From: Cloeon dipterum | Taxonomy: Eukaryota; Arthropoda; Insecta; Ephemeroptera; Baetidae | Length of the DNA: 64,000 nucleotides | NCBI RefSeq assembly: GCF_949628265.1 | Contig: NC_088789.1 | Span: 22,375,883-22,439,882, forward strand | Direction of reading: 5' to 3' | Part shown: piece after piece, positions 1-64,000 of the stretch | Layout of the letters: every line of letters begins with the position of its first letter | How positions within the stretch are numbered: position 1 is the stretch's first letter | Position numbers and translations under genes: made by a program | The notes under the pieces: model-generated | The model's database searches: none | Told to the model about the DNA's origin: nothing | Seen by the model: only the letters and a program-made list of their open reading frames with translations

Positions 1-281
1 TAAAAGAAAATCCCAAATCAATCAGTTCCAAAAAAGAAACCGTTTCAAAGTGGGCGTTTGTCAATAACATACACAGACTATAAGACTGCACGAGCTGAGT
101 CACTCACGCACGTTGCATTTGGAAAAATCTCGGTCCTAATCTGCCCTAATTAGGAGCGTGTAAATTATTGGTTTCCTCTCGACCTGCCGCCCAAATTTTA
201 CAATTCCGTTGCCGTTGCGGCGTCGTGCAATAAACCACACGGAGAGGAGTGTGTGTCGGCGGGATGACAAAAATTTTGAGC

Positions 282-298
282 GCGCACACACACACTTG
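282..298. repeat. (CA)n microsatellite
   Basis: A short run of CA dinucleotides follows a GCGC stretch. Similar short CA runs occur near 50256-50268 and 63809-63820. No function is implied. Confidence 0.8.
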
Positions 299-919
299 CA
301 TACGCACACTCTGCCGCTGCTGTTTATTTGTCCATCTATCGCTGCTCTCGTGATTATTTGGCCGCATTCCAAAAAAGGCGAAAACCTACGCGTCCTGCCA
401 GAGTTGGGTAGTTAGGTAGGCAAAAAATATATAAATAAAATATGAAAATGCAGATGCAAATGTCGAGGCCGGAGAGGAATTCGTAATTAAATCGGAGCTC
501 CAATTACCGCCGCGCATAAATCTCAATCTCGCAGCAGCAACGACGCTTGCTCTTTTATTATTGTTATTACGCGCGCTCGCGAGGAGAGGAAAAACGACGT
601 GAGCACAAATTGAAACACACGACGACGAGTCCCATTTATCATGTGAGTGCGGTCATCGCTGGCATTTTCCCCTGCAGAGTTGCAGGCGAAACTAGTTACT
701 TGGGCCCGAAACTTATGCGTTGCTAAATGGGGTTGGACAAGCGCAATAACCAATTCAATTTATGTTCTCGAGTTAAGTGGTGTAAAATGATGGTGCTTTT
801 TTCGGTGCGACACAAAACATCATTGGTGGGCGGGTTTCCTTTTAAATTGCGTCGTGCAGGCATCATTTTTACGCATCGTGAAAATTTTATTTAAATTTTA
901 AATTAACTGACTGAGTGTC

Positions 920-1400
920 TTTATAGAACAAGAAAATTTCAAAGAGGATTAATACTGTGAAAATCCGGAAAATCCTTGTCATATATGCATTAATCTGATC
1001 CCTATATAAGGAGTCAGTTGTAGCCAAAATTAATTTGGGTATATTAGCTTTTTAGAAAAGTGGTTGCAAAGTTATAGCAAGCTGTCTCTCAAATCCCTAC
1101 TTCAAGTCTTATTTTATTTTAAAACAAAGAGTTTCCCTAAAAAGTGTTGTACATCTCAGTGGACATATCTCATCGAGAGGAAACGAAATATGCAAAGAAA
1201 TTGTGGTCAGTTAAGTGCTGTAAATTGTGCAGTAAATTGGCGAAAATATTATGCTGTCCCCCCTTTTGATTTTGCACATTGCACAGAACAAATTGGTAAA
1301 CGAACAATTTAATTCTCTGTTCAACCAACAATTGTATTATTTGCAATTTTTGGCATGTAAAATAAGAAACCTGGTATACATGCAACATACTCTTTTTCTG
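920..1400 (+). repeat. Dispersed repeat family B, copy 1 (approximate limits)
   Basis: This block shares a series of words, in the same order, with blocks near 5320-5640, 6170-6500, 32150-32530, 37930-38200 and 58900-59060: CCGGAAAATCCTTG, then a 'GTGGTTGCAAAGTTA' type word, then a 'GAGAGGAA(T)CGAAAT' word, then 'ATTGCACATTG...ACAAATTG'. Copies are 65-80% alike by eye and have no ORF. It looks like an old non-autonomous transposon. The 32-kb copy lies inside a hAT-like element with target duplication, so family B may be hAT-derived. Confidence 0.5.
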
Positions 1401-4400
1401 GCATCCTGATAATTAAAAACATCATCAACAAAATGTTTTGGCTAGAACAATGCTAATTTTCCAAAAAAAATTCGATAGTATTTTCTATTGATAAAAGTTC
1501 CAGAACAAGACAAAACTTCCTGGAAAAATACCCATTCTACTTAAAAATATTGAGGAATTATGGAATTAAGCTTTTAAATTAAATTCAATATTGATTTTAT
1601 TATGGATCAGAAGATACATTAAATCTTTCAGCTTATCTGGAAAGTTCAAGACGAGTCACTAGTGTGTGGTTTTTGAAATTCTTATTTTATCATTTATTTA
1701 TTAAACACTATCATGTGTACAACGAAGTAAATATTACAATTTGTCATTTTATTTAGCTGGGCACTTTCCAGCTTGTGTCAGACTCATCTTGTTTTTGTCA
1801 CAACTAAGGAAATGGTAAAAGTCTATACTCTCATCACAAAGTTTACACACACAAGTAGGTAGAGTTTCGCTATGAAATTCTGTTACTTTGCATAGCAAAA
1901 AGTGGAAGCCGTGAAGATGAAATTCTTATTATGATAATTGGTTGCGATTTTGCAAAAAAATGTAAAAATTTCGTATTGTTCAAGTTCCAAAGTAGAATTT
2001 CTCAAAATACGAAAGAAATACTGCTCCTCTATGGAATTTTCTCCCAAGCTCACACACATCACTCATTAAGACTGTTTGATTAACTATTAAGAATTTGAAA
2101 TTTTGAGAAAAATGAGCCACAACCGTCCAGTGACAAGTGCTTTAGTTAATATCATTTAAATAAAAATGATTTCATCCCGGAAAGAAAATTACCAAGGATA
2201 ATCAAAAGATAAAAGTCATTTTACGCACGTTCAAGACCGAGTATAAGAGGATCAGCTTTTCGTTTCTAATTAGCAAAGTGATAAATGGACAATGTCAGGT
2301 TCTAAGTATCGTTCATTAAGTTGGACACCACACACGGTACCTCCAAGTTGCCTTCTATATTTCCAGTCGACGCAAAGCTTTGTTTTCCACTGTGACCACA
2401 CACACGTGCGCCTCCTTAATTAATTTGAAACGGAGAGATGACGTCAATTTTGATCACAATCAGCGTCTCTCTGCGCAAATATTTGACTCTCCGGTTAATT
2501 ATCATTTAATTAAGCCACAAGGAGGCGGCGTGAATTGCACACACTATGCGGCCCTGGGACGAAAAAGCAAAGAATATTTTTTGAAGCAACGGGGCCCTAA
2601 TTAACCGAGTTGGAAATGCGAGCCTCGAAATTCTTGCTGCGACCCGCAATATATAATTGTGTCATGAATTATTACTTTGAGGAATGGACGAGGGCACGAC
2701 CACGACAGTCGCTTAGTTGTCATTTTGCTACTACGCCATAAGCCGTTAATGAGATGTGTACGTGCGTGTGCAATAAGCCCCAAGCAAAACATTTTACATT
2801 TCAACTTGACAAAAAGGTGACACAAACACGCCCTGAAAGAGAATATTAATTATGTAAATGTGAATCAACTGTACTTGGCGAGGTATGTTTGAAAGGTTTA
2901 TCTTATTAAACATGCGATGTAAATAAAAATCGGATTTTGCAAATTTATTCCTAAATTTTATGGCTTGACCATGTTTTTGTGTTTCAAATTTCATTCCTCA
3001 TTCTCGTTGAGATCTGTCTTATCGTGAGAAGCTTGAGGGAGAGAATTTTCAATTGAAGCGAAAAATTAATCACGATTTTCAGGTAGTGTTCGCCAGAAAT
3101 TTACGAGCAGAACTCATTTCGTGATGAATTTGTGTAGCCTGGCGCAAAGTTTCCGAAAATTTTCGATTCGACAAATTCAAATTGAGTTGGAAAAGCCACC
3201 CAAAAATTCTGCCAGGTTGCATTATTAAAAAAAGATGTTACACATGGCGACAAAACCAACGCTGCTTTTTGCCAACATTCCTGTGCCAATGAAATTTATT
3301 ACGGATGCCATAGAAGTTGTAAAAGCAAAAGCGGTGGCTTCTTTTATCAGTGTTTTACGGCCTGCAAGTGTGAAAAATCACTTGGACGCGCTTTGCCTGG
3401 TAATGGAACAAGCCAACTTCCATCATCCGCACTCGTACCTGCGTCTCGACATAAACTCGTTTCCGAACGCAAAAACAACGTGAAAAGCTTATAATATTTA
3501 CGAGCCGAGCGATTGGCCGGCGAACCCTTTGGATAAATATTCAAAATAATCAGGCGAGAGGCAGTCTTGAGAACAAATTTACACCCGAGACGAATTCGAT
3601 TTCCTTTTACAAAATGCTTCTTTGCCTAATTCGCCGTTCGCGCGGGGGCAATTAAACGCCCACGGCCGACCAGGCGGAGGAAGAACTAACTGCGCGCGCG
3701 TTTCCCTCCGCTTTGCATGAATTAATATTAAAAATAACTCTCTATCACCATCGCAACCCGCGAGCCGATGATTTACTCGACTGTATTTGCTCATTTCCAA
3801 CGCATGATTTATCGTAATCAAGCGGCAGTTGTGCAATTACCACGCAGCGCGAGCCGTTTGAATGGAGAAGCGATGCGTGCACCTTGAGCCTGAGTGCCTC
3901 TTGCTTTGGGTAGGGCCCTGACTGTGCGTATAAAACATCAGATATGTGAGTGGGTAGGCTGTGCGACTCTCGGCGCTTTTTAATTATTTCATAGCTGAAT
4001 GAGCCGCGCGTAGCTAATAAGTGACTTGTCAGAATAAAAAGCTGTTTTATTGGCGCTTGACCAGTAAGAAAGAACGGCGCTGCAGATATGCAAATCGCCT
4101 TTGAATTAATGTGTCGGCGTGACGATTATTTGTTGATGGAATGGAAATCGTTAAAAATAATAACCACCGGCAAATAAAAGAAAAAGGTTAATAGAAATTA
4201 TTGCCTAATACGAATTCCCTTTTTTTTGCTATTAGAAAGAACGGTCGGGCTTTGATACTTAAAAGGAAACTCTTAAAATGCTACGTTTTAGTTGGTTGGT
4301 GAATTTATTGATTCGTGTAGCCCAGCGTGATGTGAATTAGGTTCAGAGGTCACAGATTTTAGCTATTTACAGAAGTGATTGGAAAATCTAACTAATATAT

Positions 4401-5319
4401 TTAATTTTTTTGTCCCATTGGTGATATGCGGATCTGTAGAACAGTTTTTTTTTTAATATGACGCAACGATAGATGGGTCATTTTTGACAGTCAGAATAAC
4501 AATTTAGTTTTGAGTTTTTATAAAAAAATAAATGATTTTTCAACTTAAAATATTTCCAATTTTTTCATGCTCTCTACAAGGAATACTTGCGGAAATATGA
4601 AATTATAAATAAACAATTTAACATTTTTGGAAAATGGAGCTGAAACCGACAGAGATTCTGACATCCGATAAATTTGCTGAAACTTGGTTTATTTTGAATC
4701 AATTAAGCTAATATTAAAATTGCATTCGCGTGTTCCTCCCTTCTTGCTCGAGAACATAGAAACTCGTTCTTCGATAAATTCTGTGGGTGCTCATTGTCAG
4801 ATCGAGGCCACTGGTAGGAAATGCATCTGAATAGCGTGCCCCATAAAGAAAAACCTTGCGGAACATTACACTGAGTATATTCGCCTCTTTAACACCAATT
4901 GTTCTGAAAATTTTGCGATCGAGCCAACATGTGCTACAGTGCATCGGAGCCAAAGAAACGCGGAGAGAGAAAGCAATAAACTAACAAAAGTGTGATCTAT
5001 TGAGAAAATATATAAGATGCGACAGTTGCCTCGCGTGTCCTTGCTCTCACAAAAGGCAGCGGCGTCGAGGGCGTGGGATTTTATTCGCGAGATACATAAA
5101 CACAAAAGCGCAGCTTTTCATCCAAACGCACAGTGTCAATTTAGTGACACTCCCAAGAAAAAGAGATTCAAATGCAAATCAAATCTCGTGCGGCGGTGAC
5201 ATAATCTTGGCCCGCAGGCTCTCGGCACAGCCTATAAATATATTCCAGCCGCGCGAACGTGTTGATGGCAAAAAGTGGCAGATTATTTACGCATGAAAAA
5301 GGAGCGCGGATTAAGAACA

Positions 5320-5640
5320 TTGTCTTTTAAGAGGATTGAACTGCAAACCTCCGGAAAATCCTTGGTGCCGTAATAATGCGCATCAACTATTATCCCTAGA
5401 AATTCAATTCAAGCCAATATTAACCTGTAAATTTGCGATGAAAGTGGCTGCAAAGTTAGCGTACTTTTCAAATGGTGAGAATTGTTTCACTACTTAAAAT
5501 CTTTTTTTATTTCACAGCAAAGAGTTCTCCCGAACCGTTTTGAGAAAATTGGAGCAAGGTTTTCTTTTCATTTATGATTGAACTAATAATTTTGATAACA
5601 GCTTAATATTTCTTGTCCTGTATCAATCCACTTTAAAACA
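5320..5640 (+). repeat. Dispersed repeat family B, copy 2 (approximate limits)
   Basis: Matches copy 1 through 'CCGGAAAATCCTTG', 'GTGGCTGCAAAGTTA' and 'AGCAAAGAGTT'. The 3' part is diverged or truncated. No coding potential. Confidence 0.45.
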
Positions 5641-8600
5641 AAAACGGTCTTTGGGCGCAGCAAATTCTAATGTGCGTGCATGCATTAATGTCACGCGCGC
5701 GGTGCGAAAAATTGCTATTGTCAACGACACGACGAGTGCTGTTTTCACGCGTGTCCTGCGATTTATATTTATGATGCATTCTTATTGGGAGCGTCCTTAC
5801 GTGTCGAGCGATGAAACAATGAAACATTGAGTTTCTTGTTCATGGACAGCTTTAAGTGGGTGAAATTGCGTAAAGTAAGTAAATCATATTTGCCTTTCGC
5901 TCAAAATTCCTTCAAAACTTGGCACAAATATAGAATATTTTAAAATAAGCTGAACTGCCGTGTATATTCCCAACACAATGTCTCCAAAGCTTTGTGTATA
6001 ATGTCTGCCTCCTGGAAATGGTCATAAAATTCAATAAAATTAAGAATTATTTCTCTAAGAAAAGCCACACAAAATTGCTCAAATCTTATCACTGTTGTAT
6101 TTTCTAATCCAAGAGAAGAAGACTTGAAATCAACCACGAAAACAATATCAATCCTTGGAAAATTTTAGAGAAAAATCTGAAAATCTGCAGTTTTTAATGG
6201 TTATTAAGTGCTGCAAAATTCAGAAATAATTTTACTCTGTTCCTCGAAAGAGATGAATCAACCAAATTAAAAAATACTGTCTAGAAAATGAGGAAAATGG
6301 GCGAAAATTTTTCCTGATGGTATCATCTTAATTTCCAAAAAAGGTACTAAGTTAAAATGCTGTGGTGATTCACTGTCTCCCTGTTGAAAATATTAATTAT
6401 TTACTTCCTCCAGGGGATTAATACCTTATAATTTGCACATCGTTGAATAGATCGCGACGAGAGAGAGGAATCGAATTGAAGAAAAAATCTACACAAATAC
6501 CCGTTTATAGTTTTAATCAATTCAGATTTGACCGAATTTCTCCAAAAATGAAACAGTTATCGTCATCTATTTTTTCGCTTCGATTTCTCTCGTTGCGCTC
6601 TACCTAACGGTGTGTGAAATATGAGGCAAATTTACCATCTACGGTGAAATGAATCATAATTTTCAACGAAGAGACAATGAACTTGACGCTCGATTAGCAT
6701 GCAAGCTTTAGAGCCGATACGTTCTGAGAAATTTAAATGACATAACCTGGGAAAATTTTGGCACTCCCCTAATTAAGAAATGACAAGAATGATTTTATTT
6801 CTACAATTTTTCTGTTGGAATCCACTTAAAGAGAACTAAACTGCTTTTCCAGAGGTCCAAAGTTGAGCCAAATATTTTTACTCAGCAGGAGTGACAAAGA
6901 TGGATTTTCCTAGAACTTTTAAGTTGTTATGTTGAGCCAAGTATGCGCGTTTTGTAATGTGACGGATTGCTTGTAATAGAATCGCCGCAGCTTTCTAATT
7001 TGACAAACGCGCTGCTCTGCTGAAATCAGCGAGTTGACCTTTTCTGCTGAGCATGCGAATGACCAAAGCGGTTCAACGACTCAATTTGATCGACATTGGC
7101 TGCTGCTTCGATTAAAATATTCTACGCGGCGTCGACAATCGCCGTGTATCTATTCACCTTCGGAGCACCGGAGGAGCAGTGTCATAATACGCGTAATATA
7201 CAAAGTCGATTAATAAATAATTACACACGCGTAGGCCGCTTTGTTTATATCGAGTTTTCTTTACAAGACCACACATCACTCTCAGTTGTTATGTTGATCA
7301 GTAGCACAACTACTCGGGGATTGTATATTAGATTCACAAATTGAACCTTGGCGACCGGTCAGCGATCGTGCTATATAGTAAAATCGTTACTGTCGCACAA
7401 GGCAAAGGTCGGCGTTACTTATTTAATGCACTTTGATGACCAAATACGTTTGCCTATTGTTCATCAAAAAGGTAAACGGCCTGCGGTTAATAACTTCATG
7501 TAAACTTTTAAAACTGGAGAATGCAGGCTGTTGCTTGATCACCTGATTTTGTCTGTAATATAATTTTACCGAAAATCGGAAAATTAATCATTCAAAAAAT
7601 TTGGGGAAAATTCTAATATTACGAAAATTTTGTTTCGTATTATGATAGAATAATTATTTATTTTTATATCACAGTGTCACGCAGTTAAGATCAATAACGT
7701 GTATAAATTGATAGGGTTGTGCAGTGCAAATCACCAAATCAATTGTTTTTTCTTGAGCCTTTATGATGTCCCTGATGCCCGAACTTTAAAATGATTACGA
7801 ATCATCAATTTTTAATTATTTTCTGACGATTTAACAAAAGGTTTCGTTGTTTAACCGGTGGAACACTTTATTTTTCGAATTTTAAACGGGAAAATAAATA
7901 CTCCATTATATTCAAAGAAACGTTTAGAATTTCGTGTCTTAGTTTTCTGGAAATTATTTTGTTCAACCTTTTTTAGTTGAAATGTTTTGATTTGACGCGA
8001 ATCTAGCGATTTAATACTTAAAAGAAAATAACTATTTAAATTTTAAAATATATAGTATATTAATTTTCTTAATTTAGAACGAATTTGTCGAGACAATTGA
8101 ACTGGTGGGTAATTTTTATTCAAATCTTTATTCAAACACGAACTTTGAATATGTTACAGAAATGTTTGTCCCAGACTTGCTTTACAAGATTATACTATGA
8201 GTAACCTTGAAGACCAAAAAAATAATTTAACTTAAAGGATGCTAAAATGTCGTATGTTTTCAAAATTGATTATGTAATTTACGTCTGGGTTTGAGTTAAG
8301 TAAAAAAGTAAAATGTAAACCTAAATAACTAAGATAGATAGATTTATTCATTAAACACCAACAATGTGCAACAAAAAAGTATATAGTACATTTTTATAGG
8401 AAGCACCTTCAGTGAGAGACAGGCTTTTTTATCACATTCCAGAAGGTGGTACATATTGCTGGTAATAGTAGAGCCACAATATGTGAAATTCACGTTTATC
8501 TGATGCACCAAGGGAAAAAAATTTGTCAAGAAATGGTACAACTTATTACGTCAGTTAACTATATTTGGAATTTTCCCCTGTGACAAAATTGGAGCTAGAT

Positions 8601-10105
8601 AACCAGGTAGTAAGCTCAGAAAGTTTTTAAAATTTTGAAACTAACATTGAGAGCTATATATTTGCAATTTTTCCAGCTAAAGTTGGAATTTCTCTGGTGA
8701 TATTACTAAAATTGTTGTAAATATGATTTCGCCAAAAACTTGCACGTTAAATCCGAAGAATTTCCTAACAAAAAACAATAACCAATCTCAGAGAAACTAA
8801 AAGCATATATTCAACATCAAATAAATGTGTTTATTTATCTAATAATGCTAATTTCGCAAACGACTCACTCTGGTTTGTTTATTTCTATTCATCACATTTC
8901 TCTCTCGCAGAGGTAACTTCACTATTTCGCTCTTTATTTTCATTCAAATTTAATTTCCACGTCATTTTAAAACAATTTCCAATTCGGACGAAGTATACGC
9001 GTCCCCCTTTTGCCGTCACGAGAGACGCGCATACTTAATTGCGAAATAACGCTTTTTTGCGTCGTGAATTGCACATTGTTTCATACCGCGAGCGGGCAGT
9101 TTGAGGTCGTGATACACTTATTGTGTGCACATACAGAATTGCAAGAGGAGAATCATGACCCTTTGTTTGCAAATTTAAAAAAATAATGAAGAAATGTGCT
9201 CATCGCCAGCAAATTCCTGCATTTTCAAAATGAAAATTTGATCTCTCGTCCGCTTTTGCGTTTGAATGCAAATTTGCAAGAGAGGTGAGTGTTAGGGTTG
9301 TCAGGCGGCCGTGTATCAATCAAGCAGGAAATGCTGTCAGAGAGGAGGCAGGCCACCAATTACCAGCGCGCGTGTATGGTCATCGTGCGGAGAAATTGCG
9401 CATAAAAATGAGCGAAAAGCGCTATAATTTGCAGCAGAGAAGGAGCTGTCGGCCTCCGGTCTCTGTTATCATGTTTCGCAATTGCACTGCTTTATTTTGA
9501 ATATATAAATGGTGGCGAGAAAGAAAAAGGAAAAGTCCACTTACTCGTCGCTTTAGGTACTTGATAGTAATTGCAATATATGCTCTGAATAAATTTAAAC
9601 TTGTTTCTCACCGAATCATAAGCAGGATTTTGGCAAAAGAGCGGACAAATATTTACTAAAAGACCGGCAGTTTTTTTTAATAATTATGAAACTTTGGAGC
9701 CCATTTTGGACAGTGAAATAAAAATTAAAATTTAATTTTACCATGCTTTCAGCTTTTACAATTTTAATGACAATTTTTTATCCACAAATTTTTTTAGTAT
9801 CAACTTAAATTTAGTTTTTGATTTCTTGACATTTCTAAAAATTTTATTGACACCCATTTTTAACCTCCAAGCTTTCATTTTGCACTTTAATCAGTGGTTT
9901 CCTCGAAATCTTATCAAAAAATTCTAAAAATCGCAAGGATTTTCTTGTTTTTTCCCCTGGGAAAAAACCAGACGAAGAATCTCAAAATCCTAGTAAAAGT
10001 TGTGAATATTTTCTTATATGTATGTTTTGATCCTCTCAAAATTAGCAAGTAAAAAACTGCTGAGGGCATCTTCAGATTTTCACATCACATGTTTTGTTTG
10101 CGCAG

Positions 10106-12044
10106 ATTCTGTCGGAAGCACTGATGCCTCGAGTGGGTGCTCAAGCCCGAGGACCCTGATTCGGCCTTCAAGCACCTCAAGCAGCCCGGTGTATTTGCAA
10201 AACCCGTACTCGTCAGGACACACCTCGCCCGTGAATCTCCAGTACCTGCAGGTTCGCAAAATTTAACATAATTTTGAACGTCCTGCAATTAATTATATCC
10301 CGGCAGCACGCAAGACACGGCAGCATGTCGCCCGAGGTGCCCAACAACCTGGGCGGCCTGGCGATTTTCTCATTTGTCAGCGCCGAGAGCAATTTGCAAC
10401 TGCGGCTCTCGTTCCCCGAGCTGCAGCACAGACTGAGGGAGGCGGTGGCCAACAGTGCCCTCCTCAGGGGAGGAATGCTCCTCGACTCCAGGGAAAAAGG
10501 AGGTACGTGTTCATAAAACTTTTAAAGTTTAAACGATAATTTATTTTTAAAATGTATATTATTATTTAAAATATTATTTTAATTTATTTGACTCTTTGGC
10601 GAGACAAATAAATCAATGTTACTTTTCTGGAGAGTTAATTATCCATAATAGACTTCACAATTTTTTTACATTTATTGTTAGGATTTTTTTAAATCTCTTC
10701 TGGCTAAATAAAAGACGATTTTAATCACTTTGATTTATTCCATATGAGTATCGGGAGATTTTTTAGTCAAAAAACCATCGGCACAATTATATGCGGAGTT
10801 TTTCATTGGCTCTTCGTAAAATCAATTAGATTTAACCACTCAAAATTTAGAAAAGGTACCACTTAGTTCAAATTTCTGTTGAATAAAAAGACATTTCCCC
10901 TTCATTCACAAATTTTAGTTAATTTTTAATTATTTTTGAGCAGTTCTATTCCCAATGGTGCACTTCACGGAAGACAAGGAAATTTTGAAAATGAGGCTTC
11001 ACCAGCACGGAACGCTCTTGGACGATAAAGCCCTGGGATCCGATTGGCACCTCCAGCAAGGTAAGGTGGCAGCACACGGTTGAAAAAAATCAGTTAAAAC
11101 ATTAAAATAATTTTCAGGCGTGTACCGCGAAGTGAGAAACATTATTCCGGACCGGTCTCCTGGACACGAGACGGATGACGACGAGTACAGCTACATCCTA
11201 ATCGGATTCAAAAGCTTAGACACGACCTTCAGTCAGGCGAGTAGAGTCAAATATTAAATTACTGTCACCAAAATCAATTGAAATTGTTTATTAATTTTAA
11301 ACAATAATTAATATCACCGAAGACGCCTGACTGTCGTTTATACTTTGTTCTAACCTTAAATGAGCACAAATCACGCATTTTTAAAGAATGCAATGGAACA
11401 TATAAGGCACGAAAATTGATAGGAAAAATGCGTAAAATGTATCTCAGTCAGCAAGAAATTTTTGGGACATGTGTAGTCAGCCGCCCGACCAAAATTTTGC
11501 TGAGGCAAATTCAGCCAGCCATCTCCTAAAATTACGCTGCTTAGTGAAACCTCTAGTAAAATATTTAAAAATGGAATAATGTAGCCCAAAACCATCTTAA
11601 TGAAGTCATTTTTTGCTAAAAAAAATAACTTGATATCCTTGATATAAATAATTTCAATCTGCTTATTTTTAGGTGATGGTAGACTCCTGGAAAGACTGGA
11701 CGGGCGCCCGTTCGATATATTTGAACCTGCCAGACGAACTGGGCCTGTCGCGGATCAGCTTCTTCCATAGGGAGACGCCGGAGGACGTGCGCCTTTTCAT
11801 GTACGTTGTGCTGGTCGAGTGCCGGAGCGCCGGGACGCCCGAGCGTGCCTGCCGCCTGCTCGACTTCACGCAGCGGCTGCGCGTCGAGCGGATGGCCGGC
11901 TACGTGTCCGTCTACGCGCCCCTCCGCAGGTCCACCCTGGAGTCGTCGGCCTCGGTCAAGGTGCTGCCGCCCGTCGTTCAGAAACACGGACACAAATCGC
12001 GCAACCTGCTGCAGCACCTCAACGCCAGCCAGTGGGCCGCGTAG
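10106..12044 (+). CDS. Unrecognised protein, last five coding exons (at least 316 residues), 5' end missing
   Basis: Exons 10106-10251, 10307-10502, 10944-11060, 11118-11236 and 11673-12044 join in one frame and end at TAG (12042-12044). All acceptors are AG. Donors are GT except the fourth, which is GC at 11237; the only nearby GT (11241) would shift the frame into an early stop. The first exon begins in mid-codon after a polypyrimidine-AG, so earlier exons must exist, probably outside the window. About 50 Ser/Pro-rich residues come first (SSP, TSP, MSP motifs, possible phosphosites), then a compact folded-looking part with words such as 'GGLAIFSFVS', 'GTLLDDKALGSDWH', 'DDEYSYILIGFKSLD' and 'LFMYVVLVECRSAG', then a basic tail ending 'LLQHLNASQWAA'. 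No signal peptide, membrane segment or catalytic motif is seen. The last exon is GC-rich. I cannot assign a family and do not guess a function. Confidence 0.85.
11237..11672 (+). other. GC-AG intron in the unrecognised gene
   Basis: The donor reads CAG|GCGAGT and the acceptor TTTTTAG|GTG. Both flanking exons are in phase 0 and only the GC donor preserves the frame. GC-AG introns are a known minor class handled by the U2 spliceosome; the strong CAG/GAGT context fits that class. Confidence 0.75.
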
Positions 12045-12455
12045 AACACGACACCACCTGACTTGATTGTTTTTAAGCTTTCCTGTTTCATCAGAGGGGG
12101 TGATACACTTTGTCCAAAAAGAATTTGTCCTAAACTTTTTGCTGACTGAGCACCATTTTGATTTTATTTTTAAATATTGTTAGGGTGCTCTAATAGTGTC
12201 CAAATAATCAAGTTTGACGGATAAATGTGCCGGAAAATCAGGGCAAATCATCACCATATTGGAAAAATTCTATTAGGACAAAGTACTCGCTCCCCATCAG
12301 AGATTACTAGGAATTAAATAATATTGGAATTGACTATAGGGCTTCATTTTAACCTCAAATAAGGACGATGTAAAAGTGCCTAACTGTTAAAAAGGTGATT
12401 TTTCGAAATAATACAAGGGTCGCATCTCGCTTTCAGTAAAACTAGTTACTATTGT
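12045..12455. other. Intergenic region between convergent genes
   Basis: This 411-bp stretch holds the 3' ends of two converging genes. On the minus strand an AATAAA (plus-strand TTTATT at 12163-12168) lies about 290 bp past the PTCD3 stop. On the plus strand the best candidate is ATTAAA at 12313-12318. If both are used the two 3' UTRs overlap. Nothing else is seen. Confidence 0.5.
12163..12168 (-). terminator. Candidate poly(A) signal of PTCD3
   Basis: AATAAA on the minus strand, about 290 bp downstream of the PTCD3 stop codon. It is the first canonical hexamer after the stop, but the assignment is by position only. Confidence 0.4.
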
Positions 12456-15400
12456 CTAAAAAATTCCAAGCGCCGAGTTGATTTTCGACAACTGAATGTC
12501 GTTGAGTGCCACTGCTTGCTTGAGTTCGTCGGCCAACATTGCCGCCTCGGCGAATCCGGTTTCGCAGGCGAAGACGATGCATTTCTGAATAAATAAAATA
12601 AAAAACACGTGTTTAGCCACGCTGGAAACGTTGTTGACGAGAAATAAATAAAAGTATTTACCACAGCCGAGTTGATGTCTTCTTCCTTCACTGCCCTGTG
12701 CATGAAGATCCTCAGCGACTCGACCGATGGCGGACCTCCGGTGAATTCTTTTTCCATCTGCCTTAGCAGTGTCAGGGCAAACTTGTATTTGTTCGCCCTC
12801 ACTGCCAGAATCATGCAGTTGCCCAGGTTGATGCCAGACCACCTATCAAAATCAAATTGAGTTTTAGATTTTAACATGAAATATCTTATTTTGTTAAAAA
12901 AAAAAATACAAAAGGTCCTGGTTTCTTGATAATTCAGGGTTTGGCAAAAGGCTAAAAGGCGGAAAATTGATAAAAGGAGAAAAGAAAATAGCAAGTCTCA
13001 CAATTCTAAGATTGGATATTAAAATAGAGAAATGTGTCCCCTGCAATACTCACAGAAAAACTTATTCAAAATTCGCTAACCTTTTGCAATTGAGAGACAG
13101 GTGAAATTTTTAATTAATTGTAATTTCATATAAATACAAAAATTAATAGTTAAAAAGCAACGGTAAAAGAAGGACTTTTAAAGAAGGACTTTTCAGTTCA
13201 ATAAAAATATAATTTCAGGAGAAAAAGTTTAAAAAATAATTTGTTTCTTGCATGGTTAAAAATTATACAATTTACATCATTTGGAAAAAAACTCCCAATA
13301 ATCACAAATCATGCAGGTTTTTTTGCTTACGAAATTTTGTTGGTGAAGCGTTTGGGCTGCGACTCAATCTTTTGGGAAAACTGCTCTGCCGCTTGGCAAA
13401 AGGCATTGGCCAAAGAGTGCTGGCTGTCTTCAGGTTCGATGGCGATGTAGAGCTGCTTTTTATCCTGCTCCTGCGTGCTCATTGACTCAAAGGGGGCGAC
13501 GGCGTTGGCCTTCACAGCAGCGGAGAACCAGGTGATGACCAGATTTTCTCGGTTCCACTGCGCAAGGATAAGTTTAAAACCTGACCAACTGATTAAAAAA
13601 ATAATTTACCTGATCGAAGGTGACCAAGTCAGACCAGATTTGAGGCAGCATTTCGTAGGCGCCGTGCAGATCAATTGAGCGGACGATGTCCTGTAAACAA
13701 AACAAAGTGTTTGGAATTTAAATGTAATGGCAAATGTCAAAGATTACCTCCATGTTTGAAGGCTCTGGGATGTAAATGTTGGGCACATATTTGTTGTAGA
13801 TCTTCATGAAGTCCTCTAACGGCTCGAGTTTGACCAAGAGCGAGAAGAAGAGACGGTAGTAAATGCTTTCCTTGTAAGTATCGCCTAAGAATTTCCAAGA
13901 GTAATTTTCAGGTCACATGCTGCTGAAAGTAGGGCTCACCAATGAAGTCGTAGTTGTTATGAGCGTGGAGCAGTTTGTGGACCCGTTTGGCAAGGGCAGG
14001 ATCTTCCAGGTGGTTTCTGCAGATGTCCATCGCTGAGAGGAAGAAGAATGTGTCTTTTGGGTCCTGAACTTTGAGTGGTCCTTCCTTTTCAAGGATGCTT
14101 AACACTTCCTCCAAAATGCCGCTCTTAGGTCCACCTGAGGGTAGATAATTAGAAAAGCAAACTCATTTCTAGAGGACACTTACGTTCTCGGCTGTAAATG
14201 TTTAAAAGGTGGTAGTAGGAAGCCAAAGATGGCTTCACGCCCAACAATTTGAACTCAGCGACCAATCTAGCTGCAAAGGTTTTCGTTATGCTGAGGCCGG
14301 CACTGCTGGTGATCATATCAAGGATGGAATTCAGGGTTCCGATGTTGGGCATCACTCTGTTGGCGTTCATCTCACGCAGCATTTCCTGATTTAAAGATAG
14401 AAATTAATCTAGTTAAAATGTGATTTTAATTTGACCAACCTCAACAAGTGCTATTCTCTTCTCAGCAGTGTCTCTTACAAAGCCAACCAATTTGAAGATT
14501 TGGTTGTATGTGTCTACGTCGATAGGCTCGCTTGCGTTTCTCATGGTTTGGTACATTTCCCAGCCTCTGTCGGCCTGCAAATTGCAAAAATATAAATGAA
14601 ATAGCTGAAATCATATATTTCTCTAGAAAAGTGCTACAAATGGAAAACAATGAATATCTGAAATTTTGGCAACAAAAACCTCTCATCAAACCCAATAACA
14701 TAATTATATAATTATTTGAAATTCTAAATTGTGCTATGAAATATTTTTTCCAACATGCCAATTTACCCTGGTTTTAAAACGCACCTGATGGCTTTGAACA
14801 GATATTCCAAATTGATGAATTACATTAACAATAAACATGATATACCTGGCAGTATTTGGCCATTCCTCTCAGAAGAGCGCATTTGGCGCGGTTCAGCTGA
14901 GGGCCCTCTTGAACCTCCTCTTTAATCGAGTCGAATAACGTTTGAGCCAGGCCAGAATCTCTGTAAAATTTTCCATGTTTTTCTAGAAATAGTTATAGTT
15001 AGGTGAGTGAGGCGACCTACCTCCAGGACTTCTTCTGCCTGCTTTCCTTCTTCTGGAACTGCGTGAACCAGCGCTCCTCGATGTACTCCTCCGGCAACGT
15101 CTCCTCCGAGTTGAAAAAGCAAAGAAACTCCAGCAATGATTGCCTGGTTTCCAAAGACAAATCTATAGACGTAGAAACAATTTTTTTTAACAAACACTGG
15201 ATTTCTGCCATAATTCATGCTTTACCAAGTCCTTGTTTTTTCATAATCTCGTAGATTTGCAAGGCTTCTTCCACTTGGGCATTGCTAATGGCCAAGAGAA
15301 GGTCAGATTCGGCCACTTTAGATTCCTCAGTGAATACCGCTTTGGGGAGGAATGCCTGAAAAAGATGAAATAGGTAAGAGAGACTTCATTTGAGTTTCCT

Positions 15401-15969
15401 GCCTCTGCATTTTAGCTTACAGGGATGACTGGATCCGCACTGTTGGCGTTAAACAATTCTGCGTTTTGCGCCATGATCCAGTGGGCAGCCTTTTTGCCAG
15501 ATTCTTTCGCCAGTGCGAAGGTCCTCTTGCCAATGTTTGACGATGGAATGAGGAAAGGGTCGTCATGGTACTTGTAATGGGCCGCTGTGTAATCTCTCTG
15601 CACAGTATTTGAGAGTGCCTGAAAGAGTCAAATAAAAGACATTGATTTAATAGATAAAATGTTTTTTTCTGGACAGTATAAACTTACCCTCAATATGTCT
15701 GTTGGGCCTCGTTCAATCCTCGTTGGAATCTTAATTTCAGGCTCTTTGGCCACTGCGACAGGAGAGCCGGCGCATTTTCTGCAGCTGCTTTGGTGTACCA
15801 CCGGCAGCCTTAACCTTTAATAATGAACATTCAATTTAATTTAAATATAGTACTCATGAAACTGTTCAATAGCAATAACACTAATGATGGTTCATTAAAT
15901 TAAGTAAAATTTTATTTTTTCTTTGTACCTTAAGCGTGTCAATGTGCCGTACATTTGCCTGAGTTCCAT
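12456..15969 (-). CDS. PTCD3: Pentatricopeptide repeat protein 3, mitochondrial (small ribosomal subunit mS39), complete
   Basis: Fourteen coding exons on the minus strand join in frame with GT-AG introns: 15969-15929, 15814-15688, 15618-15421, 15355-15226, 15162-15021, 14960-14846, 14574-14440, 14385-14184, 14134-13940, 13884-13748, 13690-13610, 13557-13331, 12842-12662, 12584-12456. The product is 679 aa (human PTCD3 is 689). It begins with an Arg-rich, acid-free stretch typical of a mitochondrial presequence. Recognition rests on colinear similarity to PTCD3: 'RDYTAAHYKYHDDPFLIP', 'SLETRQSLLEFLCFF', 'GVKPSLASYYHLLNIY', 'NNYDFIG', 'SIYYRLFF'. The family consists of PPR helical pairs that bind RNA. 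PTCD3 is a mitoribosomal small-subunit component needed for mitochondrial translation (family knowledge). The start is the first Met in exon 1; the frame stays open upstream for a while without another ATG. It is divergent from SLC25A42, with a transposon inserted just upstream. Confidence 0.95.
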
Positions 15970-16152
15970 AAACGAAGCTAAATAATTTATGGATTTGTTG
16001 AAACACCCTTCTAACAGAAAACAGGAATGAAAACAACAAGGCTATCTAAAATGAGAAGAAGAATTGAAATTCTTTATCTAAGCAGCCTCTTCTCTCCAGA
16101 ATGTTTATTAAAGATTTTAGAAACTAGTTATTTTGATTAAGCACATGTTCTG
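15970..16152 (-). promoter_or_regulatory. Remaining PTCD3 5' flank between start codon and transposon
   Basis: Only 183 bp of host DNA separates the PTCD3 ATG from the target-site duplication of the foldback element. The 5' UTR and core promoter must lie here or inside the element. No TATA box is obvious. The transposon terminal repeat itself may now supply promoter sequence; this is inference from position. Confidence 0.4.
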
Positions 16153-16161
16153 GCGTCTACC
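16153..16161. repeat. 9-bp target-site duplication, left copy
   Basis: GCGTCTACC directly precedes the left terminus (ACGATCGTGAAG...) and is repeated exactly at 28609-28617 directly after the right terminus. A 9-bp duplication is characteristic of foldback/Mutator-type transposition. Confidence 0.85.
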
Positions 16162-16380
16162 ACGATCGTGAAGATAGCCGTTCGAGTTAGCCGCTCGCGA
16201 GAAGATAGCCGCTTTTTCAGCAATGCTGCCAACCAAAAATTTCTAACGCAAAAAGAGGGTCGTATGCATAAATTTAAGGGATGGGGGTGAATCGGATACT
16301 GCCCAAGTGAAGTAAAATGCAACTCTTATTCGTAAAATAAAAATTTGAGCAAAAGAAAAGGGTGCAAATTAAGGGCTTAA
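16162..16380 (+). repeat. Left terminal inverted repeat, unique outer part
   Basis: This segment matches the reverse complement of 28390-28608 with scattered substitutions and a few indels. Shared words include GAGTTAGCCGCTCGCGAGAA, 'GCGGCTTTTTCAGCAATGC' type sequence and AAATTTAAGGGATGGGGG. A short direct repeat GAAGATAGCCG occurs twice near the tip (about 16170 and 16201). The two ends differ by several per cent, so this insertion is not brand new, or the ends were already diverged. Confidence 0.85.
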
Positions 16381-19250
16381 AATTCGAGGGGTGGTTCCTG
16401 AAGGGAGTTCAATCTTGGAACCCTTTGCAATTTATTAAAACCGATGAAAACAATATTTCCTGAGATTTTGAATTAATTTCAACGTTCCTAACCTGAGAAA
16501 ATTAAATAAAACTCCGAAAAAGGGTCAATTTTGAGGGTTAAAAATTCAAGGGGTGGCTCCTGAAGGGAGTTCGATCTCCAAACCCTTGCCACTTCCTTCA
16601 AACTAATAAATGCAATATTTCCTGCAAGTTTGAATGAATTTCACCGTTCCTAACTTGAGAAAATTAATTAAAACTCCGGAAAAGGGTCAATTTTGAGGGT
16701 TAAAAATTCGAGGGGTGGCTCCTGAAGGGAGTTCGATCTCCAAACCCTTTTTAATTTATTTAAACCGATAAAAGCAATATTTCCTGCGAGTTTGAATAAT
16801 TTTCACCGTTCCTAACTCGAGAAAATTAATTAAAACTCCGGAAAAGGGTCAATTTTGAGGGTTAAAAATTCGATGGGTGGCTCCTGAAGGGAGTTCGATC
16901 TCCAAACCCTTTTTAATTTATTTAAACCGATAAAAGCAATATTTCCTGCGAGTTTGAATAATTTTCACCGTTCCTAACTCGAGAAAATTAATTAAAACTC
17001 CGGAAAAGAGTCAATTTTGAGGGTTAAAAATTCGAGGAGTGTCTCCTGAAGAGAGTTCGATCTCCAAACCCTTGCCACTTCCTTTACACTAATAAATGCT
17101 ATATTTCTTGCGAGTTTGAATGAATTTCACCGTTCCTAACTCGAGAAAATTAATTAAAACTCCGGAAAAGGGTCAATTTTGAGGGTTAAAAATTCGAGGG
17201 GTGGCTCCTGAAGGGAGTTCGATCTCCAAACCCTTTTGAATTTATTTAAACCTATAAAAGCAATATTTCCTGCGAGTTTGAATAATTTTCACCGTTCCTA
17301 ACTCGAGAAAATTAATTAAAACTCCGGAAAAGAGTCAATTTTGAGGGTTAAAAATTCGAGGGGTGGCTCCTGAAGGGAGTTCGATCTCCAAACCCTTTTT
17401 AATTTATTTAAACCGATAAAAGCAATATTTCCTGCGAGTTTGAATAATTTTTACCGTTCCTAACTCGAGAAAATTAATTAAAACTCCGGAAAAGGGTCAA
17501 TTTTGAGGGTTAAAAATTCGAGGGGTGGCTCCTGAAGGGAGTTCGATCTCCAAACCCTTTTGAATTTATTTAAACCGATAAAAGCAATATTTCCTGCGAG
17601 TTTGAATAATTTTCACCGTTCCTAACTCGAGAAAATTAATTAAAACTCCGGAAAAGAGTCAATTTTGAGGATTAAAAATTCGAGGGGTGGCTCCTGAAGG
17701 GAGTTCGATCTCCAAACCCTTGCCACTTCCTTTAGGCTAATAAATGCTATATTTCCTGCGAATTTGAATAATTTTAACCGTTCCTAACTCGAGAAAATTA
17801 ATTAAAACTCCGGAAAAGGGTCAATTTTGAGGGTTAAAAATTCGAGGGGTGGCTCCTGAGGGGAGTTCGATCTCCAAACCCTTTTTAATTTATTTAAACC
17901 GATAAAAGCAATATTTCCTGCGAATTTGAATAATTTTCACCGTTCCTAACTCGAGAAAATTAATTAAAACTCCGGAAAAGAGTCAATTTTGAGGATTAAA
18001 AATTCGAGGGGTGGCTCCTGAGGGGAGTTCGATCTCGAAACCCTTGCCACTTCCTTTAGACTAATAAATGCAATATTTCTTGCGAGTTTGAATGAATTTC
18101 ACCGTTCCTAACTCGAGAAAATTAATTAAAACTCCGGAAAAGGGTCAATTTTGAGGGTTAAAAATTCGAGGGGTGGCTCCTGAAGGGAGTTCGATCTCCA
18201 AACCCTTTTTAATTTATTTAAACCGATAAAAGCAATATTTCCTGCGAGTTTGAATAATTTTCACCGTTCCTAACTCGAGAAAATTAATTAAAACTCCGGA
18301 AAAGGGTCAATTTTGAGGGTTAAAAATTCGAGGGGTGGCTCCTGAAGGGAGTTCGATCTCCAAACCCTTTTTAATTTATTTAAACCGATAAAAGCAATAT
18401 TTCCTGCGAGTTTGAATAATTTTCACCGTTCCTAACTCGAGAAAATTAATTAAAACTCCGGAAAAGAGTCAATTTTGAGGGTTAAAAATTCGAGGGGTGG
18501 CTCCTGAAGGGAGTTCGATCTCCAAACCCTTTTGAATTTATTTAAACCGATAAAAGCAATATTTCCTGCGAGTTTGAATAATTTTCACCGTTCCTAACTC
18601 GAGAAAATTAATTAAAACTCCGGAAAAGAGTCAATTTTGAGGATTAAAAATTCGAGGGGTGGCTCCTGAGGGGAGTTCGATCTCCAAACCCTTGCCACTT
18701 CCTTTAGACTAATAAATGCAATATTTCTTGTGTGTTTGAATGAATTTCACCGTTCCTAACTCGAGAAAATTAATTAAAACTCCGGAAAAGGGTCAATTTT
18801 GAGGGTTAAAAATTCGAGGAGTGTCTCCTGAAGGGAGTTCGATCTCCAAACCCTTGCCACTTCCTTTAGACTAATAAATGCTATATTTCCTGCGAATTTG
18901 AATAATTTTCACCGTTCCTAACTCGAGAAAATTAATTAAAACTCCGGAAAAGGGTCAATTTTGAGGGTTAAAAATTCGAGGGGTGGCTCCTGAAGGGAGT
19001 TCGATCTCCAAACCCTTTTTAATTTATTTAAACCGATAAAAGCAATATTTCCTGCGAGTTTGAATAATTTTCACCGTTCCTAACTCGAGAAAATTAATTA
19101 AAACTCCGGAAAAGGGTCAATTTTGAGGGTTAAAAATTCGATGGGTGGCTCCTGAAGGGAGTTCGATCTCTAACCTCTACTCAATTCATTTAGACTAATT
19201 AATACAATATTTCCTTGCGAGTTTTAACCAATTTAATCGTTCCTAACTCG
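16381..19250 (+). repeat. Tandem array of 162-bp repeats, about 18 units (left arm)
   Basis: The word TTCGAGGGGTGGCTCC recurs with a strict 162-bp spacing (for example C at 16709, 16871, 17033, 17195, 17357, 17519). Each unit contains CTCGAG (an XhoI site) in 'CCTAACTCGAGAAAATTAA', a short hairpin-capable CTCCTGAAGGGAG, and an internal variable segment. Two subtypes are mixed: type A with 'TTGCCACTTCCTTTAGACTAAT' style sequence and type B with 'TTTAATTTATTTAAACCGAT' style sequence; a few A units carry GTGTCTCC in place of GTGGCTCC. The first and last units are the most diverged, as expected when an array is homogenised from within. No unit is coding. Confidence 0.95.
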
Positions 19251-20310
19251 AGAAAATAAATAATTGGCTAAAAAAGCGATTAAATGAAGTTTTAAAAATT
19301 TATAGAAAAAAGATAACAATATATATCTCTGAAACATAATATAGTGTTTAATTGTGTACATTTTTATTGTTTACGAGGGTATACAAATAGTATATGTTTT
19401 ACTACAGTAATATTATAGTCTGAAATCGAGATATTCAATCAATTTAAAAATTTGTTAGAGGAAACAAATGTTTTCAGCGCCTTTTTGAACTCTAGAAATG
19501 AACTTCATTTCGCACCTGCTCTACGAGGTTGTTTTTTATGTCAAAGTATTAAGGAACGACCCTGTAAACAGGGGGCAACGTGCACCTGATATATATTGAA
19601 TCATATTAAAAAAAAATTAATACGGGATCAGGTGCGGGCTTGGTGGTTAATATTGCAGAAAGTGCCAACATGGAAAAACTCCTTCAACGGGCTACTAATT
19701 GTAAGCCACCCTTCAGAAGATGCGCAGGGGTGCGCAGAGTACCGGTAAAGAATTGGCAAGTTACGGCCGCAAATTCAAAGGTTGAAGCAAATTTCAAGTG
19801 TGTGCGATTAACAAAGGAGTGTCAAAGCAATGGGAGGTAAATTTGAGCAGTTGGGAGATGTAATACTGGCTACCCAATGTCAGACATGGCAAAAAGGTGG
19901 TTAGTTTATAGTGACTCGAAATGTCGAAATGCTCAAATTTCTCAACGGGCTTGGAGGCGAACCGGCGCCAACTCGCTACTTGCTGGTTTGCACCTTTTTC
20001 CAGCATGCGTGGCTTCACGGGACGATGTCTAGCGTTTCAATGCAGTCCTCGGTGCGAAGGCAAGTGGCCCTTCAGTGGGCTGGGTCCCTGTGCGGCCTGG
20101 TGCGCCCATGTTATCCGTTCGCGCTGTTATTGGGACCCGGGTTTCAGCATTCGTGCTAGTGCAGTGCGCGCCCTTCCCGCTCCTCGGACAGGGATAAAAA
20201 GAGCAAAAAAATCAATTCATCTTGTGACGTTTTTTGATAAATTATTGGCTCCTACATATAAAATAAAGGATCGGTTTACACTTTTGCACAGCCTTCCTTA
20301 ACCAAAAGTA
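19251..20310. other. Unique DNA inside the transposon, left of the inner arm
   Basis: About 1.06 kb with no counterpart on the right side. It includes GC-richer sequence at about 19960-20200 with short ORFs that resemble no protein I know, and an AT-rich part at 19250-19480. A GGGATAAAAAGAGC motif near 20190 could be TATA-like. Nothing here can be assigned. Confidence 0.5.
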
Positions 20311-21430
20311 AGAGCCAAAAGTTCAGTATATGTGATATCATTTTCGTAAGCGTGTATACCGGATATACAGCTTTGCCTAATGTTCTTCCAACCTGGCGGA
20401 GGGCTGTTTTTGCACGTTCAAAATGTTCATCGCGTTGTGCAAGGTTTTCGCAATTTTTATAGGTAGATGCGACTTGTCAGCTTTTTCCACTTGACTTTAA
20501 CCAAAAGGATCACCCTTTACCGACATGGCAGTCTGCGTCCGTAGCCTTTTACTTGATTTATTTTAAAATTATCGTACTTTTCTTTAAATCAGCAGTGCGA
20601 CGTCACAACTTAAATTATTACGTGGCTCGCAAGCAACTCCAAATTCCCGGGGAACCATCGTTTTTGCGGCCGTAGCTTGTCCGAATATAACGCTCTTACA
20701 ATTAGAGTTGTGCGAAAACCGCCTGCAATTTTGGCTACAGAGATGCGACTTGATGGCGGTGTTTCGGGATGTTACACTTATGATATGTAATGACGTGAAT
20801 TTTAAATATTATGGGACAATCCAGCGGTTCATTGCGCGGGTCCAAATTAAGCAAAAAATCATTGCGGGAGCTCACCTTCCACAGTGCGGTTCTAAATTCT
20901 GAATAAATCGCGGAAACCGAAAAATGTTGCTGTGGCGCTGCGCGGCGCCGCACCGTTGCGGCTCTCTGCCAGAGCCAAATCCACTTAAAGGCGCCAATAA
21001 TTAGCGATGATACCGACAAAACCACTTAAAAACAGTTCTCAGGTGGTGCGACCGGTTGGTGACAGGCGAGGGTGAATAATCGTCGCAGTGTATCGTCAAA
21101 TGTGACAGAAATCGCAGGAAAAAGCATTAAGAACGCGCCGCAGATAGGATTTCCGGTCGAGTTACCCTGAAAAAGGTCGTTTTGGTATTCCAGGTAAAAG
21201 TCGGAAAAAGACCTATCCGATGAGGGGTCGTGGTCGACGATGGGACTAAGGGCAGAATTTAAACACAAATCAACCAAAAATGGTGTGCTTGCGCGCAGGC
21301 CGTAAACACGCGCCCTTGTGCACGGCACACTACAGCTGCACCCTGCACATCATCTCCGCGAGCGCAAAACAAAACAAAAAAAAAAACACACAAAATTAAT
21401 TTTAGCAAAGTTCCAATGATTGAACTGTAA
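20311..21430 (+). repeat. Inner inverted repeat, left arm (1.12 kb)
   Basis: This is the reverse complement of 23326-24444. ORF positions in the two arms sum to exactly 44755 throughout, and the translated frames are identical, so there are no indels apart from one base in a homopolymer (11 A at 21376-21386 against 10 T at 23370-23379). The arm is GC-richer than its surroundings. Frames of 100 and 96 codons are mirrored in both arms, but they match no family I recognise and do not look convincingly coding. Confidence 0.9.
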
Positions 21431-21959
21431 ATTTAAGTCACTTGTTACTCCCCCAGTGTGATTCAATGGCCAAAACGGAAACAAATTGGCCAAGGAGGTC
21501 AGCGGCGCCCATGTGCTGCTCGTTGGTGTGGAGAGCAATGCCGACTTTTAAAAAATCGCCATATATCGCTTATGTGGGATAGAAAAATACTAACTAGGTT
21601 TCGCATCATTGTTCGTGTATTAGAAGACGATTTGGTAGTAATCGTAGCCGAATTATAATTAGTACTAAAAATTCCCATAATTTCCCATGTTATCCATATT
21701 ATGGGAAAACGAAAAGATAACATTTTTCAAACTTCAAAACTTCACTTGTTCTAGGATTTTGATTTGATATGACAGCTCATATTTAGTCTCAAATAGATTC
21801 CAGATCTATTCCTCATCGACTCCAAATCTATTTTTTAAATTTTCTTCCTGGACCCAAGATATTGCCGCCGGAAATAGGAAGGTGTCTAAGCCTGAAAATA
21901 CAAAAAAATAGTTTTCTTTTTTTTCTATGAGCTCTAAAAATCTGAAAATTGGTTTCTAG

Positions 21960-22034
21960 ACAGGCCCGGACTGGCACCATTTTTTACCGGGGACTGTTGA
22001 TTTTCGCGGCCCACCGAGCCACCGCGGCCCACTA
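21960..22034 (+). mobile_element. Truncated hAT-like terminus
   Basis: The sequence starts CAGGCCCGGACTGGC, a terminal type common among hAT elements, and runs into a poly-C tract (about 22027-22040). No matching right end is found, so it is read as a left-end fragment. Confidence 0.4.
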
Positions 22035-22107
22035 ACCCCCCCCCCCCTCCCCGAACTTTTATAATTTTCAAATGAAATAAAAGGTAGTTTCCTCGGTGGA
22101 TAGAGAG

Positions 22108-22505
22108 CAGGGCTGCAAAAGACCGGCATTTAAAAAAAAACAGTGCAGTGGTAAGAACGTTATTTTTTTCAATTTTTTACCATTTTCTTCCAGGCCATGT
22201 TTGCATTTCCGTTTTCAATAATTTTCTAATTATTTGCTGATGACCTCGACCTCAAAATTTTTTTAGGGAACTTTTTGGAGAAATTGAGGCAGCAAATATG
22301 GCAATTTAAAAGAAAAAAATGTGTACAGTTGAGGAAGATTAGACCACTTTCCACCGAAAATCTTAGATGTCCATAAGGGGAAAATGGAATAAATTCATTT
22401 CTTGAATTTCTTGCGCAATAAATTGGTAAAAATTGGGTGGTAGAAACCGTTAAAAACCAGTGGTTGAAAAAATCGGGTGGTGTTATTAATACAAATACAA
22501 CCCTG
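22108..22505 (+). mobile_element. Non-autonomous hAT-like element, 398 bp
   Basis: Ends are CAGGGCTGCAAAA... and ...TACAACCCTG. Flanking 8-mers ATAGAGAG (22100-22107) and ATAGCGAG (22506-22513) match at seven of eight positions, fitting the 8-bp target duplication of hAT elements. The interior (AATTGAGGCAGCAAATA..., AAACCGTTAAAAACCAGT...) is shared with the element at 32025-32808, which confirms a family. There is no ORF. It is nested inside the foldback transposon and is therefore a later insertion. Confidence 0.8.
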
Positions 22506-23139
22506 ATAGCGAGCTGTTCTTTTATCCGCATTTCTACAGAAATAATGTCCTGCTCAGCCCCTAGTCGGGAGAGGAAGCTCATGAATTAGGACTAGAACCA
22601 GTAGCCGAAACTAGTTGAGTAGGATATTTTTTCTGTTGTGTAGAAATACGGAAAAATATAAAGCTCGCTATTCACCGAGGAAGCTGCCATTTATTTTCAA
22701 CAGATTTTTCATTATACGGATTATGCGTATTTTAGTAGATTAGTATATTTATACGACATCAGAAATGTTTGGAGTGACGTCAAATACATCAGTAATCGAC
22801 CTACTCTGGCCTCATTATTTTGGAAAACTGGGAAAATTTGACAGTTGAATATGGTTGCGCTACTAAAATCTGTGTGTTCCTCAAAATTCACTCTTGTCAG
22901 AGGTTCAGAACAATAAATATTTTTTTTCAGATTAATATTACCTTTTTTCCCTTTTGAACAAATCAGTTCGACATTAATTTTTTTCTTGATAATTTTTTAA
23001 ATATTTGACTTCTAAATAAAAATCGAAACGTATACTAGAGCACTTACATCAGCCAGCCTCGCCAAATCTTGGCCATGCAGGCGCTTTGGTTCTAGCTCGC
23101 CAGGCACGCCAGCCGCCGGTCAAAATTTTGAAAATGGAA

Positions 23140-23325
23140 AAAATAAGTTTTAATTTTCTCGAGTTAGGAACGGTGAAAATTATTCAAATTCGCAGGAAAT
23201 ATAGCATTTATTAGTCTAAAGGAAGTGGCAAGGGTTTGGAGATCGAACTCCCTTCAGGAGACACTCCTCGAATTTTTAACCCTCAAAATTGACTTTTTTC
23301 CGGAGTTTTAATTAATTTTCTCGAG
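23140..23325 (-). repeat. Solitary 162-bp repeat copy abutting the inner arm
   Basis: One unit, plus part of a second, in the orientation of the right array. It ends in TCTCGAGTTA exactly where the inner right arm begins (23326). The repeat is cut in mid-word (expected TCTCGAGTTAGGAACGG), so the inner arm replaced or inserted into a former array. Confidence 0.85.
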
Positions 23326-24444
23326 TTACAGTTCAATCATTGGAACTTTGCTAAAATTAATTTTGTGTGTTTTTTTTTTGTTTTGTTTTGCGCTCGCGGA
23401 GATGATGTGCAGGGTGCAGCTGTAGTGTGCCGTGCACAAGGGCGCGTGTTTACGGCCTGCGCGCAAGCACACCATTTTTGGTTGATTTGTGTTTAAATTC
23501 TGCCCTTAGTCCCATCGTCGACCACGACCCCTCATCGGATAGGTCTTTTTCCGACTTTTACCTGGAATACCAAAACGACCTTTTTCAGGGTAACTCGACC
23601 GGAAATCCTATCTGCGGCGCGTTCTTAATGCTTTTTCCTGCGATTTCTGTCACATTTGACGATACACTGCGACGATTATTCACCCTCGCCTGTCACCAAC
23701 CGGTCGCACCACCTGAGAACTGTTTTTAAGTGGTTTTGTCGGTATCATCGCTAATTATTGGCGCCTTTAAGTGGATTTGGCTCTGGCAGAGAGCCGCAAC
23801 GGTGCGGCGCCGCGCAGCGCCACAGCAACATTTTTCGGTTTCCGCGATTTATTCAGAATTTAGAACCGCACTGTGGAAGGTGAGCTCCCGCAATGATTTT
23901 TTGCTTAATTTGGACCCGCGCAATGAACCGCTGGATTGTCCCATAATATTTAAAATTCACGTCATTACATATCATAAGTGTAACATCCCGAAACACCGCC
24001 ATCAAGTCGCATCTCTGTAGCCAAAATTGCAGGCGGTTTTCGCACAACTCTAATTGTAAGAGCGTTATATTCGGACAAGCTACGGCCGCAAAAACGATGG
24101 TTCCCCGGGAATTTGGAGTTGCTTGCGAGCCACGTAATAATTTAAGTTGTGACGTCGCACTGCTGATTTAAAGAAAAGTACGATAATTTTAAAATAAATC
24201 AAGTAAAAGGCTACGGACGCAGACTGCCATGTCGGTAAAGGGTGATCCTTTTGGTTAAAGTCAAGTGGAAAAAGCTGACAAGTCGCATCTACCTATAAAA
24301 ATTGCGAAAACCTTGCACAACGCGATGAACATTTTGAACGTGCAAAAACAGCCCTCCGCCAGGTTGGAAGAACATTAGGCAAAGCTGTATATCCGGTATA
24401 CACGCTTACGAAAATGATATCACATATACTGAACTTTTGGCTCT
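23326..24444 (-). repeat. Inner inverted repeat, right arm (1.12 kb)
   Basis: Mirror of 20311-21430 (see that entry). It starts TTACAGTTCAATCATTGG directly after a broken 162-bp unit and ends ...GAACTTTTGGCTCT. No target duplication is seen at the outer ends (left flank AAAAGTA, right flank CCCTAGA). Confidence 0.9.
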
Positions 24445-26109
24445 CCCTAGAAATACGGATGCAATCAAACATGTGAAGTCATGACTGTTTTAAAAAATAA
24501 TGTTCCTAAAATTATTGAACCAATGGTAAGCCTGTGATATGATGATGAGAGATATTATGCCGCCAAAACTCTATTTTGAGGGGAAATGCGGTGGAACACA
24601 ATGCTAAAATTCGTGTCCTAAGCGGACGATGCGGTGACCAAGCTGAAAAATCTTGATATGGGCAAAACAACCAAACGAACATTCCACGTAAATGCAAAAA
24701 TAGGAAGCATATTAAAAGGGTACGAGTTTGCAATTACGCAACGGCAAACAAACAAGATAGCATAACTTTCATTTTGATACTGTTTTAAAACGCATACTTT
24801 CTTTCATGTATGTACAGTATAAATATTTAGCCTAAAAAATTGTCCGCAGCGTAAACAATTTTACTCAAAAATTAAATATACTACCCCCATTGAACTCGTC
24901 TCGATCTCCTCTGACCGGCTGAATGGTTTAGGGGTGGTCACCCTATATACACCCTAAGCTTCTATACTTCAATCACCTCGTAAAAAAGTAAAACATTTTA
25001 TAATTCTGGATTATTGTTTTAATAAATATTTTAATTAAAAATATTTTCCTATTAAAAGAAGGGACAGGGTAGGGTGCAACATGGTGATAATTTAATTGAA
25101 ATTTTTGGATAATTTCGATAATTTTAGGTATTTTTAAGCCCAGAGCATGTATGGTAACATGGTTTTTTTTATCAAAATTGTAGCAATCGGGTTGAAAGGG
25201 AATGAAGGAAAGCATCCCCTAAACACTTTGGCTCATTAGTTCAGGTGAGGACGAGTCTAACGGTGGTTAGTTTTTGCAATTCTGATGTTTAGAACTCGAG
25301 ATTTGGAAGTGCAAACTGCCCTAAAAATCGATTTTTTAAAAAATATTTCAATATACAAAAAAATCCAGACTGGGATATTTTTTTTTTAAAATCCGTACGT
25401 TGTATTTTTTTTAAATTGCAAAATTGGTGAACTCTGATAGAAACTTAGACGATCGACTATTTTTATCTGTGCTCTATTTCTTTCCAAAAATATGAAATCT
25501 TCAAGAATCATGGAAAATTATTACGATTGAAACCGACTTAAAATCGCCTATAACCAAAAATCGTCTAAACCCGCCTAACTAAAGCACACCCTTTCATATA
25601 GATGGTCTTTCTCTCATTTCGATCACCATATTCTAACTACTTCAAAATTGGGCGCACTTTTCACGAATATTGGAACAGATTAAATATCTAAAACAATCAC
25701 TTTTTTTGTATCGCATTAAAATTTATATCATGAAAAGATAACAGAGAAAACAGGTATATTAATGACGGTACTGAAAAGGAAAACAGAATAAAATAATGGA
25801 ACAGATAAAGGACAGAACAGGCAAAAACTTTACGCTCTAAAATATACCCTCGGAAATGGAAATCCCCGTAAACGAACTGTTCAATCAAAAGGTCACTCTG
25901 TAGTGTACGTCTCAACACAGGGAAAATCTGTATCATTGAAATCAGTAGAGGCCGGCTGGGTTTGTAAAATTCGAACATTTCACATTAGCTCATAGTTTGG
26001 AATTTTCTTACTAAATTTTCAGACGGTATGACTAATTACAATTCAAAGCCAATATTATAATAAAAACTGGCAACAGATGAAGATATTTTTGAAATTAAAC
26101 TCCAATCAG
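24445..26109. other. Unique DNA inside the transposon, right of the inner arm
   Basis: AT-rich, 1.67 kb, with no convincing ORF and no counterpart on the left side. The right array is shorter than the left by roughly the amount by which this segment is longer, so the two halves of the element are nearly equal in length. Confidence 0.5.
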
Positions 26110-28389
26110 GACAAACCAAAGAATTTTTAATCCTCAAAATAGACACATTTTCGGAGTTTTATTTAATTTTCTCGAGTTAGGAACGGTGAAATTCATTCAA
26201 ACTCGCAAGAAATATTGCATTTATTAGTCTAAAGGAAGTGGCAAGGGTTTGGAGATCGAACTCCCTTCAGGAGACACTCCTCGAATTTTTAACCCTCAAA
26301 ATTGACTTTTTTCCGGAGTTTTAATTAATTTTCTCGAGTTAGGAACGGTGAAATTGGATCAATCTCGCAGGAAATATTGCTTTTATTGGTTTAAATAAAT
26401 TAAAAAGGGTTTGGAGATCGAACTCCCTTCAGGAGCCACCCCTCGAATTTTTAACCCTCAAAATTGACCCTTTTCCGGAGTTTTAATTAATTTTCTCGAG
26501 TTAGGAACGGTGAAAATTATTCAAACTCGCAGGAAATATTGCTTTTATCGGTTTAAATAAATTAAAAAGGGTTTGGAGATCGAACTCCCTTCAGGAGACA
26601 CTCCTCGAATTTTTAACCCTCAAAATTGACTTTTTTCCGGAGTTTTAATTAATTTTCTCGAGTTAGGAACGGTGAAATTGGATCAAACTCGCAGGAAATA
26701 TTGCTTTTATTGGTTTAAATAAATTAAAAAGGGTTTGGAGATCGAACTCCCTTCAGGAGCAACCCCTCGAATTTTTACCCTCAAAATTGACCCTTTTCCG
26801 GAGTTTTAATTAATTTTCTCGAGTTAGGAACGGTGAAAATTATTCAAATTCGCAGGAAATATAGCATTTATTAGTCTAAAGGAAGTGGCAAGGGTTTGGA
26901 GATCGAACTCCCTTCAGGAGACACTCCTCGAATTTTTAACCCTCAAAATTGACTTTTTTCCGGAGTTTTAATTAATTTTCTCGAGTTAGGAACGGTGAAA
27001 TTGGATCAAACTCGCAGGAAATATTGCTTTTATCGGTTTAAATAAATTAAAAAGGGTTTGGAGATCGAACTCCCTTCAGGAGCAACCCCTCGAATTTTTA
27101 CCCTCAAAATTGACCCTTTTCCGGAGTTTTAATTAATTTTCTCGAGTTAGGAACGGTGAAAATTATTCAAATTCGCAGGAAATATAGCATTTATTAGTCT
27201 AAAGGAAGTGGCAAGGGTTTGGAGATCGAACTCCCTTCAGGAGACACTCCTCGAATTTTTAACCCTCAAAATTGACTTTTTTCCGGAGTTTTAATTAATT
27301 TTCTCGAGTTAGGAACGGTGAAATTGGATCAAACTCGCAGGAAATATTGCTTTTATCGGTTTAAATTAATTAAAAAGGGTTTGGAGATCGAACTCCCTTC
27401 AGGAGCAACCCCTCGAATTTTTACCCTCAAAATTGACCCTTTTCCGGAGTTTTAATTAATTTTCTCGAGTTAGGAACGGTGAAAATTATTCAAACTCGCA
27501 GGAAATATTGCATTTATTAGTCTAAAGGAAGTGGCAAGGGTTTGGAGATCGAACTCCCTTCAGGAGACACTCCTCGAATTTTTAACCCTCAAAATTGACT
27601 TTTTTCCGGAGTTTTAATTAATTTTCTCGAGTTAGGAACGGTGAAATTCATTCAAACTCGCAGGAAATATTGCTTTTATTGGTTTAAATTAATTAAAAAG
27701 GGTTTGGAGATCGAACTCCCTTCAGGAGCAACCCCTCGAATTTTTACCCTCAAAATTGACCCTTTTCCGGAGTTTTAATTAATTTTCTCAAGTTAGGAAC
27801 GGTGAAATTGGATCAAACTCGCAGGAAATATTGCTTTTATTGGTTTAAATAAATTAAAAAGGGTTATGAGATCGAACTCCCTTCAGGAGACACTCCTCGA
27901 ATTTTTAACCCTCAAAATTGACTTTTTTCCGGAGTTTTAATTAATTTTCTCAAGTTAGGAACGGTGAAATTCATTCAAACTCGCAGGAAATATTGCTTTT
28001 ATTGGTTTAAATTAATTAAAAAGGGTTTGGAGATCGAACTCCCTTCAGGAGCCACCCCTCGAATTTTTAACCCTCAAAATTGACCCTTTTCCGGAGTTTT
28101 AATTAATTTTCTCGAGTTAGGAACGGTGAAAATTATTCAAACTCGCAGGAAATATTGCTTTTATCGGTTTAAATAAATTAAAAAGGGTTTCGAGATCGAA
28201 CTCCCTTCAGGAGCCACCCCTCGAATTTTTAACCCTCAAAATTGACTTTTTTCCGGAGTTTTAATTAATTTTCTCGAGTTAGGAACGGTGAAAATTATTC
28301 AAACTCGCAGGAAATATTGCTTTTATCGGTTTAAATAAATTAAAAAGGGTTTGGAGATCGAACTCCCTTCAGGAACCACCCCTTGAATT
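26110..28389 (-). repeat. Tandem array of 162-bp repeats, about 14 units (right arm)
   Basis: The same unit as the left array but inverted. Over about 26567-28022 units alternate regularly between a form with 'GGAGACACTCC...GACTTTTTTCC' and a form with 'GGAGCAACCCC...GACCCTTTTCC', giving a dimeric higher-order period near 324 bp. The left array does not show this order, so the two arrays have expanded independently. Confidence 0.95.
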
Positions 28390-28608
28390 TTAAGCCCTTA
28401 ATTTGCACCCTTTTCTTTTGCTCAAATTTTTATTTTACGAATAAGAGTTGCATTTTACTTCACTTGGGCAGTATCCGATTCTCCCCCATCCCTTAAATTT
28501 ATGCGTACGACCCTCTTTTTGTTTTAGAAATTTTAGGTTGGCAGCATTGCTGAAAAAGCGGCTATCTTCTCGCGAGCGGCTAACTCGAGCGGCCAACTTC
28601 ACATTCGT
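28390..28608 (-). repeat. Right terminal inverted repeat, unique outer part
   Basis: Mirror of 16162-16380 with scattered differences. It ends ...CTTCACATTCGT at 28608, directly followed by the second copy of the target duplication. Confidence 0.85.
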
Positions 28609-28617
28609 GCGTCTACC
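28609..28617. repeat. 9-bp target-site duplication, right copy
   Basis: GCGTCTACC, identical to 16153-16161. Joining the two flanks here would restore the pre-insertion host sequence between PTCD3 and SLC25A42. Confidence 0.85.
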
Positions 28618-30048
28618 AACGTGACAATAGTACAGTACAGGAACGATGCTGCCAACCATATTTTAAACGAAAGTGATGAAAAATCCCATTACGAAACTCG
28701 TTCTAAATATTAAAAATACTTTCCACGCATCCTATTATTGTTTTTGTTTATATTAAGCTCTAAGTTTGGAAATTGAAGGAAATTTAATTGGAAATTCTGG
28801 AATCGTCAATTATTTGTTATAAATATAGACCGACGGTGCGCATGCGTGATTTCATCTCCAGCTGGTTCTGGTGGGTCATGGCATTTTTGCATTGGAACAG
28901 CCTGCCTCTTGTTTTTCTTTATTTTGCGACGACTTGGGTTCCGTCCTTTGACTGCGGTAGCCGATTATTTGCCTTAAACTCTTCCTCATAATGTGACACG
29001 TAAGTTCTTGATGAAAATTAGACAAATTAGGCCTGGTGGTTTGAGATGACATAATTATTATGATTTTTCTTTTACACGCCTATGTAAAATAATTGTGTGC
29101 TTTTCGGTTTAAGGAATTTCGCGATGGTTGCCAAAGAAACGCGTGTTCACATGTCTCATTAAGTCCGTGTCCTAGTTTTGCCTAGCCACAATGGTGGTTT
29201 TAATCGTTTTAAAAGTTTTATTTCATAACCTTAATTTGTACGACGTGCTCTCCATTGCACTTTTTTAAATTCTTTAACTTTAAGGAACCATCACTTTTGC
29301 GGTAGTATAATTTTTCATGGAAGGCTGTAGTCAAATATGACCTTCCTTTTCCAAGGAATCCGATTTCAAAACCGGTTGAGCTCAATGGAGTTGAAAATAA
29401 GCCAACGAAGGTCGCTAATTATGATACCTCATTATGCAAGGTCGCACAGTGACAATAATTTATGAGAAACCGCGGTGTATGTAGATACTCCTCGCAACAA
29501 TATATCATGGAAACATGCAAATATCCTAGATTTGATATCACATGCCGCTTAGTTCATATGCCTATCAATAATCTTTATCGTGAGAGGTATTTATTTTTTC
29601 TTGCTCAATGCAAGTGTACCGACTGTTGTTGCGTTTGGGTTGCTTGCAATTCATTCATACATAATTATGATGTTTGCGCTAATTATCAACTCACACTTTG
29701 ATTGATAATTCGTACAATATATATTTGCTGTGCGGGATGCGAGATAAGGAAGGTTTTGTGTGCCAAGTCCAAAGTCGTATCGGAACCTGTTCAAATAGGC
29801 GACTTGCAAAAGCATTATTGTTGCGAGAGATTGGGTTGTTAGGGAAACTCGATTATGCATAACACATGCGAGATTGCTGAAGTGGCAGAAAAAAATGCCA
29901 AGCAAGCGTGAATTCCTTCTTAGGATTTTGTTTTCATTCGCTTAAGCAGCGTCCTCATCATTTTTATCTGCACCGTTTCTAGATCTATCCTTTTTTACTT
30001 ACTTTGCATTTTTTGTAAACAATTTTTATTCGAACAAAGTCATTTCAG
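28618..30048 (+). promoter_or_regulatory. Intergenic region and probable 5' UTR of SLC25A42
   Basis: A strong donor GACAC|GTAAGT at 29000 and an acceptor TTTCAG at 30044-30049 just before the SLC25A42 start codon suggest a 5' UTR intron of about 1.05 kb. At about 28837-28848, TGCGCATGCGTG differs at one position from the NRF-1 consensus (YGCGCAYGCGCR), a factor family known for activating mitochondrial genes. Before the transposon arrived this would have been the shared divergent promoter of PTCD3 and SLC25A42. The splice pair and the NRF-1 role are inference. The rest (29000-30040) shows no gene. Confidence 0.45.
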
Positions 30049-30062
30049 GTTGACGCTGTAAA

Positions 30063-33000
30063 ATGAAGCGGCCCAACGATGGCCACAGCTCTGCTACAAC
30101 CGAGGCAGAACAGCACAAGGTACGGCGATTTTTTTTCTGATGAGGCAATTAATTAGAGATTAATTATTGCGTTTCAGCCGCTGGGCACTGCCTCGCAAGT
30201 TCTCACTAGTCTTGCCGCCGGAGCCATGGCCGGCGCCCTCGCCAAAACCACCATTGCACCGCTTGACAGAACAAAAATTAATTTCCAAGTAAGACAATTT
30301 TTACTGTAGGCGGTATGGTAATTTTAGAACGAAGCTTTACTCCATTTAACTGTGTATCGCAGTTGATTATTTTTCTGTTATGTTAAATTAAAATGTTGCG
30401 CCAGCAATTTTTAATGAAAATTATAGGATAGAAGGGTGGAAATGGAATAGAGTGGATTTCTTTACCAACGGTCTTAATACCTAACCTATCAATGGTAAAC
30501 CACCTCCTATTTTGAAGGATCACCTGGTGCACGGAGGGGGTGTAATTTTTTAAATTTAAATTGGAAAGAAAAGACAATGTTCCAGTCAGGAATTTTCAGT
30601 GTTGTTCCTTGTAAGGAAATTAGAAAACAGGAATTTTGAAAACAGTACCATATTTCTTGTTTAAAAATATTTATTGTTCATTAAAAATACACTGTTAAAA
30701 TGAAAAATTTGAATATTTACTTTAACAATGCTCTTTTTTATTATGTATTACAGATTGTAGAACACATTATATTTTATCAACTGCTTATTGCATCTAACAA
30801 TTCTAATAATTTTCAACCGTCGCCCCTGTAATGATCCACTTAAATTGGTTCCCCTCACTCTTCTCCTAATGTGCATTGACCTTTATTTATCTCTGTTTAT
30901 TTTTTGTTCATCCTCGTTGCTAATTTTTTTCTTTCTCTCCTTAGAATAATTTAAAAATAAAAACATTATTTTCCACAGATCAATCAAGCACCATACTCAG
31001 CGCGCCAAGCATTGAATTTCTTGGCGAAAAGCTACCAAAGAGAGGGACTGATCAGCTTGTGGAGAGGAAACTCGGCGACGATGGCCAGGATCATCCCTTA
31101 CGCAGCGATTCAGTTCTCAGCACACGAGCAGTGGAAACAGGTCCTGGGCGTCGACCAAGACAAAGTCAGAAAGTGAGAATTTCACGCTTTGTTCGGCTCG
31201 TACTCATATGTGGTTGCAGAACGAGTTCTTGGCGCCGCTTCCTCTCCGGTTCGCTAGCCGGCGTGACGTCGCAGTCCCTTACTTACCCTTTGGACATGGC
31301 CAGAGCGCGAATGGCTGTCACCCAGAAGGAACAATACAGCAGCATTAGTCATGTGAGCTATTTTTGTACTAAATAAATAAATGCCTATGACTGATATTTT
31401 GAATTCCTTCCAGATGTTTGTTAGAATTTGGAGGGAAGAAGGGCCACGAACACTCTACAGAGGCTACTGCGCCACTATTTTGGGCGTCATCCCCTACGCC
31501 GGGACTTCTTTCTACACTTATGAAACCCTCAAAGCCTTACACATGGGTGAGTTGCATTTCCTTATTGCCTGATTTTTTGCCAGTCCATTTCCACCTTTCT
31601 GTTGCTCCAGAATTTGATACTTTAGTTTAAATTAAAACCAAAAAGCAAACTTTCTAGCAATAAAACTGGAGCTTCATGCTAGTCTGCACTTTTTTCCACT
31701 ACCCTATTTTAGGAAACAAAAATACTTGCAATGATTCGTAAGGTTTTCACTAACAGTAAATTGCAAATTTCTGTTCAGTATAACCTGATGATTTATTTTG
31801 TGTATTTTGCTCAATTCACAACTAGGTGATAATATTTATGCCAAACAAAGATGAAGCCCATGTTTTATTCCTACATTGAAAAAAACATCATCATCTGTTA
31901 GTGTCCTTAAGAAATAAAGTATTGCGGTTTTGTGAAATTTTTTGGACTGAATTAATTGCTGATTTGAACATCAACTTCAAGTTGCTGAAAAAACTCCATT
32001 CATTACACTAACTTTTGAGCCAAACAGGGTTGCAAAAATCCCGCATTTAAAAAATGCAGTGCATTGTGTTAATGAGGAATGATACTGCAAAAGCCTGGAA
32101 AATGCTGCCAATGTATAAACTCATCCCTTAGGATTCAGTTAATTGACCTAAGGAGCGCTGTAATTTTTTTTAGAAAATTGGCTGGAAAATTATTGTGTTT
32201 CTCAAATGGCAATGGCTGTCTCCTTACTTGAAATCCGATTTAATTTCAAAACCAAGAGTTTCCCCAATAAGTAGCATACACCGTTGGACAGATCTCGACG
32301 AGAGGAATCGGAATATGCCAAGAAAATATGTTCAAGCACTCTAAATTTTGGAGAAAATTGGCAAAATTTGAATTTTTACTGTAGGAAGGTCCTTTTTTAC
32401 TATTGCACATTGTTGAACAAATTGTTTATCGATCAGTTGTTTATGGCATCCAACAATTCAACTAATTTTCAATTGTTGCCCTGTCTCATTCCACTTCAAG
32501 TGTTAAAACCCGTTTTTTCCAACTTTTACTAGTTTCTTGCAGGCTATGTTTGCACCTCAGTTTTTTTATAATTATTTGCTATGATTTCTACTTGAAAAAT
32601 ATTTAACCTTTTGGAGAAATTGAGGCAGCAAATAGCATTTTAAAAGAAAAAAATATGCACATTAAAGGAAATTTTGACCACTCCAATCGCTAATTTTAGA
32701 TTTAGATAGGGGGAAAGGAATAAACTCATTTCTTGCGCAAGAAATTGGTACAAATTGAGTGGTAAAAACCGTTAAAAAACCAGTTGTTGAGCAAATAATG
32801 CAACTCTGGAGACAAATATTTCACAAATAATATTATGTTGTTGGCCTGGCCACATTTACTTTTATGTACTACAGTTGTTTTAGTTAAGGGTTTCACTGAT
32901 ATATTAAATTAAAAATAAAAAATATTTCTCATATTAAAATATCAATGAAAGAAACAAATTTTGTAAGTGTGATGAAGTAAGAAAACACAAGACTTAAACC

Positions 33001-33766
33001 AAAATACTTTTTTTTAAGAAAAAATTGCTTAAGTTTTGGTTGTTTGTAATATAATCATTTCCAATGTAGGAAGACAGTTGTCGTCATTTGGAAATCATGC
33101 TTACAAGGCAGACACTTTCCTAAAAAAAAAATACAGCGCAACCAGAGTCAATTTTGGCTTTAACTGAATCCTCATTGGTAATTTTATGCATTCGCAGCAA
33201 CGAATTTTTGTTTTGTTTTGCAGTATGAATCCTTTCAGATTAAAATTTAATGTAATGTTCTCAAGCCAATGTATTTTTGCACATTTTAAATTTAGCATGT
33301 GATGGCAAAATTTCTTGTGAATTTCCTTCTATCTAAGGAATAATGGTCATGTTTTTTGTATATAAAATCTCTTCTAACCACTTGATTCCAGAGTACTGGG
33401 GGACAAGCGGCACAAACCCATTTGAGAAACTGTTATTCGGCGCCGTGGCAGGACTGATCGGGCAGACATCATCTTATCCGCTAGACATTGTGAGACGCAG
33501 AATGCAGACTTCCCCTATCGCCAACAGTCAATACCAAACAATTAGGGGCACGCTAATCAAAGTGTACATGTAAGTTCTGGTGCATTCGCCTCGCAACTTA
33601 TGTTAATTTTTTGTGTGCTTTCAGGGAGGAAGGTCTGAAGAACGGGCTCTTCAAGGGTCTCAGCATGAACTGGATCAAGGGCCCTGTCGCCGTGGGAATC
33701 AGCTTCTCGACCTTCGACACTATGCAGTACTATCTGCGTAAAGCCCTCAATTACGCCGATCTTTAG
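30063..33766 (+). CDS. SLC25A42: Mitochondrial coenzyme A / adenosine 3',5'-diphosphate carrier, complete
   Basis: Seven coding exons: 30063-30119, 30178-30288, 30979-31172, 31220-31352, 31414-31546, 33392-33569, 33625-33766. All introns are GT-AG and all phases agree. The product is 315 aa (human SLC25A42 is 318). It is a six-helix inner-membrane carrier with the three Px[DE]xx[KR] signatures: PLDRTK (47-52), PLDMAR (144-149) and PLDIVR (239-244). SLC25A42-specific words include '[11 protein letters not shown]', '[14 protein letters not shown]', '[17 protein letters not shown]', 'VVRRRMQT'-like 'IVRRRMQT' and '[18 protein letters not shown]'. The family member imports CoA into the matrix in exchange for adenine nucleotides (family knowledge). 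ATG 30063 is the first Met after a good acceptor. Intron 5 holds a hAT-like element and intron 2 a family B repeat. Confidence 0.96.
30560..30840 (+). repeat. Dispersed repeat family B fragment in SLC25A42 intron 2
   Basis: Resembles 32370-32520 in order: 'TTTACT...', 'GCTCTTTTTTATTAT', '...CAACTGCTTATTGCATCTAACAATTC', then '...TTTTCAACCGTCGCCCCTGT...'. Limits are approximate and there is no ORF. Confidence 0.5.
32025..32808 (+). mobile_element. Non-autonomous hAT-like element, 784 bp, in SLC25A42 intron 5
   Basis: Ends are CAGGGTTGCAAAA... and ...TGCAACTCTG. Flanking 8-mers GAGCCAAA (32017-32024) and GAGACAAA (32809-32816) match at seven of eight positions. The terminal parts resemble the 398-bp element at 22108. 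The middle (about 32150-32530) is family B sequence, so either B is an internal part of the full-length element or it inserted into it. There is no ORF of note. Confidence 0.8.
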
Positions 33767-34190
33767 TCAACCAAATCAATTGATTGTGTCTGTGATGAAA
33801 GACTTTTATAAAAGTGGTGCACGAGGAGACGAACGACAATAATAATACAATCTTGCATAGTGTAGCAGTTTGCTTGTGCCTTTCGTGCCATATTTTGTTT
33901 TTGCCAGTATATTTATTTGTAATTGTTTTGGTACATACAACCAAAATTGTTATGTTTAAAAATTATAATGCCACCATCTTCCCATAAACCGCCATAAGCC
34001 CATCTATGCCAATTTAAAAGCGAGATGCTTTCTTACATTAATTACAAATCTTAAGTTCTCCCGTTTAAAAAATACAAAGGCCGCTGCAAGAAATTGATTA
34101 CCAGTAGAACAAAACTAAGATAAATATATCTTCTGAAACAGTGAGAACATGTACCACCATCGTTGTTTCGTGGAAAATTGTTTTATTTTC

Positions 34191-34196
34191 AATAAA
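34191..34196 (+). terminator. Candidate poly(A) signal of SLC25A42
   Basis: AATAAA, 424 bp after the stop codon, followed by AT-rich sequence. It is a plausible 3' UTR end for SLC25A42, assigned by position. Confidence 0.5.
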
Positions 34197-34199
34197 TTT

Positions 34200-35760
34200 T
34201 ATGGATTATTTGAAATAGCATGGATTTTGCTCTCTCTCCTAATGAAATTTCATTCATATTTGAGCGTTTGATCTTGTTTTAATCTTGTTGTCCATTTAGC
34301 AATAATTATTATTTTCTAACTTGTATAATAATAATAATTGATTTTTATGAGAAAATTATCAGGGATTTCCAAGGAAACTCGAAGGCATTGGTGAAACCAT
34401 ATTGAGCTCTTTACTCTAATATGTGATGCAAAATATGGTGGAAATTTTTCGATTCCTTGAATTTCTAGAAAAAAATGAACATGTTTAAGACTTCAAAATT
34501 GATTTTTTTTATCTATTTGGCTGAAATTTGGTTATAAGATAAGACACATTTTGATTACGCAAATCCAATAGTGGGTTACATCATGTTAAGAATTTATAAC
34601 CTTTGGAGCCTTTAACTCGATTGCAATTAACTGATTTTTTTAATCAGAAATTTTCCTCTGGATATTATAATATCTATTAAAATCTTAAATCGTTTATACT
34701 AAAAATTTCAATAATTTCACTAAAAACCTTAAATTCGTTTGGAAAAATTTCCATTTAGAGTGACAGATTTTTCAAAAACATAAACAACTGAAGGGGCAGA
34801 TTAATTGGTTTTGTCGCCTGTTAAATTCTTATCATTTTCCATTTTCTTTTTTGAGGATTTCTTTCATTTTGAGTTCCTGAGAATCGATCAAATAAAATCT
34901 ATTATAATAATTCATATTTCAATTAAAAATCAATAGTTTATAATTTATAATTGGACACAAATAATATTAAAAGAAGTCATTTATTTAGCTGTTAGTATAA
35001 ACATACACAGGATTAATATACTTGTATTTTCCAAATAAGGGGTTGCTTTTGTTAATCTAACTTGCTGTGTCCAGCGGGGTTGTTTTTGTTATCTTTATGG
35101 GAGATAAATATTTTTTCAATAGATATTTCTGTTCTCCTCTCCATCCTGCTGGGGGAGATTATCTCAACTTTTGTTAGGGTATATAGTATATTATTTGTCC
35201 CCAACCTGTCATCTGCTTGTCATAGAGTTTGAATGAAATTTTTACGTCGGATTATTACATAAAATATTTAAGTTAAAACGTCACTCGCTCTTGATGCATT
35301 TTCCACCACAGCCGTTATATTATATAGGCTCCAATTTTTATTTCTAATCAAAACTATTGTTGTTTAAATTATTTATTTAAAATCAAAGAGATAAATAAAT
35401 ATTGCTTCTATTTGGCTTCGTTTAATGTGGAGGGGTGGTAAAATGCGGTATTATGTTGTTTTGTTGTATGTGTTGAAAGGGGTGGCACGTTCCACGGCAG
35501 GCAGGGTGCTGAAGTGTAGCTAGCTGTCAGTAAGACAAGTGTGGCTTTGTCATTTTTCATTTTGAATAAGTGGCGCGTTCCACCTGCGGCGCCAGAAGAG
35601 TGCGCAATTTGTGCTGGAAGTTTCTCATACGCCGAACGGAGCAATAGTGCAGGGGTCACGTGGTCGGTGTTTCCCGGTAAAGTGAGAATTCTCGGAATCA
35701 GCTGCGTGATATGGCCGCACAATTTTTCCCGAAGAAGGCTGCTCTTTTTCCGGGAGATAT
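34200..35760. other. Gene-free AT-rich interval after SLC25A42
   Basis: No gene is seen. About 35036-35400 is a diverged copy of 36543-36800. From 35560 the sequence becomes GC- and CpG-richer, leading into the putative STAT promoter region. Confidence 0.5.
35036..35400 (+). repeat. Dispersed repeat family C, copy 1
   Basis: Shares ordered words with 36543-36800: 'GGGGTTGCTTTTGTTAA', 'GGAGA..AATATTTTTTCAA', 'CGCTCTTGATGCATTTTCC', and 'GGCTCCAATTTTTATTTCTAATCAA'. Its left terminus lacks the CAGGG end seen in copy 2. Confidence 0.6.
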
Positions 35761-35779
35761 AACGCGACTCTAAGAGTGA

Positions 35780-36199
35780 TTTGCGAGCTAGAGCAGCGCG
35801 TCGGACAGTGGTGAGTGTCCAGCAGATTTGTTAGGGGTCGTGGGCCGCGGTCCGGGCCGTCCTGGGGGCCCCGAAGGAGGCGCGCGTGCTCACCGGGGAA
35901 CGGTGCACGAACGCACCGCGCTGGGAACCATAATAATTAATGTTTGGAGTAGTGGCTGGTTGGCTGGTCGCTCGGCAAGGTGTCGGAATTGCCGCCTTTC
36001 AATTTCCAAGAAGCACGGGTTTATATTCCTCACACGATTATGGCAGTCTAGCATTTTCCTCGGCGCTGCGCTCGCGAGTTTCATTTCCGCCGAACAGCCG
36101 CCCCGAGGGACGCAGTTTTCGTCCCTCCGAACGCAGCCCCGCACCCAGAGCCCATGGACGAGGACTTCAAAAGCAGGCCTTCGTGCGCCTACCAGCAAG
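35780..36199 (+). promoter_or_regulatory. Putative STAT promoter and distal first exon
   Basis: A CpG-rich island of about 400 bp. At 36154 an ATG in good context (GCCCATGG) opens a 15-codon frame, MDEDFKSRPSCAYQQ, ending at a strong donor CAAG|GTGAGC (36200). Its one leftover base is in phase with the acceptor at 43939/43940, where the reading frame is open through 'AGGSSKRSTVSEEPAA' into the canonical STAT start MSLW. This would add 31 residues to STAT across a 7.7-kb intron. Another donor-like site, ACAGTG|GTGAGT (about 35811), may define a non-coding first exon. All of this is inference from splice signals and frame. Confidence 0.4.
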
Positions 36200-36542
36200 G
36201 TGAGCGGCCTTTCTCGCTAATTCGGGCCGCGTCCATATCAGTAACGATGGAACAGAAAAATGGCTGAAAGAAACGCGACGCAGATATTCTATACAAAGTG
36301 TCTTTTGCCTCGTGTGGTTTAGTTTCGAACATTAATTTTTCCTGTGTAGGTACGACACCGACTACTGACAAAAGCGTAATGGGGGTGATATTTCATAAAT
36401 TGCATTCCGGCCCATCGTTATTTGTTGTCTTAGGATGACGCTTCTCTTGGCTGCTGAAGAAAACTATTATGACATAAGAATTTTTATGAGCCTTTCAATT
36501 TCACGGTTAAGCTCCAAACGAACGACCCTACTTGGTGTCTAA

Positions 36543-36868
36543 CAGGGTTGCTTTGTTAAAGGAGAGAAGTATTTTTCAAGGGATATTATTTATGTTTCCT
36601 TGCATCCTGGCGGCGGAGATCAAACCTGACCACTTTGTCAGGGTAGTATATTTTTCTCCAATATTTCTGCCTCATTCACTATTTTTAAATCGAAACGTCG
36701 CTCTTGATGCATTTTCCACCACATTACAGTCATTATTATGGGCTCCAATTTTTTTTTATTTCTAATCAACTTGTGTTGTTTAAATTTTGTTGAGTTCACC
36801 TACATTGCGATATTATCAACTGGATTTTAATTTTGACTTTTTATGGGTGTTCGTAAAGCAAAACCCTG
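36543..36868 (+). mobile_element. Candidate hAT-like element / repeat family C copy 2, 326 bp
   Basis: Ends CAGGGTTGCTTTG and ...AAAGCAAAACCCTG are inverted repeats. Flanking 8-mers (GTGTCTAA and TTGTTTTC) agree at only four positions, so no target duplication is supported. Interior similarity to 35036-35400 shows it is repetitive. Confidence 0.5.
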
Positions 36869-37929
36869 TTGTTTTCAATGCATGAATTTGCCTCTGAGCA
36901 TTGAATGAGAGCCAAAAATCACCTTGGTAGCACTGAAAAGTAGTTTCAATATTTGTGTATGCATTTCAAATGGTGACGAATGTCTCCTTATCTTAATTTC
37001 CTAAATTTCGTAACTAGACAAGCGATGTACACCAATCATTGGGCATTACTGACGAAAGAAATCGAAATCTGACATGGAAAATTCGGAAAAGTTCTCTAAA
37101 TATGAAATAATATCACTGCATTAAATTCTACCTGCAGTAAACAATTAAGTTTAATTAAAACCGTTGCCCTCGTTGGTTCAGTTCAAAAGCTAATTAAAAT
37201 TTAGGGGTTGGGATGAAGCGTTGGCGAGCCAACCGAGAAAGTAAAGAGAAACAAGTCGAACGAATTCATTTATTAAATCATGAAGCGATGGCAACTTCCT
37301 GCATATTTGCGAGCGTGGTGATTTCCTCTCACTTTGCCCTCATATTTCGATTTTAAAATGGTCGATTATTAATTTGCCGAAATAGAATACTATTTGCTGC
37401 CCCCGAAACTTTATATTCTCCACCTGGGTGGTTTAAATTGGAAGACTCCAAAAAAATAAGTTGGCCACCGCAACAAAGATTAAATTTAAGAATAGAAAAT
37501 TTGTCATGAAAAGTGATGCGCTGCAGCTGTGCACGTCCAAAGAGAATCTTTGATGCTGACCGACAAAAATCTTGGCTGATGGGCTAGCTTCGGCCACGGG
37601 GGAGGCTATTGTCACTTTTGCTCGCCTTACCTGCGATCTTGTGGAGGGAGGAAAAATACACTATAATACACACAACAATGCCACCCTGGCTGATCTTTTG
37701 GCCAGCGGTGGACGAGCATAGCACTTCGGCGGCTGGCGATCGCTACTGCCCTCCCTTACGTATTTGGGCTCCCTTACGCAGTCGGACTCTCTTAATTATG
37801 CAGTTTCATCCATTTCAGTATTTTCCCCCGGATACCAACGGTAAGCAAAACTATTTATATTTTTTCTTTTAAAGTATCGCTTTACAGAAATTTTGAAAAT
37901 CATTTTTTACTTTCACTTGAAATACCGCT

Positions 37930-38420
37930 TAAACAATTTTGAGGAAATCGGCACAAAAGTTGAGATTATTTCGCCAGGTGGGTAATTAACCTCATAATTT
38001 CGCTCACCATTGGATAGATGGCGACGAGAAAAATCAAGCAAAACATCATTAACAAACCGTTTAATTTTCGAGCAAATTTGGGAAATATTTGAAATTTAAC
38101 AGTTCTTTTCTCTTGATTTTAGTATTGCACATTGTAGAGGTAAATTGTTGCTAAATTAATTACAGCGGGTTGACGACAATATTTTCGAATTGTTGAATGT
38201 ATGGGGCAGAGTATGCAACCTGCACGGCGGTCTTCATAGATGTATTAAGCAGTTGCGATCGATAAACAATTTGTTCCAATATTTGCAATAGTAAAAAAGG
38301 ACCTTGCTACAGTAAAAATTTTGTCTAAAACTAACAGTGCTTTACCACACTTCCTTGGCAGATTTCGATTCTAAATAAGTGAAATGTGTTTTTAATAAGA
38401 ATAATTCTGACATTTCACCC
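37930..38420. repeat. Two family B copies in opposite orientation
   Basis: 37930-38200 matches family B in forward orientation ('GATAGATGGCGACGAGAAAAATC', '..ATTGCACATTGTAGAGG'). 38230-38420 matches it in reverse ('GATCGATAAACAATTTGTTC', 'AGTAAAAAAGGACCTTGCTACAGTAAAAATT'). The pair forms a diverged inverted duplication. Confidence 0.5.
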
Positions 38421-39049
38421 TTTGAATAGCAATGTGATTGAAAATAATTGGGTGCAACAAATAGTATTCAACTTATGCAACCTGAGCTGCATTTCGGGGT
38501 ATACTGCTGCATAAAATGATAAAATCCAGTCATCCCTTGAATGTATTTGGGTCAAAAGTTGACGAAATCCAGGGGGTGCAGTTTTTTTTCAGGAGAAATC
38601 GCCTTTTTATTTATGAGGGAGCTGACCGTGAAAAATTGAGGCATTGTGGTAGAGCACACCTGGTGTCGGCCAGGGTTGCATGAGAAGGGGAGGAAGCGAG
38701 ACTGTGAAAGAGACAAAAGAGGGAGAAACTCAGGTATCAATAAAGGCAAGAGCCTCCCTCTCGCTCACACACGACCCGCTCGCACCCACACATATTTCGC
38801 TCTCCTGACGGCACGTGAGCAAGAGGGTAACTCTTTCGCTCCCCCCCGCGCGTCCCTCTGGGTAGCCACGCTGTACTGTCGCCGCTATCAACAATAAACT
38901 GGTATGGTATAGTAACCGGGCATTTTCCCCTCTTGTCCACCCTGCACCCTTTAAAGTCGACCATGGCTAGAAGAACAGGCTCCGACCTCGTGATAGGGAG
39001 AAGGCGCGCTGGCAGGGCCGATTGCGTCGTTGAAAGTGAGCGTTTGGTC

Positions 39050-39215
39050 ATCACAGTGAGTATCAAAAGCGTTCGGCCGCTTCTCGTACTCCCTGTGAAG
39101 ACTAAAATGCGCCCTCGCTTCAATATCAACTGATTGTGAGAACGAGTATTTCGATCTCTCAGTGAGTACGAGAAGCGTCCGGCCGCCTCTGATATCTGAT
39201 AATCACTGTGAGATT
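39050..39215. repeat. Imperfect inverted repeat with about 50-bp arms
   Basis: The left arm TCACAGTGAGTATCA...CGGCCGCTTCTCGTACTC and the right arm, read in reverse as TCACAGTGATTATCA...GGACGCTTCTCGTACTC, enclose about 60 bp. The arms differ at several positions. CAGTGAG/CTGTGAG words recur just downstream to 39270. It could be a small miniature transposon; no clear target duplication was found. Confidence 0.5.
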
Positions 39216-40532
39216 TAAAGTTGCATTATCAATTTGAGAGCCGCATTTTGATACAGTGAGGAATTTTTCTGTGAGTGTATCGATCCACTTTAAAACATTC
39301 TCGCATCACGCAAAGAAAAAAATTCTCATTTTGAGACGAAAAAATCGGCTTTCAAGTTTTGTTGGTTAAATTAAGGTATCAAACACAAATATGGCTTTGC
39401 TTGTGCCTAACACATTATTATTTATTGCCGTTTGTCGAAACAAAAAAATAAATTTGTCACTCGTTAAAGCACGGATCGATAATTATCTGCGCAAGTGTGC
39501 AATTAGCACTTGAATAATGAGCGCTGCTTCCATATCATTTCGAGCAATGAATCATTGATGCCTAATTACATGTGTCTCGTAGAAAACGTTTGCCAAGCTT
39601 GGCTTTCTCCTTCTGCCAAACCAAAAAATTATGCCAACTTCTTTTATTGATTTATTGCGATTTCGAGCCGAGCACAAGAGCGTGGTTCGTGCTTAAACCG
39701 CAAACATATCATGCAAATCTAGACTGCTTTTTATTTTACGACTGACTATAGCTGCCGAGCTGCCTGGTATACGAAAGGAGTTCAATTTTTATGCTTCTCT
39801 GCATGGTATCGTGAGACGGCATTCGAAATTAGCGTGCGAGGTTTTTTTGTGTGCACCCACCTTGCACTGTAAACGGATTAAAAATTTAATATTTTTACCT
39901 GTCCACAAACGCCACATATTATACTGACACTGACAATCTTTATCTTTACATTTTTTTTTTAAATGATAACCATGAAAGGAGTGTCTCGTAAAAACACCGA
40001 TCTTTACAATGAGGAGGCTACCAGTTCATATTTGTCATATTTGGGGTGTGCTGTAAAATTTGGGATGGATATTTTGATTTTTATACATCATATTTTCTAA
40101 ACATTTTTTACACGGAGAATAATTATATTCTTTAAATCGTTAATAAAATAATCAGTCTCAACTAGCTCTTAGACAAGTCTCGATTTCATCCAAAATATTA
40201 TGACAACCTCGTGTGCTTCTGCCTTCCTTCGTATCGATTAACAAAAAAAAGCTTTATGTTTTTTTAAGAACCTCTGCTCGGCACTTCCTGTTGACTATAT
40301 GAGCTTACGGGGACCCTAATAACACCGCCGAGCAAATAATATAGGGCCCGAGTGACCGCAGAGGAGCTCGGCCCAATGCGGCCATCTTATTATCGCCTCC
40401 CTGCACCGTGGTCTTTTATTGAAACGCCGGACATTTGTCCCAAAATCCGGTGGAAAGGTGCGATAAGCGAAAACCAGCAAGTAGCGCCTCCAAGCCTGTT
40501 CAATTACTTGTGCATTTCGAATCACTATTGTT

Positions 40533-40880
40533 CAGTTCGGAAAAAGCCGGCATTTTTAAAACAATTTCGACCAAGCCGGTTATAACCGGTTTTTAGCCGG
40601 CTGAATTGGCTAAAATTGGCTGAAATTAGGTTTCCTTGAGCTGAAGTATGTAAAGTAAGAAGAAAATGGTTTCACCTGAAAAATCATGATTTTGAATCTT
40701 TTTATTCAAAAATATTTCATGAAAAAATTTTCTATTCCCGTAATTATTAATTGAGCTCGGTTTTTGCCTAAAAATTAAACCAATTTAAAAAATGCCAATT
40801 TTAGCCTGGCAAAAATTGCTCGGCTTCATCCGGTTTTAACCGCCCCGGCAAAAACCGGCTGGTCAAAATTGCGAACACTG
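40533..40880 (+). mobile_element. Degenerate hAT-like element
   Basis: The right end in reverse reads CAGTGTTCGCAATTTTGACCAGCCGG. The left end reads CAGTTCGGAAAAAGCCGG, the same pattern with small deletions. The interior is rich in CCGGTT/AACCGG words. No clean 8-bp duplication is visible. The end resembles CAGGGTTCGC of the STAT intron element. Confidence 0.45.
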
Positions 40881-42296
40881 TCAGTTCACTGGTTATTTTA
40901 TTTTAAATCGGTTTGCAAAACGCGGGACCAGTCGCGGAAAATCCTGAAGCGGGGCAGTCACAAGTTCTTACAAAAAGATAACTCGAAATATTAGCTAGCA
41001 ATGCATCCTGTACAAACCAACAGCGAGTGGAGCCATGCAATTAAAAATCACGCTAATCACGCAAAAATGTACTCTTGAACTTTAAAAAGTACACAAAAAC
41101 TACGCTTGACTTGATTATTTTCTCGGTAAGCTCGCTGCACATCCTTAAAAAAGTCGGTGGGCGATTTATTTCCTAGGAATACCGCGTTTTGTGTTTGTGT
41201 TACTTCATGGAACAATATCTCTAATTATTTCCGGCTTGAGTGCATTATGTTTTACCTCGCGTCGTGCCTCCCGTTGGATAATGCACCGAAAATAGCGTAA
41301 ATGCGCGGCACTGCGCGGCCAAACAATTAATAATTGAAATCAGTCCTGCATGAGAAGAGATGAATTGCGCCAATTTGAATGATGTTGGCTTCTCTTTCGG
41401 ATATACTGCGAAGTCTCCTTGTCCCCTCGGGCGCGGAAGTTTCTCGGAACTAGTAAGATTTTTCCGCACCGCTAGTTTTATGTTTCTCGGGAACTCGGCT
41501 CGTGATTTTTGAGCGTTCGTCACCGCTTGAAACAAAATCGTGTTATAATAGTCAGCAATGCCTCTCTTTATTTGTAGTTTTTCATTGTTCACAGGTGGCA
41601 ATTAGTGCATGCTGAAATTCCCATTTTTTCGGTCGTTCTAGCTAGAAAATATTGATGATGATGCATTTATATTTTTTACTACCCGAAATAAATTGAAAGT
41701 TAAAATATACCTACATTGCCTTTAAACCGTCCGATAAAATTAATTGGCCTCTTAAGTTTCAGCCTTCTGAAAAATATGATTTTTTCGCTAAAAGTTGCCT
41801 TTCTTCTCAAACCACACGCGGAAACTAGTACTAGCCGGTTTAATTTTTCTACATAATCGGCTTAACTTCTAGCTGGTTCTATTTTTATCGTTGATTGCTA
41901 GTGAATGAAATTCAGATAGATATTCTTACTTTATTGATCCAATTTATACCTGAAAGTCAAAGGCAGGCTCTGAAATATTTAACTTGACAAACCAAAAAAA
42001 TTTGATAATTTGTTTCCTAAAAAAATGAGGAAAAAAATCAAATTTTAGTTTTCCTAGTTTTCACGAAAAACTAAACTGTTAAATTTAAACGAATTTCTTT
42101 CATTGATTTAGATTAATGCTCAAACTAACAATTCCTTGGTCAACAAATAAAAATTTTGTTACATAGCTGAAATAAACAATGAGTCTTGCAGGAATATTGT
42201 TTCCATTCAAATGATGGTGGTCCCCCCAAGCTTAACGTATTATCAAAGTGATTATTTAATTATTCGGTGCCTTCTCTTGTCCTCTCCATACCGGCG

Positions 42297-42479
42297 ATGC
42301 ATGGAATTTTAGTGCGAGACTTGCGCTTCTCTCATTTGTTGGCAATCTGCATGATTTGTTTTCTGTGTGTGGCAATCTCGGCGCGGGCTGCCCTTGCGCA
42401 GGGCATTTTCGCCCAGTTCAACCAGCTAATGGCCTTAGCTGCTCTCGCGCCCTTTGTTTTCCTCTTGATGCAAGCCTGA
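42297..42479 (+). CDS. Possible small secreted or membrane peptide, 60 aa
   Basis: An ATG frame of 60 codons, with a basic start (MHGILVRDLRF), a hydrophobic core (LLAICMICFLCVAIS), a plausible signal-peptidase site (ARAALA|Q), then a second hydrophobic stretch to the stop. Codons are GC-richer than the surrounding DNA. A strong donor AGAG|GTACGT follows the stop by two bases (42483). No family is recognised and no partner exon was found. It lies on the same strand as STAT in the presumed first intron. It could equally be a chance frame within a GC-rich block. Confidence 0.3.
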   Translation: MHGILVRDLRFSHLLAICMICFLCVAISARAALAQGIFAQFNQLMALAALAPFVFLLMQA

Positions 42480-43986
42480 GAGGTACGTCGTTAACATTTT
42501 TTGTCGAAAGAACTACGAGCTGTATTTTATTGATTATACTTTTTACCTTTGAACGCAAGAAGATAGGCTGTCGGTTCCTTTCAAATATCAGTTTTATTCC
42601 GATAGCCTGCTCCATGGCTTGTTTATTAGAAACGTGATCGGGATACGTTCAATTTACTCACTTAACGCACCTTCAAGTAGATTCCTATGTACTCTTTTGA
42701 TAGCAAACACAATCATTATCTATCAAGGACAGGCTCGTATAACATCGCTCAACGCCGGCGAATAATCTGCCAAAGTAAAGAAAAAAAACGAATGTTTTAC
42801 GATCCGCCTTGGAGGCCTCAGTGCAAACTGCAAAAGATATACACTTGGTTTAATACCAATGAATCATCTCAAGACGCAAGAATAAAATGGCAGAGGAGTC
42901 GTAAAAATCGCTCACCGCCTTCATAACTGGAAAATGGCGTAAAATTCATTCCTGATTTTTCTGTCTGTCGTCTTGTCGGTTTTCTTCAAGGAATCATTTA
43001 TTGACAACCTTTCCGTCGAGCAGCTTATTGAAATATCTAAGTCTGACAACGCCATAATTTTTATATCAAATGTCCGCTGAATCGAATGATTGACGCCATT
43101 TTTAATTACGAAATTAATTTATTAGCTTTACTATCAGGAAACCAAAATGTTTCGTTTGGAGTGTCTTCATGAATCAGAAACTGAAATGAGAGAATCAGAA
43201 AATTGAAAATGAATGTTGGCACCACCTGCTGCTGGATTTGCATAATAATTCACCTCTCAAACAGACAATTTGGTTTCCTGACAGTAAAGCTAATGAATTA
43301 TTTTCAAAATTAAAAATATCGTGAACCCATGTGCATTTATATCCGCTCCTGGTTACTTCTGATTTTCAGGCACCAATTCTGCTGCATTTTCAACAACAAA
43401 CAAAGATTTTTAAATTGAATTTTTTTTAAAAAAAATGTCATTTTAATGCACAGCAGCAGGATTTATTCCTAAATCACAGCGGAGGTGCCTTAAAATCGTA
43501 AGAACACGGTGTTGCTATTTTCTGGCGGCTTTCTGTTCGGTATCCATACCTGTAAGATATTTTAATTGAAGACATTTTATTATCAACAACCAGAGCGGAC
43601 TTTCAACATTATCTGAACACAAAGCCTGCTTTCAAAATATTTTACACACAAATTTAATTAAAATGTTTGATGGCCAGGCTGTTGGTGTTTTTGAGCAAAT
43701 TTTAATACACCTTTCCTTCTGATAAAAAAATACTTAATAATCACTACAACCGTTACTCAAAATGTAGATTTTAGCCATGGTAAAAAAAGTACAAAATAAA
43801 TTAGCGAAGTCTTTTGGCGAACGCACCGTGCGCAGCGCAGCGACGGAGCGAGAGGTAGCTGGGCGCGCGCGGTTGGCAGGGACTTAAAACAAAACATTCG
43901 ATGCTAACTAACGTGCGTGCGATCAATGTGTGTTTGCAGCCGGCGGCAGCAGCAAGAGGAGCACGGTGTCGGAAGAACCAGCCGCC

Positions 43987-46900
43987 ATGTCTCTGTGGGC
44001 AAAGGCGCAGCATCTGGGCGAAGAGGCGCTGCAGCAGGTGCGCGCTGCCTATGGTGACCACTTCCCCATCGAAGTGCGCCACTTCCTCGCTGGATGGCTG
44101 GAAGAAAAAATGTGGCCGGGCTTTGATCCAGAGAACCCCAGCTATGAGCACTTCGCCGCTGAGCTCGTGCAGACCATGATCATCGAGCTGGAAAACAAGG
44201 CGAGCGCTATGGCCAACACGGATGAGCTCTTCCTCGTCAAGATGAAACTCAACGATGCCATCAACATGTTCAAGGTTCATAAAAAATATCATTTTTTTCT
44301 ACGATGGTCATATTTTCAACGGATTTCCCGTTTTGAAACCTGCCGGTTTTAGAAGAAGAAAATAATAGTTTAAAATTATAAGTTTTCATTGCACTACACT
44401 CGTGAAAAGGAAGTACCCAAAAATAAAAAATAACCGCTGGCGCTCTATTATTTGCGTCTTCTATTTGGGCCTGTCACGAGTAATGAATTAACATAAATAT
44501 TTCAGAAGTAAATAGAATCGTGCAAGTAAATTTGTTTTAATTTAAAAAGTTGTAAATTTTGTATCAGCTTTTAGAATATATGTTGGCGAATTATAAATTA
44601 AAAACTGCATAGTAATAGTAAGGACAATTTTTAACATTGAATCAGATAACATAACTATCAATAAATATTTCTGGATTGATTGTGATATAAAACACGCACT
44701 AAAATGGTCAATATATCTAACTTTGAAAATCTCAATTCCAGACCCGGTATGCCAACAACAACCTCGCGTTGGTGCGCATAATTAAGCACTGCCTATCATC
44801 AGATTTGAAAATAGTCCAACAGTACGAATCCGTGAGTATCTGACATGTTGCATCACTACTAGGCTATAAACAACATTAACAATATTCGTTTTACGTGTTT
44901 AAAAAAATATCTGTAACTCTTTAAACTCACTTGATGTGCTTGCTAACTGTTTGCATGCTTTGTTTTCGTTCCTCTGAATGTCAGACATGGAATTCTGCGG
45001 GCACCTCAGCTGGTGACTCTAATCCTTCGTCGATGCCACAGGCGAGTGCTTCGCGCATGATGGAGCACCAACAGCAACACATCCAACCACAACAACAGCC
45101 ACAGATGATGCATAATTTGGGCAGCGCCCTTGAGGCCACCAATGCTGAGATCACTACGCAAATCGAGTACCTGCGCTCGCGGACGCAGAAGACCGCTGAA
45201 GATTGCCGGCACATCGAGCAGCAGCAGGAATCGTTCGCAATAAAGTACCACGAATGCACGAAAGTAAACGGTATGCAATTTGACAACTAATTTGTCTACT
45301 ATAATATCTGCACAGTTTTTATTCACACTGATGCTCTTGCTCCTTAATTAAAAATTAATAATGACATTTGAAATTTTGACTCTTTAGTGAGAAAATTTTA
45401 TTTCATTACTATAGTTTTTTTTGGCAATTAAATTTTGGAAGTTCCCTCCTGAAATCAACCATGATTTTCAATTAGGAGAATCTGATTTTCACGTAATTTG
45501 AGCTTAGTTTTTTGTTTTTGCCCAATTTTGAGTAATAATTATTTCATGTAGTAGTAGAAAAAAATCAAGACTTTTGTGCCCACTTGATGACCAAAAACCA
45601 TAAGTTATGAATATTTCAGCACAACTGCAGCACCTTGCAACCCAGCCGCGCACGCCGACTACTGCGGCCGCGGTGGCAAAATGGACGGAGCAGAAGGAGA
45701 TGCTGGAAGCCATGTTGAGCCAGTTTGTGGCCAGCGTGCTGCAAATGCGCATTCAGCTGATTGACAAGCTCAAGGAGACGACTAGCCTGCTAAACGCGCT
45801 GCAGACGCGTGTGCTGGATGAAGAGCTGATACAGTGGAAGCGGGAGCAGCAGTTGGCCGGCAACGGCGCATCGCATGTGCAAACCAACCTTGACAGCATC
45901 CAGGACTGGTGCGACGCCCTGGCTGAGCTTGTCTGGGCCAACCGCCAACAAGTAAAGGAGGCCCAGCGGCTCATGTCAAAACTGAACCTCGAGCCATCTG
46001 GCTTGTCCGACCTACTGACACCCCTATTGAGCCAGGTCACACAAATGCTCTCTTCGCTGGTCACCAGGTACATGATCTAATCCAGAAACTCGCTGTTTTA
46101 TTGTATTGACTGTTGTTGAATTACATATTATCTCTTCACGCTAATTTTTTTTCAACTACCTTGACCTAAACTATGAGGACCCACCTGTGGTATGGGTCCT
46201 CAGATTTTTGGTGCTGCCAATTCAAAGAATTGCCTATTTAACATGGGCTCAGAGTTAGCCACTATTCAAAAGAGTGATTTTTCCAGCTTAGAGTAACTCT
46301 TGTTCTGATCGAGGAATATAAAAAAATGACGCAAAACAACTTACCAAGGGTGACCAAGGCAAAAACCAAGGCGGAAAATAAAGTTGATCATCTTGGCATC
46401 GAGAGGAAAAACAATACTGAATTTTACAACTGCGATAATGGAATTATCTTTGTGTAGCTTTATCGATAAAATTCTTGATTGATTTCGGAAACATCCAAGA
46501 TGTATTAATAATTTGCTGTTGTTGAATTCTGTTTTAATTAGTAATAATTAATTTAATCAATTGCTTATGATTTTCATTTTTATAAAATAGTTTTTTTTTC
46601 CTTAAAATTTGAATTATTCCTGAAATTCCCTCATTTGAATAAAATTTGCCTTCCAGCACGTTTATCATCGAAAAGCAGCCGCCACAAGTGATGAAAACGA
46701 ACACTCGTTTCTCCTCAACGGTTAGACTGTTGGTTGGCGGCAAGTTGAACGTGCACATGAACCCGCCGCAGGTGAACAGGGTTCGCAAAAACCCGCATTT
46801 TTCCGGAAAAACCCACTGCAAAAAACTGTTTTTTTGCGGGTTTTTCTGCAATTTTGCGAATTTTTCCGAAACACATGCATTCTTATGGAAAATAAAAAAA

Positions 46901-49900
46901 TTCTCATGATGTATGGCCAAAAGTATGGATTTTTCATACACATCAAAATCAGTATTAGAGCCACTGGTTCCACCAAGAGACAGAACATTTTAACTCTCTG
47001 CGTAATTTTCTGAAATTTCAAACTCTTTTCAAGCGAAAATTGACTATTTTCGGGTTAAATTCGGAAAAATGCGGAAAAATCCAAGACTGGTGGTTTTTTC
47101 CAACCGGTTTTTTGCGCAAAAAACCAGTGGTGCATTTTTGCGCATTGCAAAATTAGCGAACCCTGCAGGTGAAGGTGTCCATTATCTCGGAGAGCCAGGC
47201 CAACTCGCTGCTCAAAAATGACAAGAATGTAAAAGGAGACTCAAGCGGCGAAATCCTTAACAGCACCGGCTCCATGGAGTACCACCAGGCTACTCGTCAG
47301 CTCTCTGTCAGCTTCCGGTATGAAGAAGTTTCCTATCTTTTGAAAATTAATGTGGATTTGTTTGCTCAATTTTTTCGTCATTTCTGACGCAGACTGCAAC
47401 AATCTCGCATTATATTATACTAATTTTGCTTTAAAGGTTTTTTAAGACTGGAAATAGTTTTTATTTTCCTCAAATTACCCTCTCTAGTATAAGCAATTTT
47501 TTATTTATCTTAAATTTAATTCGCATTCTGCACTACTTAGTCTTTGATTAACAAATATTGTTTTATCTTTCCAGCAACATGCAGTTGAAAAAGATCAAAC
47601 GCGCTGAGAAGAAAGGCACCGAATCGGTGATGGATGAGAAATTCGCTCTGCTGTTCCAGTCGCAGTTTAACGTTGGAGGCGGCGAGCTCGTGTTCCAAGT
47701 AGGGTTTCCAACCTCTTGGTTTTTTAATAGTTTTCTCAGGGTTTGGGACTTATTGACATTATTGACCTAGAGTGGTCTATATTTTGAAAATTTAGGGATC
47801 TCCATTTTATTGGTCACAAAATTTAACATGGGCTAATGGGAAATCTCTGGTATTGAGAGGTATTGAGCGCTGGTGTTCTAACTTCCCTAATTCCAGGTGT
47901 GGACGCTCTCTCTGCCCGTGGTGGTGATCGTGCACGGCAACCAGGAGCCACACGCCTGGGCCACAGTCACCTGGGACAACGCGTTCGCTGAGCCTGGTCG
48001 CCCCCCGTTTACTGTGCCTGAGAAGGTGCCGTGGCATGCGGTCGCAGAGGCGCTCAACATGAAGTTCAAGTCCTCCACAGGCAGGGCCCTCACCGATGAC
48101 AACCTCCGCTTCTTGGGCGAGAAGGCCTTTAGAGCGGGCAACTCAAATATCCAGGACTACAGCTCTATGCTGCTCACGTGGGCCCAGTTCTGTAAGGAGC
48201 CGCTGCAGGAGAGGAACTTCACCTTCTGGGAGTGGTTCTACTCGGTGATGAAAGTCACCCGGGAACATCTGCGTAGTCCCTGGACCGATGGGTATGTTTT
48301 ATTCTGTTTGTCGATCTTGGTTTTAACCAATAGTTAGATTAGGTCGTACAATTCTAATTTTGTAGTGTAATACAATTAAAATCTCAGGTTCTATAGGTGG
48401 ATTATCAAGCTCTTTTTATTTTAAAATGTTGAAGATGGTAAAATTAGACTAAATTTCCATTCTTAACTTCAATGGAATTTGATTACAGGTGTTTAAATTT
48501 ATCAATAAATGCAAACTAGTGCTTGCTAGATCAATTACACTTTTAAATTTGTTTTGAAACTTTTAAATATTGGCTGTTTAATTTCATCAATAATTAGTTC
48601 TTTACATTTTACTTATTTTTACTTTGCTATTTCTTAAAAGTAAACTTTTCTCTAGATCAATCCTCGGCTTCGTGCGCAAGAAGCAGGCAGAGGAAATGAT
48701 CTCAAGCTGCCCGCTGGGAACCTTTTTGCTGCGCTTCTCTGACTCCGAGCTGGGCGGCGTGGTCATCGCCTGGTATGGTAAGTAGCTCAACCCTTTTGTC
48801 TAGGCTCACTCAGCCTTTTAATTTTTCCCTTGACAGGCAACCAGGGCAACGGTCCAGCCGTCAGTATGTTGCATCCGTTCACCAGCAAGGACTTTGCCAT
48901 CCGAAGCCTGGGCGACCGGCTTTCTGACCTGCAGTATCTTACGACGCTGTACCCCGACACACCAAAGGACACTGCATTCAGCAAATACTACAACCCCTTC
49001 AGAGGTAAGATTTGTTTCAGTTTATTTTTGTCTTGGTTACTAGGTCATGAAGCTCCAATTTTAAATTATGAAAATCCATTTTTTCATTTAGAAAAAATAT
49101 GAAAAATTAATTTTACATTATTTTTACAACAATTGCGGCTCAGTGCAACGTGAGATTGCTTTTGAATCGTTTTCACAGCTAGATCTTACTATATTTTAAT
49201 CATTTATCATACTTATATAACCCAGTTGCTGAAAAATTAAACTCAACCCTTTAAATGAATTAAATATGATTTTTTCTTAAATCATTGCAGACAACCAGCC
49301 TCCCCAGAAGAACGGTTACGTGATGCCTGTGCTTGTGACCCACGTGCCAGGGTGAGTGAATTTTTCTCCAAAAAGTATGAAGAACTTAACTGTGATTAAG
49401 CATGCCTCGTTTTTCCAGATGGGATAGGTTGCCGAACAGCATGCCCAGCTACCCATCGACGCCGCAGAACATGTTCCAGCCCCAGTCGCCGGAGGGCAGT
49501 GTGAGAGACACTCCATCCGTGGTCAGCGGCGTTGAGACTACGGCCAGGTAAGTTGCTTGCATAGCTTCCATTTTTTCTGTCTATTGCTCGAGCGAACGCA
49601 TCTCACACCGATCCTGGTCTGCCTACAGCGGTATGTCGACTGTAATGGAGCTGTGAAAACAAACTCACAGGCATGAAGACACGATTGTGCAACCGTTTGT
49701 TGAATTGACTCTCGAAAATAGGGCTGCTCGTCGCACGTTGCAAAGCGAAACATTCAAAATGTTTGCACTGCTCCGATCCAATGTGAATCACAAAATTGAA
49801 ATCGCGGGGATTCAGACGCAAAATTCAATTAATATTCTGACAATTGATCTCACCTATAAATTTGATCATCACAAGTATTTTAAACGTTGGTTTTGCTTTT

Positions 49901-52078
49901 AACTGAAATTATATCATGTCGTTTGGATTCACAAATATGTAAATCTTTAATTATTGTATACTTAAAGAAAATCATTCCGTCGCATTGCTTGCGTTCAGTT
50001 GGAAGACGGATATCATAGTTGTTTAGTGTAAAGTTCTATTTATAACTTAAGACCATTACGATCCATCGAAAAGCGCCCAAATTCTTTCTCCTTTTCTGCA
50101 GAACCGTCTTGTCTGCAGACTTGTGACGAAATTGAAATGTAGCTGCGCTCGTGAAAAGAAATCAGAATCGCGGCGATCGGTGCCTCCTGGTCGGTGGAAA
50201 GCGGGCCCAATTTTTTGACAGAAGCAACAATAACCAAAAAAAGATGTTTTACTCTGCACACACACACTCATACCACCTCCTCTACAACTCGTTGCGTTGT
50301 TCTATTATCAGACTGAATTTTCCAGACGGTAAGACTGAGGCAGCCGAAGCGACCCACCAAGTTCAAATATTATTCAGTATTTTCCACACACTCTATTTTC
50401 ACTCTTTTTCCGGCCAGGAGCGCTCGCGCCTTTCATTCATTCAATCATTAAATAGCAGAACGAAACAGGGTTTGCGCGAGCTTACTTGTCGCAATTTTAT
50501 TGCAACTACTGTTCAATGTGCTTTTCGTATTTGTGTCTTAAATGAAAAGGTTTTAATTGCCGTCCTGCAGATGCATTTAACGATTCGCGGGGAACAAATG
50601 TAGTTCGAGTTGTTGGTGAGACATGTTAATTAAATTGGTTTCATCCATGACGCGGTGCTTTCGAATACCAAAGTTAGACACAGACGCACGCCCTTAATTA
50701 TTTATCGAGTGGGCGGCCGATTCTCGTTTTTTGAGTGAGTGTATAGTCTTTTCCGACGCTGCATTGTTGAAACTTGGTACATAAATATTATCTGTTGTCA
50801 ATTTACTGAATGTTATATATATATTACAAAAAAAATATATCCATGAAGCGCTGTATTAAAAATGTTGCTCACTTTTCAAAACCATAGCTAGACGATTGAG
50901 AGCGGATTCGCAGTTTTAAAAAACACGACTGGCAAAAGTAGAATATCAGACGTTTGCTCGCGCCTATTTTTTCAATTTAATTGCCCATACCTCTGCTTCC
51001 AATCATAATTCATCGAAAATCGTACCTCTCTCTCAGCTTTTGAGTATTTTTGTATTCCCAACCGCGCAGAACTCACTGAATTGTCTCTTCTTTGGTGCAT
51101 TTAATCTGATCGTCGTCTGTGAAATTGTGATCTTAAAGTAAATTTCGCTGTTTAGAATAATGAAAAGAGCTTATTGCATTTTTGAGGTTGAAAAGGAATC
51201 ACGCTTCAGAACACTCGCGTTTACACATCATGCAAACCAACTTTATTCGCTCTAATGAAATTGTGAATTTCGATGTTTTTCAAATTAGGCGGAATACAAC
51301 ATTCTTATTGCTCATTCATTTGTTGTTGAATGTTCTTGCTGTTGAGAAATCTTGCTGGAATGTCTAACGAACAGATTACGATGTCGAGTGTTTTCTATTT
51401 ACCATCATTCCACTTGAAAAAAAAAATCCAAGCAGATTTATGTTTGTACGATGCACATTACATTATACCGGAGCATTTCGTCACCTTTACATTTTATGCT
51501 ATGTTTCTTGTATAATTCTCCATATTTATGGTTTCGATGAAGTAATTATTTTCGAATAAAGACAGATTCACTGTAAAAAAAAGCCGAAGCAGCGCCCTCC
51601 TCGAAGGACAGTCGGCGCGTCGAATTCGCCCTGAGTCACAAGCCGCCGCCAAATTTGATTTTTTTCCCGGTGGCTGGAACTTGGTGCGAATTGCAAAGCG
51701 CGAACTTCTTTGAGGTGTGGTCGTTTTGCGAGTTTTGTTCCCCGCCTGCCCAGGCCGAAAGTATGCTGGGGGGAGAGAGGGCACGCCAAAGCCGGAAAAT
51801 TAGTCACGCTGTTCTCTTCCCTTTCTCAGCATACGCTCAGTCTAGAATTCGATGTCACTCTGACCCCCGTAGATAGAACTTAAATCATAAAAAAAGAACT
51901 TTCTCAACTCGTGACTAATCTTTGGCTCTGCCTGCTTTCCCCTTTCAGCTACTTGAGCGCCGAGTACGAGTACGATTACATGGGCCAAGACCTCTCCGCC
52001 ATGGACGAGAACGCGCCCATTGACCTCAACAGCTTCAATTTCTCTGACTTCATGCCGCAAAACTACAAGCAAGAGTAA
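43987..52078 (+). CDS. STAT: STAT transcription factor (STAT5-like), complete
   Basis: Thirteen coding exons: 43987-44274, 44742-44831, 44985-45270, 45620-46067, 46657-46771, 47169-47317, 47575-47698, 47897-48291, 48656-48777, 48837-49004, 49291-49351, 49419-49547, 51949-52078. All phases agree; 834 aa. The protein is the cytoplasmic-to-nuclear effector of JAK signalling (family knowledge). Domains: N-terminal dimerisation domain (1-about 126, starts '[10 protein letters not shown]'), Gln-rich insert (143-168), coiled coil to about 370 ('[10 protein letters not shown]'-like '[18 protein letters not shown]'), DNA-binding domain ('[10 protein letters not shown]', '[11 protein letters not shown]', '[16 protein letters not shown]'), linker, SH2 (about 606-715, phosphotyrosine-binding R658 in FLLRFS), activating Tyr738 in NGYV, and an acidic C-terminus. 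It resembles STAT5 more than other human STATs and is longer than human STAT5 (about 790 aa). Exon 1 begins at acceptor 43940 with an open frame upstream of the Met. The intron at 46772-47168 is a transposon. Confidence 0.96.
46174..46202 (+). repeat. Perfect 10-bp stem hairpin in STAT intron
   Basis: TGAGGACCCA (46174-46183) and TGGGTCCTCA (46193-46202) are exact reverse complements around a 9-nt loop, shortly after the exon ending at 46067. It is too short for a typical microRNA precursor. It could be an RNA structure affecting splicing, or chance. Confidence 0.6.
46777..47165 (+). mobile_element. hAT-like element that constitutes a STAT intron, 389 bp
   Basis: Ends are CAGGGTTCGC and GCGAACCCTG, a perfect 10-bp terminal inverted repeat. 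The 8-bp flank CAGGTGAA occurs on both sides (46769-46776 and 47166-47173). The left copy supplies the splice donor CAG|GTGAA, the right copy the acceptor CAG|G. The intron (46772-47168, 397 nt) is therefore exactly element plus one duplication, and removing it restores the uninterrupted codons for NPPQVKVS. If it is not spliced, the frame enters the element and stops at 46907-46909 inside the DNA-binding domain. The interior is AT-rich with FFCGFF-like low-complexity frames and no ORF of note. Confidence 0.92.
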
Positions 52079-52491
52079 AGGCAACCAGGCCACCACCCGC
52101 CCCCGTCCGAAGAAGCGGCCGGGACCGTGTCCTTTGCCGGTTTTTTTCCTACAGGTGTGTTGTGCAAAATCAAAAATCGTGCCGCTTTACTCCGTCGTCC
52201 TGCCATCTTGTAAATAATTATTTAATTTCATCCCCAAGTTGTACCCGTTTCGCTTCCAAGGCCTGATTCTCTGTTCGGCGCCACCCCTGGTCCGAAGGGG
52301 TGCGAGAATGTACCACTAGATTTAAGTTGATCTCCGAATTCGGCGTAAATGACACCTTAAGGCGAACGGCACAAAGTTCCTGCGCTGTATTTTGCTTCAC
52401 ACTTACAGCTCATAATTTTTTTGATTATGTTTTTTAGCCAGTAGTGTCCTCTTTATCGTATAATTATAATTCTTTGACATTTTCTTTTGCT

Positions 52492-53429
52492 CAGGGTTTG
52501 CATTGCATTTCGCTTTCCTTGATTACGAGAATTTTCTGATTACCATGACATCAACTGACAAAGAAACCCCGCGGTTTGACCGCCCCTAACATTTTTGTTT
52601 TGCATCAAACGTTTACACTTTTAACGATGTAAACATGAAACACCAGACAAAATATTTTATGTAGCATTGATCTCAAGTTTCAGAATGGATTTTTTTTTGA
52701 AAAATTTAAAAATTGATTAAAAATAATCAAATTTTTGTTTAATCACGACGAATTTTGGTATAATTATAGATTCTTTCTGACGAAAAAATCCATTAGTGGG
52801 TCATTCTTTTAATTTCTGAAAGAACATGATTTTTTACGTTGAGGTCACTTTGGGCCAATAGAACGTTACATAAAATTTATTAATTACGATAAGAACATTG
52901 CTTCTTTAAGCTGATTAAAGTTGCTATATTTTTCACATTCAAATTTTTTCAACATGAAATATGTTTTGGACTGTACAACTTTAATGAAATAATAATTTGA
53001 TTAAAATTAATTTTTTTAAATTTTTTTCATATGGTGAAATATTCCTTAATGCTGAAAAAATCATAACACTATTCAATATGTTTGTAAGGCACCAGCTTTT
53101 TACTGAGCAAACATAAAAATTTTGTTAAAAATGGATAAATAGTCAAAATTATGTTACATATCGATCGGATTCGTCTTGTCATGGTAAATCTGCATACTGC
53201 AACCCATACCGAGGTTGCCTTTGGTAATTCCTCTAATTTCATGAATGTCTTCTCCTTGTCTGATGCAAAATAAGATAAAATTTTGGTCGGTATGGGGGTT
53301 CCTTTCCTTGTGAAAATAAATTCTTTTTAATAGAAGAAACCCGCTACGAAAGTGCTTTGCAACAAACCAAATTTTGTTAAGAATTGCTTTCTAGACAGTT
53401 TTCCTCCAAAACAGAGTGTGCAAACCCTG
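52492..53429 (+). mobile_element. Candidate hAT-like element in STAT 3' region
   Basis: CAGGGTTTGCATTGC at the left and GTGTGCAAACCCTG at the right form an 11-bp inverted repeat 938 bp apart. Flanking 8-mers (CTTTTGCT and ATTTTTAA) match at only four positions, so this could be chance. Another CAAACCCTG lies at about 54020. Confidence 0.3.
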
Positions 53430-55087
53430 ATTTTTAATTTAAGATTTGTATTAGAAGCCATATTAAAATAAGTTTAGATTAGCAGCCGTAGGTTTAAGCG
53501 GAGTGAGTGAGAGGATGGGAATTCGGCACGATGTCTCTTCCACGCACCTCAAAAATGGGGTTTGTTTTCTACTGTAATAGCCGAGGATTAACTCTACAAG
53601 TACAAATGCGAACTGCAAAACGCACGTCGGATTCAAATTTAGCACAAACACGCTGGATGTTTCAGAAAGCATAGTAGTATAAATATAATGCCAAAATTAG
53701 ATGTGCACAAGGATACAGCACCAATTATCGTTTCGTCGCCGCCCCTGTTTTTGCAGTTTCTAGATTATTTTATTAGTTTAGTATAGCAATCATAATCAAA
53801 CTACACCCTTGAGTTAGAGACTAAAAGTACATAACAGTGCAGATGGGGCTGGGTTTGCTAAAAACCAGGCGTTTCTTGACGGAAAATTATATATTTCTTG
53901 TGCTCCTGAAAGCCTTATCTCAGAAAAATCAATTAATGATTAATAAGATTACTCTGGAATTAAGCTCAAAGTTTTGCCTTGGACTTTCACTTTTTAAGAA
54001 ACGCAGGAAAATTGAAATTGGCAAACCCTGCCCAAGAGCGATTAACCACCAAGCAAGTATACTGTATACTACGTAGTTAAGCTGTACCTCGGAGTTGACA
54101 AGAACAATATATAAAAATGTATAGCGACACAAAAGTATAGAGAAAGTAAAAATAATTATTATTATTGTTACTACGCAGAGCACGTTGAAATTATTAAAAG
54201 TAGAAAGGAATGTACTGAGACATAGACCAGCTTTTCCGTGGCCATCCATGATTGAAGAAGCGCTTTTTCGTGCCATTCACGCGCAAAAAGGGGCTTTCTT
54301 GATAACCAATGCACTCTAAAATATTTTATGAGACAACTTTTACCACTGTTGATCGCGCTGGAATATATTAAATAATGTATTTATGAGAAACCGACCGACC
54401 GACCGGAAAAGAATTAATATTTACAAACGATGACGAATATTTATTCGCAACTTGCTCAACGATTAGACTTTTCCTTTCAGATCAAACTGTGGATTCGCAC
54501 GAGAATTGATGTATTTATTAATCTGGCGTCGTAAATTATTTTTGTTAGCTACGCTTCTGTGTGACATCGAATCTTGATTGCTCCCCTTGGGATATTGTGA
54601 TACGCGTTCCCTCTCCATGTTCGCGTCCTCCCCATCTCTCCTAGTAGTTGGTAATTAAATTCCTTCGCTCTGTACACAAACAAAATCGTCCGGCAGACAA
54701 AAATTCAAATTTGACAATCACCCGGCACGTATACGAATGCAATTGCTTTCTAAATTTTACGTTTTGGCTCATCCTGCATGTACATAAACAGAAATAATAC
54801 TGCTGCCTTAATTGTTTCTATGCTCTTCTCACCACGGACGACTTCAGTCTTTCTTGTTTCTTGTTGAATCGTAATGTATTAACGTTGAAAATTGTTGCAC
54901 AGAACCAGTCGTTATGTTTGCTAGCGTACATAACAGAGATTATATAATATGAAATCATGTGGCAAAGTGCAATCAAGCAAGAGAACTCGAAAGTTAGTAT
55001 AATTTAGCCCTCTTCAAGTACGCACACACGTATTAACATGTATGAAATCAAACAGGCGTAATAATATTGTGTAGACGATGCATGAGG

Positions 55088-55093
55088 AATAAA
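55088..55093 (+). terminator. Candidate distal poly(A) signal of STAT
   Basis: AATAAATAAA on the plus strand, 33-38 bp from the opposing AATAAA of the cathepsin gene. Assigned by position. Confidence 0.35.
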
Positions 55094-55125
55094 TAAAAAC
55101 GATCAAAATCAGTTTGTCACATTAT

Positions 55126-55131
55126 TTTATT
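55126..55131 (-). terminator. Candidate poly(A) signal of cathepsin L gene 1
   Basis: AATAAA on the minus strand (TTTATT on plus), about 110 bp past the stop codon at 55242; a normal spacing for a short 3' UTR. Confidence 0.6.
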
Positions 55132-55241
55132 TCGGTCATTCAACCATGCAAACTTACAACACTGTAGCATTATAAAATCAGATCTCGTTGCGGGAAGCAA
55201 ACATTTTTCCTTAATATTAGGCACGGAAGGGATCCTTACTA

Positions 55242-58147
<2,906 letters not shown>

Positions 58148-58829
58148 GACTGTCCTGAAAATTTATAATTAAAATTATTTCAGTTTAAAATAATAAAGCT
58201 TCAGTACAGAAACTACGCGTTAATTTTTTAATGCTCCGCTCTTACTGGGTATCCCCTACAAGGAAGATGATACATACTACGCAGTAACATTTTTTTCTCT
58301 CCGATTGCTGATGAAATAACATACGAACCTTAAAGTGGCTGGAGTGAAATAACAGGGAATCCTCTCCCTATCAAAGCTTCTTCACTACTATTCCTGTTTT
58401 CGTTTCGTGCTGAGCTTTATCGCAAGTCTACTCACCCAACAACAGCAGCGCATGAGGACACGAGGAGGAGAAAAAATACTGCTGGGTGGCGGCGGCGGCG
58501 ATGGTGGGAGAGAGGAGCAATTTAATGAGCAGTTAAGTTTCAGAGAATTTAATAAAGCTTGAGACTGATATGATTTGATTATTCGTTTACTATGGTTTTA
58601 ATTCGAAATCATGAAAAATAAAAATTTTTATGTTTATTTAATGCTCAAAATAAAACTTTTGGAAAAAACGTGCAGAACGCAGTGTTTTTAACTAGAAAGA
58701 ACCGAAATAACACTTTATTAAATTTACAATTACAACCATACGAAGACAAGATTATCTGAGCTTATTAAAGTGGATGTGAACTGAGAAATTGTAAAAAAAT
58801 CAGTCAGTTCCAAAACTTTTTAAATATTG

Positions 58830-59060
58830 TGAAAGCGCAAATTTTGTCTGCGAAAATTGCTGCTGTGGTGTAAATGCTACTCAAGCAGCGAGCACTGTTC
58901 TATATTTTATTGAAAATCAACGACTTATTTCGCCAGGAGGGAAATTCAATCATAATTTGCACAAATTTGGATGTGATGAGTCGAGAGGAATCGAAATCAA
59001 GCAAAAAATTGTTGCCGAACTGTTTCATTTTTTTAGGACTTATCAACATCTTGATATTTA
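58830..59060 (+). repeat. Dispersed repeat family B copy
   Basis: Contains the 'GATGAGTCGAGAGGAATCGAAAT' word and a preceding 'TATTTCGCCAGG.GGGAAATTCAATCATAATTTGCAC' stretch, matching 37970-38050 and 6440-6490. Limits are approximate. Confidence 0.5.
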
Positions 59061-59925
59061 CTCTACGCTGTGGCAGCGGCGATTTCAGTTAGCTGCCCAC
59101 ACTGAAACACAAATTCGACAAACAAAAATCCCTTCTACAATTAAAATTCAACCTTTTGTCGGAAGCGACTTGCAATCGCTGCTGCAAGCACTTGTTAAAA
59201 AAATGACCTACACTCTACCGCCGTGCACAGCGTCCTGTCACAAGGGTCACTCACCCTCACAGGTCATAAATCCACATTATGGTTTAATTGTGTTGTTCAT
59301 ACAAAAAAAAACCAGATGTGCGCGTCGGAATTGGTTCTTTTCTACGTTAACAATACAAATGAGAAAAAGCCTCGCTATCCTAAATGTAATGGATCTTTAA
59401 TTATCAAGGGAAGCTGGCCGAGAAATTGTCGTTTGGCTTTTCTCACGGTCTTTCACATTTCCAACATAAATGATTTTGTTCTGGCTGACCAAGTTGTGTT
59501 ATTTATAGAAATCTGGTTGCACCAGTATTGAGTTTGGTTTATGCTTGTTGCTTCTTATCCAACTTTATTACCTCTCCATTTCATTATTAATTGCGAATAT
59601 TTATTATATTTCAACTGTTACTAATTTGATCAACTGCTAATTATAGTCAACCATATATATTAATTTCAATTATTTTCTTGAATGAATCCACTTTAAACAC
59701 ACGCGAGAGGCTCATTCAAGGTCTCCTCTCATCCATTGAGCATATCTCCATCTCCAGTGAGCATCTCTAAGGGTCAAGTGTCACGCGGTCATTTAGCCCC
59801 AAAAGTCACGTGCAGAGATGACCAACAGGATTTGCGTTGCTCTCGCACGATTCTATATAGTCGTTGCCGCTTCACAACATGGTGTAAAAAAATTGTTTTT
59901 TATAGCAGTGCTAAAATGCGGGCGT

Positions 59926-59931
59926 TTTATT
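59926..59931 (-). terminator. Candidate poly(A) signal of cathepsin L gene 2
   Basis: AATAAA on the minus strand about 155 bp past the stop codon at 60084. Assigned by position. Confidence 0.4.
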
Positions 59932-60083
59932 GCGAAATATACATCGTACAGGTTTTTTGGTGGGATCGTCGTAAAAATAAACGGAAAAATACCACAAGCG
60001 TTTTGTCATGAGAGCAGTGTGTGACTCAAAATTGAAGAATCTCGCACTGCGTTACATAATCTCATTTTCGGAGCTCCCATAAT

Positions 60084-63416
<3,333 letters not shown>

Positions 63417-64000
63417 TTCAGCTTGCTGCCGCCAAAGAATAACTTTTAAAACTAAATCACTGTTTACGCGTTTGATTTTAAGTTTTTTCGGGCAATATTG
63501 TTGCAGGAAAAATAACTGTTATTTGGCTTGGTAAACAAATCATATTTGTTTTATTTTTTTCCATTTTCAGCATACAGCAATGAGGAATGCATTAGTGTAA
63601 AAGTATACCGAATCGGTAACGGCAAAAAGAAAAATAATTTTTCTACCCAATTTAATAAAAATAATAAATATGTTCGTTTGTGAGAAGATTGTTGAATGAA
63701 GAGGTTAGGAAACAGGTTTTTCTTAAAGAAAAACAATAATAGTTGCTTCAGGACGATAAAGAAAGGCTTTATTTTTATTTTCAAGTCGTATATATTTATC
63801 ATGCTATATACACACACACGACTTTATCGTCGTCAACAGACACGCTCTCTTCTTGCTTGGTCAGTGGACACAATATTAAGAATAAATGTTTTAATTGGCC
63901 ATGGAGAGAACACCATTAAATCTAAAAAATTAAGAAGTTTTTCGATACCATTCGATTTTGTGTCTAAATAATATGGCAATTTTCGCCAAAGGAATTGAGT
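63417..64000. other. Upstream flank of cathepsin gene 2
   Basis: AT-rich; I see no gene. The promoter and 5' UTR of cathepsin gene 2 should lie here. A short CA run is at about 63809-63820. Confidence 0.5.

Follow-up and report, generated by a model that had tools for sequence, protein, structure and literature searches.

Intron 5 of the STAT gene of the mayfly Cloeon dipterum raises the question of whether an entire intron, together with both of its splice sites, could have been supplied by a single transposon insertion into a conserved coding exon.

Gene model and anatomy of intron 5

Within the window (the whole stretch of 64,000 nucleotides of DNA that was analysed), the STAT coding region occupies positions 43987..49656 of the plus strand, on which all features described here lie. 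The spliced ORF and Pfam comparison gave a model of 13 exons encoding a short C-terminal form of 800 aa, whose start coincides with a Met that is internal in the Cloeon dipterum records and whose best named protein match was also from Cloeon dipterum (94%). The 800-aa ORF obtained by joining the exons is uninterrupted, and all five Pfam STAT domains were found in its product. A genome search placed all 5 matches in this locus, indicating a single STAT locus, and revealed neither a STAT paralogue nor a second STAT gene lacking the intron. An Rfam search of the window returned 0 families at the gathering score.

Exon 5 (46657..46771) ends with NPPQ, and its 5' boundary, STFIIEK, is common to many homologous exons; exon 6 (47169..47317), delimited by the spliced ORF and protein comparison, starts with VKVSIIS. 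Their junction follows codon 409, inside STAT_bind (residues 377-511), and reads exactly NPPQVKVS. Between them lies intron 5 (46772..47168), a phase 0, GT-AG intron of 397 nt beginning with GTGAAC and ending with CCCTGCAG. The sequence CAGGTGAA is present at both of its edges (46769..46776 and 47166..47173) as identical copies (8/8 in an exact-repeat check), which bound a non-autonomous hAT-like element of 389 bp (46777..47165; subfamily consensus, 393 bp). The left target-site duplication (TSD) supplies the donor CAG/GTGAAC (score 5.94) and the right one the acceptor CAG/GTGAAG (score 3.73). The left terminal inverted repeat (TIR), CAGGGTTCGC (46777..46786), has its exact reverse complement in the right one, GCGAACCCTG (47156..47165), with a pairing of 10/10, or 12/13 when extended. 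Every base of intron 5 is thus explained, because the 389-bp element plus one TSD makes up the 397 nt. No pair with matching duplications was found at the other CAGGGTTTGC sites of the window.

The initial annotation had described the intron as this element plus one 8-bp duplication, with perfect 10-bp inverted ends (10/10) and both splice sites derived from the duplicated target, and this proved correct to the base: each CAGGTGAA copy contains AGGT, and removal of the intron rejoins NPPQVKVS in an open 800-aa ORF. We consider it highly probable, on the strength of the sequence, that intron 5 is the product of a single-step MITE insertion whose splice pair comes from the duplicated AGGT, and that it is removed by splicing. 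A non-autonomous hAT-like MITE would have jumped into CAGGTGAA, within an exon of the only STAT gene found in this mayfly, and the 8-bp target duplication would have flanked the element with two AGGT motifs, of which the upstream one would act as the 5' splice site and the downstream one as the 3' splice site. The spliceosome should then excise the element and exactly one duplication, restoring NPPQVKVS; from this we infer both efficient splicing in vivo and a tolerance of the insertion owing to it.

The single-step gain into an uninterrupted exon that had been suggested is supported by this anatomy and also by the homologous exons of other animals. Among the 223 short homologous frames found, the best 120, a selection that favours uninterrupted frames, were all gap-free across the site (120/120), and 69 of them appeared to be unspliced genomic exons; the DNA compared here came from animals other than mayflies. 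Similarly, 211 of the 222 retrieved STAT proteins, none of which comes from this very assembly, run through the junction with no added residues (191 with the strict motif and 20 with a looser one), and the protein is continuous at the site in both Cloeon dipterum and Neocloeon. Intron 5 is therefore probably derived and ancestrally absent, since the listed homologous frames all read through the site. That an older intron already present here was replaced or filled by the element is extremely improbable: CAG/GT is a common proto-splice site, so that the position could serve twice, and in the tick Rhipicephalus appendiculatus the gene models P0047 and P0059 lack a stretch ending exactly at the boundary, but the element and one TSD account for every intron base, and homologous exons of other animals, apparently genomic frames included, cross the site (best 120 of 223). 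The odd tick models, like a mole-rat model (P0057) which reads differently at the junction, may be annotation errors; another possibility is an intron edge at this position in ticks.

Predicted use of the duplicated splice sites

The TSD donor ranked 4th of the 32 GTs scanned and the TSD acceptor 5th of the 35 AGs scanned, and neither score falls outside what the other STAT introns show. Higher values were obtained for an exonic GT at 46721 (6.85 vs 5.94 for the TSD donor), for an exonic in-frame AG at 47300, slightly above the TSD acceptor (3.96), and for an AG inside the element at 47033 (6.97), which outscores the TSD acceptor but leads to a stop. Among acceptors preserving both the reading frame and the complete domain, position 47168 scores highest. 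A second donor-like copy is left at 47169 (6.00), and the pyrimidine tract of intron 5 is the poorest of the 12 STAT introns (0.41).

One substitution relative to the subfamily consensus, G>A at 47155 (of 33 other copies, 31 have G here and one has A), creates an AG within TTAG, a weak in-frame acceptor ending at 47156. If it were used in part of the transcripts, the acceptors would not all derive from the TSD, and the 12 extra nucleotides, which are open and in frame, would add RTLQ to the protein. We regard this as very improbable, given its score of -1.78, where the TSD acceptor reaches 3.73, and a following base that is C and not G; the extra residues, moreover, are in none of the tallied junction motifs, which come from proteins outside this assembly. 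As for the preferred reading, in which the TSD acceptor is used, it might be imagined that the fold of the MITE aids splicing, with a helix of the inverted ends bringing the two TSD splice sites next to each other and offsetting the weakness of the polypyrimidine tract; every insertion of an element of this type into AGGT would then give a serviceable intron, and more hAT-derived mayfly introns would await discovery; we think this unlikely.

The element family and the age of the insertion

A whole-genome search with the element, in which 40 of 942 first-look candidates were scored, gave at least 41 matches, namely the STAT copy, 39 others (88-94% identity) and one 55-base piece. The left-end 20-mer was found at 381 places genome-wide and the right-end 20-mer at 621 (up to 2 mismatches), and the reversed-pattern controls at 0 places. 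The insertion structure is therefore more than chance, because a large genomic family shares both the element and its ends. Sixty distinct copies, STAT included, had both ends and an 8-bp TSD (up to 1 mismatch), with perfect TSDs in 45 of them and varied TSD sequences across the family; 56 further scanned loci without such a pair were truncated, diverged or chance places. With the STAT copy left out and both strands counted, the targets conformed to nTnnnnAn (0.54 both for T at position 2 and for A at position 7), which is the published target consensus of Ac-type elements; the STAT target CAGGTGAA matches it at position 7 only. Both ends (CAGGGTTCGC) also fit the short CAGGG / CAGNG TIR start typical of hAT elements. 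These features support the classification of the element as a hAT-like MITE, and they extend the evidence for the hAT-like affinity that had been assigned to it. No autonomous partner with a hAT transposase and the same ends was found around the 13 Dimer_Tnp_hAT loci, within 1.5 kb on either side; at one of them (L016) both ends are present but lie upstream of the domain. The name hAT-like rests solely on ends and targets, since this partner search was limited in range and loci.

The initial annotation had read the perfect duplications and inverted ends as signs of a recent event, which the family comparison does not bear out. The STAT copy lies 4.4% from the subfamily consensus and has a 5-bp deletion that none of the other aligned copies shares. 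Its terminal branch, of about 2.8%, ranks 24th of 50, a middle position in age, while several siblings differ from the copy nearest to them by only 0.3-1.3%. A perfect TSD is nothing unusual in this family (45/60), and in STAT it says little on age because each half of the duplication now serves as splice signal or coding sequence.

The same divergence bears on whether intron 5 might instead be a disruptive segregating allele, that is, a MITE un- or poorly spliced in one STAT haplotype, with the AGGT duplication a coincidence. Such an allele would suit the weak polypyrimidine tract and the fact that the reading frame, if the element is retained, hits a stop at 46909, within the element, and the family includes a further copy (L043) that interrupts a copy of a gene. 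We nevertheless hold it to be decidedly unlikely, since only one STAT locus was found, the prior for any one insertion to hit AGGT, on whichever strand, is no more than about 1.6%, and the copy has diverged (its terminal branch and own deletion) while the whole ORF stayed open, which counts against an unspliced null insertion.

The resemblance to introners that had also been pointed out did not extend to the other copies examined. AGGT plus an exact TIR occurred at nine places in the genome, three without the element and six being family copies, and only that of STAT looked exonic; the search covered copies with exact ends. AGGT was in the TSD of 1 of the 60 copies, against 0.94 expected, which is chance level, and the places examined included no other exonic copy whose duplications were fit for splicing. 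An introner-type family is thus not supported for these copies. In the copy interrupting a gene copy, the duplications are not splice-competent, and the gene family has about 150 genome matches. Pfam analysis of six joined-flank frames of other copies gave one family below the cut-off and nothing else. A selective filter may be at work: the copy in STAT, a gene for which one locus was found, has splice-competent duplications, and the exonic copy without such duplications sits in the family of about 150 matches.

Relation to known intron gains

Intron gain from transposons is accepted, but outside introner lineages there are few cases in which each base of an intron in one conserved animal gene can be assigned to element and duplication. 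STAT intron 5 cleanly illustrates a route that has been described before, with a new host lineage and element, and offers a simple system for measuring how bare TSD splice sites perform. The work of Giroux in 1994, 'De novo synthesis of an intron', reportedly dealt with a maize Ds, a hAT element with an 8-bp duplication in an exon, spliced with the duplication of the host site; that case is said to be a mutant allele with transcript proof. The STAT insertion shares the hAT-type element and the 8-bp exon duplication, but lies in an insect genome, where its splicing is predicted.

Introners are non-autonomous elements, many with TSDs or TIRs, which become introns, and in some of them the insertion site or the TSD supplies both splice sites (Gozashti 2022, PMC9860276). 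The number of spliced copies in a family ranges from several to thousands, and most families are enriched in genes, whereas the STAT element family has given one intron among the copies examined; only two animal groups are reported to carry them, and the main text mentions neither mayflies, Ephemeroptera, arthropods nor hAT (PMC9860276). In Drosophila sechellia, intron 3 of GM26034 was gained from Doc1053 (PMC3296678), likewise a single insect intron from one TE insertion with target duplications; there, however, the element is a retrotransposon and one TSD lies 15 nt downstream of the intron end, whereas in STAT the element is a hAT-like MITE and both splice sites are within the TSDs. A 2012 review counted 35 unambiguous intron gains by transposon insertion, in Oryza, Drosophila, Oikopleura and Zea, and noted that a transposon entering AGGT comes to have a duplicate of that motif at each flank and can be intronised with the coding sequence left undisrupted (PMC3443670). 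The anatomy of STAT intron 5 is that of this model of precise intron gain, from which it differs in its host lineage and its element, and in that we infer its splicing (PMC3443670).

Predicted STAT intron 5 and its splice signals

Thirteen modelled exons (43987-49656), joined across twelve GT-AG introns, encode an open 800-residue STAT with STAT_int, STAT_alpha, STAT_bind, STAT_linker and SH2 domains. The closest named proteins, STATs from Cloeon dipterum (94% and 93%) followed by that of Neocloeon triangulifer (70%), place the host among mayflies close to Cloeon; the Cloeon records start 31 residues upstream, the modelled start being an internal methionine of these. A single STAT locus was found (5/5 matches at one place) in the searched assembly of 190.1 Mb and 10 contigs. 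The short form ends at 49656, and an alternative last exon of 42 residues (51950-52078) matches a long Cloeon dipterum form (protein record P0122).

Intron 5 (46772-47168, 397 nt) equals a 389-bp element with perfect 10-bp inverted ends (46777-47165) plus one copy of its target-site duplication (TSD), the two identical copies of which, CAGGTGAA, lie at 46769-46776 and 47166-47173. Rechecked directly on the sequence, every coordinate assigned by the initial annotation to this hAT-like insertion and its duplication-derived splice sites was exact. Used as a query, the element revealed no second copy in the 64-kb window. Elsewhere in the window, a 162-bp unit is tandemly repeated in two large arrays (16355-19261 and 26121-28415, about 18 and 14 copies) whose consensus units have apparently opposite orientation, the second array showing a higher period of 323 bp.

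Splice sites were scored with weight matrices derived only from the 11 other STAT introns. The donor CAG/GTGAAC scored 5.94 and the acceptor CTGCAG/G 3.73, the other introns, each left out in turn, ranging from -0.23 to 10.6 and from -7.61 to 11.8, respectively. Within 46650-47330, the TSD donor ranked fourth of 32 GTs, below sites that include an exonic GT at 46721 (6.85) and the leftover TSD donor, 47169 (6.00), and the TSD acceptor ranked fifth of 35 AGs, with the lowest pyrimidine fraction (0.41) among the 12 STAT introns. Of the frame-compatible AGs, use of 47033 (6.97) ends at a stop, use of 47300 (3.96) would cost 44 codons, and 47168 is the best-scoring one that restores the complete domain. 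A further in-frame AG (+RTLQ), created by G>A at 47155, scores low (-1.78). The predicted pre-mRNA fold (46757-47183) is a long structure closed by the helix of the terminal inverted repeats (TIRs), which brings donor and acceptor adjacent (MFE -128.1 versus -96.3 ± 5.1 in 100 shuffles, z -6.28). Such folding is common among elements with inverted ends, and a role of the TIR-closed fold in splicing would be speculation.

The intron site in other STAT genes

The intron gain proposed in the initial annotation found support among STAT homologues. Exons 5 and 6 as a query gave 223 short homologous frames, and in all of the best 120 of these, which were examined, the exon 5/exon 6 join (NPPQ/V) was read through, gap-free at the site; it should be considered that this set is biased towards uninterrupted frames, because frames broken at the site score lower. 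Sorting by motif match gave three groups: 69 of the 120, with non-STAT residues before STFIIEK (the start of exon 5), appear to be unspliced genomic exons; in 21 the left side is coding; the remaining 30 could not be assigned. Three frames (P0237-P0239) apparently run through an intron elsewhere, after MKTNTR, and another (P0319) through a further one, yet all are uninterrupted at the STAT site. We read these sequences as indicating that many animal genomes have no intron at this site.

Among 222 longer STAT proteins, which include annotated gene models besides transcripts, a strict junction motif was present in 192, of which 191 continue without extra residues, as do 20 more recognised by a looser motif; 8 showed neither motif. 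A mole-rat model (P0057) has a different reading at the junction. Two Rhipicephalus appendiculatus models (P0047 and P0059) are missing the stretch between KQPPQ and NPPQ, which ends exactly at the codon boundary of intron 5; the gap may reflect faulty annotation or an actual intron edge in ticks.

The element family and its targets

Besides itself and one short piece, the STAT copy had 39 genome matches, 88-94% identical. Allowing up to 2 mismatches, its terminal 20-mers matched 381 (left) and 621 (right) times, with no match for reversed-pattern controls. Both ends plus an 8-bp TSD (at most 1 mismatch) defined 60 distinct copies, and 56 further scanned loci had no end pair with such a TSD. 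Averaged over the 60 copies without STAT, the target is nTnnnnAn, with a frequency of 0.54 for both T at position 2 and A at position 7; this is the target consensus of Ac-type hAT elements. No transposase source sharing these ends was found within 1.5 kb of 13 hAT-domain loci, so that the hAT-like label rests on ends and targets. At about 2.10-2.12 Mb of contig C5, local repetition of a segment has left three copies of one insertion (target AGGTCACT; L027-L029), L027 being 97% alike to L029 and 91% to L028; nothing upstream suggests coding sequence.

An introner-type family, giving many spliced intron copies, had been hinted at and was not borne out among the copies examined. AGGT followed by an exact TIR within four bases occurs at nine places genome-wide: STAT, three without similarity to the element by comparison or by eye, and five family copies (L023, L025 and the repeated L027-L029), which lack a matching right TSD and have stops in all frames in the 200 nt upstream. 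An AGGT target was found in 1 of the 60 copies, STAT itself, which is not a random pick among them, against 0.94 expected.

Joined-flank frames across the 60 copies (52 + 8) were viewed mostly by eye, with Pfam applied to six. The sole other clear exonic insertion among them, L043 (G000:C1:37447800-37450100, element near 938-1332), splits a reading frame that is leucine-rich-repeat-like by eye, Pfam giving nothing above cut-off; family copies therefore do land in exons. That frame enters the element and then stops. The TSD of L043, CTGTTGAT on the coding strand (also given as ATCAACAG), has no AG and cannot supply a GT-AG pair. Searching the genome with the interrupted frame yielded at least 150 matches (150 were scored, its own locus among them), most of them on C1 at 36.9-38.8 Mb. 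The splice-competent copy thus survives at the lone STAT locus found, and L043 sits where gene copies abound; these two exonic cases illustrate and do not prove.

Age of the insertion and precedents

The initial annotation had taken the perfect TSD and inverted ends to suggest a recent event. The TSD is no sign of recency, because it is perfect in 45 of the 60 copies and, at STAT, every one of the 16 duplicated bases now serves as exon or splice signal. Divergence from the consensus of the 15 nearest copies is 4.4% for the STAT copy, which also bears a 5-bp deletion absent from every other aligned copy; some of its differences are common to one or a few others, chiefly L003, and hence not all are private. 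By comparison, once identical copies are removed, 7 of the 33 other aligned copies lie just 0.3-1.3% from their nearest neighbour, and in a tree of 50 copies (340-450 bp) the STAT terminal branch (0.028) ranks 24. From this divergence and the private deletion, the insertion seems to have persisted while the reading frame remained open, which we infer to be best explained by splicing.

Among the open-licence PMC titles listed by searches on related subjects rather than on the locus itself, none concerned mayfly intron gain or the mayfly STAT gene. Maize Ds cases are reportedly further precedents. A 2012 review describes AGGT insertion as a route to intronise a transposon without disrupting coding sequence and tabulates 35 transposon events from four genera (PMC3443670); an intron from a retrotransposon is described in Drosophila (PMC3296678), and introners whose two splice sites both derive from the site of insertion in another report (PMC9860276). 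Given these precedents, the kind of event is already known, and the mayfly intron is a new member of it.
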